From positions 1,674,001 through 1,738,000 of the forward strand of contig NZ_QMEK01000001.1 of assembly GCF_003390845.1 (NCBI RefSeq): a stretch of 64,000 nucleotides of DNA. The letters are read 5' to 3'. The stretch comes from Tropicimonas sp. IMCC34043 (GTDB lineage: Bacteria; Pseudomonadota; Alphaproteobacteria; Rhodobacterales; Rhodobacteraceae). The notes beneath the pieces were generated by a model, which saw only the letters and a list, made by a program, of their open reading frames with translations, did no database searches and was not told where the DNA came from. The translations under genes and the position numbers were made by a program. The number at the start of each line of letters is the position of its first letter. The stretch's first letter is position 1. Shown piece after piece: positions 1-64,000 of this stretch.

Positions 1-189
1 CATCAACACCGAAGCGGCCCTAATGGCCAGAAAAATCGTCATCATCAGGTGAAGATTCGTCAGTTTCAGCAATTGCCCGAACGGCACCCGGGTCGAGACC
101 CCGATCGGCCCTGCGCCCGGCGCCACACTGGCGGGATCGGGTCGGCCGGGGCAGGGAATCGCCGCTGGAAGCCTCGACCAATCAAGCAC
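1..189 (-). CDS. Possible partial CDS, N-terminal part of an unknown (membrane?) protein
   Basis: Downstream of ureG on the same strand, one frame stays open from a GTG at 189 to the window edge (63 codons) and uses mostly G/C third positions, like its neighbours. The translation begins MLDWSRLP and is followed by a Pro/Gly-rich stretch. It then turns hydrophobic (LHLMMTIFLAIRAASVLM) at the edge, which could be the start of a first membrane helix. No good ribosome binding site is visible and I do not recognise the family. It may be a real gene cut by the window border or a chance open frame. Confidence 0.35.
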   Translation of the reverse strand, partial: MLDWSRLPAAIPCPGRPDPASVAPGAGPIGVSTRVPFGQLLKLTNLHLMMTIFLAIRAASVLM

Positions 190-218
190 CCGGTCGACGG
201 GTCGTCATCGCGTCGCGG

Positions 219-830
219 TCAAAACCCGCCCTGATCGAGGATGAAGGCCGCGACCTCGTCCACGCCCACCCCCTTGCGCAGCGAGGCGAATACGAAGGGA
301 CGTTCGCCGCGGGCGGTCCGCGTATCGGATTCGAGCAGCACAGGATCGACGCCGACATGCGGCGCGAGGTCGATCTTGTTCACGACCAGCAGGTCCGAGC
401 GGGTGACGCCCGGCCCCTTCTTGCGCGGGATGTCCTGCCCGGCCGCCGTATCGATGATATAGATCGTAAGGTCGGCCAGCTCGGGGCTGAAGGTGGCGGC
501 CAGATTGTCGCCGCCCGATTCGATCAGCACCAGATCGAGGTCGGGGAAATCGCGGATCAGCTCGTCGATGGCCGCAAGGTTGATCGAGGCATCCTCGCGG
601 ATCGCGGTATGCGGACAGCCCCCGGTTTCCACGCCGCGGATTCGCTCCAAGGGCAACACCTGGGCGCGCATCAGGTATTCGGCATCCTCGCGGGTATAGA
701 TGTCGTTTGTCACGACGGCCATCGACAGCTTCGCGGACAATGCCCGGCACAGCTGTTCGGTCAGCGTGGTCTTGCCGGTGCCGACAGGGCCGCCGATGCC
801 GACGCGCAACGGGCCATTGGGGCTGGTCAT
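219..830 (-). CDS. ureG: Urease accessory GTPase UreG
   Basis: 203 residues, normal for UreG. This SIMIBI-class GTPase drives nickel delivery into apo-urease as part of the UreD-UreF-UreG complex in the cytoplasm. The P-loop [10 protein letters not shown] is near residues 12-21, the acidic/metal motif [14 protein letters not shown] is in the middle, and the base-recognition motif NKID is near residue 150. It is the last gene of the urease operon, 22 bp after ureF. The start ATG (complement of 828-830) follows an AGGAGA-like sequence. Family and function are clear. Confidence 0.97.
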
Positions 831-852
831 CCGTCTTCTCCTTGCTCGGGGC

Positions 853-1524
853 TCAGCTGCGGAACAGCCGGACCTCCATGGCTTCGTGTTGCATCGCGGC
901 CAGATCGGCGCCGAAGGCAGCGGTACCTATGGCCCCCTGCCCCTCCTGCACCGCGCGCTGCGCGACCTCGGCGATGACCGGCCGCAGCCGTGCCAGCACC
1001 GCCTGCCCCTCGGTCTGACCGAGCGGCACGAAGCGCACCGCGACGGTGACGAGGTTTCCGGCAAAGCCCTGCAGATACAGCGCTGCGACAATCTCGGGCG
1101 ACAGCGCCATGTCGGCTGCCGCGGCCCCCACGGCGACCGGCAACGCCATCGCGGGCAAATCGCCGCCCGTCAGCGCATTGACGGTGCGCACGAAGGCCGC
1201 GCCCTGCGCCAGGGTTTCCTCGTGGCGCTCGCGCGAGGCGGCCAGCGCCACGGCCAGCGCCGCCAGATCCGCAACCGGCGCCGCGCCAGTCATTGCCAAC
1301 ACCAAAAGCGCCGCATCGCTCTGGCCGGCGCCGAACCGCAGGACATCAGCAAGCCAGGACTCGAGGGCTGCCGCATCCGCGACCTGCCCCGCGGCGATGG
1401 CAGCCTCGAGCCCGTGCGACCAGGCGAAGGCGCCCAGCGGAAACGCCGGCGACAGCCATTGGCTGAGCCGCAGCAGATCGGCGACGCCGCCCGCCGTTTC
1501 GGTCGCGGCCTCAGCCATGGTCAT
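853..1524 (-). CDS. ureF: Urease accessory protein UreF
   Basis: About 223 residues with the UreF hallmarks [24 protein letters not shown] near the N-terminus and a helical Ala/Leu-rich body. UreF bridges UreD-bound apo-urease and UreG and works as a fidelity and activation factor. A longer open frame reaches upstream, but its first 35 residues are only the antisense of the His-rich ureE tail. The start is therefore ATG at 1524, or the second ATG at 1518. Both overlap the ureE stop (1511-1513), indicating translational coupling. Confidence 0.95.
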
Positions 1525-2044
1525 GGTGGCTGTGCGGGTGGTCGTGCTTGTGGTCGTGCGGGCCGGGCCGCGGATGATCGTGGTCCGGCGCGGGGCCATG
1601 CGCATGCCCCATGGTCCGGCCGAGGCCATAGGCGCCGCCCTCGGGAACGAAGGGCGCGCGGGTGCGGACCAGTGCTGCCCCCAGCCGCACCAGCATGTCG
1701 GCCAGAACCGGATCGTCGCGGATCAAGAGCCGGTCAGGCTCGATCCGGCAGGGGGTGTGGCGATTGCCGATATGCCAGGCCAGCCGGGCCAGTTCGGCCC
1801 CCCGCACCTCGATCAGCGGCTCTTCGGCCGCGATCACCCCGACCGCGCGCCCGTCTTCCAGTATCAGCGCATCGCCGTCCGCCAGAGACGCCATCTGCGC
1901 CAGATCGACGGTCAGCGTGGCCCCGCCAGTGGTCACCAGCCGCTTGCGGCGCAGGAACCGACCGTCATAGTCCAGCCGCACGTGGTCGATCACCTCTGCC
2001 TGCCCGGCAGGCGCCACCGAAACCGCACGTCCCAGGTCGATCAT
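1511..2044 (-). CDS. ureE: Urease nickel metallochaperone UreE
   Basis: 177 residues from ATG at 2044. The N-terminal part carries the UreE fold (DYDGRFLRRKR, GDAL, LARLAWHIGNRHTPCRI) and the conserved metal-site region GNRHTP. The C-terminus ends in a very His/Asp/Pro-rich tail ([20 protein letters not shown]), the typical accessory nickel-binding tail. It hands Ni2+ to UreG for urease assembly. The open frame extends far upstream to 2926, but that part is only the shadow of the next gene. ureF overlaps its last codons. Confidence 0.95.
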   Translation of the reverse strand: MIDLGRAVSVAPAGQAEVIDHVRLDYDGRFLRRKRLVTTGGATLTVDLAQMASLADGDALILEDGRAVGVIAAEEPLIEVRGAELARLAWHIGNRHTPCRIEPDRLLIRDDPVLADMLVRLGAALVRTRAPFVPEGGAYGLGRTMGHAHGPAPDHDHPRPGPHDHKHDHPHSHHDHG

Positions 2045-2109
2045 CGCTCGCTCCTCGTCATCCAGGCCGACGCCCGAGCCTATCGGCCGCGCTGCAGCCT
2101 GCCAAGCGC

Positions 2110-2715
2110 TCAGGGCGGGGTCATCCCGAAATAGCGCGGCGCATAGGGGACAGCCGGCGCCTGCTGATCCATCCGCGCGATCTCCAGCGACAGGCCAAGC
2201 TCGGGCACATGGGTCATCATCGAGGTGAAGTATTCGTCGCCCCAGCGATAGGTGATCACCATCGGAAAGCCCTGATAGCGGCAGCCGGCAATGTCGACCT
2301 CGGCCAGGTCGCCTGACTGCAGCCTGATATCTTCGTCCTCGGGCGCGGTGCCGTCGGCAAATTCGTTGCGTCCTGCGACCGTGAGGGTCTGGTTCGGCTT
2401 TACCGGCATCTTGCCGAACAGATCGGGCGGATAGATCGAGGTGATGCGGGTCGAATCGATCTCGCGGTCGCCCATCAGATCGACCTCGTCGGTAATGAAG
2501 ACCCCCCCCATCGAGATCATGCGGAAATCGCCATCGGAATCGGGGTGGCGCGTCGTCTCCTCCACCATGCCGGCGCCGAGCCACCGCATCTCGACCAGAC
2601 TGGCGTCGGGATAGCGCACATACGCGGTGCCGCTGTCCTGGAGAGCTGCCCGGGTCGGGCAGTCGGCCCAGCCGGGCCCGGCAACAAGCAGCGCGAGCAG
2701 CAGCAGGGGTCGCAT
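2110..2715 (-). CDS. Secreted hypothetical protein in the urease operon
   Basis: 201 residues with a clear Sec signal peptide: MRPLLLLALLVAGPGWA, with likely cleavage before the Asp-Cys that follows. The mature part is acidic, has few cysteines and no membrane helix, and contains several Tyr/Trp-rich patches (YRWGDEYFTSMM). It is probably periplasmic. It lies between the DUF1127 gene and ureE on the operon strand. I do not recognise a named family. It is not one of the standard urease accessory factors, so its place in the operon may be positional only. Confidence 0.8.
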   Translation of the reverse strand: MRPLLLLALLVAGPGWADCPTRAALQDSGTAYVRYPDASLVEMRWLGAGMVEETTRHPDSDGDFRMISMGGVFITDEVDLMGDREIDSTRITSIYPPDLFGKMPVKPNQTLTVAGRNEFADGTAPEDEDIRLQSGDLAEVDIAGCRYQGFPMVITYRWGDEYFTSMMTHVPELGLSLEIARMDQQAPAVPYAPRYFGMTPP

Positions 2716-2915
2716 CGGAGTTCCTTTCGCGGCCGCCTGTGGTCCGCGGTTCGGACGCTACGACAAACGCTGCGGGCATTGAAGACCCGGCGTGGCGCAA
2801 TTTTGCGCAGACGCGCCGGCGGGCGGCGTCCGGATCGGCAAGCGGCAGGAAAATGCCCGGAAGGTGGGGCGCGTTCAGGACCGTACAGTCCCCACTCACC
2901 CGCCCGCAGCCAATG

Positions 2916-3128
2916 TCAGTCGTCAAGAACCGGGTGGCGCAGCAGAGCCTCTCGCGTCAACCCGAGGCGCGCCAGCTCCCGGTCGGACAAGTGGCCCAGT
3001 TCCTGATACAGTCGATAGCGCTGCAGCGCCGCAACCATAGCGACCAAGAACCGGCCGGCTGCAGAAAACACCGCCGTGATGCGGCCGAGGCCAGTGTTAG
3101 ACACGGGGGATGCAAGATAATCGGACAT
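2916..3128 (-). CDS. DUF1127 small protein
   Basis: 70 residues ending in the DUF1127 signature: an amphipathic N-terminal helix followed by YRLYQELGHLSDRELARLGLTREAL. Such small Arg-rich proteins are abundant in Rhodobacteraceae, and some members elsewhere bind RNA or respond to phosphate. It lies inside the urease cluster between ureC and a secreted protein gene, which is unusual for the family. A second DUF1127 protein is at 59253-59471. A purine-rich AGGAGT-type site precedes the ATG. Confidence 0.85.
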   Translation of the reverse strand: MSDYLASPVSNTGLGRITAVFSAAGRFLVAMVAALQRYRLYQELGHLSDRELARLGLTREALLRHPVLDD

Positions 3129-3275
3129 CGAGAAACTCCTGACAATCAGTGTTCCTCCCTTGGCCCCTGTCTACGCCACTGTCCCTGATAGCGCTACCAC
3201 CACAGGTGCATAGCCAAATTCACCAAGGCGCATGGCAGCCCTTGGCCCGGCCGCAGGCCGGACCTTGGCGAAATC

Positions 3276-4985
3276 TCAGAACAGGAAATAGCGCTGCGCC
3301 ATCGGCAGGACGCGTGCCGGTTCGCAGGTCAGCAATTCGCCATCGGCGCGAACCTCGTAGGTCTCGGGGTTGACCTCGATCTTCGGCATCGCCGCGTTCA
3401 TCACCATGTCGGCCTTGCCGATGCTTCGCGTGCCCGAAACCGCCACCGTGTCCTTCGCCAGCCCCAGCGACGCGCCGATCCCGTCGGCCTGGGCAGCGGC
3501 CGAAACGAACAGCACCGCCGAGCGTTCGACGGCCCGGCCGAAGGCACCGAACATCGGCCGGGAATAGACCGGCTGCGGCGTCGGGATCGAGGCGTTGGGA
3601 TCGCCCATCTGCGCCACCGCAATGCTGCCGCCAAGCAGCACCATCTCGGGCTTCACACCGAAAAATGCAGGATTCCACATCACCAGATCGGCGCGCTTGC
3701 CCTCCTCGACCGTGCCGATATGCGCCGACATGCCCTGCGCGATCGCCGGGTTGATCGTGTATTTGGCGACATAGCGTTTGACGCGGACATTGTCGTTGTC
3801 GCCGGTCTCTTCGGCCAGACGGCCGCGCTGCTGCTTCATCTTGTGGGCGGTCTGCCAGGTGCGGATGATGACCTCGCCAACCCGGCCCATGGCCTGACTG
3901 TCCGACGAGATGATCGAAAACGCCCCCATGTCATGCAGGATGTCCTCGGCCGCAATCGTCTCCTTCCGGATCCGGCTTTCGGCAAAGGCCACGTCCTCGG
4001 GGATCGACTTGTCGAGGTGATGGCAGACCATGAGCATGTCGAGGTGTTCCTCGAGCGTGTTCACGGTGTAGGGGCGTGTGGGGTTGGTCGAGGACGGGAT
4101 GACATTCGCCTCGCCCACCACCTTGATGATGTCCGGGGCATGGCCGCCGCCCGCACCTTCGGTGTGGAAGGCATGGATCGTCCGGCCTTTGAAGGCGGCG
4201 ACGGTGTTCTCGACAAAGCCGCTTTCGTTCAGCGTGTCGGTGTGGATCATCACCTGCACGTCCATGTCGTCCGCAACCGACAGGCAGCAGTCGATGGCGC
4301 CCGGGGTAGTCCCCCAGTCCTCGTGAAGCTTCAGCGAACAGGCACCGGCGCGCACCATCTCGACCAGTGCGGCGGGCTGGCTGGCGTTGCCCTTGCCCGA
4401 CAGCCCGATGTTCATCGGGAAGGCGTCGAGCGCCTGCAGCATGCGCGCAAGATGCCAGGGCCCGGGGGTGCAGGTGGTCGCCAGCGTGCCATGCGCGGGG
4501 CCCGTGCCGCCGCCCAGCATCGTGGTGACACCCGAATGCAGCGCATCCTCGATCTGTTGCGGACAGATGAAGTGAATGTGGCAATCGAATCCGCCAGCGG
4601 TCAGGATCCGGCCTTCCCCTGCGATCACCTCGGTGCCGGGGCCGACAATGATGTCGACGCCGGGCTGGGTATCGGGGTTGCCCGCCTTGCCGATCTTGGC
4701 GATGCGGCCATCCTTCAGCCCGACGTCGGCCTTGTAGATGCCGGTGACGTCGAGGATCAGCGCATTGGTGATGACCGTGTCGACCGCCCCGTCGGCCCGC
4801 GTGACCTGGGATTGCCCCATGCCATCACGGATCACCTTGCCACCGCCGAATTTTACCTCTTCCCCATAGGTTGTAAGGTCTTTCTCAACCTCTACCACAA
4901 GATCTGTGTCGGCCAGCCGAACCTTGTCGCCGGTGGTCGGACCATACATCGCGGCATAGCTTGCGCGGGAAATGCGGGCGGGCAT
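3276..4985 (-). CDS. ureC: Urease subunit alpha (catalytic)
   Basis: 569 residues, the normal length. UreC hydrolyses urea to ammonia and carbamate at a di-nickel centre. Visible signatures are the N-terminal [17 protein letters not shown]; the metal-binding [13 protein letters not shown]; the carbamylated-lysine motif in [13 protein letters not shown]; nickel-binding histidines in [10 protein letters not shown] and [15 protein letters not shown]; and the mobile-flap histidines in MVCHHLDK. Nothing essential looks missing. In the operon it follows ureB after two non-urease genes and precedes a DUF1127 gene. Confidence 0.98.
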
Positions 4986-5003
4986 CGCGGGGCTCCTTGA
5001 AGG

Positions 5004-5336
5004 TCAGATATCGGTTCTGTCGGAGGGATGGCCCAGACGGGCGACGTTCAGCCGGGTCCGGGACCGCAAGGGATGCATGGCCGCGGCCATGATCTGATCG
5101 GGGCGTTGGCCACCGGCGGCAGTCATCCCCGCCGCCAGCATCGAGGCGGCAATGGCCGGCGGTTTTTCGGAGACCATGACGCTCAGTTCCTCGACCGCCA
5201 TGGGGCGCATGCCGATCATGCCGAAGACGCGATAGGCAATGATCTCCTGCGTCTCGAGCGCAAGCGCCAATAACCCCATCCCGGTGTCCAGAAGATCCCG
5301 GGACAGGTCTTCGGCAAGTTGTGCGACGGGCTTCAC
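5004..5336 (-). CDS. 'Antifreeze-like' helical small protein (Rhodobacteraceae family)
   Basis: An Ala/Met-rich helical protein. The longer open frame to 5438 starts only with TTG, and its extra N-terminus is Cys/Phe-rich and unlike the family. I choose GTG at 5336, preceded by GGGAGCGGG, giving 110 residues. That matches the 109-residue paralogue at 38091-38420, with which it shares EL..MVSEKPPA, the Ala-rich helix and the C-terminal PLRSRTRLNVARL. Rhodobacteraceae members of this family are often labelled 'antifreeze protein' without functional proof. It lies 18 bp upstream of ureC. Confidence 0.7.
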   Translation of the reverse strand: MKPVAQLAEDLSRDLLDTGMGLLALALETQEIIAYRVFGMIGMRPMAVEELSVMVSEKPPAIAASMLAAGMTAAGGQRPDQIMAAAMHPLRSRTRLNVARLGHPSDRTDI

Positions 5337-5556
5337 GACGCCCGCTCCCACAGCTTCAGCGCCGCGGCCCGTGAGGATGGCGCACTGGAACAGGAATGGG
5401 AATCGGCACAGGTCGCGGAGATGGGACCAAAAGCCCAATAAGACGGTCGATCAGGGTCAGCAGACGCATGAGGAACACTTTCAGACAACCAGATGCTCCC
5501 CCTGAACGTAAGCCTCACATCGACGGGCGCAAGGGGGCACCTGAATTCGTTTGCGC

Positions 5557-6240
5557 TCACTTGACGTCCTTCGGGTCGATAGCCTTCGGAGCGGCGCTTT
5601 TGGTGGCCGTTGTGCGGCGGCGCGGCGCCGGTTTCTTGGGCGTTTCGGCGGCACCCTGGGCCGCGGCCTTGGCTGCGGTACGGCGGCGAGTCGTTGCGGC
5701 CGGTCGTGCGGCGGCGGCCTGCGGCGCCTTGACGGCCGGCTCGACCGGCGCAGAATCGGTTTTCGCCGGTTCGCTGGTTACCGTTTCGACCGGCGCAGCG
5801 TCGACCGGTGCCGCGACCTCGGGGGTGTCAACAACCGGCGTTGCGACCTCGGGGGCGGCCACTTCGGCAGGCTTGGCGGTGGGCGCGACGACCGGGGCCA
5901 CCTCGGCTGCGGGGGCCGGCGCCGTCGGCGTTTCCAGCTTGGTTACGGTGGCGGGCGCAGCTTCGGGCGTCTCGGCCCGCTTGGCGAATTTTGCGACGGT
6001 TGCAGTCCGGCGCGGCGTTGTGGGCTTTGCTTCGGGCTTTGCGTCGGGTTTTGCCGCGACCTTCGGCACTGTCGTGCCACGGGCCTTCATCGCACTCATC
6101 GCGGGCATGCCCATCTTGCCGGACCAGCCTTCGGCCGCGCCGACCGACATGCGAATCATTTCGACCTGCAGTTGCGTCGTGCGGGTCCACAGCGCCATGC
6201 CGGTGCGCAGATAGTCAATCGGTGTCATGAATTGAAACAT
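5557..6240 (-). CDS. Ala/Pro/Lys-rich low-complexity protein with a short helical head
   Basis: 227 residues. The first ~45 (MTPIDYLRTGMALWTRTTQLQ and on) form an amphipathic helix resembling the heads of phasin- or 'antifreeze-like' small proteins. The rest is low-complexity Ala/Pro/Val/Glu turning into Lys/Arg/Thr-rich sequence (TTRRRTAAKAA, KKPAPRRRTTATKS), similar in style to histone H1-like tails. It may bind DNA, polyhydroxybutyrate granules or nothing specific; the sequence does not decide. It sits on the operon strand between ureB and the antifreeze-like gene. Confidence 0.75.
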   Translation of the reverse strand: MFQFMTPIDYLRTGMALWTRTTQLQVEMIRMSVGAAEGWSGKMGMPAMSAMKARGTTVPKVAAKPDAKPEAKPTTPRRTATVAKFAKRAETPEAAPATVTKLETPTAPAPAAEVAPVVAPTAKPAEVAAPEVATPVVDTPEVAAPVDAAPVETVTSEPAKTDSAPVEPAVKAPQAAAARPAATTRRRTAAKAAAQGAAETPKKPAPRRRTTATKSAAPKAIDPKDVK

Positions 6241-6298
6241 CTCGTTGCTCCTTGAAGCTTTCCTGTCCGCCTGCCGGCGGAGGCGGCGGTGCCGGGGA

Positions 6299-6616
6299 TC
6301 ACAGAGCCCCCATCACCGCCTGGTTGAAACCATATACCCGGCGCGCGCCGCGCAGCGGCACCAGCGTCACATTGCGACGCTGACCGGGTTCGAAACGCAC
6401 CGCCGTTCCGGCGGCGATGTCGAGCCGCATGCCGCGTGCGGCCCCGCGGTCGAATTCCAGCGCCGAGTTGGCCTCGGCGAAGTGATAGTGGCTGCCCACC
6501 TGCACCGGACGGTCGCCGGTGTTGGCCACCATCAGCTCGATTGCGGCACAGCCCTCGTTGAGGACGATGTCGCCCTCGGCGCAAAAGATCTGTCCCGGGA
6601 TCATCGGATCATCCAT
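6299..6616 (-). CDS. ureB: Urease subunit beta
   Basis: 105 residues with the UreB core: [44 protein letters not shown], and the C-terminal [24 protein letters not shown]. It is a structural subunit packing against UreC in the trimer of heterotrimers. ATG at 6616 follows GGAGAGCAAGG. An internal ATG four codons later corresponds to the more common family start, so the precise N-terminus is open. ureA and ureB are separate genes here, as usual in alphaproteobacteria. Confidence 0.96.
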
Positions 6617-6700
6617 CGGCCTTGCTCTCCGTCATCGTTGCCGCGCCGGTATCCCGCCGCGCTGCCCCCTGCTTTCCACCGCGCCGATTGCCGGCATCCG

Positions 6701-7255
6701 TCAGCGGCGGTCGTCTTCGACGCCGGGCCCGCCGCCCTTGCGCATGGTCTGGGTCACCGCCCGCAGCCGCGCGGTCCGCGGATCGTCCCCCGCCGCCAGC
6801 GACGCGGTGCCGCCGGTGCCCGGGCTTTCGGAATAGAGCACCGAGGGGTCGTCGATCTCGGTCCGGGACGGCGCCGTCCGGCGCACGCCTGCACCGCCGT
6901 CACGCAGATGCCCCGAGGTCTGCCCCGGCACGGCGTCATAGCCCGAGGAATAGACGCCCCCGTTGTCGTCATCAGCCGACATCCGGCCCTCGGCGCGAAG
7001 CCGCAGCACAAACTCATAGGCGAAATAGCCGATCAGCCCGCCCGCCACAGCCATGTAGGCGGAACTGTCGGCCCCGATAATCGCCGTGAGCGCCGCGGCC
7101 ACCAGCAGCAGCAGCCCGAAGGTCAGGATCCGCAGCTCCATCGCGTCGAGCTTGAGGTCGGCATCGTCGATGCGACGGACCCCGGCCCGGACCAGCGGCT
7201 GGCAGGGGATCGTCAGCGCCCCGGCCAGCAGTGAGAAAAGGAAGCTCCAGAGCAT
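6701..7255 (-). CDS. Membrane protein of unknown function between ureA and ureB
   Basis: 184 residues. There is an N-terminal hydrophobic segment (LWSFLFSLLAGALTI), then two further helices in the first half (LRILTFGLLLLVAAALTAII and SAYMAVAGGLIGYFAYEFVL). A soluble, polar C-terminal half follows, rich in Gly, Ser and Asp. I do not recognise the family. It starts 6 bp after the ureA stop and so is co-transcribed with urease. A role in nickel or urea uptake cannot be read from the sequence; it lacks the His-rich motifs of HupE/UreJ permeases. Confidence 0.75.
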   Translation of the reverse strand: MLWSFLFSLLAGALTIPCQPLVRAGVRRIDDADLKLDAMELRILTFGLLLLVAAALTAIIGADSSAYMAVAGGLIGYFAYEFVLRLRAEGRMSADDDNGGVYSSGYDAVPGQTSGHLRDGGAGVRRTAPSRTEIDDPSVLYSESPGTGGTASLAAGDDPRTARLRAVTQTMRKGGGPGVEDDRR

Positions 7256-7261
7256 CTGCGC

Positions 7262-7564
7262 CTACCGGATCGGATGATGAACGGTGACCAGCTTGGTCCC
7301 GTCGGGGAAGGTCGCCTCGACCTGCACCTCGTGGATCATCTCGGAGATCCCTTCCATGCATTGGTCGGCCGCGACGATTCTGGCGCCAGCCTCCATCAGT
7401 TCGGCGACCGACCGGCCGTCGCGGGCGCCCTCGACCACGAAATCGGTGATCAGCGCGATCGCCTCGGGGTGGTTCAACCGCACCCCGCGCTCCAGCCGGC
7501 CACGGGCGACCATCGCCGCAAGGCTGACCAGAAGCTTGTCCTTCTCCCTCGGTGTCAGGTTCAT
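7262..7564 (-). CDS. ureA: Urease subunit gamma
   Basis: 100 residues, exactly the family length, starting [12 protein letters not shown]. It carries [14 protein letters not shown], the [13 protein letters not shown] helix and the C-terminal [20 protein letters not shown]. It is a small structural subunit of the urease heterotrimer. The gene begins 8 bp after ureD with an AGGGAAGAA ribosome binding site, so the two are co-expressed. Confidence 0.97.
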
Positions 7565-7572
7565 TTCTTCCC

Positions 7573-8403
7573 TCAGTTCTGCCAGACGCGCGGCACCGCC
7601 GCGCCCCTGAGATGTGTCAACACACGCACCATCATCCGCCTCAGCGGCCAGGCATCGACCGCAAGCGCCCGTAGGAGAAGCCGCCCGTCCCAGGCCGATG
7701 CCTGCGCGGCAACGCCCTCTTCGGCCAGCAGCCCCCGGACTGCGCCCAGGCCATCCTCGGCGCCATCGGCCACAAGCGCCAGCATTCCGACAGCCCGTGC
7801 GCCTCCAAGTAACGCCGGGTTTTCGCGCCGCGCAAGCCAGGCCGCGTCGATCCTGACCGGATCGACCAGCACCGGCTGACCGTCCCGCCAGACCTCGCGC
7901 CGGTCGCTCAGCGCCAGGTGCTGCACCGTCTCGCCCATGGCGGCACGCCCCAGCACCAGTGTTTCGCAGATCACCAGCTGCGCCGCGCCCGTCATCCGCA
8001 CCACCGTCGCGCGCGAGAGCGCCGCAGTGTCGTAAAGGATCGTCTCCTGCGGCAGCCAGGCAAACCGCGCCCCCGCCCCAAGCTCGATCCCGGTCGCGAC
8101 CTCGGCCGCGCCCCCCGAGGACGCATAGATCCGCTCGGCCGTCTGGGTCGTCGCCATCGCCTGACCGCCGGCGCCGAGCGTGATCTTCAGCTCCAGCCGG
8201 TCGCCGCCCGTCAGCCCGCCCGCAGTGTTCAGGAACACCGCTTCGGGCACGCCCTCGGTCCCGGCACGCGGCAGCATCAGCTTGGCACAGCCCGACTGGT
8301 GCAGATGGTCAAGCCGCGTGCGCCCGCCGCGCAGACTGAGACCCAGTTCGGCGCGGCCGCGGGCGCGTTGCAGTCGGGTCGAAGGTTGGGCGAGGTCGAA
8401 CAT
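7573..8403 (-). CDS. ureD: Urease accessory protein UreD
   Basis: 276 residues from ATG at 8403 ([16 protein letters not shown]). Upstream in-frame codons to 8460 lie in the promoter region and are not typical of the family. Family signatures are [40 protein letters not shown] and the C-terminal [18 protein letters not shown]. UreD is the scaffold that binds apo-urease and UreF and channels nickel to the active site. It is the first gene of the operon; the promoter should lie between 8404 and the divergent pyrC at 8588. Confidence 0.95.
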
Positions 8404-8587
8404 TGGCGCTCCTGTTGCCAGCGACACTAGCCCGGGAGCGACGATGCTGCAATGCAGCATATCCCGGGCCGAGCGAGGTTCTGCGCATTTTTCCGCGCAT
8501 CGCCGGTTTTCGCGGCATCAAGACCCCCGGCGTGCCACCGGCAACGGTCTGGCAATGCCGCCGGACCTCGGCTAAGCCGGCGAGGCC

Positions 8588-9631
8588 ATGACCCAGACCC
8601 TGACGCTCCGCCGCCCCGACGACTGGCACCTGCACCTGCGCGACGGCGCCGTGCTGCGCGCTGTCCTGCCCGAAACCGCCCGCGATTTCGGCCGTGCCAT
8701 CATCATGCCGAACCTGGTGCCGCCGGTCGTCACCGCGGCCGCGGCCGCGGCCTACCGCGACCGGATCCTTGCGGCCCTGCCCGAGGGCGCGGATTTTGCC
8801 CCCCTGATGACGCTGTACCTGACCGAGCAGACCGACGCGGCCGATATCGTTGCGGCCCATGCCGCGGGTCTGGTGACGGCGGTAAAGCTCTATCCTGCGG
8901 GTGCAACCACGAATTCCGCCTCGGGCGTGCGCGACATGGACAAGGTTCAGGGCGTGTTCGAGGCAATGGCCGAGGCCGGTGTGCCGCTTTGTGTGCATGG
9001 CGAGGTGACCGACCCCGATATCGACATCTTCGACCGCGAGGCGGTGTTCATCGACCGCGTGCTCGACCCGATCCGCCGCCGCACGCCGGGCCTGCGGGTG
9101 ATCATGGAACATATCACCACCGCGGATGCCTGCGGCTATGTCCGCGCGGGCGGGCCGGATCTGGGCGCCACGATCACGACGCATCACCTGATGATCAACC
9201 GCAACCACATCCTGGTCGGCGGGATCAAGCCGCATTTCTATTGCCTGCCCGTCGCCAAGCGCGAGAGCCACCGGGCCGCCCTGGTCGAGATCGCGACCTC
9301 GGGGTTTGAGCGCGTGTTCCTCGGGACCGACAGCGCGCCCCACACCCGCGCCACCAAGGAATCGGCCTGCGGCTGCGCCGGTGTGTTTTCGGCCCCTGTC
9401 ACCATGGCCTGCCTCGCGCAGGTGTTCGAGGATGCGGGCGCGCTCGACAGGCTCGAGGGCTTCGCTTCGCTGAACGGCCCGGCGTTTTATCGGCTGCCCC
9501 CGAACGAAGCCACGATCACGCTGACAAAGGGCGCGCCCGTTGCCTTCCCGGCCGAGATCGAGAGTGCGGATGGTCCGATCGTCGTGTTCGATCCGGGAAC
9601 GCCAGTCCTTTGGCGCATCGAGAGAGTCTAG
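8588..9631 (+). CDS. pyrC: Dihydroorotase (class II type)
   Basis: 347 residues. PyrC interconverts N-carbamoyl-aspartate and dihydroorotate in pyrimidine synthesis. The zinc ligand motif [10 protein letters not shown] is at residues 11-20, the carbamylated lysine lies in [11 protein letters not shown], histidines are in HGEVTD and TTHHLM, and the C-terminal catalytic Asp is in FLGTDSAPH. This is the E. coli-type short dihydroorotase, not the long PyrC2/PyrX form. It is followed by pyrE on the same strand after a repeat-containing gap. Confidence 0.97.
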
Positions 9632-9691
9632 TTTTTTCCCCGCGGCTGAAGTAGGCCCGCCGGAAGCACGATACCTGACGCCGGACCGAAA

Positions 9692-9740
9692 GATCTTCGC
9701 CTCCGGCGGGGATATTTTTGAACAGAAGAAGACGCGAGGG
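9692..9740 (+). repeat. Dispersed intergenic repeat, copy 1
   Basis: A GC-rich block followed by GGGGATATTTTTGAACAGAAGAAG lies between pyrC and pyrE. The same tail (a CCGGG-GATATTT core, then C/GAACAGAAGAAG) recurs at about 15149-15219 in reverse orientation and, more diverged, at 54207-54278. The three copies sit only between genes. They look like a REP-type dispersed element common in this group of bacteria. Confidence 0.55.
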
Positions 9741-9746
9741 GGCCCC

Positions 9747-10424
9747 ATGATTCCGACGACGCATCCTGATGACGCAACCATGGCCCGGATCGCGGCCGGC
9801 ATGTTGCTGGAGATCGGGGCGGTGCATTTCAACGCCAGAGAACCCTTCACGCTGGCCTCGGGCCTGCCCTCGCCGACCTATATCGACTGCCGCAAGCTGA
9901 TCTCCTATCCGCGCATCCGCGCCACGCTGATGGATTTCCTGACCGCCAAGGTCCTGCGCGAGGCGGGGTTCGAGGCCTTCACCAACATTGCGGGCGGCGA
10001 GACGGCGGGCATCCCCTTTGCCGCGCTGGTGGCCGAACGCATGGGCCTGCCCATGACCTATGTCCGCAAGAAGCCCAAGGGCTATGGCCGCAATGCCCGC
10101 ATCGAGGGCGTGATGGGCGAAGGCGACCGGGTGCTTCTGGTCGAGGACCTGACCACCGACGGCGGATCGAAGGTCAGCTTCGTCGATGCGATCCGCGAGA
10201 CCGGGGCCACATGCAACCACACGGCGGTGATCTTCTATTACGGCATCTTCCCGGAAACGGCCGAAACGCTCGGCGCGCTTGGCATCGGGCTGCATTATCT
10301 CTGCACCTGGCACGATGTGCTGGCCGAGGCGCGACGCCGCCACGCCTTCGATCCCGAGACGCTTTCCGAGGTCGAAGCCTTCCTGACCGACCCGCGGGCC
10401 TGGCAGGCCGCCCGCGGCCGGTGA
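9747..10424 (+). CDS. pyrE: Orotate phosphoribosyltransferase
   Basis: 225 residues from ATG at 9747, preceded by GAGGGGG; in-frame codons upstream run through the repeat and are not coding. PyrE converts orotate plus PRPP to OMP. The PRPP-binding loop is [14 protein letters not shown] (mid-protein), with the conserved [16 protein letters not shown] near the N-terminus and the flexible-loop lysines in [11 protein letters not shown]. It follows pyrC, so two steps of pyrimidine synthesis are linked. Confidence 0.96.
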
Positions 10425-10435
10425 GAGCGACGATT

Positions 10436-10452
10436 CGCCGGAAAATCCGGCG
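10436..10452 (+). terminator. Weak hairpin after pyrE
   Basis: CGCCGG and CCGGCG pair around a GAAAAT-type loop 11 bp after the pyrE stop. There is no run of T after the stem, so it is only a weak terminator candidate. Confidence 0.3.
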
Positions 10453-10620
10453 CGGCGGCCCCGCAGCTCTGCCGCTTCCTTGGGCATCCGCGCATCGCCG
10501 ACGCGGGTCGGGGCCCGCTGCGGCGCGGCGGCAGTGGCCTTTTCCCCAGAGCGCCAATGCGCGTGCCAACTAAATATTGGATTTCTCAGACCGCTTGCCC
10601 CAATATGGGCCAAAATGCGA

Positions 10621-10650
10621 TCACCCACAGGCTATCCACAGGGTTATACA
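10621..10650 (+). promoter_or_regulatory. DnaA-box-like cluster upstream of dnaB
   Basis: Within 30 bp lie TCACCCACA (10621), CTATCCACA (10632) and GTTATACA (10643). The middle one differs by one base from the DnaA box TTATCCACA; the others are weaker. They end 60 bp before the dnaB start and could regulate dnaB. No AT-rich unwinding region or larger box array is visible, so this is not proposed as an origin. Confidence 0.3.
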
Positions 10651-10709
10651 TTTTGACCCTGCCGATCGGCTCTGGCTATGACCGCGGGAACAAATAACGG
10701 GCAGCGAAA

Positions 10710-12236
10710 ATGAACGACGTGATGGCACTCCGGGGGGCCGCGACGGGACTGGCAGCACAGGCGACCGCGGGCAGTGACGGCAAGGGGATAGAAGATCTCC
10801 TGCCGCACAACATCGAGGCCGAGCAGCAGCTGCTGGGCGCGATCCTGACCAACAACGATATCTACGACAGGGTCGCGTCCATTCTTTCGGCCGAACATTT
10901 CTTCGACCCCGTTCATGCCCGCATCTATGAGGTTGCGAGCACCCGGATCGTCAAGAACATGCAGGCGACCCCGGTGACGCTGAAATCCTTCCTCGAGGAT
11001 GACGCCGGGCTGCGCGAACTTGGCGGGCCGGCCTATCTGGCCAAGCTTGCGGGCGCTGCGATCGCAAGCTTTGCGGCCCGCGACTATGCCCAGATCGTCT
11101 ATGACCTGGCGATCCGGCGCGAGCTGATCGCGCTCGGCCGCGACATCTCGGCGAAGGCCGCCAATGTCGATGTCGCCTCGGAACCCAAGGCACAGATCGT
11201 CGAGGCGGAACAGGCGCTTTACAAGCTCGGCGAGGACGGCCGCACCGAACAGGGGTTCCAGAGCTTTCTGCGCGCGGTCACCGACGCGGTCGAGGTCGCC
11301 TATGCCGCCTATCAGCGTGACGGCGGGCTGGCAGGGCTCTCGACCGGGCTCGACGATCTGGACAAGAAGCTTGGCGGCCTGCACCGCTCGGACCTGCTGA
11401 TCCTTGCCGGGCGTCCCTCGATGGGCAAGACCTCGCTTGCGACCAACATCGCCTTCAACATCGCGAAATCCTATCGCCGTGGCACCCTGCCCGATGGCAG
11501 CGAAGGCACCGTGAACGGCGGTGTCGTCGGCTTCTTCTCGCTCGAGATGTCGGCCGAACAGCTGGCCGCGCGGGTCTTGTCCGAGGCCGCCGAAGTGCCG
11601 AGCGAACAGATCCGCCGCGGCGACATGACCGAAGAGGAGTTCCGCCGCTTCGTCTCGGCCGCCAAGACGCTCGAGGCTTGCCCGCTTTACATCGACGATA
11701 CCCCCGCGGTGCCGATCAGCCAGCTCGCTGCCCGCGCCCGCCGGCTGAAGCGGACCCACGGGCTCGACGTGCTGTTCGTCGACTACCTGCAGCTGGTGCG
11801 GCCCGCCTCGGCCAAGGACAACCGCGTCAATGAGGTGTCCGAGATCACGCAAGGATTGAAGGCCATCGCCAAGGAACTCGACATCCCGGTCGTGGCGCTG
11901 TCGCAGCTGTCGCGCCAGGTCGAGAACCGCGACGACAAGCGCCCGCAGTTGTCGGACCTGCGCGAGTCGGGCTCGATCGAACAGGACGCCGACGTGGTGA
12001 TGTTCGTCTACCGCGGCGAGTACTACAAGGAACGCGAGAAGCCCTCCGAGGACAACCTCGAGGCGATGGCAAAGTGGCAGGAAGACATGGAACGCCAGCA
12101 CGGCCGCGCCGAGGTCATCATCGGCAAGCAGCGTCACGGCCCGATCGGCAATGTCGAGCTGAGCTTCGAGGGCCGGTTCACCCGCTTCGGCAACCTCGTG
12201 CAGGCCTGGCAGCAGGGCGCGGTCGAGGGATATTGA
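10710..12236 (+). CDS. dnaB: Replicative DNA helicase DnaB
   Basis: 508 residues. The N-terminal DnaB domain (PHNIEAEQQLLGAILTNN, HFFDPVHARIYE) is followed by a linker and a RecA-like ATPase with Walker A AGRPSMGKTSLA, Walker B VLFVDYLQLV, the sensor stretch ALSQLSRQVENRDDKRP and the DLRESGSIEQDADV motif. It unwinds DNA at the replication fork as a hexamer. ATG at 10710 follows GGGCAGCG. Two short low-homology inserts in the ATPase region (YRRGTLPDGSEGTVNGG) are common in alphaproteobacterial DnaB. No intein is present. Confidence 0.97.
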   Translation: MNDVMALRGAATGLAAQATAGSDGKGIEDLLPHNIEAEQQLLGAILTNNDIYDRVASILSAEHFFDPVHARIYEVASTRIVKNMQATPVTLKSFLEDDAGLRELGGPAYLAKLAGAAIASFAARDYAQIVYDLAIRRELIALGRDISAKAANVDVASEPKAQIVEAEQALYKLGEDGRTEQGFQSFLRAVTDAVEVAYAAYQRDGGLAGLSTGLDDLDKKLGGLHRSDLLILAGRPSMGKTSLATNIAFNIAKSYRRGTLPDGSEGTVNGGVVGFFSLEMSAEQLAARVLSEAAEVPSEQIRRGDMTEEEFRRFVSAAKTLEACPLYIDDTPAVPISQLAARARRLKRTHGLDVLFVDYLQLVRPASAKDNRVNEVSEITQGLKAIAKELDIPVVALSQLSRQVENRDDKRPQLSDLRESGSIEQDADVVMFVYRGEYYKEREKPSEDNLEAMAKWQEDMERQHGRAEVIIGKQRHGPIGNVELSFEGRFTRFGNLVQAWQQGAVEGY

Positions 12237-12243
12237 GGCACGG

Positions 12244-12263
12244 GCGCGCCGTCTGAGGCGCGC
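12244..12263 (+). terminator. GC-rich hairpin after dnaB
   Basis: GCGCGCC and GGCGCGC pair perfectly around the loop GTCTGA, 8 bp after the dnaB stop. No T-run follows. The remaining ~250 bp to alr show no gene I can support. Confidence 0.45.
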
Positions 12264-12513
12264 TCGTCCCGCCGGGCAACCGGGACACGCCACAGCCCCG
12301 TGGCGAAACCACCCCCCGCCTATGGCGTCTTCGGTCGCAAGACCGGAGACCGGAGAGCGTCGCGCGGCGACGGCAGCGCCGCCCGAGCCCGGCGCTTGCC
12401 CGCAGTCCTTCCAAACCGCTCCGGGCCGCCCCGGGCCGCCGCATCCGCCGCCACAACCCCGCCTTGCACCGCTTTCCCCTTGACGTCCCGCGCCGGATTG
12501 TCAGAACCGTGCC

Positions 12514-13566
12514 ATGGCTACCGGTACAATCACCATCGACCTCGATGCCCTCGCCGCGAACTGGCAAGCGCTCGACCGCATATCATCCGCCGCGACCGAA
12601 ACCGGCGCAGTCGTCAAGGCCGACGGCTATGGCCTTGGCTCGGCCCGGGTCGCCCGGGCGCTGGCCCGCGCCGGGGCGCGCAGCTTCTTCGTCGCGGTGG
12701 CCGAGGAAGGTGCCGCGGTGCGCCAGGCGCTGGGGCGCGGTCCCGCAATCTACGTGCTCGGCGGCCACATGGCTGGCGACACCGAGATGATCGGCGATCT
12801 CGACCTGATCCCGCTGTTGAATTCCATCGACCAGTTGACCCGCCATTTCGAGGCGCTGCCGGGCCATTCCTTCGGCATCCAGCTCGACACCGGGATGAAC
12901 CGGCTCGGGCTCGAACCCGGCGAATGGGCGGCGGTCGCAGAACTCGCGCTGCCCCAGGGACCGAAGCTTCTGATGAGCCATCTGGCCAGCGCCGACGAGC
13001 CCGACAGCCCGCAGAACGCCGACCAGCTCGCCGCCTTCCACCACATGACCGACGGCATCGGTGTGCCGCGCTCGCTTTCGGCCACGGGCGGCATCCTGCT
13101 CGGCCCCGCGTATCACTTCGACCTCACCCGCCCCGGTATCGGCCTTTACGGCGGGCTGCCCTTTGCCGGGGCTACCGGCGTGGTCACGCTGTCGCTGCCG
13201 GTGATCCAGACCCGCCTCGTCGCCCCGGGCGAGAAGGTGGGCTATAACGCCACCTGGCAGGCCGACACCGAAACGCTGATCGCGACTGTCGCCGCGGGCT
13301 ATGCCGACGGATTGTTCCGGACGCTGTCGAACAACGCCACATTCTACGCCGAAGGCACGCCCTGCCCGCTGGTTGGCCGGGTCTCGATGGATCTGATCAC
13401 CGTCGACATCGGCGGGCTGAACCATATCCCGTCCAGCCTCGATCTGATCTGCGCCGAACAGGGCGTCGACGATCTGGCGCGCGCGGCGGGCACCATCGGC
13501 TACGAGGTCCTGACCTCGCTCGGAGCCCGCTATCTGCGGCAGAGCATCGGCGGGGCTCCGGCGTGA
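12514..13566 (+). CDS. alr: Alanine racemase
   Basis: 350 residues. This PLP enzyme makes D-alanine for peptidoglycan. The PLP-lysine motif is [11 protein letters not shown] (residues ~31-41; usually KADAYG), the substrate-site region is DTGMNRLGL, the catalytic tyrosine is in EKVGYNATW, and the C-terminal domain carries [12 protein letters not shown]. The stop overlaps the GTG start of the permease gene (GTGA), so alr and the ABC pair are probably one operon. Confidence 0.96.
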
Positions 13567-14354
13567 ACGCAGCCATCCTGACCCGGCCCCTTGCCGCACT
13601 CGGTCGCCCGGTGCTGGCCGGGCTCGGCGCGCTCGGGCGGGTTGTGCTCTATACGCTCGCGGTGGTGTCGCACCTGGTCCGCCCGCCGTTCTATTTCCGC
13701 GAATTCGCCCGGGCGCTGCTGTCGATCGGCTGGCTTTCGCTGCCCGTCGTCGGGTTGACCGCGGTGTTCACCGGCGGCGCGCTGGCGCTGCAGATCTATG
13801 CCGGCGGCTCGCGGTTCAGCGCCGAATCGGTGGTGCCCGCCATTGTCGCCATCGGCATGGTGCGCGAACTCGGTCCCGTGCTCGGCGCGCTCATGGTCGC
13901 GGCCCGCGTCGCCTCCTCGATCGCGGCCGAGATCGGCACCATGAAGGTGACCGAACAGATCGACGCACTGGTCACGCTCTCGACCGACCCGCTGAAATAC
14001 CTCGCCACGCCGCGGGTTCTGGCCGCCACGCTGTCGCTGCCGGTGCTGGTCGCAGTGGGCGATGCCATCGGCATCATGGGCGGCTGGCTGGTCGGCACCT
14101 CGCGGCTCGGCTTCAACTCGTCGGTCTATCTCACCAACACGGCCGATTTCCTCGAACCCTGGGACGTGACCTCGGGCCTGCTCAAGGGGGCGGTCTTCGG
14201 CTTCATCATCGCGCTCATGGGCTGCTATCACGGCATGAACTCCGGCCGCGGCGCCCAGGGCGTCGGCAAGGCGACAAAACAGGCCGTGGTCATGGCCTCG
14301 GTGCTGATCCTCGCCTCCAATTACCTCCTGACCGAGATCTTCTTTTCCGCATGA
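13563..14354 (+). CDS. MlaE-type ABC transporter permease
   Basis: 263 residues with several membrane helices. MlaE signatures are [48 protein letters not shown], and the coupling-helix region with [14 protein letters not shown] and [12 protein letters not shown]. It is the inner-membrane permease of a retrograde phospholipid (Mla-type) importer. The start is GTG at 13563, overlapping the alr stop, and its own stop overlaps the next ATG (ATGA). The substrate-binding MlaD partner is not in this cluster. Confidence 0.9.
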
Positions 14355-15097
14355 TCAAACTCGACAACGTCCACAAGGCCTTCGGTGGCAAGAAGGTTCT
14401 GCGCGGTGTCACCCTCGAGGTGCCGCAGGGCGAAAGCATGGTCATCATCGGCGGATCCGGCACCGGCAAGTCGGTGACGCTGAAATGCATCCTCGGCCTC
14501 GTCGAGCCCGACGCAGGCACCATCGTCGTCGCCGGCCAACGCATGGGCCGCGGCGACCGCGAGGCGTTCCTGTCCCGCTTCGGCATGCTGTTCCAGGGGG
14601 CCGCCCTGTTCGACAGCCTGCCGGTCTGGCAAAACGTCGCCTTCCGCCTGTTGCGCGGCCACCAGAAACGCCCACATTCCGAGGCCCGCGCCATCGCGAT
14701 CGAGAAACTGCGCCGCGTCGGACTCGGCCCCGAGACCGCCGATCTGTTCCCGGCCGAGCTTTCGGGCGGCATGCAGAAGCGCGTCGGCCTGGCCCGCGCG
14801 ATTGCCGCGGATCCCTCGATCATCTTCTTCGACGAACCGACGACCGGACTCGACCCGATCATGGCCGGCGTGATCAACGACCTGATCCGCGAGATCGTGG
14901 TCGAGATGGGAGCAACCGCCATCACCATCACCCACGACATGTCGAGCGTCCGCGCCATCGCCGACGACGTCGCCATGCTGCACGACGGGGTGATCAAATG
15001 GACCGGCACCGTGGGCGAGATGGACGGTTGCGACGATCCCTATGTGCAGCAGTTCATCCACGGCCGCGCCGAAGGCCCGATCGAGACCCTGCGCTGA
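14351..15097 (+). CDS. MlaF-type ABC transporter ATP-binding protein
   Basis: 248 residues. Walker A is IGGSGTGKSVTLKC (~residues 38-51), the Q-loop is FGMLFQGAALFDSLPVWQNV (the 'GALFDS' stretch is typical of Mla ATPases), the signature is LSGGMQKRVGLARAIA, Walker B is IIFFDEPTTGLDPI, and the H-loop is ITHDMSS. It powers the permease encoded immediately upstream with a 4-bp overlap. Confidence 0.92.
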   Translation: MIKLDNVHKAFGGKKVLRGVTLEVPQGESMVIIGGSGTGKSVTLKCILGLVEPDAGTIVVAGQRMGRGDREAFLSRFGMLFQGAALFDSLPVWQNVAFRLLRGHQKRPHSEARAIAIEKLRRVGLGPETADLFPAELSGGMQKRVGLARAIAADPSIIFFDEPTTGLDPIMAGVINDLIREIVVEMGATAITITHDMSSVRAIADDVAMLHDGVIKWTGTVGEMDGCDDPYVQQFIHGRAEGPIETLR

Positions 15098-15148
15098 CGC
15101 GCCCTGTCGCGCCGACGCCCGTCGCGCCCCCCGAATACCTGCGCGCGC

Positions 15149-15219
15149 CCGATCTTCTTCTGTTCGGAAATATCCCGGGGGAGTCGCGGCCCCGGTCGCG
15201 ACGGGGGCAGCGCCCCCAC
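15149..15219 (-). repeat. Dispersed intergenic repeat, copy 2
   Basis: On the minus strand this reads GGGGGCGCTGCCCCC, a GTCGCGACC arm, CTCCCCCGGGATATTTCC and GAACAGAAGAAG. That is the same order as copy 3 (54207-54278); copy 1 (9692-9740) has the tail part. The GGGGGCGCTGCCCCC part is itself a hairpin. The block fills most of the 250-bp gap between the ABC pair and the LOG gene. Confidence 0.55.
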
Positions 15220-15350
15220 CTCTGCCAGCCTCTCCGCACCCCCACGGTACGGCCAGAGGGACCACCACATCGCGGCATCCCGTGCCTTGAGCCGCCCGCC
15301 GCTGCCCTGTATCACGACCCACGGTTCCCGCGTCTTCAAGGTCTCGCCCC

Positions 15351-15926
15351 ATGTCCCAACCGTTTTCCGTCTGTGTCTATTGCGGCTCGCGCGACGGCGT
15401 CGTGCCCTCCTATGCCGATGCCGCCGAACTGCTCGGCGTTTCCATCGCGGCCGAAGGCTGGCGGCTCATCTATGGCGCGGGCGACATCGGGTTGATGGGG
15501 CGGGTGGCGCGCAGCGCCCAGGCCGGCGGTGGCAACACCTTCGGGGTAATCCCGGTGCACCTGTTCGAGCGCGAGGTCGGCAAGCGCGATCTCTCGACCT
15601 TCATCGTCACCGAGACGATGCACGAGCGCAAGAAGGTCATGTTCATGAACGCCGACGCCATCGTGGTACTGCCGGGCGGCGCCGGCAGCCTCGATGAGTT
15701 CTTCGAGGCGCTGACCTGGGCGCAACTCGGGCTTCATGCCAAGCCGATCGTGCTGCTCGACATCGCCGGCTACTGGGCGCCACTGATCACGCTGCTCGAC
15801 CATGTCGTGGCCCAGGGCTTTGCCGAGAAGTCGGTGCTCGATTTCGTTCAGACAGTGCCCGACGTCCCGGCGCTGCTCGCGCTGCTGCGGAGTGCCGCCT
15901 CGGCGCGCAGCGTGCTGACCGAATAA
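15351..15926 (+). CDS. LOG-family protein (putative nucleotide 5'-monophosphate nucleosidase)
   Basis: 191 residues with a Rossmann-like fold: VCVYCGSRDG at the N-terminus, YGAGDIGLMG, and the active-site motif PGGAGSLDEFFE (family consensus PGGxGTxxE; here Ser replaces Thr) preceded by MHERKKVMF. LOG-type enzymes release adenine-type bases from nucleoside monophosphates (cytokinin riboside 5'-monophosphate phosphoribohydrolase activity in characterised members). The last 79 bp overlap the 3' end of the opposing permease gene. Confidence 0.88.
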   Translation: MSQPFSVCVYCGSRDGVVPSYADAAELLGVSIAAEGWRLIYGAGDIGLMGRVARSAQAGGGNTFGVIPVHLFEREVGKRDLSTFIVTETMHERKKVMFMNADAIVVLPGGAGSLDEFFEALTWAQLGLHAKPIVLLDIAGYWAPLITLLDHVVAQGFAEKSVLDFVQTVPDVPALLALLRSAASARSVLTE

Positions 15927-16753
15927 AGCGCCAGCGCCAGCCAGATCAGGCCAAAGGCGGCGGCGTGCCAGAGCGTGAAGAACTCGCGAAAGATCAGTGT
16001 CGCAACAAGGAATTGAAGCGTCGGGTTCAAGTACTGTATCAACCCCACGCTGGCCATCGGCAGACGCTGCGCGGCAAACGAGAACAACAGCAGCGGCACG
16101 CCGGTAAACACGACCCCGGCAAGCACCAGCAGCGCCATGTCGCCCGGGGACGGCAGCGGCCGGCCCGACACAAGATCCCCGCCCAGCCAGAACAGCGCCA
16201 GCGGCGCCAGCAGCGTCGCCTCGGCCGCAACCGAGACCATGCCGCCGGCCCGTACCCCCTTCTTGATCAGGCCATACAGCCCGAAGGTCGTGGCAAGGAT
16301 CAGCGCGATCCCCGGCGCCACGCCAAGCCCCAGCGTCAGCAGCGCCACGGCAAGCCCGGCCAGCGCCACCGCAATCCATTGCACCGCCGCCAGCCGCTCG
16401 CGATAGACCACCGCGCCCAGCAGCACCGCAACCAGCGGAAAGATGAAATATCCAAGGCTCGCCTGGATCGCGTGCCCGTTCTGCACCGCCAGCACGAAGA
16501 CGAACCAGTTGGTCGAGATCATCGCCGCCGCACCCGCCACCCGCAGCGGGCTGAACCGCAGCAGCGCCGCAATCTCGCCCAGCCGGCCCCGGGAACCGAG
16601 GACCAGCGCGAAGAAGACCAGCGTCCACAACATGCGCCAGGCCACGACATCGCCCGGCGCCACGGCCGAAAGCTGCCGGAACAGCAGCGGGCTCAATCCC
16701 CAGATGCAGCTTGCCGTGCCCATCGCCAGCAGGCCGCGCCGTGCCTCGCTCAT
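15848..16753 (-). CDS. RarD-like EamA-family permease
   Basis: About 301 residues from ATG at 16753 (MSEARRGLLAMG); the longer open frame upstream is not membrane-like. Ten hydrophobic helices are visible. RarD hallmarks are SCIWGLSPLLFRQL, VAWRMLWTLVFF, LAVQNGHAIQASLGYFIFPL and VGLIQYLNPTLQFLVA. RarD proteins are exporters of uncertain substrate (the E. coli name comes from chloramphenicol sensitivity). The C-terminal ~26 codons overlap the LOG gene coming from the other strand. Confidence 0.88.
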   Translation of the reverse strand: MSEARRGLLAMGTASCIWGLSPLLFRQLSAVAPGDVVAWRMLWTLVFFALVLGSRGRLGEIAALLRFSPLRVAGAAAMISTNWFVFVLAVQNGHAIQASLGYFIFPLVAVLLGAVVYRERLAAVQWIAVALAGLAVALLTLGLGVAPGIALILATTFGLYGLIKKGVRAGGMVSVAAEATLLAPLALFWLGGDLVSGRPLPSPGDMALLVLAGVVFTGVPLLLFSFAAQRLPMASVGLIQYLNPTLQFLVATLIFREFFTLWHAAAFGLIWLALALYSVSTLRAEAALRSSASSAGTSGTV

Positions 16754-16943
16754 TCCCTGCCCCGATCCAGATCCGGCCGCCGGCCCCACAGCCGTCCCGA
16801 TCCGCAGACAAAAGGCCCGAAGCCGTCCGAGGTCAAGCACCGAGGCGCGGGATGCCTTGCCCCGCCGCCCCACGCTCGCCGCCACCCCGCATCCGGGATA
16901 AAGGCCGAAACCTCGGTCCTTTGGGAAACACACCTGCAAAACG

Positions 16944-16980
16944 CAAAACACCCCGCGGCCCATTCCGGAACCGCGGGGTG
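16944..16980 (-). terminator. Rho-independent terminator of sodB
   Basis: On the minus strand, a perfect 10-bp stem (CACCCCGCGG / CCGCGGGGTG) with a 12-nt loop is followed by TTTTGCGTTTT. It lies 34 bp after the sodB stop. Confidence 0.85.
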
Positions 16981-17013
16981 CATCCAGTCAGGATTGCAGG
17001 ACGACGCCTGCGA

Positions 17014-17613
17014 TCACATCCGCGAAGCGACGTTTTCCCAGTTGACCAGCTTGTCGAGGAAGTTCGACAGGTAGGCGGGACGCTTGTTGCGGAAGTCGAT
17101 GTAATAGGAATGTTCCCACACGTCGCAGCCCAGCAGCGCGGTCTGGCCGAAGCAGAGCGGGTTGACCCCGTTCTCGGTCTTGGTGACCTTCAGGCTGCCA
17201 TCGGTGTCCTTCACCAGCCAGCACCAGCCCGAGCCGAACTGCCCGGCGCCTGCGGCGGCAAAGGCCTCCTTGAACTTGTCGATGGCGCCAAAGGACTCGA
17301 CCAGCGCCTTTTCCAGCTCGCCCGGCATCGCGGTGCCGCCCGGACCCATCATCTCCCAGAACTGGGTGTGGTTCCAGTGCTGCGACGCATTGTTGAAGAT
17401 GCCGTTCTGGGCAACGGCGCCCTTGTCATAGGTGCCGACGACGATCTCTTCGACCGACTTGCCTTCCCACTCGGTGCCGGCAATCAGCTTGTTGCCGTTG
17501 TCGACATAAGCCTTGTGGTGAAGGTCATGGTGATATTCCAGCGTTTCCTTGCTCATGCCCTGGGCTGCAAGCGCATCGTGGGCATAGGGAAGGTCGGGAA
17601 GTTCGAAGGCCAT
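17014..17613 (-). CDS. sodB: Iron superoxide dismutase
   Basis: 199 residues. It dismutates superoxide in the cytoplasm. Metal ligands are visible as His in YHHDLHHKAYV (N-terminal), His in NHTQFWEMM, and Asp/His in CDVWEHSYYIDFRNKR. The stretch FNNASQHWNHTQFW and Gln/Gly positions AGAGQFGSGW favour the Fe type over Mn, although mixed specificity cannot be excluded. A strong terminator follows, so the gene is likely monocistronic. Confidence 0.95.
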   Translation of the reverse strand: MAFELPDLPYAHDALAAQGMSKETLEYHHDLHHKAYVDNGNKLIAGTEWEGKSVEEIVVGTYDKGAVAQNGIFNNASQHWNHTQFWEMMGPGGTAMPGELEKALVESFGAIDKFKEAFAAAGAGQFGSGWCWLVKDTDGSLKVTKTENGVNPLCFGQTALLGCDVWEHSYYIDFRNKRPAYLSNFLDKLVNWENVASRM

Positions 17614-17745
17614 GGGGCTAATCCTTGTTTTCGGCGTTTCTCCTGCCCCTGTATCTGAAGGCGGTCCGGCAATACGTCAAGGCTCGGGCGGCAAAGTGGC
17701 ACCCCGGGCCAGAGGCGCGACCGGCGCCGGCCCCGGCCGCAAAGC

Positions 17746-18246
17746 TCACTGCAGATAGGCGAGGAAGAACAGATCGCCAAAGCCCCATTGCAGGGTCGCA
17801 AGGGTCAGCAGGGCGGTGTTCAGCATGCCCCAGCGGCCGGCGCTGCCGCGCAACTGGTCGAACTTGCGCTCTTCGGTCAGGAAGTCGATCACATAGCCCC
17901 TGCGCGGAATGTCGCGCGGATCGGCGCCGGCCTTCAGCTGCTCCATCTCGACCCCGAATTCGTGCAACAGCCGCTCGACCGTCCGCTGGCGCGACAATTC
18001 GATCCGGGTCAGCCGGTCGGTAAACAGCAGCACCGCAACCGCCGAACCGAGCGATCCGAAGCGCTGGAACATCGACGCGTCACCGACGTAGAAACTGGCG
18101 AGCGAGCCTGTGACCCAGACGCACAGCCCAAGCAGCGCCGTCGCCCTGCCGAACCGGTGGAGATAGCGCGTCACGCCCCGTGCGCCTGTCTGGTTTCCCG
18201 GGGCGTCCGGGAACGCCCGGGTGTGGTGCATGGCATCAAAACTCAT
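17746..18246 (-). CDS. Small membrane protein of unknown function
   Basis: About 166 residues starting MSFDAMHHTRAFPDAP; a slightly earlier ATG at 18261 is possible. The order is a soluble Arg-rich head, a membrane helix pair (ALLGLCVWVTGSLASFYV and GSLGSAVAVLLFTDRL), a charged cytoplasmic middle with heptad-like spacing (RTVERLLHEFGVEMEQLK), and a C-terminal helix (ALLTLATLQWGFGDLFFLAYL). I do not recognise the family. It is divergent from ccmI and transcribed alone. Confidence 0.7.
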   Translation of the reverse strand: MSFDAMHHTRAFPDAPGNQTGARGVTRYLHRFGRATALLGLCVWVTGSLASFYVGDASMFQRFGSLGSAVAVLLFTDRLTRIELSRQRTVERLLHEFGVEMEQLKAGADPRDIPRRGYVIDFLTEERKFDQLRGSAGRWGMLNTALLTLATLQWGFGDLFFLAYLQ

Positions 18247-18464
18247 TGCGGTCCCTTGCATGCGCGGCCCCCACGCAGTCAGGGGGCGTCGTCAGGATAC
18301 CAGCAGGCCGGCCGCCCATGCCAGCCCCGGCGACCGGGCCGCGACCCGGGATCGGCAAGTCCCTGCCGCAGGCTCGGCGGGTTGGCGCCCTGAAAGTGGG
18401 GGTTGCGCCCGCGGCGATTCCACATAAGTGGAAGGCACCCATGATCTGACACGAGTGAGGGCGC

Positions 18465-19973
18465 ATGAGTTTCTGGATCCTTTCGGGCCTGATGGCGCTG
18501 ATCGCAACGCTCGCCATCGCCGGTGTGATGTTGCGGCCGCGCAGGGATGAGATCGAAGACAGCGCCGAGGAATCCGGTATCCGGATCTATCGTGACCAGT
18601 TGCAGACGGTCGACCGCGATCTTGCCCGCGGCCTGATCACCGACGACGAGGCCGAAAGGCTGCGCACCGAAATCAAGCGCCGTATCCTCGATGCCGACCG
18701 GTTGGGTCATCGCACGGTCGGCCGGGCGCCACGCAGGCTGACCCTCGCCGTCGCTGCAGCGGCGGGGCTTGCGGTGATCTTTGGCAGCTTTCTGATCTAT
18801 GGCCGCATCGGGGCGCCGGGCTATCCCGACCAGCCGATCGCCCTGCGCCTGTCCGAGGCCGAGCAGCTGCGCGCCGAGCGCCCGTCGCAGGCCGAGTTCG
18901 AAGCGCGCATGCCGCCCAATCCCACCCCGGATCTCAGCCCGGATTTCGCCGCGCTGATGGACAAGCTTCGTGCCGCCGTCACCGAAAACCCCGACGAGTT
19001 GCAAGGCTGGGAGCTTCTGGCGCGCAACGAGGCGCGGCTTGGCAACCTGCCCGCCGCCCATGCCGCACAGTCGAAGCTGATCGCGCTGAAAGGCGCCGAC
19101 GCGACCGCCGCCGATTTCTCGACGCTGGCCGCAATGATGGTCGAGGCCGCTGGCGGCAATGTATCGCCCGAGGCCGATGCCGCCCTGACCGAGGCGCTCA
19201 AACGCGACCCCAAGACCCCGGTGGCACGCTATTACGTCGGGCTGATGTATCTGCAGGTCGGCCGCCCCGACCTGACCTTCGGGTTCTGGGAGCCGCTGCT
19301 GCGCGACAGCACGCCGGACGCGCCCTGGGTCCCGATCATCCGCGACCGGCTTGAAGTCATCGCCCAGCTTGCCGGCATCCGTTACAGCCTGCCGCCTGTG
19401 GCAGGCCTTGCAGGACCGAGTGCCGCCGACATGGCCGCGGCACAGAACATGACCCCGGAAGAGCGCCAGGATTTCGTCCGCACCATGGTCGAACAGCTGT
19501 CGACCCGGCTGGACGAAGAGGGCGGCGCGCCCGAGGAATGGGCGCGGCTGATCCAGTCGCAGGGCGTGATGGGCGACACCGACGGCGCGGCGGCAAGCTG
19601 GGCCAAGGCGCAGACGGCCTATCCCGATCCCGCGGTGCAGGCGCCGATCCGCGCCGCAGCCGAACGGGCGGGCGTGGCAACGGTCGGCCCCGATGGCCGC
19701 GGCCCCACCGCCGAGGACATCGACGATGCCGCCAAGATGGCGCCGCAGGACCGCGCCGCAATGATCCAGTCGATGGTCGCGCAACTCAGCGACAGGCTCG
19801 CGACCGAGGGCGGCCCGCCCGAGGACTGGGCCAAGCTGATCCGCGCGCTCGGCGTCATGGGGAACCGCGATCAGGCCGCCAAGATCTGGGCCGAGGCGCA
19901 GGCGATCTTTGTCGCCCCCGCGCAGATCGACGTGATCCGGCCGGCGGCGGTGGCCGCAGGCGTCGCCGAATGA
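18465..19973 (+). CDS. ccmI: Cytochrome c biogenesis protein CcmI
   Basis: 502 residues. An N-terminal membrane helix ([21 protein letters not shown]) is followed by a cytoplasmic leucine-zipper-like loop ([17 protein letters not shown]) and a second helix ([19 protein letters not shown]). The large periplasmic part has TPR-like repeats ([22 protein letters not shown] occurs in two related copies). CcmI chaperones apocytochrome c to the heme ligation complex. The other ccm genes are not adjacent. The stop overlaps the next ATG. Confidence 0.88.
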
Positions 19974-20446
19974 TCTGTGAGACGGTCGAGGAATTTGCCG
20001 CCCGGCTACCGTCGATGCGCGCGATCGCCGGGCTCGACCTTGGCACCCAGACCATTGGCGTGGCGCTGTCGGACCGGCTGCACAGCACCGCGACCCCGCT
20101 GCTGACGATCCGGCGCAAGAAGTTCACCGTCGATGCGGCGGCACTGCTCGATCTGCTGAACGCGCGCGAGGCCGGCGCCATCGTGCTTGGCCTGCCGCGC
20201 AACATGGACGGATCGGAAGGCCCGCGCTGCCAATCGACCCGCGCCTTTGCCCGCAACCTCGAACGGCTGACCGACCTGCCGATCACCTACTGGGACGAAC
20301 GCCTGTCGACCGTGGCGGCCGAACGCGCGCTGCTGGAGGCCGATACCTCGCGGCGCAAACGGGCCGAGGTGATCGATCATGTGGCCGCAGGCTTCATCCT
20401 GCAGGGCTTGCTCGACCGGCTGGGCCATCTCGGGCGGACCGGATGA
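19970..20446 (+). CDS. ruvX: YqgF/RuvX pre-16S rRNA nuclease family
   Basis: 158 residues from ATG at 19970, overlapping the ccmI stop (ATGA). The RNase H-like fold shows [15 protein letters not shown] (first acidic residue), [28 protein letters not shown] and the C-terminal [14 protein letters not shown] (last Asp). The family processes the 5' end of 16S rRNA and was earlier named a putative Holliday junction resolvase. The conserved YqgF acidic residues look intact. Confidence 0.92.
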
Positions 20447-20655
20447 GCGACGAGATCCGACGCATCAACGGGATCGAAAGCCCCTGCCGGCAGCTTTGTT
20501 CGATCGACCCCGAGGCACGGATCTGCGTCGGCTGCTTTCGCACGATGCAGGAGATTGCCACCTGGTCGCGCATGAGCCCCGACGAACGGCGGGACGTGAC
20601 GGCAGATCTTCCGGCACGGGCACCGCTGCTGGAGCGCCGCGACAGCGGGCGCTAG
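20443..20655 (+). CDS. DUF1289 small cysteine protein
   Basis: 70 residues with the DUF1289 pattern [22 protein letters not shown]: four cysteines that may bind a metal or Fe-S cluster. [14 protein letters not shown] follows. Its function is not established. The start overlaps the ruvX stop (ATGA), so ccmI-ruvX-DUF1289 form one unit. It converges on dusA with only 18 bp between the stops. Confidence 0.88.
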
Positions 20656-20673
20656 CGCAATCCCGCCGTCTGG

Positions 20674-21696
20674 CTAGGCCGCCGCTTCGTCCCAGGTGCG
20701 GCGCACCGGGTCCAGGGCGGCCTCCAGCACCTCGACCCCGGCGCCGGGCCGTACCGCGCCTTCGCTGAGGATCCGCCGCCAGGCGCGCGCGCCGGGCCGG
20801 CCGGAAAACAGCCCCAGCATGTGGCGGGTCACATCGTGCAGCCGCCCGCCCGCCGCGAGATGGCGCGCAATATGGGGGCGCATCTCCTCGGCCACCTGCA
20901 GGGCCGTTTTGGGCGCCACGTCGATGCCGAATATCCGCCGGTCGACGTCGAGCAGCACCTCCGCGGGCTGGTTGTAGGCTGCGCGCCCGATCATTACCCC
21001 GTCAAGCCCGGCCGCAAGCTGCTCTTCCGCCTGATCGAGCGTCGCGATGCCACCGTTGATCGAGATATGCAGGTCGGGAAACTCGCGCTTCATCGCCTGG
21101 ACCAGCGGATAATCGAGCGGCGGGATCTCGCGATTGTCCTTGGGCGACAGCCCCTGCAGCCAGGCCTTGCGGGCGTGGATCGTCACCCGGGTCACACCGG
21201 CCGCGCGGATCACCTGAAGGAAGTTCGGAAGCACCTCCTCGGGGATCTGGTCGTCGACACCAATCCGGCACTTGACCGTCACGGGCACACGCGATGCCGC
21301 GATCATCGCCGCCACGCAGTCGCCGACGAGCGCGGGACGCTCCATCAGCACGGCACCGAAACAGCCCGACTGCACCCGGTCCGAGGGGCAGCCGACGTTG
21401 AGATTGACCTCGTCATAGCCCTCGTCCACCGCCATCCGCGCCGCCTGCGCCAGTTCGGCCGGGTCTGACCCGCCAAGCTGCAGCGCCACGGGATGCTCGC
21501 CCGCCCCAAAGGCCAGAAGATGCCGCGCGCCCCCGCGCACCAGCGCCGGCGCGGTCACCATCTCGGTATAAAGCAGCGCCTGGGAGGACATCAGCCGATG
21601 AAACGCCCGGCAATGTCGGTCGGTCCAGTCCATCATGGGCGCAACGGCTAAAACAGGCATATTGAAATTGTTGGATTTTTTATTTTTATCAGCCAT
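20674..21696 (-). CDS. dusA: tRNA-dihydrouridine synthase A with island-derived N-terminus
   Basis: 340 residues. This FMN enzyme reduces U20/U20a in tRNA. Family motifs are VAPMMDWTDRHCR, the catalytic Cys in NLNVGCPSDRVQSGCFGAVLM, VKCRIGVDD, HARKAWLQGLSPKDNR and SINGGI. The first 17 codons (MADKNKKSNNFNMPVLA) are AT-rich and come from the integrated island. Codons 18-26 (VAPMMDWTD) are the left attachment repeat. The catalytic part is intact, so the element appears to restore rather than destroy dusA. ATG at 21696 follows GAGGATTGAGCG. Confidence 0.95.
   Translation of the reverse strand: MADKNKKSNNFNMPVLAVAPMMDWTDRHCRAFHRLMSSQALLYTEMVTAPALVRGGARHLLAFGAGEHPVALQLGGSDPAELAQAARMAVDEGYDEVNLNVGCPSDRVQSGCFGAVLMERPALVGDCVAAMIAASRVPVTVKCRIGVDDQIPEEVLPNFLQVIRAAGVTRVTIHARKAWLQGLSPKDNREIPPLDYPLVQAMKREFPDLHISINGGIATLDQAEEQLAAGLDGVMIGRAAYNQPAEVLLDVDRRIFGIDVAPKTALQVAEEMRPHIARHLAAGGRLHDVTRHMLGLFSGRPGARAWRRILSEGAVRPGAGVEVLEAALDPVRRTWDEAAA
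21619..21645 (+). repeat. attL: 27-bp direct repeat in dusA
   Basis: A 27-bp sequence is repeated in direct orientation at 32034-32060 with a single G/A difference (21628 versus 32043). It corresponds to dusA codons 18-26. Homology stops abruptly on both sides. It matches the behaviour of the known dusA-specific integrases, which recombine in this part of the gene. Confidence 0.85.
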
Positions 21697-21732
21697 TTAT
21701 CGCTCAATCCTCAAGCCCGTTCCTGTCTCATT

Positions 21733-21800
21733 TGTTGTAAATTGCGCCCATTTCGGGTAGGATTTACAATAAATGTTGTAACTTGGGCCAAATGTTGTAA
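21733..21800 (-). promoter_or_regulatory. Left cluster of TGTTGTAA boxes (putative integrase arm sites)
   Basis: TGTTGTAA occurs at 21733, 21774 and 21793, with a partial TTACAA at 21764 in the other orientation. The same word, as TTACAACA, occurs three times at the right end of the island. The third left box ends 4 bp before the integrase ATG, so binding there would also affect integrase expression. Confidence 0.55.
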
Positions 21801-21804
21801 CCCC

Positions 21805-22320
21805 ATGGGTACCATCATCAAGCGAAAGCGCAAAGACGGCACGGCCTCCTGGCTTGCCCAGATCGCCGTTCGGCGGGCTGGAAAAACCGTCTGGCGCGAA
21901 AACCGCACATTCGAGCTGCGCTCGACCGCCGCAGCCTGGATCGAGAAGCGCGAGAAGGACCTCGCCAAGCCCGGCGCCCTTGAAAATCTGCCCATCGGAG
22001 AGACACGCCGCCGCGAAGTGACCCTCGGCGACGCCATCGACAAATATGTCGAAGACAGCGCGAAGGCAATTGGTCGGACCAAGGCGCAGGTGCTGAAAAG
22101 CATCAAGGAGTTCGATATCGCGAACAAGCTGTGTGCCCAGATAGACAGCGCCGACATTGTGAGCTTCGCCAAGGAGAAGCTGAATACCGGTGTCTCGCCG
22201 CAAACCGTGTCGAACTACCTGTCTCATCTCAGCGCAGTCTTGACTGTCGCCGGTCCGGCCTGGAACTATCCGCTAGACGAGCGCGCGATGCGCAATGCGA
22301 TGATTGTCGCGAAGAAGCTA
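21805..22320 (+). pseudogene. Truncated tyrosine-type integrase (dusA-specific), cut by an IS
   Basis: The reading frame from ATG at 21805 gives MGTIIKRKRKDGTASWLAQIAV, the N-terminal arm-binding domain of an Arm-DNA-binding phage-type integrase. A core-binding SAM-like domain follows (SADIVSFAKEKLNTGVSPQTVSNYLSHLSAVL) and the frame stops at codon 172 where the IS begins. The catalytic domain with R...HxxR...Y is absent. Removing the IS and one TA does not restore it: the sequence after 23184 does not encode an integrase domain. The integrase should therefore be inactive. Confidence 0.85.
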
Positions 22321-23184
22321 GGTTCCAGACTCATTGATCGTCAAAGCCAGAACATGACGGTTGCGGCGAGGGCGATGGCGGACAGGAAGACTTTGGGGCA
22401 CCTGTCGTAGCGGGTGGCGATGCGGCGCCAGTCCTTCAGCCTGCCGAACATGATCTCGATCCGGTTGCGCCTTTTGTAACGGCGCTTGTCGTAGCGGATG
22501 GCCTTGCCACGCGACTTCCGGCCCGGGATGCACGGACGTATTCCCTTGTCTTTCAACGCATCCCTGAACCAGTCGGCGTCGTAGCCCCGATCGGCGATCA
22601 GCCAATCGGCGGCGGGCAGGCTGCCCAAGAGCGCCGCCGCGCCGGTATAGTCGCTGACCTGGCCCGCGGTCATGAAGAACCTCAAGGGGCGGCCCTTGGC
22701 GTCCGTGACAGCGTGCAGCTTCGTGTTCAGACCGCCCTTCGTTCGCCCGATCAAGCGCCCGCGCTTGTCGTCGGACCCCCCTTTTTTGCCCGCAGGCTGG
22801 AGGCCGTGCGGTGCGCCTTGAGATACGTCGCGTCGATCATGACCGTCTTTTCTTCGGTGCCTTCGGACGCCAGCCCCATCATGATCCGGGCGAAAACTCC
22901 CATGTCGCCCCACCGCTTCCATCGGTTGTAAAGGGTCTTGGGCGGGCCATACTCCCGGGGAGCATCACACCACCGCAATCCATTGCGATTGATGAATATT
23001 ATTCCACTCAGCACACGCCGGTCATCGACCCGAGGCTTCCCGTGGCTCCTCGGAAAGAACGGCTTCAGCCGCTCCATATGCGCATCGGTCAGCCAGAAAA
23101 GGTTGCTCATCATCACCCCCGTCAGTCCGGGAGCTTGAATCACGCAGGCCGGGCGGCCTCAAGCAGATCAATGGGTCCTGACCC
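22321..23184 (-). mobile_element. IS5-family (IS427-type) insertion sequence, 864 bp
   Basis: The ends form an imperfect inverted repeat (left GGTTCCAGACTCATTGATC; right, reverse complement, GGGTCAGGACCCATTGATC). It is flanked by TA on both sides (22319-22320 and 23185-23186), consistent with a TA target duplication. It carries one transposase in two overlapping frames. It interrupts the island integrase. Confidence 0.85.
22341..23113 (-). CDS. IS5/IS427-type transposase, two frames joined by -1 frameshift
   Basis: Frame A begins MMSNLFWLTDAHMERLKPFF (start 23113) and ends near 22751. Frame B covers the rest to 22341, with GLNTKLHAVTDAKGRPLRF, DWLIADRGYDADWFRDAL and the C-terminal RRYKRRNRIEIMFGRLKDWRRIATRYDRC. 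DDE residues are visible as MIDATYLKAH (frame A), ADRGYD and the Glu of RNRIEIMFGRL (frame B). The frames meet at a slippery A6G6 run near 22776-22787, where a -1 shift gives KKGGSDDKRGR. This programmed shift is typical of the IS427 group, so the transposase may be functional. Confidence 0.85.
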
Positions 23185-23315
23185 TAAAAGCAGCCTTTAG
23201 CTGCGACACTGAAGATCAGTATTTTGGGCTGGAACCGGCAGCTTTCTGCGATGTGCATGAATGTCCGGTCTACGTAGCGGTTGCGTGTTGTGCATGTCGA
23301 GTCGAGAAGCGGCAC

Positions 23316-24251
23316 TCACGCGCCGCCGTCGTGCTTCAGGACCGGGATGCCCAGCTTGCGCGCTTTGTCGGCGAGGTTCTCCTGGATCCCGGTGCCCGGG
23401 AAGACCAACACTCCGATCGGCAGAACGTCCAGCATCGCATCGTTGCGCTTGAACGGGGCCGAGCGGCCGTGCTTCGTCCAGTCGGGCCGGAAGGCGACCT
23501 GCGGCACCTTGCGGTGATCTGCCCAGCGGGAGGCGATGAGTTCCGCGCCCTTTGGTGATCCTCCGTGGAGCAGCACCATGTCCGGGTGCTTGGAATGTAC
23601 CCGGTCGAGACGCGACCAGATCAGACGGTGATCGTTGAAATCCGCCCCGCCGGTCACGGCCACCTTCGGACCTTCGGGCAGAAGCAGTTGCGCCTCGGCC
23701 CGGCGGCGGGCGGCGAGGAAATCCCGGCTGTCGATCATCGCGGCGGTCAGGTTGCGATGGCTGACGCGCGAGCCGGTCCGAGGATGCCAAGGCTTGCCGA
23801 GGTGATGCTCGAAGCCCTCGGCGCCGAGGTCGCGAAAGAGCTCCAGCGCGGTGCGCCGTTCGACCATGCTTTGCCCCTCGGCCACCAGGCGTTCGAGTTC
23901 GAGGGATTTGACCTCGGAGCCATCCTGTTCCCGCTGCAGGCGGCGTTGCGCCTGTTCGTTGTCGTCGAGCTGCCGCTCGGCGCGGGCCAGCGCCCGGTGG
24001 AAGAGGTTGACCGCGCCCCAGAGCAGTTCGTCGAGATCGGGTTCAAGGCGCGTATCACCAAGCGTCGCGACAAGGGCGTCGAGGATATCGGCGACGGCAC
24101 CGGCGATCTGGCTGCCCTCGGGCAAGGGGCGTGGATCGGGTTCATCCTCGTATGGGCGCCAGCCGTAGAGCTGGAGTTCGGTCAGGACATGGGCGGTCGA
24201 AGATGTGCTGTGGTGCGGCTCGTGGGCATCGGTTTCGGGATCGAGGGTCAT
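23316..24251 (-). CDS. DUF2493 (SLOG-superfamily) island protein
   Basis: 311 residues from ATG at 24251 (MTLDPETDAHEPHH). The longer open frame upstream runs through the non-coding structured region. The N-terminal half is acidic and helical with a coiled-coil-like stretch (LERLVAEGQSMVERR). The C-terminal ~115 residues are a DUF2493 domain: KVAVTGGADFNDHRLIWSRL, DMVLLHGGSPKGAELIASRW and LPIGVLVFPGTGIQENLADKA. SLOG domains bind nucleotides or nucleotide-like ligands; this version is frequent on plasmids and integrative elements of alphaproteobacteria. The precise role is unknown. Confidence 0.85.
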   Translation of the reverse strand: MTLDPETDAHEPHHSTSSTAHVLTELQLYGWRPYEDEPDPRPLPEGSQIAGAVADILDALVATLGDTRLEPDLDELLWGAVNLFHRALARAERQLDDNEQAQRRLQREQDGSEVKSLELERLVAEGQSMVERRTALELFRDLGAEGFEHHLGKPWHPRTGSRVSHRNLTAAMIDSRDFLAARRRAEAQLLLPEGPKVAVTGGADFNDHRLIWSRLDRVHSKHPDMVLLHGGSPKGAELIASRWADHRKVPQVAFRPDWTKHGRSAPFKRNDAMLDVLPIGVLVFPGTGIQENLADKARKLGIPVLKHDGGA

Positions 24252-24367
24252 CTGCGGTTTCCATCCTCGGGGGAGCCGCGCGCCACACGCGGCCTTCGTG
24301 GCAGGAACGCGCCCGCGGGCGGGACGGCCGGGCAGCCCGAGCCTTTCGCGAGGGCCTTGATGGCCAA

Positions 24368-24430
24368 GCCCGGCTATTTTGCCTCGCGATGCAAAGCGCC
24401 CCATCGGGCGCGGCGTAAAAATAGCCGGGC
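24368..24430 (-). promoter_or_regulatory. Large imperfect hairpin in the gap upstream of the DUF2493 gene
   Basis: GCCCGGCTATTTT (24368-24380) and AAAATAGCCGGGC (24418-24430) are a perfect 13-bp inverted repeat. Between them a second stem (GCGCCC / GGGCGC, 24396-24411) is nested. It lies in a 327-bp gene-free gap between the primase and DUF2493 genes, about 115 bp before the latter. It could be a leader RNA, a protein-binding cruciform or an element origin feature. The rest of the gap holds nothing else I recognise. Confidence 0.5.
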
Positions 24431-24578
24431 GCGGCCATTGCCGGGCCGTGCCGCTTGTGGGCCCCCTGCCCTCTGAGAAGGCCGTGCGCGCCGGCCCTTC
24501 CGTGGATGGGACCAACACGGGACACTCCTCCGAAAGCAATGCTGCGAGCCTTGCAGCGCCAGCTGGATTGCCGCCCTG

Positions 24579-25616
24579 TCACACCGGCACGAACCGCGCG
24601 GCGTCCTCGGCGTGCAAGTGGAGCCGCAGCCGCGTTTGCAAGGCCGCCAGACCATAGCGCCGAAGATCGTCGTTGAAGTCGCCCAATCGCGGCGTGAGAG
24701 TCAGCGCCTCGATCCCAACCTCGGCTGCGCGCGCCTGCAGTCGATCCCTTGCCGCCGCGCCTGCGGGATCACGGTCACGCAACACGTAGAGCCGCCGCAG
24801 GCCAGCGGCAAACCGGATGGCGGCCAGGTGCCCCGACGACAGCGCCGCGAGTGCGGGCATTTCAGGCAGAGCCGAGCGCACGGAAAGAACCGTCTCGATC
24901 CCCTCGCCCGCGATGAGCACGTCACCGGGCGCGCCGAACCGTACCCCGTTCCCGAGCAAAGCCCCCATTGCGCGCCGCGGTGTGTCGATATCGGCCTTGG
25001 CGCTCCCGTCCGGGCGCAGCCAGGTGCGATGGGTCCCGGTATGGCGGCCTTCGAGATCGGTGATGGCGGCGAGCATGGCCGGAAGCCGTGCAACCGAACC
25101 GCCGCCCTCTGGCCGATAGAAACAGGCGGAATGGAACCGCAGGCTTGGCATTCGGTCAGCCGTTCCGATGCCGCGCCCGCGCAGATAGGTTTCCACTGGA
25201 GTGGCGCGGATCGGAACACCCATCGCGAACAGACGCCGCGCCGCCTCCTGAGATCCGGTAGCAGCTGGTGGCTGGGAACGTGGAGAATGCGGTCGAGGTG
25301 GATCAGGCAAGGGCAGGCTCAAGAAGCGCCGTGCCTCGTCAGCAACGTCCTTGAAGTCGACCAAGCCGCGGGTTTCGCGGATGACATCGAGCAAGTCGCC
25401 ATGCTGTCCCGTGGCCGCATCGGTCCATTTTCCAGCGGCACGGTTGCCGGATGACGGCCCGGACAGTCGGACGAACATGGATCGGCCCGGATTGTTCTGA
25501 ACATTGCCGACCAGCCAGTAGTGACCTTGCTTCCGGCCGCTCGGCAAATAGTAGCGGCACACGGCTTCGGCATTCTCGGCAAGCAGGTGCGAAAGCTCGG
25601 TGGCGGGGCTCGTCAT
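24579..25616 (-). CDS. Toprim-domain primase-like protein
   Basis: 345 residues from ATG at 25616 (MTSPATELSHLLAENAE). The N-terminal part resembles the zinc-less primase leader of plasmid and phage DnaG-like proteins (VCRYYLPSGRKQGHYWLVG, GKWTDAATGQHGDLLDVI). The middle carries PVETYLRGRGI, and the C-terminal Toprim domain shows VLIAGEGIETVLSV (Glu) and YVLRDRDPAGAAARDRL (DxD). It probably primes or aids element replication. It follows the ParB-like gene after a strong hairpin. Confidence 0.85.
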   Translation of the reverse strand: MTSPATELSHLLAENAEAVCRYYLPSGRKQGHYWLVGNVQNNPGRSMFVRLSGPSSGNRAAGKWTDAATGQHGDLLDVIRETRGLVDFKDVADEARRFLSLPLPDPPRPHSPRSQPPAATGSQEAARRLFAMGVPIRATPVETYLRGRGIGTADRMPSLRFHSACFYRPEGGGSVARLPAMLAAITDLEGRHTGTHRTWLRPDGSAKADIDTPRRAMGALLGNGVRFGAPGDVLIAGEGIETVLSVRSALPEMPALAALSSGHLAAIRFAAGLRRLYVLRDRDPAGAAARDRLQARAAEVGIEALTLTPRLGDFNDDLRRYGLAALQTRLRLHLHAEDAARFVPV

Positions 25617-25639
25617 GGCAGTCTCCAACAGGTTTGGAC

Positions 25640-25680
25640 AAAATCAGGGGCCCGCCATGACTGACGGGCCCCTGACTTTG
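25640..25680 (-). terminator. Terminator or attenuator between the ParB-like and primase genes
   Basis: A perfect 11-bp stem (TCAGGGGCCCG / CGGGCCCCTGA, 25644-25654 and 25665-25675) with a 10-nt loop. On the minus strand it is followed by TTTTG. It lies 38 bp after the ParB-like stop and 28 bp before the primase start, so it may set the expression ratio of the two genes. Confidence 0.7.
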
Positions 25681-25713
25681 GACCTTGGGGAAAGATCCCA
25701 TGCTGCTCGAAGG

Positions 25714-27732
25714 TCACTCGGCGGCAGTCCGGGCGAAGGCGTCACCGGCGACGGGATCATCTTCCCCCGTGGGGTCGGAATCTCCGATAGCCGGTTCGCC
25801 GCCGTCTTCCGCCGATTGCGCTTCGCCGGTGTCGGCGTCGTCGATCAATTCGATCTCAGGCGCGTCCTCTTCCGGCAGGGGCGGCGTGCGCAGTGGGTCG
25901 GGTAGCCAGCCGGTGCCGACGAGCAAGTCCTCTGCAGCGGTCACCATCTCGGCCTTCTTCAGCCCCGCGATCCGATCAGCGGCGTCCTCACCCTTCGCCT
26001 CGCGCACGGCTTCGAGGATGCGCGCCTTGGTCACGCGGCCGAGGTAGCTGTCACCCGTCGCCGTCCAGCCCGCCTTGGCCATGTCGAGCCGAACGATCCC
26101 GGCCAGCACATCCGCACGCGCGATGGCGCGCGGACGGCGCTGATAGGGGTCGTGGACGGCATTGACACTCATCGCCACGCAATGGGCGAAGAGCGCCTCG
26201 CGGCTGCAGCTGTCGAACTCGGTCAGCGCATCCCAGAGGTCTTCTGGCGCTTTCGGCAGGTTCCGTGCCCAGGTCTCGTGACGCTGGTCGATGGCCTGCG
26301 CATAGGCCGTGTCGCCGAGGCCCGGCACCTGCGATCCGAACCCCGCGTTACGCGGTTCGATCTCGACGCAGCTGTCGACGGCGTAGCGATAGAAGAGCCG
26401 CATGACCATCGCGTGCAGGGCCGCGAGGAAGGCGACCTGCGGGTCCTGGGCCAGCGCATTGCGCAGCGCCAGGGTGCGATGGGCCGTCAGTTCCATGACG
26501 AGGCGGTCGGAAAGCGGCTTGAGGCCGTCATCCTCTTCCTCCTCGTCCGAGGCCGACGCAACGGTGTTGTCGGAGTCCTCGACCGGCGCCGCTTCCCGTG
26601 CGACCTCGCCGGTGTCCTCCACCTCCTCGACCGGCTCGTCTTCGGGCCGCACATAGCCGCGTTCGACCCGCAGCCGCCCGGAGCTGTCGATGCTGACGAA
26701 GGCTCCTGCCAGCGCGAGGTCTTCCGCCTCGAACCGGATCGGACGTGCCTCGTCGGCCTCGAGCGCGTCGTATTCGGTCTTCAGCGCCTGGTAGCTGGCG
26801 GCTTCCTCGTCGCTCATCGGCACCGCCTCGCCATGGACCCGGCGCATCCCGAAGGTGTGGCCGTAGGGGAACTCGGTATCGACCTCGACCCATTTCCAGC
26901 CCTCGGCGTGCACCGTCTCCGCCTCCTCGGACAGTTTCTCGCGCACCATGACGTCGAGCAGGGCCGCATCCTGCAGCCAGCCGCCATCGTCCTGCTGGAA
27001 CAGGTCGCGCAGTATCTCGCCCCCGGCCTCGACATAGTTATCGAGTCCGACAAACCGCGCCCGCTTGTCCGTGGCCCGCACCGCACCCTCGGTCAGCATG
27101 CGGCGGATTTCACAGGGCTGCCGCGAATAGTGGCGCTGCACCGCCTCCCAAACCTGCTCCTGCCGCGCGTGATCGGGGTTGACCGTGAAGGCCATGAGTT
27201 GGTCTAGCGTCATCGCCTCCTCGGCATAGGCGTCGAGCAGCGACGGCGCGACGGCGGCGAGCTTCAGCCGCTGTTTGACCACGCTGGCCGAGACGAAGAA
27301 CGCCGCGGCGATCTCCTCCTCGGTCCGGCCCTTCTCGCGCATCGCCTGGAAGGCGCGGAATTGGTCGAGCGGATGCAGCGGCGCGCGCTGGACGTTCTCG
27401 GCAAGGCTGTCCTCCTCGGCGAGCCCATCGGTGCGCACGATGCAGGGCACGAGCGCGGTCTTGTTCATGCGCGTCTGCTTCACGAGCAGTTCCAGCGCCC
27501 GGAACCGCCGCCCGCCGGCGGGGATCGTGTACATGCCGGTCTCGGCGCCATTGTCATCCAGCACGGGCCGCACGGTGATGGAACTGAGCAGCGTCCGCCG
27601 CGCGATGTCCTCGGCCAGTTCCTCGATCGACACGTCGGCCTTGACGTGGCGCACGTTCGACTGGCTGAGCATCAGCTTGTTGAAGGGGAGGTCGCGCGAG
27701 GCGCTGAGAGTGATCTTCTGTTGCTTGGTCAT
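25714..27732 (-). CDS. ParB/Srx-like DNA-binding protein of the island
   Basis: 672 residues. The N-terminal ParB-like nuclease/CTPase fold shows LPFNKLMLSQSNVRH, the loop IPAGGRRFRALELLVKQ and VPCIVRTDGLAEEDSLAENVQR (the ENxxR-type box). A helix-turn-helix follows (EEEIAAAFFVSASVVKQRLKLA). A long C-terminal extension with an acidic low-complexity linker (SDEEEEDDG) and a helical domain makes it much larger than chromosomal ParB. Similar large proteins are common on plasmids and integrative elements in this group. There is no ParA partner in the island, so it may act in gene control rather than partition. Confidence 0.88.
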   Translation of the reverse strand: MTKQQKITLSASRDLPFNKLMLSQSNVRHVKADVSIEELAEDIARRTLLSSITVRPVLDDNGAETGMYTIPAGGRRFRALELLVKQTRMNKTALVPCIVRTDGLAEEDSLAENVQRAPLHPLDQFRAFQAMREKGRTEEEIAAAFFVSASVVKQRLKLAAVAPSLLDAYAEEAMTLDQLMAFTVNPDHARQEQVWEAVQRHYSRQPCEIRRMLTEGAVRATDKRARFVGLDNYVEAGGEILRDLFQQDDGGWLQDAALLDVMVREKLSEEAETVHAEGWKWVEVDTEFPYGHTFGMRRVHGEAVPMSDEEAASYQALKTEYDALEADEARPIRFEAEDLALAGAFVSIDSSGRLRVERGYVRPEDEPVEEVEDTGEVAREAAPVEDSDNTVASASDEEEEDDGLKPLSDRLVMELTAHRTLALRNALAQDPQVAFLAALHAMVMRLFYRYAVDSCVEIEPRNAGFGSQVPGLGDTAYAQAIDQRHETWARNLPKAPEDLWDALTEFDSCSREALFAHCVAMSVNAVHDPYQRRPRAIARADVLAGIVRLDMAKAGWTATGDSYLGRVTKARILEAVREAKGEDAADRIAGLKKAEMVTAAEDLLVGTGWLPDPLRTPPLPEEDAPEIELIDDADTGEAQSAEDGGEPAIGDSDPTGEDDPVAGDAFARTAAE

Positions 27733-27793
27733 CGGGATATCTCCGCGACAGGCCAGCCGGGAGCCTCTCTCCCGACCTCCAAACCCGTCACGG
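27733..27793 (-). promoter_or_regulatory. Structured leader RNA of the ParB-like gene
   Basis: On the minus strand CCGTGACGGG (27793-27784) can pair with CCTGTCGCGG (27752-27743). Enclosed is a hairpin GGGAG / CTCCC with a 5-nt loop AGAGG (27773-27759). The outer stem ends 10 nt before the start codon and includes part of the ribosome-binding region (GCGGAG). The same arrangement with compensatory changes precedes the DUF932 gene. Confidence 0.6.
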
Positions 27794-27913
27794 AAAACCC
27801 GGCACCCCTCTCACTCTGCGGGCCAAAGTGCTTTGATTGTACAAATGATAAGAGTTTGCCAACATGCGTTTTCGGCGCGATGTGTTGCGGCTATCTGCAC
27901 TCGGCTTCGGATT

Positions 27914-28750
27914 TTACGCTGATGCTTTGTGCTGCCCGAGCGCCTCTTCCAATACGTCGAACGGTATACCCGGCTTTTGAATTCCCATCCCAATTGCCAA
28001 AGAACTCTTAACGGTGATGACGTTGTCAATTCTTGAAATCCTATCAATTAGATTTTGACCATCTTCCAAGTCGAAGATCATACATTTCAACAGAAAGTCG
28101 ATCTCTCCGTTAAGCATGCTGCAAGCACGGACTTGCTCTATTTTGGCACAACTAGCTTCAAAGTCTGACAGCGCCTTTTCCGATCGGTCCTTCAATGCCA
28201 GCATTACAAAGAGTATCGATGAAACGCCAACTCTCTCCGGATCTACATCTGCCCAATAACCCTTTATGAAACCGTGCTCTTCAAGAAGCCTTACCCTCTG
28301 AACCACGGAAGATGACGAAACACCCAATGATTCAGACATTTCTTGCGCTGTTCGCCGACCATCATCTTGTAGGAGCTGTAGAATTAGCCTGTCAATTGGA
28401 TCTAGCCTCGCCTTCAATGGCCTTTCTTCGGAAATGCCATCAGTCTCTGCACGCAGAGCGGTCGGCCGCCTAAATACCTTCGGGCCCTTTACTGACTTTG
28501 GATTTGTGCCCAGGATAACTGGAAGTTGATCTTCATAAATGTAGATACCGTCAAGAATAGCACCAAGAAACGAGACACTTGACAAATCGCTCCTCCGAAA
28601 ATCCATATCAGACCAATCAAAACCCTCGAAGAATTCCTGCGGATTTAATCCAACTCGTTCTACTGCAGCAATTGGGTCCGTCATATCTCCGTTGACAATC
28701 TCAATGACGGCATTGGAGCTTTCTTCGTCGAAACTTAACTTTCTCCTCAT
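27914..28750 (-). CDS. Pentapeptide-like segment fused to an Lrp/AsnC regulator
   Basis: 278 residues, clearly AT-richer than flanking genes. Residues ~25-75 contain DPIAAVERVGLNPQEFF followed by a short pentapeptide-repeat-like run (DWSDMDFRRSDLSSVSFLGA). After a linker come an Lrp/AsnC helix-turn-helix (LDPIDRLILQLLQDDG, VSSSSVVQRVRLLEEHGFI) and a RAM-like ligand domain (VGVSSILFVMLALKDR, CSMLNGEIDFLLKCMIFD). Ordinary Lrp proteins are ~150 residues and have no such head. The gene overlaps the upstream gene by 4 bp (ATGA), so the two are one unit. I do not know this architecture. Confidence 0.75.
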   Translation of the reverse strand: MRRKLSFDEESSNAVIEIVNGDMTDPIAAVERVGLNPQEFFEGFDWSDMDFRRSDLSSVSFLGAILDGIYIYEDQLPVILGTNPKSVKGPKVFRRPTALRAETDGISEERPLKARLDPIDRLILQLLQDDGRRTAQEMSESLGVSSSSVVQRVRLLEEHGFIKGYWADVDPERVGVSSILFVMLALKDRSEKALSDFEASCAKIEQVRACSMLNGEIDFLLKCMIFDLEDGQNLIDRISRIDNVITVKSSLAIGMGIQKPGIPFDVLEEALGQHKASA

Positions 28751-29664
28751 GCGATTGCCTCACCAATGCTAAGCTCGATGAAGTCATCGCCAGCCTTTAA
28801 CCGATCGCGAATCATTTTGGCGATTATGCGCTTCCTAGCGTGGCTTTGCTGTATCGGCTCCAACTCATTGCTAAAATCTGGATGGAAACTCACATCCATG
28901 TCGGCCTGAAATGCTCCAATCGATATTTTTACGCTCGCGCCTTTTCTACAGTCTATCTTTGCAAGTCTCGCATTGGTGATCAATCCAATCAAGTATCCCG
29001 CATCTGACGGCTGTACCACCCACTGCTTCTCCTCACCGGGCAGTTCCTGAAGAAAAACACCGTCAACCGAGCCGTTTTCCGGAGGACTGCTTGGGACCAA
29101 ATTGGAGAGAGACTGGACAACTTGTCCATCTGTTTTAAGAATAATGCGTGCTTCGCGAAATCCAACTTTTGCTCTGCCAAGTGTGAACTTCACAGTTCCT
29201 CGGCCACCAGTCATCTCTGTATCTACTTCGATGGTTTCGCTCAGCCTAAAATGGATACTTGTTGCCGACACCTCGTACCGCTCAATTTCGTCAATTGGGG
29301 CGTTGGTGAGGAGTTTTAAGGCTAGGGATCGAAAATGGATAGCTTGAGTTGTATTTCTGGTCTGATCCTTGAACAAGCCATCTTCCGTTGGATCACAGCC
29401 TGTCACTTCATGGATGGCTGCACACACTTTAATACTAAGGCTTTTTGTTGTCTTTATTTTTCCAGTTCGCCAGTCACTCCAAGTCTTGCGAGATGTCGGC
29501 AGACCCAAGCCTGATCTTTTTGAACCAAAGGTACGAGACGCAATTTGATCGTAGAACGCTCTTGCGGCGTCGTTCTCGATCTGCCCATGAAGCTGTTTCC
29601 ATTTATCGAATGCTTCGGCCGCGCGGATAGGGCTTACTGATACAAGCTTCTGATTGTTAGCCAT
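28747..29664 (-). CDS. Unknown protein paired with the pentapeptide-Lrp fusion
   Basis: 305 residues from ATG at 29664 (MANNQKLVSVSPIRAAEAFDKW); the earlier ATG at 29766 is less likely, since its extra residues look like intergenic translation. Residues ~40-80 (SRKTWSDWRTGKIKTTKSLSIKVCAAIHEVTG) resemble a Cro/XRE-like DNA-binding helix set. The remainder is mostly beta-strand-like and soluble, with no catalytic motif I recognise. It is AT-rich like its partner. Translational coupling suggests the two work together, for example as a regulator pair or a two-gene cargo system. Confidence 0.65.
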   Translation of the reverse strand: MANNQKLVSVSPIRAAEAFDKWKQLHGQIENDAARAFYDQIASRTFGSKRSGLGLPTSRKTWSDWRTGKIKTTKSLSIKVCAAIHEVTGCDPTEDGLFKDQTRNTTQAIHFRSLALKLLTNAPIDEIERYEVSATSIHFRLSETIEVDTEMTGGRGTVKFTLGRAKVGFREARIILKTDGQVVQSLSNLVPSSPPENGSVDGVFLQELPGEEKQWVVQPSDAGYLIGLITNARLAKIDCRKGASVKISIGAFQADMDVSFHPDFSNELEPIQQSHARKRIIAKMIRDRLKAGDDFIELSIGEAIA

Positions 29665-29812
29665 GATCTCATAGCCCTCGCGCATGAACCCCGGACGCTG
29701 CGTTAGCATATCCGGACCGTTGCTTTGCAATCCAGACGCTGAGAGCCTCGATGCCGGACGCCTCAACAGCGAGATCTAGCCTACAGTGAAACAAGGTTGA
29801 AGGCGAAAGATT

Positions 29813-29893
29813 ATGACACCGTATGAATGGACGATGCTGATCCTGTCGCTAGCGATGTTGATAGTATCGATATTGAGCGTCTTGGGAACGTGA
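29813..29893 (+). CDS. 26-residue hydrophobic peptide, type I toxin-like
   Basis: ATG at 29813 after GAAGGCGAAAGATT encodes MTPYEWTMLILSLAMLIVSI plus six more residues (LSVLGT): a short polar head and one membrane helix. This is the layout of 'putative holin-like' type I toxins (Fst/TxpA-like). A strong hairpin follows 8 bp after the stop. It lies opposite to the flanking genes in the AT-rich cargo block. No experimentally known homologue is claimed; the call rests on size, hydropathy, ribosome binding site and terminator. Confidence 0.45.
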   Translation: MTPYEWTMLILSLAMLIVSILSVLGT

Positions 29894-29899
29894 GCAAAC

Positions 29900-29935
29900 T
29901 GAGTTGGCGGTCGTGGCATCGTGGCCGCCAACTCA
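29900..29935 (+). terminator. Hairpin after the small peptide gene
   Basis: TGAGTTGGCGG (29900-29910) and CCGCCAACTCA (29925-29935) form a perfect 11-bp stem with a 14-nt loop. No long T-run follows on either strand. Such stable hairpins commonly end type I toxin mRNAs and can protect them. Confidence 0.6.
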
Positions 29936-29978
29936 AACTGGCCTAAGAAGGTGTAGAGACATGATCGCGGTGAAGTGA

Positions 29979-31175
29979 TCAAGGCCAATAACTGGCCAGC
30001 AACGCCTTCGCCTTCCCCTCCATCACCAACCGCGCATCCTGCTGCGGCTTCGACCTGGCGACCGCGGTTATCCCCTGCACGAAGTCGAACACGCTCTCGG
30101 GCGGGCGGCCTTCCTCGGCCGGCACCGTTTGGACAATCCGCCCCGTTTCTGCCTTCGAGAAGCCGCGTTTGCGCAGGAAATCCTGCCGGTCCTCGTCCGT
30201 CCGTGCGACGATCTTATCCCGCGCGGCGCGGATGCCGTCGATGAAGGGCGCGGGCGAGGACTCGGCGAAGCGGCTTAGCGCCGGGGCGGCCTCGTGGGCG
30301 AAGCGCGACGCGGCGTACTTCGAGTGCCGGATGGTGATCTCCTGGAAGTACTCGACGCCCCAGAGGTTGCGGTTCTGGCAGACCGCGCGCAGGAAAAAGC
30401 TGGCGATGCCGAGCGTCTTGGCTCCCACTTTCGAATTCCAGCAATAGAACCCCCGGAAATAGAGGTCGGGCGTGCCGTCGGGCAGCAGCCCCGCCTCGAT
30501 CGGGTTCAGGTCATCAACGAGGAACAGGAACACGTCGCGGTCGGAGGCGTAGAGCGTCGTCGTCTCTTTCGTAACGTCAACGCGCCGGTTGTAGGCACCC
30601 GTCGACCAGTCGAGTACGCCCGGCACCTTCCAGCGCGTGTCGCCGGTGCCGTTGCCCGCAATGCGCTGGACGGCGGAGACCAGTTCGTGATCGTAGATGC
30701 GGCCGTAGTCAGGGCCGGTCACCGCACGCAGCTCTGTGCAGCCATCCGCGACCTCCATGGTCTTGATCTGCTCGGCCCAGTGGTTGGTCAGCTCGTATTG
30801 CAGGTTGATCCCCGCGAGCGGCGCGGGCAATTGCCGCAGATAAGCTGCAGGCGCGCCGACGAGGCTCGAGAGCTGGCCAAAGCTCCAATGCGTCGGCGCG
30901 ATCGGTTCATCCTCGCCTGGCAGGACAAGTCCCAGCTTCTCCGGGTTGTCCCGATGCGCCTCGACCCGGATCGCCGCGCTCTCCACGGTGCGCGTCCGGC
31001 TCCGATCCGCCCGGCCCTTGACCGATGCGAAGAGATCGTCGAGCGACAGATACCGCTCGTCATCCGGCCGCGAGAACCACTCGGACGACACGCGGTCCAC
31101 GTTCGTTCCGCGCGACACATCCACCTTGTAGCCGCCGCTCATGTCACGCCCGGCATCGATAATCTCGGTGTACAT
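29979..31175 (-). CDS. DUF932 domain protein
   Basis: 398 residues from ATG at 31175 (MYTEIIDAGRDMSGGYKVDVS), preceded by GGAGGTTTCCC. It has the DUF932 layout: HWSFGQLSSLVGAPAAYLRQLP, TELRAVTGPDYGRIYDHELV, the central YASDRDVFLFLVDD, RGFYCWNSKVGAKTLGIASFFLRAVCQN and the C-terminal helical part. Members are common on plasmids and integrative elements and resemble phage/plasmid-like proteins of the TIGR03299 type. The molecular role is not established. Confidence 0.85.
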   Translation of the reverse strand: MYTEIIDAGRDMSGGYKVDVSRGTNVDRVSSEWFSRPDDERYLSLDDLFASVKGRADRSRTRTVESAAIRVEAHRDNPEKLGLVLPGEDEPIAPTHWSFGQLSSLVGAPAAYLRQLPAPLAGINLQYELTNHWAEQIKTMEVADGCTELRAVTGPDYGRIYDHELVSAVQRIAGNGTGDTRWKVPGVLDWSTGAYNRRVDVTKETTTLYASDRDVFLFLVDDLNPIEAGLLPDGTPDLYFRGFYCWNSKVGAKTLGIASFFLRAVCQNRNLWGVEYFQEITIRHSKYAASRFAHEAAPALSRFAESSPAPFIDGIRAARDKIVARTDEDRQDFLRKRGFSKAETGRIVQTVPAEEGRPPESVFDFVQGITAVARSKPQQDARLVMEGKAKALLASYWP

Positions 31176-31185
31176 TGGGAAACCT

Positions 31186-31233
31186 CCGCGACGGGCGCCG
31201 GAGGCCTCTCCTCCAGCCTTCAACCCGTCACGG
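31186..31233 (-). promoter_or_regulatory. Structured leader RNA of the DUF932 gene
   Basis: On the minus strand CCGTGACGGG (31233-31224) pairs with CCCGTCGCGG (31195-31186). The enclosed hairpin is GGAGG / CCTCC with loop AGAGG (31214-31200). Compared with the ParB-like leader, the inner stem keeps its pairing although the bases differ (GGAGG/CCTCC here, GGGAG/CTCCC there), and the loop is identical. The outer stem ends 10 nt before the ATG, close to the ribosome binding site. Confidence 0.6.
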
Positions 31234-31456
31234 CCCTCCCTGCCCGCCTCTGACTCTCGGAGAACCGGTGAACGTCCGCAGGAAGTCCGCCGATTTGATC
31301 GCATTCTGTCCTATTTCTTCGCCCCCTTCTGCCGCCGCTTGCAGCCCTTTTCACGATCAAGGTCCCTCATCCCGCCAAACGCCGCCGCCCGCTCGCATTG
31401 ATGGAGAACGTGGCTGAGGCCAGGATGTGGAGCAGAGAAACCACCGAGACTGACCG

Positions 31457-31714
31457 ATGACCACGCTTTTCCTTCTGATGGCTCAAAATGATGGCCGCGC
31501 GGTCGTGCCGGTCGATACGGTCTGCAAAGACTACTTTTCCCATCTGACCTTGCCGAAGTTTCTCAGGAAGGTCAGTTCCGGTGAGATCGATCTGCCCTTG
31601 GTGCGATCGGAGCGCAGCCAGAAGAGCGCGAAGGGCGTCCACCTCTCGGATCTAGCCACCTATCTCGACAAGCGTCGCGAGGTCGCGCTGTACGAGCGGG
31701 ACGCCTTCAAATAG
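31457..31714 (+). CDS. PrtN-like transcription activator
   Basis: 85 residues matching the pyocin activator PrtN family over the full length: FLLMAQNDGRAVVPVDTVCKDYF, SHLTLPKFLRKVSSGEIDLP, RSEKSAKGVH-type motif (SQKSAKGVHLSDLATYLDKRR). PrtN switches on pyocin genes in Pseudomonas. In islands such small proteins probably act as excision/activation regulators or recombination directionality factors. It is the only plus-strand island gene near the right end. No bacteriocin genes are in the window. Confidence 0.85.
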   Translation: MTTLFLLMAQNDGRAVVPVDTVCKDYFSHLTLPKFLRKVSSGEIDLPLVRSERSQKSAKGVHLSDLATYLDKRREVALYERDAFK

Positions 31715-31962
31715 CGGCCTGCGGCTCTTCAAATGAGGGCCGTTCAGTGGCCCAAAAACACCCTCTGGACGTGATCTCGCGAAGGATTTTGTCACCGCAT
31801 CGATCCGTCCAATCCAGCTGACCAAAGCTTCGCAGGTGAAAAACTGGGCAAAAGCTCTCCAGCCCTATCCCAAACATCTGAAATTAAATTCGAAAATGGA
31901 ACCATCAGACGATGGCCCGTCAGATTTTCTGCCTACTTTTTGTGCGCATGACCGGGACGGAC
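31715..31962. other. Gene-free stretch at the right end of the island
   Basis: No coding region with convincing composition is visible. It becomes AT-rich towards the right. A short GGGCC/GGCCC hairpin lies just after the PrtN-like stop. The TTACAACA boxes start at its end. Confidence 0.5.
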
Positions 31963-31994
31963 TTACAACATGATTTACAACACGAGTTACAACA
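31963..31994 (+). promoter_or_regulatory. Right cluster of three TTACAACA boxes
   Basis: TTACAACA occurs at 31963, 31975 and 31987, spaced exactly 12 bp apart, 40 bp inside the right attachment repeat. They are inverted relative to the three TGTTGTAA boxes at the left end, as expected for integrase arm-type sites. Confidence 0.6.
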
Positions 31995-32033
31995 TGACCT
32001 CAAGAAATTGAAAAATCACAGGCTTTTCGAACC

Positions 32034-32060
32034 GTCGGTCCAATCCATCATGGGCGCAAC
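32034..32060 (+). repeat. attR: 27-bp direct repeat
   Basis: This matches the dusA segment 21619-21645 in 26 of 27 positions and marks the right boundary of the island. On the minus strand it still encodes VAPMMDWTD. Confidence 0.85.
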
Positions 32061-32108
32061 CGACAAACGCGATGCCTGACAAGATATTGATTCAAATTCC
32101 ATATTCAT
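32034..32108 (-). pseudogene. dusA: Displaced original 5' end of dusA
   Basis: Read on the minus strand from ATG at 32108: MNMEFESISCQASRLS, then VAPMMDWTD across the right repeat. After that the frame enters the island and diverges. The stretch RLSVAPMMDW is typical of native alphaproteobacterial DusA N-termini. This is the 5' stump left when the island inserted; it shows direction and exact position of integration. Confidence 0.8.
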
Positions 32109-32317
32109 CGATCCACTGTCAGCCTGTCGCCTACGAAATCATTCGATTTCAGCGGGTTTTGCCGGGTTCCCGGAGCGGGATTGCGACGGCGCAGCAACAT
32201 GCATGACAGGCCTCAAGCACGGTCGAGAGGCCTTCCCGCGCCGTCGGAGCGCCTCGATTTCCGGGTTTCTGAACCCGGACCAACCTTCCGTCCGCAATCA
32301 ACCGAGGACGCCCGAAT

Positions 32318-32800
32318 GTGGCCGCCAACATCATCGCCTTTCCCGGCCCCATGCTGCCATCTGCCCCGCAACCCCGACCGAGAACCAGAAGCGCGATGCC
32401 AATGCCCGCGCCCTGTGCCGCAAGGAACCCCGCCAGAGAGCAACTCTCAAGCGTCGTCGAACGGTCGCCACAAGAAAGACGATAATTCTCGCAGCGTCGA
32501 GCCGAACATTCAAGAGATCTGCGGCGAGAATAACAGGCGCTCCTGCCGCGCCCGGATCAGAAAATCCGTCGCCGGGAAAAGCGTCAGCTTTACCAGGACC
32601 CTTTCCACGCTCGCAATGGCAAGAAAGCGGAAGAAGATGAAACTCGCAAAGATCGAAATCGATGGCGCGCAGGCGGTATCAAGCTGCGCCTGCTTCGGGT
32701 GCCGAACCTCTCGCGCCTCGCTGACACATTGGCAGAGGTTACGCGTCAGGAAACGCGGGACAGTGTGGCGGCAGACGGCGCCGAGAATACGCCGCGTTGA
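32318..32800 (+). pseudogene. Decayed gene of unknown origin with two in-frame stops
   Basis: One frame begins GTG at 32318 (MAANIIAFPGPMLPSAP, with a GAGG site upstream), stops at 32483, stops again at 32531, and then runs 88 codons to 32800 with biased, strongly charged sequence (RKDRNRWRAGGIKLRLLRVP). Third-position bias in the last part looks coding. It may be a hypothetical gene inactivated by point mutations or a frameshift, outside the island but next to it. The family is not recognised. Confidence 0.3.
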
Positions 32801-32831
32801 GTTTGTTGCCAGGACTGATACGCTGACCGGA

Positions 32832-32942
32832 CCGAGGGGTGCCCTGACAAGGGGTTGAGATACTGATGGCGGGGCGGTCACGATGGCCGCAGGCAGCGCA
32901 GTGACCCTTTGAACCTGATCCGGATCATGCCGGCGAAGGGAC
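32832..32942 (+). promoter_or_regulatory. TPP (thiamine pyrophosphate) riboswitch
   Basis: The conserved halves are present in order: GAGGGGTGCCC then GGGTTGAGAT, and after a variable stem GTGACCCTTTGAACCTGATC followed by CGGATCATGCCGGCGAAGGGA. This is the THI-box consensus. It lies 48 bp before a Nudix gene, which should be repressed when TPP is abundant. Confidence 0.93.
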
Positions 32943-32990
32943 AGGACCGCCGTGCTCTCTCCCTTGCCGGCCTCAGCACAGGAGGTCGCA

Positions 32991-33449
32991 ATGCCCATCC
33001 CCCAAACTCCCGGTCCGGCCGACCGCCCGATTGCCGCGACCATTACCGTTGTCATTCGCGACGGCCGGGTGCTCCTGGTGCGGCGTGCCAATCCGCCCGA
33101 TGCCGGGCGTTGGGGCTTTCCCGGAGGCAAGGTCGAACGCGGCGAGACCCTGTTCGAAGCGGCGCTCCGCGAGTTGGCGGAGGAAACCGGCGTGACGGCG
33201 CAGGCCCTGCGCATCGTCACGGCGGTGGACGCCTTCGACCACGCACCCGAGGGCGCGCTTCGCCACCACTTTATCCTGGTTGCCGTGCTGTGCCGATGGA
33301 CCGCGGGCGAACCCGTCGCCAGTGACGATGCCCTCGACGCCCGTTGGATCGCGCTTGAAGGTCTTGCCACCGCCGATCTGGCACTCAGCCTCGACGTTGC
33401 CGAGGTGGCAGCGCAGGCTGCCGCGCTGATGCGAGGGGCACAATCATGA
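32991..33449 (+). CDS. Nudix hydrolase under TPP riboswitch control
   Basis: 152 residues from ATG at 32991, with GGAGG 5 nt before it; an in-frame GTG at 32952 is less likely. It has a perfect Nudix box GGKVERGETLFEAALRELAEETGV (residues ~45-68), which sits in a fold starting AATITVVIRDGRVLLVRRA. Nudix enzymes such as E. coli NudJ/YmfB hydrolyse thiamine-pathway diphosphates; the riboswitch suggests a thiamine-related substrate here (inference). It is followed at once by what looks like a thiD stump. Confidence 0.88.
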   Translation: MPIPQTPGPADRPIAATITVVIRDGRVLLVRRANPPDAGRWGFPGGKVERGETLFEAALRELAEETGVTAQALRIVTAVDAFDHAPEGALRHHFILVAVLCRWTAGEPVASDDALDARWIALEGLATADLALSLDVAEVAAQAAALMRGAQS

Positions 33450-33487
33450 TCGCCAATGTCCTGACCGTTGCGGCCACCGATCCTCCG
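33446..33487 (+). pseudogene. Probable 5' stump of thiD
   Basis: An ATG overlapping the Nudix stop (ATGA) encodes MIANVLTVAATDP, which is how ThiD (HMP kinase/HMP-P kinase) proteins begin (NxLTxAxTDPSGGAG). After Asp-Pro the expected SGGAGIQAD is missing and the sequence to 33659 shows no ThiD motif in any frame. This suggests a Nudix-thiD operon whose thiD was deleted. The match is short, so this is tentative. The rest of the gap to suhB holds no supported gene. Confidence 0.4.
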
Positions 33488-33659
33488 CGCCGCGGGAGGA
33501 CCGCAAGGGCCGGCCCAAGCAAACCGCCGAGCCGCATATCGCGTTGCCAGTCAGGCGCCAGTGCCCGTTCGATGGCACGCGACAGGCGCAGGCGGCCGGC
33601 ATGGCGCTGCAATCGTCCTGCCGGCGGACGCGTTGCGATTGCAACCGGCGAGGAGCCCG

Positions 33660-34451
33660 TCATTCGCGGGCGCGGATGACCTCGGCAAATTTCGTGAAGA
33701 TCTCGGCGTTGCCGGCGAGGATGGAGCCATCCTCGAAGATATCGCCACCCGCGCGCAGCGATTCTGCAAAACCGCCCGCCTCGCGCACGATCACCAGCCC
33801 CGCGGCCACGTCGTGGACCTTGACCTCGCGCTCCCAATAGCCCTCGTAGCGGCCGGCGGCGACATAGGCGAGATCGAGTGCCGCCGCGCCCCAGCGGCGC
33901 ACACCGGCGCATTGCGGCATCAGCCGGCCGAGATCCAGAAGCTCTGCGGGCAGCGTGCGCTTGGCGTTCCAGGGGATGCCGGTGGCAAAGATCGCCTCGC
34001 TCAGCTGGCGCCGCCCCGAAACCCGGATCCTCGTGTCGTTCATCCAGGCGCCGGCGCCCTTCTCGGCCACGAACATCTCGTCCTTGGCCGCATCGAAGAT
34101 CACGCCCGAGATGATCTCGCCCTTGTGTTCGAGCGCGATCGAAATCGCCCAGTGCGGCAGCCCGTGCAGATAGTTCGTGGTGCCGTCGAGCGGATCGACG
34201 ATCCAGCGCCGGGTCGGGTCCTTGCCCTCGACCGCGCCGCTTTCCTCGCCGTACCAGCCATAGTTCGGGCGGGCCAGGGTCAGGTCTTCACGAATGATCG
34301 CCTCGGCCGCCAGATCGGCCTTGGTCACGAAATCGCCCGGCCCCTTGAGGCCGACCTGCAGGTTCTCGACCTCGCGAAAGTCCTTCACGAGCGACCGGCC
34401 AGCCCTGCGGGCGGCCTTGATCATGACGTTGAGATTTGCGCTGCCCTGCAT
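33660..34451 (-). CDS. suhB: Inositol monophosphatase family protein SuhB
   Basis: 263 residues from ATG at 34451 (MQGSANLNVMIKAARRAGR). The metal site is complete: GDFVTKADLAAE, WYGEESG (GEE), WIVDPLDGTTNYLHGLPHWAIS (DPLDGT) and the C-terminal WEREVKVHDVAAG (WDxxA region). It is an Mg-dependent phosphatase of the IMPase fold; SuhB proteins also bind the transcription machinery in other bacteria. Upstream in-frame codons to 34595 are not family-like. Confidence 0.92.
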   Translation of the reverse strand: MQGSANLNVMIKAARRAGRSLVKDFREVENLQVGLKGPGDFVTKADLAAEAIIREDLTLARPNYGWYGEESGAVEGKDPTRRWIVDPLDGTTNYLHGLPHWAISIALEHKGEIISGVIFDAAKDEMFVAEKGAGAWMNDTRIRVSGRRQLSEAIFATGIPWNAKRTLPAELLDLGRLMPQCAGVRRWGAAALDLAYVAAGRYEGYWEREVKVHDVAAGLVIVREAGGFAESLRAGGDIFEDGSILAGNAEIFTKFAEVIRARE

Positions 34452-34634
34452 GGCCCCGGCTCCTTCATTCAGGCGGCGGCTATACGACGCGCTGCCTGCA
34501 ATGCCAAGCGCGAAACCATTTCCCGCCCGCGGCGGCCGGTTGCCGCCGTCGCGCGCTTTGACCCGCCCCAGCGACGCCAGGATGCAGGGTTGCAAATCCA
34601 GCGGAGGGGACGCAGACGGATCTTTGGGATGGCG

Positions 34635-34649
34635 TTAAGTTATGTTAAC
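34635..34649 (+). promoter_or_regulatory. TTAA-N6-TTAAC motif upstream of the holin-endolysin gene
   Basis: TTAAGTTATGTTAAC lies about 30 bp before the start. It resembles the CtrA full site (TTAA-N7-TTAAC), with a spacer one base shorter. AAGTT and AACTT also form a short inverted repeat here. CtrA controls gene-transfer-agent release in Rhodobacter, so this may be relevant; the match is imperfect. Confidence 0.3.
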
Positions 34650-34677
34650 TTGGGGATATATTGATTTACCCAGGAAC

Positions 34678-36027
34678 ATGAAAATGAATCCGTTTCTTGC
34701 CATAGCCGGTTCGATCATGCCCGATGTTCTGCGTATTGCGCTCGAAGGACGGGGCGGTCCGGACAGCAACCCCTTCACACAATCCGTCGTTTCTGCCGTT
34801 AAGACAATTCTGGGAGAGGACGACCCGGACAAGGCCCGCGAGAAGATTGCGGCCGATCCGGCCAAGGCGGATGCCTTGCGTCTGGAACTTGCCAAGCTGG
34901 CGCAGGCAGAGCTGAAGCTGCGGCTCGATGCCGAGCGGGACGAGCGCCAGCAAGAGCTTGAGACACTGACCAAGAAGCTCGAAGCGCAGGCAAAGGACCG
35001 GGACCGCGAGCTTTCCGAGATGACACGGCGGCTGGAAGACACGGCCAACGCACGTCAGACAATGACCACGCTTGCCGCGGCGGGGAACCCACTGTCCAAG
35101 GCCCCGGCGGTGGTTTCGGGCATCATCGTCTTTGGTTTCGTCCTGACGCTGATCATCCTGTTGACCTGGAGCATTCCCTCCACACCTGGAAACGAGATGC
35201 AGTGGCAGATCATCAACATCGTGATCGGCGCACTGACGGCGTCTTTCGCGACGGTGGTCAGCTTCTGGCTCGGGTCCTCGCAAGGCTCGCGCAACAAGGA
35301 CATGGCCAACGTGATCTCGCAGGAGACCCAGGTCCGGGCCAGCCGCGAGCGCGAGACGCAGATGGCCGACCGCTATACCCAGATCGAGAAGACGGTCAGC
35401 GAGATCGACCGCAACGTCGTCAAGAACACCGCGATCGCCACCAGCGTCGCCACCGAAGTCGCCAAGGCTCAGGCACCGGCCGTGGTGGCGGAGGCGACCG
35501 ACAAGCCGAAGTTCGCCAACGAAACGAACTTCGGCGCCTGCGTCGACATCATCCTCGGCCACGAGGGCGGCTTTAACGATGATCCGCAGGACCCCGGCGG
35601 CGCGACCAACCTCGGCATCACGCTTGCCACGCTGCGCAGCCACAGGGGAGAGCCGGTCACCAAGGACGATGTGCGCAACCTGACCGTCGAGGAAGCGCGC
35701 GAGATCTATCGCACCCGCTACTGGAATGCGCTGCGGTGCGACGAGCTTGCCCATGGCGTCGATCTGATGGTGTTCGACTTCGGCGTGAACGCCGGTCCGG
35801 GCCGCGCCGCCCGGCTGTTGCAGAAGGTGGTCGGAGCCAACCAGGACGGGATGATCGGCCCGGTGACAGTGGCCGCGGCAAAAGCGGTCGACCCGGCCTT
35901 TATCATCAAGCGCTACAGCGAACTTCGGCTTGAGTATTACAAGGGGCTTTCGACCTGGCCCAGGTTCGGGCGCGGCTGGGCGCGGCGCACGGCCGAGACC
36001 CTGACCCGGGCGCAGTCGATGCTGTGA
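34678..36027 (+). CDS. Holin-endolysin fusion of gene-transfer-agent release type
   Basis: 449 residues from ATG at 34678 (site CAGGAA). The N-terminal ~200 residues form a charged coiled coil (LDAERDERQQELETLTKKLEA), then two strong membrane helices (VVSGIIVFGFVLTLIILLTW and INIVIGALTASFATVVSFWL) ending in GSSQGSRNKD, as in 3-TM holins of the GTA_holin type. After a linker comes a GH108 lysozyme domain (ILGHEGGFNDDPQDPGGATN, catalytic Glu in HEGG) and a C-terminal peptidoglycan-binding part (FGVNAGPGRAARLLQK). In Rhodobacter capsulatus holin and endolysin are separate genes; here both are in one chain. No structural GTA gene is in the window. Confidence 0.8.
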   Translation: MKMNPFLAIAGSIMPDVLRIALEGRGGPDSNPFTQSVVSAVKTILGEDDPDKAREKIAADPAKADALRLELAKLAQAELKLRLDAERDERQQELETLTKKLEAQAKDRDRELSEMTRRLEDTANARQTMTTLAAAGNPLSKAPAVVSGIIVFGFVLTLIILLTWSIPSTPGNEMQWQIINIVIGALTASFATVVSFWLGSSQGSRNKDMANVISQETQVRASRERETQMADRYTQIEKTVSEIDRNVVKNTAIATSVATEVAKAQAPAVVAEATDKPKFANETNFGACVDIILGHEGGFNDDPQDPGGATNLGITLATLRSHRGEPVTKDDVRNLTVEEAREIYRTRYWNALRCDELAHGVDLMVFDFGVNAGPGRAARLLQKVVGANQDGMIGPVTVAAAKAVDPAFIIKRYSELRLEYYKGLSTWPRFGRGWARRTAETLTRAQSML

Positions 36028-36038
36028 AATCCCGGCGC

Positions 36039-36953
36039 TCAGCCGCGTTGCAGCCTCACCGGGACCGTGCGCGCCAGACGCAGGAAATGCGCCATGAAGG
36101 GTTTGGCTGCCTCGTCGCTGCGGATCGCGGCATAAAGCCTGCGGGTCAGCCCGGTCTCGGTCAGCGGGCGGGTGACGTAATCGGAATTATAGCGCACCTC
36201 GCGCACCACCCAGTCGGGCAGCACCGCAACCCCGCGGTTCGACGCAACGAGCAGCAGGATCACCGCCGTCAGTTCGACCTGCCGCACCGCCCGCGGCTCG
36301 ATCCGCGCCGGCATCAGAAGCTGCGAGAAGACATCGAGTTTCGCCCGTTCGACGGGATAGGTGATCAGCACCTCGTCGCGAAAATCGGCCGCCTCGACAA
36401 AGGGTTTTGCGGCGAGTGGATGTTTGGCTGCGGCCACGAACACAGGTTCATAGTCAAACAGCGGCGTGAAACCGACGCCGTCGATCTCTTCGGGGTCCGA
36501 GGAGATCACGACATCGACCTCCTCCTTCCACAAGGCTGGCAGCGCGTCGAAGGCAAGCCCGGGACGGATATCGACATCGACGTCGGGCCAGGCCTTGCGG
36601 AACTCTTCAAGCACTGGAAACAGCCATTCGAAACAGGCGTGGCATTCGATGGCGATGTGCAGCCGCCCTGTCTTGCCGGCGCGCAGGCCGCGGAATTCGT
36701 CTTCGAGTGCCGCGATCTCGGGCAGGATCCGTTCGGCGGCGCGCAGCATCCGGATCCCGGCCGAGGACAGCTTCAGCGGTTTCGAGCGGCGTGCAAACAA
36801 CTCCATTCCGACCTGGTCCTCGATCCCCTTCACCTGATGGCTCAGCGCCGACTGGGTGATGTTGAGGATCTCGGCCGCGCGACCGAGGCCGCCGGCCTCG
36901 TGGATTGCCCGGATCGTCTTGAGATGGCGCAGCTCAATATGCATCGGACTCAT
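36039..36953 (-). CDS. metR: LysR-type regulator, MetR-like
   Basis: 304 residues. The N-terminal winged HTH is HLKTIRAIHEAGGLGRAAEILNITQSALSHQVKGIEDQVG, followed by a periplasmic-binding-like effector domain with HACFEWLFPVLEEFRKAWPDV, close to MetR (the CHxCFEWL region binds homocysteine). It is divergent from metF, the classical MetR target, with an 82-bp gap. It should activate metF when homocysteine is high. Confidence 0.9.
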   Translation of the reverse strand: MSPMHIELRHLKTIRAIHEAGGLGRAAEILNITQSALSHQVKGIEDQVGMELFARRSKPLKLSSAGIRMLRAAERILPEIAALEDEFRGLRAGKTGRLHIAIECHACFEWLFPVLEEFRKAWPDVDVDIRPGLAFDALPALWKEEVDVVISSDPEEIDGVGFTPLFDYEPVFVAAAKHPLAAKPFVEAADFRDEVLITYPVERAKLDVFSQLLMPARIEPRAVRQVELTAVILLLVASNRGVAVLPDWVVREVRYNSDYVTRPLTETGLTRRLYAAIRSDEAAKPFMAHFLRLARTVPVRLQRG

Positions 36954-36961
36954 GACCTTTG

Positions 36962-36983
36962 TGAGAATTGTGAATTTGCCTCA
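36962..36983. promoter_or_regulatory. Candidate MetR operator between metR and metF
   Basis: TGAG and CTCA form an inverted pair with 14 bp between (TGAGAATTGTGAATTTGCCTCA) in the divergent promoter region. TGAA-type half sites are typical of MetR binding. It is a weak match, supported by position. Confidence 0.35.
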
Positions 36984-37035
36984 TGGTGCGTTATATGCGA
37001 TCCCGGTGCGACCTTAAAACTGGACTCCGATTGCC

Positions 37036-37917
37036 ATGACCGCGCCTGCCACCTCCCTGCCGCATGTTTCGTTCGAATTCTTCCCGCCGCGCTCGGTCGA
37101 GGCGTCGTTCAGGCTTTACGATGCGGTCAAGACGCTCGCCCCCCTGAGCCCCGAGTTCGTCTCGGTTACCTATGGTGCCGGCGGCACCACGCGCAAGCTG
37201 ACCCACGAGGCGGTGTCTGCGATCCATCACACCACCGGGCTGCGGGTTGCGGCGCATCTGACCTGCGTGGACGCGACGCGCGAGGACACGCTTGAAATCG
37301 CCCGCGGCTATGCCGCCGAAGGCGTGCGCGACATCGTGGCCCTGCGCGGCGACCCGCCCAAGGGACAGACCCGTTTCGTGCCGCACCCCGAAGGCTTCGC
37401 CGACAGTTGCGAGCTGATCGCGGCGCTGAAATCGGAAGGCGATTTCACGATCAGGGTCGGCGCCTATCCCGACCCCCACCCTGAGGCGGACGACGACATG
37501 GCCGACGTGCGCTGGCTGAAGCGCAAGTTCGAGGCCGGGGCGGATGCGGCGATCACCCAGTTCTTCTTCGAGGCCGATACCTTTTTCCGGTTCCGCGATG
37601 CCTGCGCTGCGGCCGGGATCGACCGGCCGATCCTGCCCGGCATCCTGCCGATCGAGAACTGGAAGAACGCCCGGCGCTTTGCGCAGCGCTGCGGCGCCCG
37701 GATCCCCGCCTGGCTGGATGCGGCCTTTGACGATGCAGGAGATGGCGCCGAAGCCGAGGCGCTGTCGATCGAGATCGCCGCGCAGCTTTGCCGGAACCTG
37801 ATGGAGGGCGGGGTGGACCACCTGCACTTCTATACCCTCAACAAGCCGACCCTGAGCCGCAGGATCTGTCAGGCTGTCGGGATCGTTGCGAACCCCTCGC
37901 TGGAAGCGGTGGCCTGA
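37036..37917 (+). CDS. metF: 5,10-methylenetetrahydrofolate reductase
   Basis: 293 residues. This FAD enzyme makes 5-methyl-THF for methionine synthesis. Motifs are VSFEFFPPRS (N-terminal Glu), FVSVTYGAGGTT, AAHLTCVDATRE, DIVALRGDPPKG, RWLKRKFEAGADAAITQFFFEADTFFRF and PILPGILPIENW. The length is that of the bacterial MetF without the eukaryotic regulatory domain. It is divergent from metR. Confidence 0.96.
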   Translation: MTAPATSLPHVSFEFFPPRSVEASFRLYDAVKTLAPLSPEFVSVTYGAGGTTRKLTHEAVSAIHHTTGLRVAAHLTCVDATREDTLEIARGYAAEGVRDIVALRGDPPKGQTRFVPHPEGFADSCELIAALKSEGDFTIRVGAYPDPHPEADDDMADVRWLKRKFEAGADAAITQFFFEADTFFRFRDACAAAGIDRPILPGILPIENWKNARRFAQRCGARIPAWLDAAFDDAGDGAEAEALSIEIAAQLCRNLMEGGVDHLHFYTLNKPTLSRRICQAVGIVANPSLEAVA

Positions 37918-38090
37918 GGGGCACCGCGGCGCGGCGCGGTCGCGTCCCGAACGCGCCCCGCAACGATTGAAACCGGCGCGTTCCTGGCACGGTGGGACGC
38001 GGTTTCTTCGACAATTGCAAATTTGAATTGACGAATGTTTACCTTGAGCGAAGGATGGCCGGATCGTTCCGTGAGTCAGCCGGAGTATCA

Positions 38091-38420
38091 ATGGCCCGTT
38101 CCAACCCCTTCGCCACAGCCCCGCTGCTTGCCGCCAGCCAGGGCTGGTTCAAGGCGGCGCTGTCCTATCAGCGGATGATGATTGCCGCCAACGAGGTGAT
38201 CCTGCGCCGCACGCTGCAGATGGCAACCGGGACCATGAGTGCCGCCGAAGCGACGCGGATGCTGGCGGAAAAGCCCGAAGCCTTCGCCAAGGGCGTGCAG
38301 CAGGCGGGTCTCGCGGCACTCAGGGGCCAGAGCGGACCGCGGATCGCGGCCGCCGCGATCAACCCGGTGCGGCGCAAGGCCCAAAGCAACGCCGCGCGGC
38401 TGCGCCGGGGCAAACACTGA
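38091..38420 (+). CDS. 'Antifreeze-like' helical small protein, second copy
   Basis: 109 residues from ATG at 38091 (MARSNPFATAPLLAASQGW), with CGGAG before it; the frame opens earlier at 37992 but that part crosses the promoter. It is paralogous to 5004-5336: AAEATRMLAEKPEAFAK, an Ala-rich helix and PVRRKAQSNAARL. It is predicted to be mostly helical and soluble. The 'antifreeze' name is only an annotation habit; phasin-like behaviour is another option. Confidence 0.75.
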   Translation: MARSNPFATAPLLAASQGWFKAALSYQRMMIAANEVILRRTLQMATGTMSAAEATRMLAEKPEAFAKGVQQAGLAALRGQSGPRIAAAAINPVRRKAQSNAARLRRGKH

Positions 38421-38493
38421 TCCCCGCGCGTCCCTGACGCATCGAAGGGCCGTCCTGACCTGGCCTTAGGGGTCTGCCGCGATCCATTTCCCC

Positions 38494-39570
38494 TCAGCCG
38501 GGGCGCCAGCCGGCGTCTTCCATTCTCAGGGCGTCGGCCACTCCCTTGCGCGCCAGAATCGCAGGGTGGAAGGTCTCGGACGGATCGTTCCCTTTGATGC
38601 GCCGCTTGCGGATCAGAAACAATTTGCCCCAGCTGCGCATCGTGCCGACCGAAGGCGCCTCGGCGTCGGCGGGAAACTCCTGCCGCCAGCCGTCGGGCAA
38701 TGGCAGGCCCGCGGCCTCGGCCTTTTCCAGCATCCACACCAGCGGCAGGTTCGACAGCGGCCGCGCCGCCGCAAAGCCGCCGAGCTGTCCGCCGACGTCG
38801 CCATGCGCCCCCGGGAACCACCGCTGCTCGACCCGGGACAGCGGCTCGCCGTGCGTCACCCACATCTCGGGGGCGAAGGCAACGCGGGTCTCATCGAATG
38901 CCAGCGCGTGAAAGCCGTGGCGTACATGCGGGCCGAGTGCATGGTTGTGGAAGGCGAAGACCGGCTCGGTCAGACGCCACAGCACCGGAAGCCGCAGCCC
39001 CAGCGCCTTCACCGTGTCCCAGACCCCGATCATCTCGATCGGCACATCGCGGCGGCAGAAGGCAAAGCTGAAGTCCGCGGCGGCCCCGCTGTCCGGCGCG
39101 CTCTGATAGTGGCGATAAGCCTGGAGCACGTACCGTTCGGTGGCATTGTGGGCCTGCAGCAGGCCCATCTTTCCGATTACGCCGGCCAGCGAGCGCGCCG
39201 CAAAGGCACCGCGGGAAAAGCCGAACAGATAGATGCGATCGCCCGGGCGATAACGCGAGGCGAGGTAGCCATAGGCGCGGCGGATCTTGTGATTGAGCCC
39301 AAGGCCCGCGGCAACCGCGAGGGTGCTCGCCCAGTCGGGCCACTGGATCCCGGGCTCGTAGAGCACCGTCACATCGGCCCTTGGCCCGCCGTCGAGCAGC
39401 AGCCGATAGGTCAGGCCCGCGTTCGTCTCGCACCCCTGCGCCATCGAGGACAACGTGCCGTCGAATATGACCACATGAGTGATGGGTCCGCGATTCTCGC
39501 GTGTGGCGCGGAACCGGCGCAAGTGGTCGCGCCGCTGCCGGCGCGACCACGCCGACATCTGCCGGTTCAT
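38494..39570 (-). CDS. DUF2235 alpha/beta hydrolase (phospholipase-like)
   Basis: 358 residues. THVVIFDGTLSSM gives the first strand and the Asp-Gly-Thr of DUF2235. The nucleophile elbow is IYLFGFSRGAFAARSLAGVIG (Ser in GFSRG), with a downstream acid in IGVWDTVKALG and a catalytic-His candidate in WFPGAHGDVGGQ. DUF2235 domains occur in type VI secretion phospholipase effectors (Tle1-like), but no T6SS gene or VgrG/PAAR is nearby and there is no signal peptide. An intracellular or orphan lipase is more likely here. Confidence 0.85.
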   Translation of the reverse strand: MNRQMSAWSRRQRRDHLRRFRATRENRGPITHVVIFDGTLSSMAQGCETNAGLTYRLLLDGGPRADVTVLYEPGIQWPDWASTLAVAAGLGLNHKIRRAYGYLASRYRPGDRIYLFGFSRGAFAARSLAGVIGKMGLLQAHNATERYVLQAYRHYQSAPDSGAAADFSFAFCRRDVPIEMIGVWDTVKALGLRLPVLWRLTEPVFAFHNHALGPHVRHGFHALAFDETRVAFAPEMWVTHGEPLSRVEQRWFPGAHGDVGGQLGGFAAARPLSNLPLVWMLEKAEAAGLPLPDGWRQEFPADAEAPSVGTMRSWGKLFLIRKRRIKGNDPSETFHPAILARKGVADALRMEDAGWRPG

Positions 39571-39771
39571 CCGGGTCTCCTGTTGTTGGAGGCCGTGTCC
39601 CAGACGATCTTTCGGTGGCGCCAGCGCACCTTCTGCAATCTCCTTCCAGTCAGCCCGCGCGAGCCCCTCGCCAGAAGGTGACCCGCCGATGGCAAGGGGG
39701 TCAAGGTTTCTGACCTGTCTGCAGGATCTGTATTACGTAGCGGAAAAGATTTCGTGACCGTCCGAAATGTG

Positions 39772-40932
39772 TCAGCCACGACCGCGCCGCCGCATCAGAT
39801 GCGCGACCCGTTCGCGGATCTCGGGTCGAACCGGCCCCTCGCGCGGCGCATCGCGCAGGGTGGTGAACCAATGCTCCGGCGGCTGCCGACCTTGCCGGGC
39901 CCCCTCCCAGACCAGCGCACGCAGGACCGCCTCGGCCTCGGGCGACAACCGGTCCGGCAGCTCCTGCCCCGCCAGCACGCCCCAGACCCCGGTCCAGAGC
40001 CGCCCCACCGACCAGGGGTTGTAGCCGCCGCCGCCCAGTACCAGATACCGCGGCGCCAGCGGACGCAGCGCCGCGACGATGGACCAATGGGCATTGTTCG
40101 ACAGGCTCAGACGCGCCAGCGGATCCTCCTCGACCGCGTCGGCCCCGCATTGCAGCACGATCGCTTCGGGGGCAAAACCCGCAACCAGCGGCAGGATCAG
40201 CGCCTCGCGGACATATCCCATCTCGCTGTCGTTGAACTCGCGCGGCACCGGCAGATTCACGGCAGACCCTCGCGCATCTTCCCCGAGCGTTCCGGTGAAG
40301 GGCCAGCGCGCCTCCTCATGCACCGAGATCATCAGGACCTCGGGATCGCCGGCAAAGGCCAGTTCCACCCCGTCGGGGTGATGCGCATCGATGTCGACAT
40401 AGACGATGCGCCGCACACCCATGCGCCTGAGCGACAGCATCGCCAGCACCGGATCGTTGAGATAGCAAAAGCCATTCGCGCGGTCCGGCATTCCGTGATG
40501 GGTGCCGCCGGCCGGATGATAGACGACGCCGCCCCCGGCAAGAAGCTCTCCGGCCAGAAGCGAGCCGCCGGCGGCGGTTGCCGGGCGGCAATAGACCTGC
40601 GGGTGGACCGGGTTCGAATGGGTCCCGAGACCAAAGCGTGTGCGATCCTCGACGCTCGCCTGCTGCGTTGCCTCCACCCGCTGCAGGGCCGCGATGTAGT
40701 CGTGTCGATGCCAGTGCGTCAGGGCCGCGGGCTTGGCGCGGGGTGAGGTGACATAGAGCTGCGGGGCAAGCCAGCCGAGGGCGCGGGCAAGGTCGATCAC
40801 GGTCGATACCCGCGGCACCCGCAGCGGATGCGACCGGCCAAAGCTCGACCGCCGATAGATTTCCGAGCCGATGAAACGCGCCGGGGCTGCGGACGGCACC
40901 GGTATCCGCCCCGAGTGATCGTCCAAAGACAC
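39772..40932 (-). CDS. Histone deacetylase / AcuC-like amidohydrolase
   Basis: About 386 residues from GTG at 40932, which has AAGGAGCG just before it; the frame extends to 41073 but without ribosome binding site or conservation. Zinc-site motifs are PAGGTHHGMPDRANGFCYLND (His-His), VYVDIDAHHPDGVELAF (DxDxHH) and LGGGGYNPW. It belongs to the arginase/deacetylase fold; bacterial relatives act on acetylated lysines (acetyl-CoA synthetase) or acetylpolyamines. The substrate cannot be told. Confidence 0.9.
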   Translation of the reverse strand: MSLDDHSGRIPVPSAAPARFIGSEIYRRSSFGRSHPLRVPRVSTVIDLARALGWLAPQLYVTSPRAKPAALTHWHRHDYIAALQRVEATQQASVEDRTRFGLGTHSNPVHPQVYCRPATAAGGSLLAGELLAGGGVVYHPAGGTHHGMPDRANGFCYLNDPVLAMLSLRRMGVRRIVYVDIDAHHPDGVELAFAGDPEVLMISVHEEARWPFTGTLGEDARGSAVNLPVPREFNDSEMGYVREALILPLVAGFAPEAIVLQCGADAVEEDPLARLSLSNNAHWSIVAALRPLAPRYLVLGGGGYNPWSVGRLWTGVWGVLAGQELPDRLSPEAEAVLRALVWEGARQGRQPPEHWFTTLRDAPREGPVRPEIRERVAHLMRRRGRG

Positions 40933-41193
40933 CCGCTCCTTACCTCCCGATGCGTCTCTCAATGCCCAATTGTCCCGATCATCCCCGCCGCCGGCGGAAA
41001 CACAACCTTGCTGCCGATTTGCTCCGACGGCATCGCCTTTGGCGGCCACCGTAAATGGCGAAATATATATCATTTGAGCCTATAGCGGGGTGGATTTATC
41101 GGCGGCGAGGTGATACCCGGTGTACAACCTTGGATGCGCGCGCGCGTCGGAGGGGGGGAGCAAGACCAAAAATAGTGACAAGCGAGTTGAGCA

Positions 41194-41667
41194 GTGAGTG
41201 TTGAAGGATCGACAAAAATTTCCATGCCCGCCAGGGACGGCAAGACGGCGACACGGACGCAGATCGCGGCGCTGTGTTTTCGCAAGATCCGGGGCAAATC
41301 CCAGGTTCTGCTGATCACGTCGCGCACCCAGCGGCGCTGGATCATTCCCAAGGGCTGGCCCATGGCGCACACCACGCCGGCGGGCGCCGCCGCAATCGAG
41401 GCCTGGGAAGAGGCCGGCGTGCGCGGCCGGATTCACGACATCTGCATCGGGTTGTTCAGTTATGCAAAGCTCGACGAGGCGTCAGGCGTGGTTCTGCCCT
41501 GCGTCGTCACCGTGTTTCCGCTGGAGGTGAAATCGCTGGCCAAGGATTTCCCCGAACGCAAGCAGCGTCGGCGCAGCTGGTTCACCCCGCGGCAGGCCGC
41601 CAAGAAGGTTGCCGAGCCGGAGTTGCGTGAGATCCTGCGCGAATTTGATCCGCGACTTTGGCGCTGA
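41194..41667 (+). CDS. Nudix hydrolase, diphosphoinositol-polyphosphate-phosphatase-like
   Basis: 157 residues from GTG at 41194; ATG at 41224 (MPARDGK) is an alternative. The core is IAALCFRKIRGKSQVLLITSRTQRRWIIPKGWP, followed by a degenerate Nudix box (AAAIEAWEEAGVRG), where the usual Arg before the first Glu is Ile and the upstream Glu is missing. The C-terminal RRRSWFTPRQAAKKVAEPELREIL is typical of this bacterial subgroup. Activity may be reduced or specialised. Confidence 0.85.
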   Translation: MSVEGSTKISMPARDGKTATRTQIAALCFRKIRGKSQVLLITSRTQRRWIIPKGWPMAHTTPAGAAAIEAWEEAGVRGRIHDICIGLFSYAKLDEASGVVLPCVVTVFPLEVKSLAKDFPERKQRRRSWFTPRQAAKKVAEPELREILREFDPRLWR

Positions 41668-41717
41668 TCCAGAGCCTTCCCCTTTCTATTCGCCCCTCGA
41701 ATCGCTAGATCTGAGGG

Positions 41718-42158
41718 ATGATCAAGTACAGCCTCATCTGCGCCGAAAAGCACCGCTTCGACAGTTGGTTCGCTTCGGCCGCAGGCTTTGACAGCCTGAA
41801 GGCCGCCGGAATGGTGAGTTGCGCGGTCTGTGGCTCCACAAGCGTCGAAAAGGCGATCATGGCGCCCTCTGTCCGTTCGGGCGAACCGGCCGCCGAACCC
41901 GCCGCAACGCCGCAGCATCCGCTGTCCGAACCTTCTTCCCCGGTCGAACGGGCCCTTGCAGAACTGCGCCGGCATGTCGAGGCGACCAGCGATTATGTCG
42001 GCGGGGACTTTGCCCGGATGGCGCGGGAAATGCACAATGGCGAGGCGCCGGAACGCGCCATTCGCGGCGAAGCCGATCTGCAGCAGGCCCGCAGCCTGCT
42101 CGAGGATGGCGTTCCGATCACGCCGCTGCCCTTCATGACCAGCCGCAGGACCAGCTGA
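41718..42158 (+). CDS. DUF1178 protein
   Basis: 146 residues. DUF1178 pattern: MIKYSLICAEKHRFDSWFAS, then a CxxC pair (VSCAVCGSTSVEKAIMAPSV). A Pro/Ala-rich linker separates the C-terminal domain, EATSDYVGGDFARMAREMH and GEAPERAIRGEA. The cysteines may bind zinc. Conserved in alphaproteobacteria, function unknown. It follows the Nudix gene closely on the same strand. Confidence 0.9.
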   Translation: MIKYSLICAEKHRFDSWFASAAGFDSLKAAGMVSCAVCGSTSVEKAIMAPSVRSGEPAAEPAATPQHPLSEPSSPVERALAELRRHVEATSDYVGGDFARMAREMHNGEAPERAIRGEADLQQARSLLEDGVPITPLPFMTSRRTS

Positions 42159-42201
42159 CATCGCCTCTGACCGGGGGGTGTTCGGCTGAATCCATGGTGG
42201 G

Positions 42202-43104
42202 TCAGGATCTGGCGGCAGAGGCCAGCCGCGCCTCGCGCACGGCGATGAAGCTGACAGCCCCCATGATCAGGCCGCCGCCCAGCACGACCCAGCCGTCCAC
42301 CCGTTCGCCGAACATGATCGCGCCCAGCGCGACCGACCACACAAGCTGCAGGAAGGTCACCGGCTGGGTCACCGCCAAGGGTGCGGCGCGGAACGACAGC
42401 ATCATTGCATAGTGCCCGCCGGTCGCGAAGGCCGCGACCAGAAACAGCGCCATCAGGTCCCCTGTCGAGGGTGTCACCCAGACGCTGAGCGCAAACGGCG
42501 TCAGCGCCAGAGTAACCACCAGCGACATCATCGCGACAATCACCGCAGGCGAGGCGCGCCCGGTCAGCCGCTTGGCGATCAGATAGGATCCGGCAAACAT
42601 CACCGACGTGCCAAGCATCGCCAGATGCCCTGACCCGAGCGGCCGCAGCCCCGGGCGCAGGATGATCAGGACGCCCAGCAAGCCGACCACCACTGCCATC
42701 ATCCGCCGGATCGCCAGCCGCTCGCCCAGAAACAGCGCTGCCCCAAGGGTCACAAGCACCGGCTGCAAATAGTTCATCGCCGTGACTTCGGCCATGGTGA
42801 TCCGGGTCATGGCAAAGAACCACAGGCCCACGGCAACGGCCTGAAGCAGCCCGCGCACCACGAACAGCCCCAGGATCGGACGGTCGAGCCGCGCGACGCG
42901 AAGCTGGCTCCACATCGGGATCAGAAACACCAACCCGAACAGATAGCGCAGGAAGGCGGCCTCGATCGCCGGCACACGGCCGCCCACATGTTTGACGCCG
43001 GCGGTCACTGCGACAAAACACAGCCCCGTCAGCACCATCCAGAGGATGCCGGCAATTGGATTGTTTCCGGGGGACGGGATGGCGGACGGCGTGGTTTCAG
43101 TCAT
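42202..43104 (-). CDS. EamA-family drug/metabolite transporter
   Basis: 300 residues from ATG at 43104 (MTETTPSAIPSPG). Ten hydrophobic helices in two EamA repeats are visible: e.g. AGILWMVLTGLCFVAVTAGV, FLRYLFGLVFLIPMW, FAMTRITMAEVTAMNYLQPV, and in the second half SYLIAKRLTGRASPAVIVAMM and VTQPVTFLQLVWSVALGAIM. The direction is probably export; the substrate is unknown. It converges with the DUF1178 gene. Confidence 0.9.
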   Translation of the reverse strand: MTETTPSAIPSPGNNPIAGILWMVLTGLCFVAVTAGVKHVGGRVPAIEAAFLRYLFGLVFLIPMWSQLRVARLDRPILGLFVVRGLLQAVAVGLWFFAMTRITMAEVTAMNYLQPVLVTLGAALFLGERLAIRRMMAVVVGLLGVLIILRPGLRPLGSGHLAMLGTSVMFAGSYLIAKRLTGRASPAVIVAMMSLVVTLALTPFALSVWVTPSTGDLMALFLVAAFATGGHYAMMLSFRAAPLAVTQPVTFLQLVWSVALGAIMFGERVDGWVVLGGGLIMGAVSFIAVREARLASAARS

Positions 43105-43209
43105 GGCCGCCAAATGACCGAAACCTATGGGCCGAGGCAATCCCCGGCCGGCGTGCCGTTCGGCCGCGGCGACGGTGCCGTCGCGACCGAACGAACATCT
43201 GCCCGCGGA

Positions 43210-44820
43210 TCAGGCGTGCGACTGCAGAATGCGCCGCAATTGCGACGGGAACAGCTGCAACAGCAGGGTCTCGGTCTTGGCCTCGCCCTCGTATTCGACG
43301 AACAGCCGCAGGTCGATCGGGGCGTCGTCCTCCGCGGGAATGTCGGCGAAATCGAGGTCGAACATGGCCCGCCAGGTGTCCTTCGTGGCAATCGGATAGA
43401 CGACCTCGTCGGTCACCGTCCCGCGCGAGGCACTGACGTTAAGCTCGACACCATCGCCACGGCCAAGCCCCTCCAGTCCGCGTCCTTCCAGATCGCACAC
43501 CACCTTGACCACGTTCTCGGGGCGCACCTGTCCCGGCACCCCGCCCTCGCCGATCCGCACCGCCAGGAACCGGGCCGCGACCGGCTCCACCGGGGCGTCC
43601 TTCATCCAGTAGAGCCGATAGGCAAAATCGAACTCTGCGCCTGCCACCGCAGGGGCTGCCGGCTGCCAGGAGGCCACGATATTGTCATAGATCTCGTCGT
43701 CGGTGCTGATCTCGACCAGCGACACCGCGCCATCGCCCCAGTCGCCCTTAGGTTCGACCCAGACGCTGGCCCGTTTTTCATAGAACACGCCGTCATCCTG
43801 ATAGCGGGCGAAATCGCGTTCGCGCTGCATCAGGCCGAACCCCTTGACGTTCGGCGCCATGAAGGCGTTGGCCATGGTGTGCGGCGGGTTGTTCAGCGGC
43901 CGCCAGATCCGTTCGCCGGACCCGGAGTGGATCTCGAGCCCGTCCGAATCGTGCACCTCGGGCCGCCAGTCGGGCGAGACGTCGGCATTGTGCTTGCCGA
44001 ACCAGAACATCGAGGTCAGAGGCGCGATCCCCAGCCGCTCGATATCGCCGCGCAGGAAGATCTTGGCATCGACATCCTGAATCACCCCGTTGTCGCGGTG
44101 CGATTCGATCCGGTAGGCGCCGGTGACCCGCGGGCTTTCCATCAGCGCATAGGCGACGATCCCGCCATCGGACATCGGTTCCAGCCAGAACCGGGTGAAA
44201 CGCGGAAACTCCTCGGGCCCGTTCGGGATAGCGGTGTCGACCGCCAGCCCCCGCACCGACATCCCGAACTGCCCGCTGTAGCCCGACGTCCGCCAATAGG
44301 ACGCGCCCAGCACCGCCATCCAGTCGAGCCCGGTCTTCGGGTCCATCACCTTGAACCCGGCAAAGCCCTCGGTATGGGTCAGATCCTGTGCCGGGTGCCC
44401 TGCGGGAATGTCGAACATGTCGAGCGAGAACGGAACCTCGCGCGCCTGTCCGTCCTCGACCGTATAAATGTGCACGGGCTCGGGGAAATAACGGCCGGGA
44501 AAGAAGAACTGCACCGGCGAGACGTCGCCCTGATCGGCCCAGAGCGTCGCCTCCTTGCGGAAGCGGACCTGATTGTGGCGGTCATAGTCGATCTGCTCGA
44601 TCACCGCGGCATCGGGCACCGGCATCGCCGCAAAGGGTTCGCGCGCCAGCGCCCGCGCCATCTCGGTCAGGATGCCATAGGAGAACGGCTCGGCCGGCCC
44701 GGTGCCGCCGGCTGCAACCGCGGCCGATTGCGCGCGCGCGATCTGCGGCAGAAGGAAGAAGGCGCCAGATCCCAGCGCGGCCTCCAGAAAACCGCGGCGG
44801 CTGTGGCAAGGTCCCTGCAT
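43210..44820 (-). CDS. Periplasmic glucan biosynthesis protein (OpgD/OpgG family)
   Basis: 536 residues. A twin-arginine-type signal (SRRGFLEAALGSGAFFLLPQ) is at the N-terminus. Family motifs are FSYGILTEMARALA, YDRHNQVRFRKEATLW, PVQFFFPGRYF, GFAGFKVM, ASYWRTSGYSGQFGMSVRGLAVDT and PLTSMFWFGKHN. Proteins of this family process or modify osmoregulated periplasmic glucans. The Tat signal favours OpgD (MdoD) over OpgG. The glucosyltransferase opgH is not in the window. Confidence 0.9.
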   Translation of the reverse strand: MQGPCHSRRGFLEAALGSGAFFLLPQIARAQSAAVAAGGTGPAEPFSYGILTEMARALAREPFAAMPVPDAAVIEQIDYDRHNQVRFRKEATLWADQGDVSPVQFFFPGRYFPEPVHIYTVEDGQAREVPFSLDMFDIPAGHPAQDLTHTEGFAGFKVMDPKTGLDWMAVLGASYWRTSGYSGQFGMSVRGLAVDTAIPNGPEEFPRFTRFWLEPMSDGGIVAYALMESPRVTGAYRIESHRDNGVIQDVDAKIFLRGDIERLGIAPLTSMFWFGKHNADVSPDWRPEVHDSDGLEIHSGSGERIWRPLNNPPHTMANAFMAPNVKGFGLMQRERDFARYQDDGVFYEKRASVWVEPKGDWGDGAVSLVEISTDDEIYDNIVASWQPAAPAVAGAEFDFAYRLYWMKDAPVEPVAARFLAVRIGEGGVPGQVRPENVVKVVCDLEGRGLEGLGRGDGVELNVSASRGTVTDEVVYPIATKDTWRAMFDLDFADIPAEDDAPIDLRLFVEYEGEAKTETLLLQLFPSQLRRILQSHA

Positions 44821-44979
44821 GACATCCTCTTTCGGTGACGTTTCCGTGATTCTAGATGAGGGTTATCACGGCAGCGGCAAGTGGTGCCTCTGCCGGTTTT
44901 CCCGGATCGGCAAAAGGGTGCCGAAAATCGCCGTCGCGCCGCGGCAAGGGGGCAGTCCGGGGTCTCGACCCGGTCATCC

Positions 44980-45585
44980 TCACCCGATCGCCAGCCCGAA
45001 GGCAATCGCCCACATCACCACACCGATCCCGGCATCGAGCCAGCGCCAGGCCAGCGGCCGGACAAAGATCGGCTCCAGCAGCCGTGCGCCGAAGCCCAGA
45101 GCGAAGAAAAAGACGAAGGAGGCCGTCATCGCGCCGGCGGCGAAGGCCCCGCGCGCGCCGGGAAACCCCGTCGCCACCGAACCGACCAGCAGGACGGTGT
45201 CGAGATAGACATGCGGGTTGAACCAGGTCAGCGCCAGGCAGGTCGCCAGCACCGGGGCAAGCGGCCGTGCCACGCCCTGTCCGGGGTCGAGCGCTGCGCC
45301 GCCCGCGAATGCGCGACGGAAGGCAAGTGCGCCGTAGCAGGACAGAAACGCCACCCCGCCCCAGCGCAGCATCGGCACCAGCGCCGGCATTACCTGCGTG
45401 ACGGAGGCAAGCGCGAAGACCCCGATGGCGATCAGCACGGCATCCGACAGCGCACAGGCCAGAACGACGGCCAGCACATGTTCACGCCGCAATCCCTGCC
45501 GCAGGACAAAGGCATTCTGCGCCCCGATCGCCACGATCAGGCCGATGCCCAGAAAGAACCCGCGAAGGAATGCGTCAAGTGTCAT
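44980..45585 (-). CDS. LysE/ArgO amino acid exporter
   Basis: 201 residues with about six membrane helices. The LysE signature GFFLGIGLIVAIGAQNAFVLRQGLRREH is at residues ~8-35, the acidic residue is in LACALSDAVLIAIGV, and TWFNPHVYLDTVLLVG is the second half motif. It exports basic amino acids such as arginine or lysine from the cytoplasm. It is followed by opgD on the same strand but with a gap. Confidence 0.92.
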   Translation of the reverse strand: MTLDAFLRGFFLGIGLIVAIGAQNAFVLRQGLRREHVLAVVLACALSDAVLIAIGVFALASVTQVMPALVPMLRWGGVAFLSCYGALAFRRAFAGGAALDPGQGVARPLAPVLATCLALTWFNPHVYLDTVLLVGSVATGFPGARGAFAAGAMTASFVFFFALGFGARLLEPIFVRPLAWRWLDAGIGVVMWAIAFGLAIG

Positions 45586-45679
45586 CGGTCCCAGGCGCAG
45601 CCGCGCCGCGCCGCGGCGCCCGGCCCCAAGGGTCGATGGCAGCGCGCCCCGCGCGCCATCGACCGAGGGGAACGCCCGG

Positions 45680-46420
45680 TCAGAGTTGCGCCGCGATCTC
45701 GTCGGAGACGTCGAGATTGGCGGTGACGCGCTGCACGTCGTCGTCGTCCTCCAGGATCTCGATCAGCTTCATCAGCTTCTGGGCCTCTTCCAGCCCCAGT
45801 TCGGTGGTGGTCATCGGCTTCCAGATCAGCTTGGTCGAATCCGACTCGCCCAAGACCGCCTCCAGCGCCGAGGAGACCTCGTTCAGATCGGTGTCGGCGC
45901 AATAGACGATATGCTCGTCCGCATCCGATTCCACGTCCTCCGCCCCCGCCTCGATGGCGGCCAGCATCACCGTGTCCTCGTCCCCGACCGAGGCCGGATA
46001 GGTGATCTCGCCCTTGCGTTCGAACATGAAGGCGACAGACCCGGTTTCGCCAAGGTTGCCGCCGTTCTTCGAGAAGGTCGAGCGCACGTTCGACGCGGTG
46101 CGGTTGCGATTGTCGGTCATCGCCTCGACGATCACCGCAACGCCGCCCGGGCCATAGCCCTCATAGCGGATTTCTTCGTATTCATCGCCCTCGCCCGCCG
46201 CCGACTTCTTGATCGCGCGGTCGATGACGTCCTTCGGGACCGAGTTCGATTTGGCTTCCTTCACCGCCAGCCGCAGACGCGGGTTCTTGTCCGGGTCCGG
46301 GTCGCCCATCTTGGCGGCGACAGTGATTTCCTTGGAAAGCTTCGAGAACAGTTTCGAGCGGGCGGCGTCCTGGCGCCCCTTGCGGTGCTGGATGTTCGCC
46401 CATTTGGAATGGCCGGCCAT
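45680..46420 (-). CDS. YebC/PmpR family regulatory or translation factor
   Basis: 246 residues, normal length. [28 protein letters not shown] is the invariant start; next come [30 protein letters not shown] and [25 protein letters not shown]. YebC proteins were described as transcription regulators and more recently as ribosome-associated factors relieving stalling at proline stretches. The start follows GGAGAAG. Confidence 0.95.
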
Positions 46421-46538
46421 GGGTCTTCTCCGTTCAGGTCGGGATGTGCAGATGATCGTTGCGTCTATAGGCGAAACAACCCGTCGGGGGCAATCCCGCC
46501 CGGAGCCGGTGCCGTTGTCCCCCGGCAGCCCCGCAGTT

Positions 46539-47627
46539 TCAGCCCCTGTCGTCGCCCGGCATGACCGGCGGCACCGCGTCCTCGCGCGTCACCGGCCGCG
46601 ACGAGGTCAGGTTGTCGCCGGTCATGATCACGAAGTCCCTGCCCGACCGGCGGTCGGGGGTGGCTGCCAGATCGGAAATGATCATCGTCATCCCCGGATG
46701 CATCTTCTGGCGCAGTGCGTCGTTGAATGTCCCCGGCGCCTTCAGCCGCGACAAGATCCCGGCTTCGGGCATTCCCAGGTTGGCGGGGTCTGGATGGTGG
46801 GTGATCGCATGCCAGACCAGCGTGGTGTCGTCGGGTGCGGGATGGCGCAGCATCATCACGTGCTCGCCGAGCGTGGGCGAGCCCTCGATGGTCAGTTCGG
46901 CTTCAAGGATCTCTTCGCCGTCCTCGATCAGAACGATGCGCCGGTCGGCACCGGTGGCCAGAACCGTCGTCACCGGATAGCCATTTTCCTCGCCCCAGTC
47001 TGCCGGATGGGACTTGGCGCCGAGCGCCCTGACGGTCTCGGCCATCTCCTTCTCGGCAACGTCGCCCAGCACCACGCCCGGGTGCACCAGCACCCAGGGG
47101 TCGCTCGCCGCGCCCGCGATGATCACCGGCGTGCCGACATGGGTGATCTCGAAGAGCTTGGCGGAAAACTCCAGTGGCAGGTGCACGCAGCCATGCGAGG
47201 ACGGATAGCCCGGCAGCCCTCCGGCATGCAGCGCCACACCGTCCCAGGTCAGCCGTTCGGTATTCGGCATCGAAGCGTTGTTGTAGGTCGTCGAATGGTG
47301 GTTCTTGTCCTTTTGCAGGATCGTGAAGACGCCGGTTGGCGTCTCGTGTCCCGGCTTGCCGCTCGAAACCGTCGAAACGCCGATGCGGACCCCGTTGCGA
47401 TAGACATGCGCCAGTTGCTCTGGCAGCGAGACGACCACGGCCACCGCGCCCTCGGGCGAGCGGTCGGGGTGCCAGGTGTAATCGCCCGGCAGCATGTTCT
47501 GATCATCGAAGACCACTTCGCCCTGATTGGCGCGACCGGGCAATCCGGCAAACAGCCCCGCCGTTGCCATACCGGCCAAGGCGGTGCGGCGTGACAGCCG
47601 CGCCTTGCCCCGAAATGAGTCTGACAT
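46539..47627 (-). CDS. L,D-transpeptidase (YkuD) with Tat-type signal
   Basis: 362 residues. [19 protein letters not shown] is a twin-arginine-like signal peptide. The YkuD domain carries [36 protein letters not shown] and the catalytic [18 protein letters not shown] (His and Cys). It forms 3-3 cross-links or anchors outer-membrane proteins to peptidoglycan in the periplasm. The C-terminal ~150 residues have no recognised domain. Confidence 0.92.
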
Positions 47628-47723
47628 CCGAACCTGCTCCCTTGCCCGATGCTCTCTTTTTCGTGAGTATCGGTGTTTCAGGGGTCACTGACAACTATCG
47701 GAGCGTCTCGGCAGGGCCTGCGA

Positions 47724-49502
47724 TTACAACGGCCAGATCAGCGGGATCAGGATCGACACCACCACCCCCATGCTGAGGTTGAGCGGAATGCCGACGCGCA
47801 GGAAGTCGCTGAACCGATAGCCGCCGGGCCCGAACACCAGCATGTTGGTCTGATAGCCGATGGGGGTGGCAAAGCTGGCCGAGGCCGCGACCATCACCGC
47901 GATGACAAAGGGGCGCGGGTCGTAGCCCATGGCCTGCGCCAGCCCGATGGCGATCGGGGTGACGACGACGGCGACCGCATTGTTGGTGACAAGCTCGGTC
48001 AAGATCGAGGTCAGCATGTAGATCGCCCAAAGCGCCAGCGCGGGGGGCAGAACCGTCAGCGCCGGGGCAATCCAGTCGACGATCAATTTCACGGCGCCAG
48101 ACGCATCGAGGGCCGCCCCCACCGCCAGCATCGAGAAGATCAGCGCCAGAAGCCGGCCATCGACGAACGAGAACGCCTCTTCGGCATCGACGCAGCGGGT
48201 CACCAGCACCAGCGCCACCGCGACGAAGGACAACAGCAGGATCGGTGCGGCCCCGAAGGCGGCCATGATCACGATGCCGCACAGCGCCGCAATCGCAAGC
48301 GGCGCGCGGCCGCGCCGGAATGCCCGCACCGAGGGACGCGAGATGTCGACCAGCCCCATGTCCTGCGCAAGCCGCTGGATGTCCTCCGGCGCGCCTTCCA
48401 GCAGCAGGGTATCGCCGACGCGCACCACCAGATCGTCAAGCTGGCGGCCGATATTCTGGTTCCGGCGGTGCACCGCCAGCGGATAGACGCCATAGCGGCG
48501 GCGCAGACGCAGCTGCCCCAGGGTGCGCCCGACCATCAGCGCACCGGGCGAGATCAGCACCTCGACCGTCTCGGTGCGCACCGAACTCAGCTTGTCGACG
48601 GTGCGCAGGTCCTTGTGTTCCTGCAGGCTCAGCAGTTCGCTCATCTGGGTGCGCAGCACCACCCGGTCGCCGGCGGCGAGCACCACGCTTTTCAGGTCGC
48701 GCCGCAGCGAGGCATCGCCGCGCAGAACGTCGATCACCCGCACGCCCTCGCGCCGGAACAGATCGACGGTCATCACCTCCTGCCCGATCAGCCCGCTGCC
48801 TTCGGGGATCGCGACCTCGGTGAAGAACTTCATCTTGGTCTTGTCCGACAGCACGCCCGCCATGCTGTCGCGATTGGGCAAAAGCCGCGGTGCCACGAAG
48901 CGCAGATAGGCCATGCCCCAGGCAACCACGAAGACGGTCAGCGGCGTCACTTCGAAGATCGAGAAGCCGCGCATCCCGTTGGCGCGGGCGACACCGTCGA
49001 CAAGCAGGTTGGTCGAGGTTCCGATCAGCGTCAGCGTGCCCCCAAGGATCGCCGCATAAGACAGCGGTATCAATAGCTTGGAGGCCGAAATTCCCAAAGT
49101 ACGCGAGATCTGGACCACAACCGGGATCATCACAACGACCACCGGCGTGTTCGACACGAAGGCAGAGGCCAGCACGACAAAGCCGATCAATGTGCCGACC
49201 GCCGCCTTCGGTTTGTGTTCGGCCTGGCGCTGCGCGATCTGGGTAAAGCTGTCGAGCGCGCCCGTCCGCACCAGCGCCCCCATCACCAGAAACATCATCG
49301 CGATGGTCCAGGGGGCCGGGTTCGACAGCACCGCCAATGCCTTGTCATAGGGCAGCGCACCGGACGCCAACAGAACCGAGACACCGAGGATCGCCACAAC
49401 TTCTGCCGGAAAGACCTCGCGCGCGAACAATACGAACATCGCGGCGACGATGCCGAGGACGAGAAAGGCCTCGCCCGACGGACCAAGGCTGAGGAATTCC
49501 AT
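47724..49502 (-). CDS. SLC13/DASS-type permease with TrkA-C domains
   Basis: 592 residues. Two membrane halves (N-terminal ~200 and C-terminal ~190 residues) surround a soluble middle with two TrkA-C-like domains (EVAIPEGSGLIGQEVM..., VEVLISPGALMVGRTLG...). SNTPVVVVMIPVVVQIS, IGTSTNLLVDG and the mirrored TNNAVAVVVTPIA and ATPIGYQTNMLVFGPG are the substrate/sodium-site motifs (SNT-type) of the family. It transports an anion, dicarboxylate or sulfate/thiosulfate type; substrate not assigned. Confidence 0.9.
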   Translation of the reverse strand: MEFLSLGPSGEAFLVLGIVAAMFVLFAREVFPAEVVAILGVSVLLASGALPYDKALAVLSNPAPWTIAMMFLVMGALVRTGALDSFTQIAQRQAEHKPKAAVGTLIGFVVLASAFVSNTPVVVVMIPVVVQISRTLGISASKLLIPLSYAAILGGTLTLIGTSTNLLVDGVARANGMRGFSIFEVTPLTVFVVAWGMAYLRFVAPRLLPNRDSMAGVLSDKTKMKFFTEVAIPEGSGLIGQEVMTVDLFRREGVRVIDVLRGDASLRRDLKSVVLAAGDRVVLRTQMSELLSLQEHKDLRTVDKLSSVRTETVEVLISPGALMVGRTLGQLRLRRRYGVYPLAVHRRNQNIGRQLDDLVVRVGDTLLLEGAPEDIQRLAQDMGLVDISRPSVRAFRRGRAPLAIAALCGIVIMAAFGAAPILLLSFVAVALVLVTRCVDAEEAFSFVDGRLLALIFSMLAVGAALDASGAVKLIVDWIAPALTVLPPALALWAIYMLTSILTELVTNNAVAVVVTPIAIGLAQAMGYDPRPFVIAVMVAASASFATPIGYQTNMLVFGPGGYRFSDFLRVGIPLNLSMGVVVSILIPLIWPL

Positions 49503-49659
49503 GCGCTATCCCGCGATTGTTGCGGGGGCCATCCTTAGCGCCGTCGCAGGTCCACGCAACAATTGAATGCCCACAGTGCGGCGCGGTGCCCCAGCCTGCC
49601 AGTTTGACAGGCAGGACGCACACCGCGCGCACCCAGGGGTCACGCAGCCGAGAAGCGGT

Positions 49660-50481
49660 TCAGACCGTCGTCGGTCCCGACGGCTCCAGCCGCCCGCCCT
49701 GACGGACCATGACGACCCGGGTCGCAGCACCGGTGGCATCGTCGGTTTCGACATAAAGGCCAGACACCGAGGCCTCGCCGGTGGCTGGCGTGAACCGGCC
49801 CTTGGCCATGCCGGTCACGAACCGGCGCAGCGGCTCGACCTTTTCCATGCCGATCACGCTGTCATAATCGCCGCACATCCCGGCGTCGGCCTGAAAGGCC
49901 GTGCCGCGCGGCAGGATCTGGGCGTCCCCGGTCGGAACATGGGTGTGGGTGCCGACGACGATGCTGGCCCGTCCGTCGCAGAAATGCCCCATCCCCATCT
50001 TCTCGCTGGTCGCCTCGCAGTGAACATCGATCAGGCTGGCTTGCACCATGCCGCCGCGAGGATGGGCGGCAAGCACCTGATCCACGGCCGAGAACGGGTC
50101 GGCAAAGGGTCGCTTCATGAACACCTGTCCCAGCACCTGCGCCACCAGCACCTTGCGCCCGTCGCTCAGCGTGAACACCGCCGCGCCGCGCCCGGGCGCT
50201 TCCTTGGCATAGTTCAGCGGGCGCAGGATGCGGGGTTCGCCGCCGATCGCCTGCAGCATGTCCTTCTGGTCAAAGGAATGATCGCCAAGCGTGATGCAAT
50301 CGGCGCCCGCCGCCAGGATCTCTGTGGCGTGGGCGCCGGAAAGGCCCATGCCCCCGGTCGCGTTCTCGCCGTTCACCACCACGAAATCGAGCTTCCAGTC
50401 ACGCCGCATCTGCGGCAGCCGCGCCGCCACCGCGGTGCGCCCGGTCCGGCCCACCACATCGCCAAGGAAAAGTATTTTCAT
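49660..50481 (-). CDS. YmdB-family metallophosphoesterase (TIGR00282)
   Basis: 273 residues. The dinuclear metal-site motifs are MKILFLGDVVGRTGR, VVNGENATGGMGLS, CITLGDHSFDQ (usually GNHxxD; here GDHSFD), HCEATSEKMGMG and VVGTHTHVPTGDAQILP. Characterised YmdB proteins cleave cyclic nucleotides or 2',3'-cyclic phosphates. It is the last in a minus-strand series after the cyclo-ligase gene, with a 220-bp gap. Confidence 0.92.
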   Translation of the reverse strand: MKILFLGDVVGRTGRTAVAARLPQMRRDWKLDFVVVNGENATGGMGLSGAHATEILAAGADCITLGDHSFDQKDMLQAIGGEPRILRPLNYAKEAPGRGAAVFTLSDGRKVLVAQVLGQVFMKRPFADPFSAVDQVLAAHPRGGMVQASLIDVHCEATSEKMGMGHFCDGRASIVVGTHTHVPTGDAQILPRGTAFQADAGMCGDYDSVIGMEKVEPLRRFVTGMAKGRFTPATGEASVSGLYVETDDATGAATRVVMVRQGGRLEPSGPTTV

Positions 50482-50702
50482 TCAAAATTCCTAGGCGGGT
50501 TCGGCGCGACGGACAAGCCCGCCTGAAACGCCTGGCCCGGCAAGACGCCCGGAAAACCGCCGACGGTGCCGCCGTGCCGGCCCCCAACGACAGCCCGGCC
50601 TAGGCCACTCCTTCAGGCCGTTGTCCCCGGGGCCTTGCGCGCAACCGCGCGCCGCAGGCGCGCCCGGCCCCAAGGGTGGCTGTCAGGCAGGCGCAGCCTG
50701 CG

Positions 50703-51290
50703 TCAGTCGCCGAGGGGAAGCCTTCCTGCCCCAACGACCCCGGCTTCTGTCACCACGAGGTCGAGGCTCTGGTCGGTCGGCTCGTCGGGAAGCGCTGCGA
50801 CCTCCTGCTCGGCATAGCCGAAGCCCAGGGCGACCGTCGTGCCACCGCGCCGCAGGGCGGCAATCGTCCTGTCATAATATCCGCCGCCATACCCCAGACG
50901 ATGGCACCGGCCGTCGAAGGCGATCAGCGGCACGATCACGATCTCGGGCGTCACGAGCTGGCCCGACACCGGCACCTGCACCCCGAAGGGACCTGGCTGC
51001 AGCGGCGCATCGGGCGTCCATTCGTGAAACATCAGCGGCCGCCCCCTGCCCTCGATCACCGGCACGGCGATGCGGTTCGCACCGGCCAGCGCCCGCATCG
51101 CCGGCAGCGGGTCGGCCTCGCTGCGGATCGGCAGGTAGCCGGCAACGATCCGCCCCGAAAGCCCGGCCAGAAACGCCGTCAGCGCCGCCGACGCCGCCCT
51201 GTGGTGGCGATCATGCGCCAGCGCGCGGCGCGCCTGCCCGGCCCGGCGCAGCGCTGCCTTGTCGGCCGCAACAAGGACCCGCCCGGTCAC
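50703..51290 (-). CDS. 5-formyltetrahydrofolate cyclo-ligase
   Basis: 195 residues from GTG at 51290, overlapping the mgtE stop (GTGA); the longer frame to 51497 is only mgtE shadow. Signatures are KAALRRAGQARRA, GYLPIRSEADPLP, VPVIEGRGRPLMFHEW and the ATP/folate site RLGYGGGYYDRTI. It converts 5-formyl-THF to 5,10-methenyl-THF with ATP, salvaging folate. Confidence 0.93.
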   Translation of the reverse strand: MTGRVLVAADKAALRRAGQARRALAHDRHHRAASAALTAFLAGLSGRIVAGYLPIRSEADPLPAMRALAGANRIAVPVIEGRGRPLMFHEWTPDAPLQPGPFGVQVPVSGQLVTPEIVIVPLIAFDGRCHRLGYGGGYYDRTIAALRRGGTTVALGFGYAEQEVAALPDEPTDQSLDLVVTEAGVVGAGRLPLGD

Positions 51291-52675
51291 GTCAGCACCG
51301 CCGAGGCGAGGCCGAGAAAGGCGAAGAAGCCCACCACATCCGTCACCGTGGTCACGAATGTGCCCGAGGCGAGGGCGGGATCGACCCCGAAGCGCTCCAT
51401 CGTCACCGGCACCAGGATCCCCGCCAGAGCCGCCACCGACAGGTTCACGACCATCGCGATGGCGATGACATAGGCGATCTGGTCCGAATCGAACCACATC
51501 ATCGCCACCGCCCCCATCACCAGTGCAAAGACCAGCCCGTTCAGCAGGCCCACCAGCAACTCACGCCGCACCACCCGCCAGACGTTCGATCCGGTCAGGT
51601 CCTTGGTGGCCATCGCGCGCACCGCGACGGTCAGCGACTGGGTTCCGGCATTGCCGCCCATCGAGGCGACGATCGGCATCAGCACGGCCAGCGCCACCAC
51701 CTCGGAGATCACCCCTTCGAACAGCGAGATCACCAGCGAGGCCAGGATTGCCGTGCCAAGGTTCACGGCGAGCCAGGGGATGCGCAGCTTGGCGGTCTCC
51801 ATCGCGGTGTCGCTCAGGCTGCTGTCCTCGGCCACACCGGCCAGTCGCAGGATATCGGCCTCGTTCTCGTCCTCGAGGACCGCCATGGCGTCGTCGATGG
51901 TGATGACGCCGACAAGCCGGTCGTCGGCATCGACCACGGGCAGCGAGATCATGTGATACTGGTTGAAGATATAGGCGACTTCGCCCTCGTCGAGATCGAC
52001 CGGCACGGTGCGGAACGAATGTTCGGTGACCTGCTTCAACGGGGTTGCGCGCGGCATCGACAGCAGCTTGCCGGCGGTGACATAGCCCGCGGGCCGCATC
52101 TTTGGGTCAACCAGGATGACGTGATAGAATTGTTCGGGCAGCGTCGCGCTTTCCTGGCGCAGATGGTCGATGGTGCGCCCGACCGTCCAGTGTTCGGGCG
52201 CCCAGATCACCTCGCGCTGCATCAGCCGGCCGGCGGAGTATTCGGGCCAGCTCAGCGCCTGCTCGACCGCCAGCCTTTCGCGCGCCGGCAGGGCATCGAG
52301 CACCGCTTCCTTGCGCTCGCCCTCCAGCGTCTCGACCAGATCGACCACGTCGTCCGAATCGAGGTCGAGCACCGCCTCGCTCAGCACCTCGGTCGGCAGC
52401 GCCTCGATCACCTCCTGGCGGACGCCTTCGTCGAGTTCCGACAGGATCTCGCCGCCGATCTCGCTGCCCCAGAACCTGACCAGCAGGGCGCGGGTCTTGT
52501 CGCCCAGCTGCTCCATGAGGTCGGCGACGTCGGCGGGGTGGAGTTGGTCGAGCAGCCGGCCAAGCTTTGCCTCGTCGCCGGCATTGATCGCCAGCAGAAT
52601 CTGCTGAACGGTCTCGGGCTTCAGCGTATAGGATTCGTCGCTGCGTGCCTGCGTCTCGACTGTGTCCTCGGCCAA
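51287..52675 (-). CDS. mgtE: Magnesium transporter MgtE
   Basis: 462 residues. The N-terminal superhelical domain (LDQLHPADVADLMEQLGD) is followed by two CBS domains (VILVDPKMRPAGYVTAGKLLS and YHMISLPVVDADDRLVGVITIDDAM), the plug helix, and a five-helix membrane domain with PIVASMGGNAGTQSLTVAVRAMA (the MgtE pore signature). It is a Mg2+ channel gated by cytoplasmic Mg2+. It is upstream of and coupled with the cyclo-ligase gene. Confidence 0.96.
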   Translation of the reverse strand: MAEDTVETQARSDESYTLKPETVQQILLAINAGDEAKLGRLLDQLHPADVADLMEQLGDKTRALLVRFWGSEIGGEILSELDEGVRQEVIEALPTEVLSEAVLDLDSDDVVDLVETLEGERKEAVLDALPARERLAVEQALSWPEYSAGRLMQREVIWAPEHWTVGRTIDHLRQESATLPEQFYHVILVDPKMRPAGYVTAGKLLSMPRATPLKQVTEHSFRTVPVDLDEGEVAYIFNQYHMISLPVVDADDRLVGVITIDDAMAVLEDENEADILRLAGVAEDSSLSDTAMETAKLRIPWLAVNLGTAILASLVISLFEGVISEVVALAVLMPIVASMGGNAGTQSLTVAVRAMATKDLTGSNVWRVVRRELLVGLLNGLVFALVMGAVAMMWFDSDQIAYVIAIAMVVNLSVAALAGILVPVTMERFGVDPALASGTFVTTVTDVVGFFAFLGLASAVLT

Positions 52676-52822
52676 TTCCTGCCCTTTCCGTTAGCGTTGG
52701 ACACAACATAGGCTGCACATCCGCCCGCGCAACCGGACGATGCCGGTTGCGGCGGCGCGCCTGCCCGAACAACCCGTGCTTGCCCGTTGCGATGGCCTGC
52801 CCGGCCGCCTAGGCTTGCCGCC

Positions 52823-54187
52823 ATGAGCGACACAGACATTCTTCTGCTCGGACAGGTGCTGGACTTTGCGGCGAACCCGTTCGACTGCCCGCCCGAGGAC
52901 GCGGCCCGCCACGAACGCCGTGGCGCGGTGCTGATCCGGGACGGCAAGATCGCCGCGGTCGGCGCGGCCGAGTCCCTGCGCGCGGAATACCCCCGGGCGC
53001 GGATCGAGGACCATGGCGAGGGGCTGATCCTGCCCGGATTCGTCGATGCCCACGCCCATTATCCCCAGACCGCCGTCATCGCCTCGTGGGGCAAGCGGCT
53101 GATCGACTGGCTGAACAGCTATGTCTTCCCCGAGGAGGCGCGGTTCGGCGACCCCGCCCATGCCCAGGAGATCGCGGAAAGCTATCTTGACCTGCTGCTG
53201 GCCCATGGCACAACCTCGGTCGCGAGCTTTTGCACCATCCATCCGGGATCGGTCGATGCGATCTTTGCCGCGGCCGAGGCGCGCGGCATGGCGGTTGTCG
53301 CCGGCAAGACCTGCATGGACCGCAATGCCCCGGAGGGACTGCGCGACACGCCGCAATCGGCCTATGACGACAGCAAGGCGCTGCTGGAACGGTGGCATGG
53401 CCGCGGCCGCGCGGTCTATGCGGTGACGCCGCGGTTCTCGCCGACCTCGACGCCCGAGCAGCTTGCCGCGCTCGGGGCGCTCTGGGCCGAGCATCCGGAG
53501 TGTCCGATGCAAACCCATCTGTCCGAGCAGACCGACGAGGTGGCCTGGGTCGCCGACCTGCACCCCGAGCATCGCGACTATCTCGACACCTACGAGGCGC
53601 ACGGGCTGCTTGGGCCCGGCGCCATGTTCGGACATGCGATCTGGCTCACCGAGCGCGAGCGCGCGCAGCTGCGCGAGCATTCGGCGGCGCTGATCCATTG
53701 CCCGACCTCGAACACCTTCATCGGCTCGGGGCTGTTCGACACCGCCCGCGCCATGGCCGAGGGCCAGACCGTCGGGCTTGCCACCGACACCGGCGGCGGC
53801 TCGTCGTTTTCGATGCTGCACACCATGGCCTCGGCCTATGAGATCGGCCAGCTCAGCGGCACCGCGCTGCATCCTGCGCAACTTCTGTGGCTGGCGACCG
53901 AGGGATCGGCGCGCGCCATGCGGATGCAGGACCGGATCGGCACGCTGGGCGTCGGCTCGGACGCCGATATCCTGGTGCTCGATCTCGCCTCGACCCCCGC
54001 GATCCTGCAGCGTCACGCCCGCGCCGAAACGATCTGGGAGGCGGTTTTTCCGACCATCATGATGGGCGACGACCGGGCGGTGCAGGCGGTCTATGTGGCC
54101 GGGCGACGGCTGTTGCCGCGGCCCGAGGGGCTCCACAGCCGCAGCATGGCGCCGATCCTGGCGCGGAGTCTCGGGCTCGACGGATAG
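52823..54187 (+). CDS. guaD: Guanine deaminase
   Basis: 454 residues from ATG at 52823 (MSDTDILLLGQVLDF). This amidohydrolase makes xanthine from guanine. GFVDAHAHYPQT carries the HxH zinc site; SVASFCTIHPGSVDAIF, CPMQTHLSEQTDEV, AMFGHAIWL and LATDTGGGSSFSML (Asp) complete it. The length fits long bacterial GuaD. Convergent with an 8-oxoguanine-deaminase-like gene, suggesting a purine salvage or catabolism locus. Confidence 0.92.
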   Translation: MSDTDILLLGQVLDFAANPFDCPPEDAARHERRGAVLIRDGKIAAVGAAESLRAEYPRARIEDHGEGLILPGFVDAHAHYPQTAVIASWGKRLIDWLNSYVFPEEARFGDPAHAQEIAESYLDLLLAHGTTSVASFCTIHPGSVDAIFAAAEARGMAVVAGKTCMDRNAPEGLRDTPQSAYDDSKALLERWHGRGRAVYAVTPRFSPTSTPEQLAALGALWAEHPECPMQTHLSEQTDEVAWVADLHPEHRDYLDTYEAHGLLGPGAMFGHAIWLTERERAQLREHSAALIHCPTSNTFIGSGLFDTARAMAEGQTVGLATDTGGGSSFSMLHTMASAYEIGQLSGTALHPAQLLWLATEGSARAMRMQDRIGTLGVGSDADILVLDLASTPAILQRHARAETIWEAVFPTIMMGDDRAVQAVYVAGRRLLPRPEGLHSRSMAPILARSLGLDG

Positions 54188-54206
54188 CGTCGGATCTGAC
54201 CGGCGC

Positions 54207-54278
54207 AGGGGGCGCTGCCCCCGTCGTGGGCCTGGCCCACGACTCCCCCGAGGTAGTTTCGCCAAGAAGAAGCGGGAG
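54207..54278 (+). repeat. Dispersed intergenic repeat, copy 3
   Basis: GGGGGCGCTGCCCCC, then a GTCGTGGGCC / GGCCCACGAC hairpin, then CTCCCCCGAGGTAGTTTC and CCAAGAAGAAG. The order is the same as in copy 2 (15149-15219), with different stem bases but intact pairing. It sits after guaD. Confidence 0.5.
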
Positions 54279-54377
54279 GGTCGTGGCGATCGGATGTGAG
54301 GTCCGCTCAACTGGCTGACTGTCGGTGGGATCGGTTTCCTGACCGCACATGCCCGCTAATGCACGCGGTTTCGGGGA

Positions 54378-55718
54378 TCAGCCGTCGATCAGCGTGCGCG
54401 TCAGGCGGCGGGCCTCTTCGGCCAGGCGGCGTGCGTCCTGGGTGACAAGGCGGCCTTCGGTGACGACGAACCGGCCCTCGACCAGCAGGTCGCGGACCCG
54501 CCGCGGGCCGGCGAGCAGCAGCGCGACCGGATCCCACGACCCCGCGGCCTCGAGCCCGGACATGTCCCAGACCGCGATGTCGGCGCGCTTGCCCGGAGCG
54601 ATTGCGCCGCAGTCGGGCCGGCCCAGCACCTGCGCGCCGCCGAGCGTCGCGATTTCGAGCGCCTCGCGGGCCGAGAGCGCGTCGGCGCCGCGGTCGACAC
54701 GCTGCAGCAGCATTGCCATGCGTGCCTCGGACACCAGATCGCCGCCATCGTTGCTGGCCGAGCCGTCGACGCCCATCGCGACCTTCACACCTGCATCGCG
54801 CATCGCCCGCACCGGCGCGATGCCAGACCCGAGTCGGCAGTTGGAACAGGGGCAATGGGCGACGCCGGTGCCGGTGCGGGCAAAGAGGCCGATCTCGTGG
54901 CGGTCGAGCTTGACGCAATGGGCATGCCACACGTCGTCGCCGGTCCAGCCCAGATCCTCGGCATATTGGCCGGGCCGGCAGCCGAACTGCGCAAGGCTGT
55001 AGGCGATATCCTCGTCATTCTCGGCCAGGTGGGTGTGCAGCATCACGCCCTTTTCGCGCGCCAGGATCGCGGCGTCGCGCATCAACTCGCGGCTGACCGA
55101 AAATGGCGAACAGGGCGCCAGCCCGACACGCAGCATCGACCCCTCGGCGGGGTCGTTGTAGGCGGCGATCAGGCGTTCGGCATCGGCAAGGATTGCCGGC
55201 TCCGGCTCGACCAGCGCATCGGGAGGCAATCCGCCGAGGCTCTCGCCGATCGACATTGCGCCGCGGGTAGGATGGAACCGCAGCCCGACCTCGGCCGCGG
55301 CCGCGATCGAATCGTCAAGCCTTGCACCGTTCGGGAACAGATAGAGGTGGTCCGAGGACATGGTGCAGCCAGACAGCGCCAGTTCGGCCAGACCGAGCCG
55401 GGTCGAGACCGCGATGTGTTCCGGCCCCATCCGGGCCCAGATCGGATAGAGCGTCTTGAGCCAGCCGAACAGCAACGCGTCCTGTGCCGCGGGCACCGCC
55501 CGGGTCAGGGTCTGGAACAGATGGTGGTGGGTATTCACAAGACCCGGTGTCACCAGACATCCATCGGCAGGCAGAACCTCGGCCCCCTCGGGGGCAAGGC
55601 CCTCGCCGATCTCCACGATCACGCCATCCCGGATCCGGACGTCGGCGCCCGAAAGCTCGCGCCGGTCGGGATCCATGGTGACAACACGCTCGGCACGGCG
55701 GATCAGGAGATGGGCCAT
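54378..55718 (-). CDS. 8-oxoguanine deaminase-like amidohydrolase
   Basis: 446 residues. PGLVNTHHHLFQTLTRAVP carries the HxH site; VMLHTHLAENDEDIAYS, DDVWHAHCVKLDRHEI and MGVDGSASNDGGDLVSEARMA complete the ATZ/TRZ-type metal site. The SDHLYLFPNG and LGLAELALSGCTM stretches match 8-oxoguanine deaminases of bacteria, which recover oxidised guanine to urate. Hydroxydechloroatrazine-type substrates are an alternative. hisN follows 1 bp upstream on the same strand. Confidence 0.85.
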   Translation of the reverse strand: MAHLLIRRAERVVTMDPDRRELSGADVRIRDGVIVEIGEGLAPEGAEVLPADGCLVTPGLVNTHHHLFQTLTRAVPAAQDALLFGWLKTLYPIWARMGPEHIAVSTRLGLAELALSGCTMSSDHLYLFPNGARLDDSIAAAAEVGLRFHPTRGAMSIGESLGGLPPDALVEPEPAILADAERLIAAYNDPAEGSMLRVGLAPCSPFSVSRELMRDAAILAREKGVMLHTHLAENDEDIAYSLAQFGCRPGQYAEDLGWTGDDVWHAHCVKLDRHEIGLFARTGTGVAHCPCSNCRLGSGIAPVRAMRDAGVKVAMGVDGSASNDGGDLVSEARMAMLLQRVDRGADALSAREALEIATLGGAQVLGRPDCGAIAPGKRADIAVWDMSGLEAAGSWDPVALLLAGPRRVRDLLVEGRFVVTEGRLVTQDARRLAEEARRLTRTLIDG

Positions 55719-55719
55719 C

Positions 55720-56550
55720 TCAGGCCCCGTTCAGCAGCGCAAGCGCCTCGGCGTGGATCGCGGGGTTTGCCGCCGCGATCACCCGGCCGCCGCCCTGGGC
55801 CGGCCCGCCCTCCCAGTCGGTGACGATGCCACCTGCCGCCTCGATCACGGCAATCGGGGCGCAGATGTCATAGGCGTGCAGCCCGGCCTCGATCACCAGG
55901 TCGATCTGGCCGAGCGCCAGCAGGCCATAGGCATAGCAATCTGTGCCGAAGCGGACCAGCCGGGCCGCCCGGGCGACCCGGTCAAATCCGGCCTTGTCCT
56001 CGATTGTGCCAATCTCGGGGAAGGTCGAGAACAGGACCGCCTCGGACAGCGGCCTTGGTGCCCGGGTGCCAAGCGGCCGGGTGCCGGCGGGACCGCTGTG
56101 TTGGGCAAACCCGAGGCCGCCCTGCCAGCGCTCGCCGGTGAAGGGCTGGTCGATCACGCCAAAGATCGGGCCGGAGGCATCGCAGACCGCAATCAGCACC
56201 CCCCAGGTCGGCAGGCCCGACAGGAACGCGCGGGTGCCGTCGATCGGATCGAGTACCCAGGTCAGGCCGCTGGTTCCGGGGTCGGCGCCGTATTCCTCAC
56301 CGAGGATCGCATCCTCGGGGTGCCGTTCGGCCAGAATCGCGCGCATTGCCGCCTCTGCGGCGCGGTCGGCCTGGGTCACCGGATCGAATCCGGCGCCGTC
56401 ACTCGCGTCATGCTTGTTGTCGGCGGCAAGTTCCGGGGACCGGAACAGCGGCAGGGTTATCTGCCGCGCCACGTCGGCCAGGACGCGCGCTGTCGTCCGC
56501 ATCGCCTCTGCCTGAACGGCGAGAGGCTGAAAAGTGACTGGATCTGTCAT
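55720..56550 (-). CDS. hisN: Histidinol-phosphatase of the IMPase family
   Basis: 276 residues. The metal site is FDPVTQADRAAE, ILGEEYGA, WVLDPIDGTRAFLSGLPTWG and the C-terminal AYDICAPIAVIEAAGG. The R-A-F after DPIDGT and the length fit HisN, the histidine-pathway phosphatase in alphaproteobacteria, rather than SuhB; a second family member (suhB) is at 33660-34451. The stop is 1 bp from the start of the deaminase gene, so the two are probably co-transcribed. Confidence 0.85.
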   Translation of the reverse strand: MTDPVTFQPLAVQAEAMRTTARVLADVARQITLPLFRSPELAADNKHDASDGAGFDPVTQADRAAEAAMRAILAERHPEDAILGEEYGADPGTSGLTWVLDPIDGTRAFLSGLPTWGVLIAVCDASGPIFGVIDQPFTGERWQGGLGFAQHSGPAGTRPLGTRAPRPLSEAVLFSTFPEIGTIEDKAGFDRVARAARLVRFGTDCYAYGLLALGQIDLVIEAGLHAYDICAPIAVIEAAGGIVTDWEGGPAQGGGRVIAAANPAIHAEALALLNGA

Positions 56551-56625
56551 GGCTTGCTCCGGTTCGGCGCAGGAAGTGGGCCTGACGCCCTGCTTCCTGC
56601 GCGCTAGCCGCGCAATCCCCTGCGG

Positions 56626-56985
56626 TCAAGCCGCGTGGCTGAGGACCAGAGCCAGTTCGAACAGGCGCCGCCGTTGATTCTCGGGCATCGCGAAATAGGC
56701 GCGGACCAGTTCCAGCGCTTCCTTGTCGGACATCATGTCGGCCCCTTCGGCCGGTTCCTCCATTCCGTCCCGCAAACCGTCGAAGAAGAAACCGACGGAA
56801 ACCCCGAGCGAATCGGCGATGTCCCAGAGCCGGGAGGCACTGATCCGATTGATTCCAGTCTCATATTTCTGAATTTGCTGAAACTTGATACCGACCTTCT
56901 GGGCGAGCTGCTGTTGGGTCATTCCAACCATCCAGCGCCGATGCCGAACTCGCTTGCCGACATGCACATCAACGGGGTGTGTCAT
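56626..56985 (-). CDS. XRE-family helix-turn-helix regulator
   Basis: 119 residues. The HTH is GKRVRHRRWMVGMTQQQLAQKVGIKFQQIQKYETGINRISASRLWDIADSL, followed by a short C-terminal tail (ALELVRAYFAMPENQRRRLFELALVLS) of the type found in conserved alphaproteobacterial XRE proteins. It is monocistronic. A palindrome TCCCTAGGGA (57002-57011) lies just upstream and could be its own operator. Confidence 0.9.
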   Translation of the reverse strand: MTHPVDVHVGKRVRHRRWMVGMTQQQLAQKVGIKFQQIQKYETGINRISASRLWDIADSLGVSVGFFFDGLRDGMEEPAEGADMMSDKEALELVRAYFAMPENQRRRLFELALVLSHAA

Positions 56986-57299
56986 GAACGTTCCTCTTCG
57001 CTCCCTAGGGAATTGATATGGACCAATTTACCTTGACGTACTGGTCGAATTGCCGAAGTCGCTGCTATCTCTGCCGAAAAACGGCCAAACTGAAGAATTC
57101 TCAAAGCTATTTCCTTCTCAAACCACCCAGACCCGCGGGCCTGTCCCTGTTCCTCCGGTCCGATTGTCACAAGATTTTAACTCAACGCAAGGGAGAATAT
57201 TAACGAATGAACGCGGCGTAGCATTCTTGGCGCGATGGTCAGCACGAGACGAATCCCCTAAGTCTTGTCCCCGAAGGACAAAAAAGAGGCGAGGCGGCG
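56986..57299. other. Intergenic region between the XRE and quinone oxidoreductase genes
   Basis: 314 bp, AT-richer than the surroundings and divergent in orientation, so it should hold two promoters. The palindrome TCCCTAGGGA is at 57002-57011. A 61-codon open frame at 57018-57203 has no family resemblance and overlaps the expected promoter, so I do not call it. Confidence 0.5.
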
Positions 57300-58262
57300 A
57301 TGCGGGCGTACCGGATCAATAGTTACCAGACCGCTCCGGCGCTGGTCGAGGTAGCGCTCGCGCCGCCGGGGCCGGGCGAGGTGCAGATTGCGGTCGCCGC
57401 CTGCGGCCTGAACTTTGCCGATCTGCTGATGGTGGAAGGAAAGTACCAGGAGCGCCCCGAACCACCGGTGACACTGGGCATGGAAATGGCCGGGACGATC
57501 ACCGCCGTCGGGCCCGGCGTCGAGGGCTTTGCTCCAGGCGACCGGATCGCGGCGTTTGGCGGCAGCGGCGGCCTTGCCGAGGCGGCAAACCTGCCTGCAG
57601 AGCGCTGTGTTCCCCTGCCCGGGGCCATGCCGATGGTCCATGCCGCGGCATTTCTGATCGCCTATGGTACCTCGCATGTGGCGCTCGATCACCGGGCGGG
57701 CCTGCGGCCAGGCGAGCGGCTGGTGGTGACGGGCGCGGCCGGCGGCGTCGGTCTGACAGCGGTCGAGATCGGTGCGCTGATGGGCGCCGAAGTGGTGGCC
57801 ATCGCCCGCGGGCCCGACAAGCTCGCGGTGGCGAAAGCGGCCGGGGCAAGCCATCTGATCGACGCCGAAAGCGACGACATCCGCGGCCAGATCCGGGCGC
57901 TCGGCGGGGCGGACGTGGTCTATGATGCGGTCGGCGGCGCGCTGTTCACGGCCTGCATGGGGGCGACCCGCCCCGAGGGACGGATCCTCGCCATCGGCTT
58001 TGCCAGCGGCGAGGTGCCGCAGATCCCGGCGAACCTGCTTCTGGTCAAAAATCTGGCGGTAATTGGTCTTTACTGGGGCGGCTATCTGAAATTTGCGCCA
58101 GAGGTGCTGACCGATTCGCTTGCCCGGCTGTTCGCCTGGTACGTCGAAGGCCGGCTGACCCCGCATGTCAGCCACGAGATCCCGCTTGGTCGCGCCGCCG
58201 AGGCGCTGGATCTGCTCAGGCGGCGGAAGTCGACAGGGAAGATCGTTGTGACGATGCCATGA
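57300..58262 (+). CDS. Zinc-independent NADPH:quinone oxidoreductase
   Basis: 320 residues of the medium-chain dehydrogenase family, without the structural zinc lobe. It has LNFADLLMVEGKYQERPEPPVTLGMEMAG at the N-terminus, VVTGAAGGVGLTAVEIGALMG as the NADPH Rossmann motif, and VYDAVGGALF. It should reduce quinones or enones by one electron or hydride. The ATG at 57300 follows GAGGCGGC. Its last 47 bp overlap the opposing LysR gene. Confidence 0.92.
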   Translation: MRAYRINSYQTAPALVEVALAPPGPGEVQIAVAACGLNFADLLMVEGKYQERPEPPVTLGMEMAGTITAVGPGVEGFAPGDRIAAFGGSGGLAEAANLPAERCVPLPGAMPMVHAAAFLIAYGTSHVALDHRAGLRPGERLVVTGAAGGVGLTAVEIGALMGAEVVAIARGPDKLAVAKAAGASHLIDAESDDIRGQIRALGGADVVYDAVGGALFTACMGATRPEGRILAIGFASGEVPQIPANLLLVKNLAVIGLYWGGYLKFAPEVLTDSLARLFAWYVEGRLTPHVSHEIPLGRAAEALDLLRRRKSTGKIVVTMP

Positions 58263-59118
58263 AGCCGTCGGCGCGATAGGCCTCGCGCACCAGATCGGCA
58301 AGCGCCTCTTCGGCCCGGCCAAAGGGCTTGTCGGCGACATAGAGGTTGATCGAATAGCTCGGCAGGTCCGGCATCGCGCCGTTGTGCTGGATCCGTTCCA
58401 GAAACGGCGGTTCGGTGCCCTCGAGCATCAGCGAAACGGCAAGGTCGGCCCGCACGGTGGCCTCGATGGTGCGGTCCGAATCCGACTCGACCGCCATCTC
58501 CCAACTGATGGCGCAACGCTCCAGCGCCCGGATGCCGGTGGCGCGGAACATGCATTCGCGCCCCGAACCGAACCGCAGCGGCCGTTGACGCCAGCACACG
58601 CCGCCCTGCGCGCCGATCCAGCACAGCGGCTTCTCGGACAGCACCTCGGCGCCCTCGCCGCGGCCGCGTTCGGTGGTCAGGATCATCGCAAACTTGCCGC
58701 TGACGAACTCCTCCAGCAGCGCCCGCGAATAGGATGACACGAGGTTGACCCGCACCCGCGGGAAGGCGGCGTTGAAACGGCGCAGAATTTCAGGGACATG
58801 CGGATAGACGATGTCGTGGGGCACGCCCAGCATGATCTCGCCGCCGAAGTCATGCGCCGTCAGCCGGTCGATCGCCTCGTCGTTCAGGGCCAGCATTCTG
58901 CGTGCGTAGGACAGCAACTGTTCGCCCGACGAGGTCAGTTCCACCCCGCGCCCCGAGCGTTCGAGCAGCGCGACGTCGAGCGATTCCTCCAGACGCTTGA
59001 GCTGCATCGACACGGCGGACTGCGTGAGGTTCAGAAAACCGGCCGCCCGGGTCACGCCGCCGCTGTCGGCAACGGCTACCAGCGAGCGCAGGGCGGTCAG
59101 GTCGAGATTGCGGATCAT
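58216..59118 (-). CDS. LysR-type regulator
   Basis: 300 residues. The winged HTH is DLTALRSLVAVADSGGVTRAAGFLNLTQSAVSMQLKRLEESL, followed by a standard effector domain (GEIMLGVPHDIVYPHVPEILRRF). It is close in style to regulators of central metabolism in this group. It converges with and overlaps the oxidoreductase gene by 47 bp. The target is unknown. Confidence 0.92.
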   Translation of the reverse strand: MIRNLDLTALRSLVAVADSGGVTRAAGFLNLTQSAVSMQLKRLEESLDVALLERSGRGVELTSSGEQLLSYARRMLALNDEAIDRLTAHDFGGEIMLGVPHDIVYPHVPEILRRFNAAFPRVRVNLVSSYSRALLEEFVSGKFAMILTTERGRGEGAEVLSEKPLCWIGAQGGVCWRQRPLRFGSGRECMFRATGIRALERCAISWEMAVESDSDRTIEATVRADLAVSLMLEGTEPPFLERIQHNGAMPDLPSYSINLYVADKPFGRAEEALADLVREAYRADGFMASSQRSSLSTSAA

Positions 59119-59252
59119 GCATCATCCCTCGTGATGAAACAGTTCATAAACATTCGTTTTTCATATCTGTCACGCCATGCCATATATATCAAGGAAAACG
59201 ATGAAACGCAGAGTTGCGTTAGACAACCGAAGGACTTGACGAGGAAACGACC

Positions 59253-59471
59253 ATGAGTGTTCAGAGTATACACACCGCAGGAATGCACCGCGGCTTCAAC
59301 CCGCTGGGCATCATTTCATACGTTCGCAATCTACGCGTTCTCGCCCGGCAGCGTCGCGAACTGGCCATGATGGACGACCACATGCTTCAGGACATCGGCG
59401 TGAGCCGGTTCGAGGCGGAAAGCGAGGCGACGCGCCCGCTGTGGGACGTGCCGCACTTCTGGATGAAGTGA
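59253..59471 (+). CDS. DUF1127 small protein
   Basis: 72 residues, ending in the DUF1127 helix LRVLARQRRELAMMDDHMLQDIGVSRFEAESEA. It has a good ribosome binding site (GAGGAAACGACC) and its own bidirectional terminator, so it is a monocistronic small gene as is typical. The other DUF1127 gene of the window is inside the urease operon. Confidence 0.9.
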   Translation: MSVQSIHTAGMHRGFNPLGIISYVRNLRVLARQRRELAMMDDHMLQDIGVSRFEAESEATRPLWDVPHFWMK

Positions 59472-59500
59472 CCCAACGGAACACGCTATTTTCCATGAGG

Positions 59501-59545
59501 AAAACGACCGGCCCGCAGCCTTCTGGCGCGGGCCGGTGTCGTTTT
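59501..59545. terminator. Strong terminator after the DUF1127 gene
   Basis: AAAACGACCGGCCCGC and GCGGGCCGGTGTCGTTTT pair with one small bulge. The A-run before and T-run after make it usable on both strands. It lies about 30 bp after the stop. Confidence 0.85.
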
Positions 59546-59642
59546 GCGGCAGGTGTTGGCGAGGACCCGAACCGGGACCCGGCATTTGGACGCGAGAAAC
59601 ACTTGAAACGCAGGCTGCCTCTGACGATATCATAGGGCAAAT

Positions 59643-59665
59643 ACGCCCGCATTGAACGCGGGCGT
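59643..59665 (+). promoter_or_regulatory. Leader hairpin of the Bax1-I gene
   Basis: ACGCCCGC and GCGGGCGT form a perfect 8-bp stem with loop ATTGAAC, followed by TTTGTCC, 26 bp before the start codon. A 'ybhL leader' RNA has been described upstream of this gene family in alphaproteobacteria; whether this is it needs a covariance-model check. Confidence 0.4.
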
Positions 59666-59690
59666 TTGTCCAAACAGAACGGAGGCATGA

Positions 59691-60467
59691 ATGGCTGATT
59701 ACCAAACGATCCGGACCGCAGGGGTATCCGGCGCCCGCACGGCCCAGATCGACGAGGGGCTGCGCGCCCACATGAACAAGGTCTACGGCACGATGTCCGT
59801 GGGCATGTTGATCACGGCGCTGGCTGCCTGGGCGGTTGCCGGCCTTGCGGTTTCCTCGGTGCCGAGCGCCTATCAGATCGGCGCCGACACCTATCTGACC
59901 AGCTTTGGCGCCGCGATCTACGCCTCGCCGCTGAAGTGGCTGGTCATGTTTGCACCGCTGATCTTCGTTTTCGGCTTCTCGGCCGGGATCAACCGAATGT
60001 CGGCTGCCACGGCGCAGGTCGTGTTCTATGCCTTCGCGGCGGTGATGGGCTTGTCGCTCAGCTCGATCTTCCTTGTGTTCACGGCAACCTCGATCGCTCA
60101 GGTCTTCCTGATCACCTCGATCTCCTTCGCCGGTCTGTCGCTTTACGGCTACACGACCAAGAAGGACCTGTCGGGCATGGGGACCTTCCTGATGATGGGC
60201 CTGATCGGCCTGATCGTCGCTTCGCTGATCAACCTTTTCATGCAGTCGAGCGCGATGGCCTTCGCGATCTCGGTGATCGGCGTGCTGATCTTTGCCGGCC
60301 TGACCGCCTATGACACCCAGCGGATCAAGAACACCTATGTCGAGATGGCCGTTCATGGCGACAAGGAATGGCTTGGCAAGGCCGCTATCATGGGCGCGCT
60401 CAGCCTGTATCTGGACTTCATCAACATGTTCATGATGCTGCTGCAACTGTTCGGCAACCGGAACTGA
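59691..60467 (+). CDS. Bax inhibitor-1 family membrane protein (YbhL/YccA)
   Basis: 258 residues with seven hydrophobic helices. The soluble start is TAQIDEGLRAHMNKVYGTMSVG; the first helix is MLITALAAWAVAGLAV; the Bax1-I signature lies in the last helices (AYDTQRIKNTYVEMAV and GALSLYLDFINMFMMLLQLFG, with the conserved acidic residue). The start follows GGAGG. In bacteria such proteins are pH- or calcium-sensitive leak channels or FtsH partners. Confidence 0.93.
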   Translation: MADYQTIRTAGVSGARTAQIDEGLRAHMNKVYGTMSVGMLITALAAWAVAGLAVSSVPSAYQIGADTYLTSFGAAIYASPLKWLVMFAPLIFVFGFSAGINRMSAATAQVVFYAFAAVMGLSLSSIFLVFTATSIAQVFLITSISFAGLSLYGYTTKKDLSGMGTFLMMGLIGLIVASLINLFMQSSAMAFAISVIGVLIFAGLTAYDTQRIKNTYVEMAVHGDKEWLGKAAIMGALSLYLDFINMFMMLLQLFGNRN

Positions 60468-60511
60468 TTAGCCGGCGGCCTTGCGGCCTCGATACGATGC
60501 GAAATCGACAG

Positions 60512-60535
60512 GGCCGGGCCAAAAGCCCGGCCTTT
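60512..60535 (+). terminator. Terminator of the Bax1-I gene
   Basis: GGCCGGGC and GCCCGGCC pair perfectly around CAAAA, followed by TTT. It lies 44 bp after the stop. Confidence 0.8.
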
Positions 60536-60812
60536 GCAGTCTTGCAAGGGCGTTCCGGCAATGCCCGGGCCGAGCGGAGTGGCGCTGGCGGATATCATCG
60601 GCGCGCAGCCCCGACCTTCGCCCCGGCCTTCGAACGACGGTCGGGGCGCGCGCCCCCGGCGGAACAACTTCGCCCCCCGGAGCGTTCACGAAGACATGAT
60701 CACATACATTCATCCTACGCACGAACACTGCCGTCCCGGCCACCCGTCGGCGCGCCTCACCGCCCTGCCAAATCACCCTTCGCATCACAGGGTTTTGCAC
60801 CGCGGCATCCGG
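60536..60812. other. Gene-free stretch between the Bax1-I gene and a receiver-like gene
   Basis: Open frames on both strands here are Pro/Arg/His-rich, lack ribosome binding sites and match nothing known to me. I see no repeat or RNA structure either. Confidence 0.5.
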
Positions 60813-61190
60813 TCAGCACGGCGGCTGTCCACCGAGCGCCGCCAGAACAGGGCCAAGATCCTCGGCGCCGTAAGGCCGCCGCAGTTGCAGCGCACCGAGT
60901 TCCCGGGCGTACTCATCCCGACCATCGACAAAGACCAGTCGCGCCCCGCGCGCCTTCAGCTGCAGGATACAGGCGTCAAGATGCGGCTCGGCAAAGGCGC
61001 CGGCAAGGATTGCACCGTCCGGGCGGAAATCGGCGTTGGCGAGCTTGGCCACCAGCTCGGCCGCTGTGGGCACATGAAGCGCCTCGGACGGACCGTCGAA
61101 CGCCAGCGCCTCGGCAAGGTCGATCGCCTCGACATAGTTCGGGGTCAGGATCACGAAGGATTTTCGTTGGCGATCGGATGGATAGTTCAA
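60813..61190 (-). CDS. Small receiver-like protein next to an Fnr-type regulator
   Basis: 125 residues. The alternation of strands and helices (SFVILTPNYVEAIDLAEALA, FRPDGAILAGAFAE, RLVFVDGRDEYARE) is that of a response-regulator receiver fold. The usual phospho-acceptor Asp after the third strand is replaced (DGAILAGAF), and the Lys of the fifth strand is not evident (LQLRRPYGAEDL). It is divergent from the Crp/Fnr gene. Probably a pseudo-receiver; function unknown. Confidence 0.6.
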   Translation of the reverse strand: MNYPSDRQRKSFVILTPNYVEAIDLAEALAFDGPSEALHVPTAAELVAKLANADFRPDGAILAGAFAEPHLDACILQLKARGARLVFVDGRDEYARELGALQLRRPYGAEDLGPVLAALGGQPPC

Positions 61191-61255
61191 GCTCTTGAGC
61201 TCCCCGTTGACGTCGACGTCACATTCGGCTCGGATCCGCGTGGTCGCAATAAACT

Positions 61256-62005
61256 ATGACATACTCTCGGCAAAAAATGTCCCTCGACTGCACCGAATGT
61301 CCGCTCAGGCGCAAATCGATCTTCCTGCCGTTCACGGACCAGGAACTTTCCTTCATGGAGCGCTTCAAGTCCGGCGAGATGTTTGTCGACGCGGGCACCC
61401 AGCTGTTTGTCGAGGGCGCCAGCGCGGCGCAGCTTTACACCGTGCTGTCGGGCATGGGCATCCGGTACAAGACGCTCGAAAATGGCCGGCGTCAGGTGGT
61501 CAACTTCGCGATGCCCGGCGATTTCCTTGGCCTGCAGGCCGCTGTCATGGGCGAGATGCGCCATTCGGTCGAGGCGAGCACGCCGATGCGGCTGTGCGTC
61601 TTCAACCGGTCCCGGGTCTATGAGCTGTTCGAGAACCACCCGCGCCGGGCCTATTCGCTGACGTATCTGGCGGCGGTGGAAGAGAATTTCCTGGGCGACG
61701 CGCTCGCCACGATCGGCCAGCGCAGCGCGCTCGAAAAGATCGCGTGGAGCCTGCACCGCTTCTTTGTCCGCAACCAGGCATTGGGTCTGGAGAAGGACGG
61801 CACCTGCTCGCTGCCGTTCCGCCAGCAGGATCTCGCGGATGCGCTGGGTCTGTCGCTGGTGCATACCAACAAGACCCTGGCGAGGCTGCGCGACCGCCAG
61901 ATCGCCCGCTGGCACGACGCCCGGCTGGAGGTGTTCGACCTCGACGCGCTGGCGCAGATCGGCTTGGTCGACGAACCCGACGCCGAGGATCGGCCACTGA
62001 TCTGA
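61256..62005 (+). CDS. Crp/Fnr-family transcription regulator
   Basis: 249 residues; ATG at 61277 (MSLDCTEC) is an alternative start. The order is a short head with DCTECPLRRK, a cyclic-nucleotide-binding-like beta roll (QLFVEGASAAQLYTVLSGMGIRYKTLENG, FAMPGDFLGLQAA), a dimer helix, and a winged HTH (FRQQDLADALGLSLVHTNKTLARLRDR). Only one CxxC pair is at the head, so it lacks the four-cysteine Fe-S set of true FNR. It is likely a FixK/DNR-like regulator. Confidence 0.88.
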   Translation: MTYSRQKMSLDCTECPLRRKSIFLPFTDQELSFMERFKSGEMFVDAGTQLFVEGASAAQLYTVLSGMGIRYKTLENGRRQVVNFAMPGDFLGLQAAVMGEMRHSVEASTPMRLCVFNRSRVYELFENHPRRAYSLTYLAAVEENFLGDALATIGQRSALEKIAWSLHRFFVRNQALGLEKDGTCSLPFRQQDLADALGLSLVHTNKTLARLRDRQIARWHDARLEVFDLDALAQIGLVDEPDAEDRPLI

Positions 62006-62251
62006 TACGCGGGCCGCGGCGCGCGATCAGCCGCGATGCCGCCTCGCGACGACTGGCAAAGCGACCCTGGGGAGAGCGGAGGCGCAATCTGCCCGGGGCC
62101 TTCTATGCCCATGGCGAAACGGAACGGCATCGCAGTGGCGCCAGGAAATCCACCGACCGCTCGGCCGGGAACGCCGCTCGCGGGTCAATGCGCGGGCCCT
62201 GCGAATTCCCCTGTTCTGTCACAGCCGTCGAAAATCGCCAGTCAAACGCAC

Positions 62252-62277
62252 AAAAAACCGCGCGATCGCTCGCGCGG
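62252..62277 (-). terminator. Rho-independent terminator of rpmG
   Basis: On the minus strand CCGCGCGA and TCGCGCGG pair around TCGC-type loop bases (perfect 8-bp stem, 4-nt loop), followed by six T (AAAAAA at 62252-62257 on the plus strand). It is 31 bp after the rpmG stop. Confidence 0.88.
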
Positions 62278-62307
62278 CCCCGTCAATGCGGCCGGCATGG
62301 CAAGATC

Positions 62308-62475
62308 TTACTTGATCTTGCCTTCCTTGTAATCGACGTGCTTGCGAACGACAGGGTCGTATTTCCGCACGACCATCTTTTCGGTCATGGTACGCGCGTT
62401 TTTCTTGGTCACATAGAAGTGGCCGGTGCCGGCGGACGAATTCAGCCGGATCTTGATTGTGGTCGGTTTCGCCAT
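62308..62475 (-). CDS. rpmG: Ribosomal protein L33
   Basis: 55 residues from ATG at 62475: [20 protein letters not shown], then [34 protein letters not shown]. This is the cysteine-free (C-) form of L33, a large-subunit protein. It is easily missed because a longer open frame in another phase covers it. GGAGACG precedes the start and a strong terminator follows. Confidence 0.96.
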
Positions 62476-62619
62476 GATCGTCTCCTAATCCGGACGCAGC
62501 CGCCCGTGAAATCTGAAGTTGGCGTTTTAAGCCGTGGCGAGGGGGTGTCAAGACCCTTCGCCAAGGCTACGGCCCCACAAGGGGGCCGCCGGGGGCCGCC
62601 ATCCGGCCCCGCACACAGA

Positions 62620-63336
62620 TCAGGCAGCGCCGAGCGGCGCAAGGCCCATTCGTGCGTGGATCTCGTCGCGCTGCGCATCGCTCAGCTGCAACGCGGTCGC
62701 AAGCCCGCGCAGATACTTGCGCTCGGCCTCGTTGTCGACGCGGATCGCGGCAAGCGAGGTCGAATAGACCTGTTCGCGCGCGGCCTCGCCGGTCTCGGCA
62801 GCGAGGCTCTGGATATCGACCGGCTTCTTCAGTTCGGCAGCAACAAAGGCCTTTTCCTCATCGCCGGCGTCCTTCAGCCTGTCGAGGATCGCGGCCTGCT
62901 CGTCGGGGTCGATCTGGCCGTCGGCCTTGGCGGCCATGATCATCGCCTTCAGCATCAGCTTGGCCTGCGCCTCCATGACCGGGCCGACAGGGGTCGAGCC
63001 GAACAGCGCGTCCATCATCTCGGCCGATTGTTTGGAGCCCGCTTCGGCGGCGCCGCGCATCGAGTTCATCAGGCTGCCAAGCCCTGCCGTCGTTGCCTCG
63101 GTCGCCTGGGCGGTCGCGGTGCCCATCTGGCCCAACATTTCCTTGACCTTGGCCGAGCCGCCGGGGACGCCGAACTGGTCGGCAAGTTGCCCGAGCTTTT
63201 CGGCGGTCGGGCTGTTGCCGGCGCCCTTCAGCATGTCCTGCATGCCGGCCATGCCGCCGGTCTTCTGAAACTTTTCATAGCCCTTGGTGGCAGCGATTCC
63301 GACGGCCACCGCGGCGAGTGCTTTCATGAAACTCAT
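62620..63336 (-). CDS. DUF533 (TerB-like) protein
   Basis: 238 residues from ATG at 63336 with GGAGGAACCC before it. The N-terminus (MSFMKALAAVAVGIAATKGYEKFQKTGG) is followed by a Gly/Ala-rich linker and a C-terminal TerB-like helical domain: KAMIMAAKADGQIDPDEQAAILDRLKDAG and AAIRVDNEAERKYLRGLATALQLSDAQRDEI. TerB-like domains are membrane-associated calcium/stress modules; function here unknown. Confidence 0.9.
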   Translation of the reverse strand: MSFMKALAAVAVGIAATKGYEKFQKTGGMAGMQDMLKGAGNSPTAEKLGQLADQFGVPGGSAKVKEMLGQMGTATAQATEATTAGLGSLMNSMRGAAEAGSKQSAEMMDALFGSTPVGPVMEAQAKLMLKAMIMAAKADGQIDPDEQAAILDRLKDAGDEEKAFVAAELKKPVDIQSLAAETGEAAREQVYSTSLAAIRVDNEAERKYLRGLATALQLSDAQRDEIHARMGLAPLGAA

Positions 63337-63420
63337 GGGTTCCTCCCTGAACACAATGCCGCAAGCCTATCAGATGTGGCGTGAGCGCAGAATAACGGCG
63401 AAGGGTCGCAGAGAAGAATA

Positions 63421-63840
63421 TTGCGCGGACGGCCTGTAAGCCGGATTCTGTCCGGGAAGTCCGGCCCTGCGGCCGTTCTTCCCTGGATGACCATTCCTCT
63501 CGGCCCGCCGTTGCCGGCGGGCTCCAGCTGCCTACCCGACCTGCCTGGGGCTGAAGCGGCCCCGGGGACATGCCCCGCGGAGGTCCTATTCGGCATTGCT
63601 CCCGGTGGGGCTTGCCATGCCAGAGACGTTGCCGCCTCTGCGGTGGGCTCTTACCCCACCGTTTCACCCTTACCCCTCGCAGGTCCGCAGCGCGAACCTC
63701 GAAGGGCGGTCTGTTCTCTGTGGCGCTTTCCGTCGGGTTGCCCCGCCCGGGCGTTACCCGGCACCGTTGCCTCAGGGAGTCCGGACTTTCCTCGTCCCCG
63801 GCATTACACCGGGACCGCGGCCATCCAGCCATCCGCGCCG
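63421..63840 (-). ncRNA. rnpB: RNase P RNA (bacterial class A)
   Basis: On the minus strand: GGACGAGGAAAGTCCGGACTCC (the 5' universal motif, here split), AGAACAG, the GGGTAAGGGTGAAACGGTGGGGTAAGAGCCCACC block and the 3' universal region ending GACAGAATCCGGCTTACAGG. Ends are set by P1 pairing of GCGCGGATGG (63838-63829) with CCGTCCGCGC (63432-63423). It cuts the 5' leader off tRNA precursors. It begins about 10 bp after the amidase stop. Confidence 0.95.
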
Positions 63841-63847
63841 CAGAGAT

Positions 63848-64000
63848 CTAGGAGCCGGGCGCGCCCGGGTCAACGGGAAAGCGTGTGGCAAGGTCACGGG
63901 CGATGGCGGCATCTGTCGCATCGAGCGGCCCCCGGCACCAGGGACGGAAGCGGGCGCGGAAGGCGGCAAGCAGCGCCGCAAAGGGCACGTCGGCCGGATA
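63848..64000 (-). CDS. Partial CDS: C-terminus of an N-acetylmuramoyl-L-alanine amidase (AmpD-like)
   Basis: The last 50 codons of a gene entering from the right edge: YPADVPFAALLAAFRARFRP, WCRGPLDATDAAIARDLATR, then a Pro/Gly tail. The FRxRFRP...GPLDxxD pattern is the end of the amidase_2 domain in Rhodobacteraceae proteins. The gene immediately precedes rnpB on the same strand. The catalytic zinc residues lie outside the window. Confidence 0.65.
   Translation of the reverse strand, partial: YPADVPFAALLAAFRARFRPWCRGPLDATDAAIARDLATRFPVDPGAPGS

Follow-up and report, generated by a model that had tools for sequence, protein, structure and literature searches.

A structured leader RNA as a candidate shared control element for unrelated mobile-element genes in Alphaproteobacteria

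The radC RNA motif lies upstream of radC, anti-restriction, integrase and similar genes. In repressor-bound mRNA hairpins, such as phage coat-protein operators and ribosomal-protein leaders, the structure covers the ribosome site. Table 1 of Weinberg 2010 (PMC2864571) grades the radC motif (RF01754) as certainly RNA and probably cis-regulatory, and assigns it to Proteobacteria; the passage of that paper on the STAXI motif (RF01728) places it near SSB, topoisomerase, anti-restriction and integrase genes. Single-strand promoters of the Frpo/ssi type, as passages of PMC11541004 describe them, fold and drive entry-phase plasmid genes.

The leader described here shares features with each of these. 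By gene company, the radC RNA is the nearest described RNA, since our leaders too precede RadC-like and anti-restriction genes, but its length and architecture are different. STAXI likewise has anti-restriction genes nearby, but it consists, in the passage cited, of repeated pseudoknots and belongs to Enterobacteriales. Frpo/ssi promoters are also folded elements upstream of entry-phase plasmid genes; they act, however, as DNA with -35 and -10 elements (passages of PMC11541004), whereas the leader folds as sense RNA with the Shine-Dalgarno sequence in a stem. With the repressor-bound hairpins the leader has in common a conserved loop and bulge and a foot lying over the Shine-Dalgarno sequence; unlike them, a single leader is shared here by many unrelated genes within an element. 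In scans with Rfam 15, no family was found on the leaders at the gathering level, and when E-values up to 10 were admitted all matches remained far under the cut-offs, though some, such as those to mir-4529, dinG and scr4677, do overlap leaders. The 149-position radC RNA model was not on the leaders and not among the matches up to E 10; of its 24 weak matches in six leader-bearing plasmids and two viral records, none reached the cut-off or lay on a leader by coordinates, the best viral match having been checked separately. When leader loci were scanned with Rfam, STAXI did not appear among the matches. A search of the open-licence PMC literature returned no description of the motif among the matches listed, and the sole occurrence there of the P1 10-mer was unrelated. 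The leader looks like a shared, so far undescribed control element for mobile DNA across Alphaproteobacteria.

The analysis began from a 64,000-nucleotide stretch of the Tropicimonas sp. IMCC34043 genome (the window), in which an earlier note had reported two hairpins with the same AGAGG loop and the same spacing to the start codon. Both hairpins were found where the note had placed them, on the minus strand, and both end 10 nt ahead of an ATG. The leader of the ParB-like gene (25714..27732, 672 aa) occupies 27730..27829 as a covariance-model match with the ATG at its end. It contains a 5' box, AGAGTGAGAG (27808..27817), the P1 5' arm CCGTGACGGG (27784..27793), the P2 hairpin (27755..27777, loop AGAGG at 27764-27768), which is supported by covariation, the P1 3' arm CCTGTCGCGG (27743..27752) and, by sequence and by pairing over the family, a Shine-Dalgarno sequence GGAG (27741..27744) whose GG lies within P1. 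The leader of the DUF932-like gene (29979..31175, 398 aa from the conserved start, with a Pfam DUF932 match below its cut-off) occupies 31173..31269, again as a model match ending in the ATG, with the box AGAGTCAGAG (31248..31257), the 5' arm CCGTGACGGG (31224..31233), a covariation-supported P2 hairpin (31197..31217, loop AGAGG at 31205-31209), the 3' arm CCCGTCGCGG (31186..31195) and, by sequence and family, a Shine-Dalgarno sequence GGAGG (31183..31187) whose first GG is within P1. All of these features are on the minus strand. The AGAG box, some 25 nt upstream of P1, and the Shine-Dalgarno sequence in the P1 foot had been missed in the earlier note.

The hairpins alone have minimum free energies of -35.7 (ParB-like) and -35.9 kcal/mol (DUF932-like), with z-scores of -5.6 and -4.6 against shuffled sequences; 0 of 200 shuffles equalled either. 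The P1 10-mer by itself is unremarkable, with 9 places at no more than one mismatch versus 11.2 expected. Against a covariance model built from ArdC leaders of other genomes, the window leaders scored 80.8 bits (E 2.4e-21) and 76.7 bits (E 4e-20); because the rows of this model were gathered with a pattern taken from the window P1 arms, the independent test is of the box, bulge, P2 and loop only.

Over the family, the element is approximately 90 nt long and reads, 5' to 3', AGAGTGAGAG-like box, about 14 nt, P1, bulge, P2, Shine-Dalgarno sequence at the P1 foot, start codon. Helix P1 is formed by CCGUGACGGG and CCYGUCGCGG, the bulge is 5 nt on one side, and the P2 loop is AGAGG. The founding set was restricted to pattern matches followed by an ATG at a distance of 4-25 nt; removal of L055, L058, L104, L109, L115, L124, L126 and near-duplicates left 70 rows, in which the P1 5' arms are identical by choice of pattern. 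The complete two-arm pattern, unlike the 10-mer, is remarkable: in 385 genomes of the class it occurred at 13 places in nine genomes, 12 of the 13 places being members (L008 was not), and it gave 0 matches when read backwards. The covariance model found 60 places in 28 of the 385 alphaproteobacterial genomes, two of them weak; for two of the 60, in L195 and L196, no real gene follows. Among all 202 model hits, 195 carry ATG, one carries GTG and six are classed as other. Counts given below for 196 members omit six hits, namely L111, truncated by the end of its contig, and five weak ones with E 0.0011-0.05 (L073, the second of L105, the third of L167, the second of L188, and L196). Conservation extends to the sequence of the P1 arms and AGAG box and is not limited to pairing; the box is nevertheless not universal, since 18 of 196 members, including all six leaders of a 128-aa family, fail a stricter pattern for it.

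The genes that follow the leader are unrelated plasmid and integrated-element genes, coding for ArdC anti-restriction proteins, large ParB-like, DUF932-like and RadC-like proteins, AlpA, and two unnamed families. ArdC genes account for 75 of the 196 counted leaders and RadC-like genes for two. Six whole plasmids contained 3, 7, 8, 3, 6 and 3 leader matches, of which a single one was weak (E 0.03). In a comparison of 41 ParB-like matches beginning within the first 19 query residues (which left out later-starting matches, such as that in G105 and the second place in G361), the leader was present in 26 of 26 proteins at 50% identity or more, among them that of the window, and in 1 of 15 below 50%; it is thus linked to one clade of ParB-like proteins. 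A 185-aa family is modelled well (pLDDT 88), and neither a search for PDB folds at E<=0.001 nor Pfam, NCBIfam or PADLOC gave a match. ArdC of plasmid R388 is required in the recipient and not in the donor, according to the part of PMC7213743 that treats it. This speaks for entry-phase expression, though the result may not hold for the relatives found here.

As a check, the earlier note had asked for more upstream regions to be collected, modelled for covariance and searched against Rfam. When this was done, the inner helix covaried strongly: double-sided changes were seen at seven of eight P2 pairs in the 70-row alignment. In model-collected members, pairing cells amounted to 95.7% and 97.7%, and the covariation score was 0.41 and 0.34, versus 0.03-0.12 when slid. 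A tree-based null, which is our own R-scape-like test on 133 rows (three rows and duplicates omitted) with 60 null alignments each way, left three pairs at E<=0.05 (two with column rates kept), all in P2 and none outside the structure; P1 is nearly invariant, and its pairing is therefore hardly tested by this null. Counted over 190 rows, 604 cells were G-U, 45 A-C and 56 other mismatches; from the excess of G-U over A-C we conclude that it is the coding-strand RNA that folds. Of the 70 rows found by pattern, 68 have the wobble U-G as their fourth P1 pair, where the pattern permitted U-A too; in model-collected rows this is weaker (32/60 and 112/136), the next type being U-A. A helix next to the AUG, P0, was considered as a further conserved part but is not claimed as one. 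In 141 members left after dereplication of the 196, its duplex energy was -6.2 kcal/mol with own pairs versus -5.6 kcal/mol when swapped (0 of 500 shuffles), but this control ignores relatedness, and P0 is formed in some members only, many having almost no pairing.

The distance between structure and gene is fixed. Among 102 pattern-found members, 101 have an ATG 9-11 nt after P1 and the remaining one runs off its contig; the ATG is absent from the pattern, but membership was defined by overlap with matches of a model that includes ATG columns. In the 196 model matches, the end of P1 is 8-11 nt from the start codon. In predictions for the 70 members, the GG of the Shine-Dalgarno sequence is almost never free (unpaired probability 0.00-0.02), the next AGA is unpaired at 0.33-0.44, and pairing of the start codon is partial (unpaired probability 0.30-0.65). 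The leaders do not look like a transcription attenuator: no terminator-like site, with its hairpin and U run, was found near the two window leaders, and what comes after the stem in the alignment is AG and the start codon.

Taken on this comparison, the covariation, the tie to the start codon, the non-dispersed distribution and the unrelated gene families sustain the earlier proposal of a cis-regulatory RNA or protein-bound leader, for which that note had named the ParB-like or DUF2493 product as a possible binder; that the element is a cis-acting RNA leader is, in our judgement, very likely, and it probably acts at translation initiation. What the comparison shows is a coding-strand RNA fold whose foot holds half the Shine-Dalgarno sequence, whose spacing to the start codon is constant and which recurs before unrelated genes of the same elements. 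We put at roughly 60% the probability that this is a structured 5' leader RNA jointly controlling translation initiation of mobile-element genes. Points against it are the near-invariance of P1, the partial pairing of the start codon, the members that depart from the box pattern and the negative result of a look for sigma-70-like promoters near the two window leaders. The folded leader would occlude the ribosome-binding site and keep the ribosome off, while a trans-acting partner, either a protein or a small RNA, would read the AGAG box, both P1 arms, the bulge and the AGAGG loop, and would set how often the P1 foot opens.

Other readings of the same features were weighed. The inverted repeat could act in the DNA as the operator of a regulator, for instance the ParB-like protein, with RNA folding incidental; KorB-like control, for example, spans several operons. 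The P1 arms and AGAG box are indeed kept in sequence, and the ParB-like gene, which bears the element itself, is the most frequent neighbour of leaders (crude ORF clustering of 38 stretches placed it in 25 and toprim in 11, and singled out no regulator). The predicted structure of the ParB-like protein is of low confidence (mean pLDDT 68, pTM 0.37), and so no binding domain is claimed. Since P2, a mere spacer for an operator, covaries, and G-U is far above A-C, the bulge is one-sided, the ATG spacing is fixed and the fourth P1 pair favours the wobble (less so in model-collected rows), we regard this reading as unlikely. Function as single-stranded DNA during conjugation, with RNA polymerase starting on the entering strand as at Frpo/ssi, is very improbable. 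The gene company, anti-restriction and ParB-like, does recall leading-region genes, which folded Frpo promoters drive (passages of PMC11541004), but a sense G-U would be an A-C mismatch on the entering template, contrary to the counts above; P1 also ends 8-11 nt from the ATG, and a look for a sigma-70-like -35/-10 promoter at the two window leaders gave nothing.

That the element is just a mobile repeat, or a palindrome arisen by chance, with no tie to genes can practically be dismissed: 47 of 149 two-arm matches in fetched loci are non-members, several being palindromes in other phyla, but members are tied to start codons (101/102) and to few gene families, and the Tropicimonas genome has only two strong copies. 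A small RNA of the host or the element might use a pyrimidine-rich seed to pair with the AGAG box and AGAGG loop and open or close the ribosome site; both targets are purine-rich and conserved and the loop is predicted to be open (0.94-0.99 unpaired), but the box only partly so, and we regard this option as unlikely. Our likeliest guess for the partner of the translational leader is a repressor encoded by the resident element. It would close the one fold on the establishment genes (ArdC, ParB-like, DUF932-like, RadC-like and the unnamed ones), which would be quiet in an established host and translated in a burst, released together, after entry into a repressor-free cell; as a whole, this scheme is tentative, at about one chance in five.

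In many alphaproteobacterial families, this single fold marks out a regulon of genes on mobile elements, several of them of unknown function. By its sequence, the leader can help to locate genes for establishment and anti-defence in plasmids whose leading regions have been mapped poorly. It also puts forward, in a form open to testing, the idea that control of these genes lies in translation and not in special promoters. If true, the repressor reading would mean a translation-level entry switch common to alphaproteobacterial plasmids and integrated elements.

The earlier note had described a pair of hairpins that share the arm CCGTGACGGG and the loop AGAGG and are equally spaced from the start codons of a ParB-like and a DUF932-like gene. 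The minus strand carries both, in leaders at 27730..27829 (ParB-like) and 31173..31269 (DUF932-like), and each stops 10 nt short of the ATG. They fold far better than shuffled sequences (z of -5.6 and -4.6). The 10-mer of the outer helix, P1, by itself occurs at chance level with one mismatch permitted; the argument therefore depends on the element as a whole.

In 70 dereplicated members, a 5' box, AGAGTGAGAG, is followed after about 14 nt by P1 (CCGUGACGGG(U)/(G)CCYGUCGCGG), a 5-nt bulge on the 5' side, an inner helix P2 of about 8 pairs with an AGAGG loop and, after the structure, GGAGA and the start codon. Eight box columns of this alignment are at least 90% conserved, and none 5' of the box is. 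When ParB, DUF932 and 185-aa members were anchored on the box, the 110 nt upstream of it held ca. 0.1-0.2 bits per base versus 1.6 in the box, the latter value arising partly by construction. AGAG lies within 36 nt upstream of P1 in all 102 members found with the two-arm pattern (a lenient test), and ATG lies 9-11 nt past P1 in 101 of them, the other being truncated by the end of its contig; neither motif belonged to the search pattern. A stricter box pattern is absent from 18 of 196 covariance model hits. Leaders of a 128-aa family (L071:3707-3802 and L086:2395-2491, loci of other genomes) carry a separate possible hairpin at the usual place of the AGAG box and a different P2 loop; judged by sequence, they are a divergent subtype. 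At many ArdC loci (L005, L009, L017, L062 and others), a further GC-rich stretch, likewise conserved, lies ca. 20-90 nt 5' of the box; it could form two hairpins and ends in CCCCGCAACGCCCCC.

The larger-alignment covariation test proposed earlier came out in favor of the structure: P2 covaries, with both sides changed in seven of eight pairs. In two alignments gathered with the model, pairing held in 95.7% of 1127 and 97.7% of 2566 cells, and covariation scores were 0.41 and 0.34, versus 0.03-0.12 for slid partners, although such alignments are biased in the model's favor. A tree-based null (our own implementation) left three pairs at E<=0.05, or two when column rates were preserved, all of them in P2; none was significant outside P2, P1 being too conserved for the test to bear on it. 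G-U cells outnumbered A-C cells 604 to 45 in 190 rows, which indicates that the coding strand is the folding strand. We conclude from these sequence comparisons that the element folds as RNA, not DNA.

The claim that unrelated genes are preceded by similar RNA was borne out. A covariance model for which only ArdC leaders (43) were used, its rows carrying the window's P1 arm through choice of pattern, gave the window leaders scores of 80.8 and 76.7 bits; it also detected leaders of the other gene families (59 matches in the 34 sources searched). The 196 counted hits precede genes for ParB-like (76), ArdC (75), DUF932-like (20), 185-aa (13), 128-aa (6), RadC-like (2), AlpA (1) and other (3) products, as assigned by BLAST cluster and a motif, with four broken genes placed by eye. 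The 185-aa family (L093:6795-7349 and relatives) has a confident structure model (pLDDT 88), with no match in Pfam, NCBIfam or PADLOC and no solved fold at E<=0.001. Six whole plasmids carry three to eight matches each. The usual order on annotated plasmids is leader-ArdC(-DUF2958), leader-ParB-like, then helicase, toprim and DUF2493 genes, the last three with no leader match upstream, bar one weak; conjugation genes follow this set in one plasmid record.

Several other features of the window were observed. An AsnC/Lrp-type regulator ORF (Pfam) and a second ORF (27914-29766, minus strand) separate the DUF932-like and ParB-like genes; since the leaders lie 3.4 kb apart, versus about 1.4 kb in relatives L177 and L180, this looks like an insertion. 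At 21742-23143, an integrase-like N-terminal fragment continues into a putative insertion sequence (by eye) with a transposase in two overlapping frames. A TPP riboswitch (32825-32959, plus strand; Rfam, 59.1 bits) directly precedes an ORF (32952-33449 frame) for a product resembling a NUDIX hydrolase by eye. Rfam also matched RNase P RNA class A (63421-63836, minus strand) and 5'-ureB sRNA (4545-4832, plus strand).

The two-arm pattern occurs at 13 places in 9 of 385 alphaproteobacterial genomes, where the reversed pattern had zero matches, and in at least 120 stretches of a wider genome collection. The 149 pattern matches in 133 loci comprise 102 family members and 47 non-members, the latter including several palindromes in other phyla. 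Among the hosts of named members are Bradyrhizobium, Mesorhizobium, Paracoccus, Sphingomonas, Caulobacter, Telmatospirillum and Roseomonas, some metagenome-assembled. The covariance model found 60 places in 28 of the 385 genomes (two look spurious), and 34 of 398 genomes in a phylum draw, whose other-class share is not stated, matched, all from the same class or family. Viral contigs supplied members above 60 bits in 2 of 20 pattern loci. Of 41 ParB-like matches starting near the N-terminus, 26 reach 50% identity, among them the window's own, and all of these are preceded by a leader, against 1 of the 15 less similar ones; the offset from the projected start is at most 4 nt for 24 of the 26 leaders, and 19 and 25 nt for the other two.

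By gene company, the nearest known RNA is radC RNA (RF01754), whose model does not match the leaders; this identity was rejected. STAXI and Frpo are unlike the leader in structure or strand. The leader is novel in that it is absent from Rfam 15 and no description was found among the open-access literature matches listed.

The sequence that resembles a Shine-Dalgarno and is suitably spaced from the start codon is GGAG, which lies at the base of P1; its GG has a predicted unpaired probability of 0.00-0.02 across the 70 members. Since the GG is predicted to be paired, and neither a terminator nor a promoter match was found close to either window leader, control of translation initiation is the most likely role of the fold. 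The box, the loop and the two arms of P1 are conserved in sequence, which suggests a partner that would recognize them. The organism's own genome holds two strong matches, both of them window leaders, plus two partial matches (E of 2.4 and 8.4); the lack of further strong copies suggests that the partner would serve the element rather than host genes. Our guess is that the partner may be a repressor lost on entry, which would fit ArdC of R388, reported to act in the recipient (PMC7213743).
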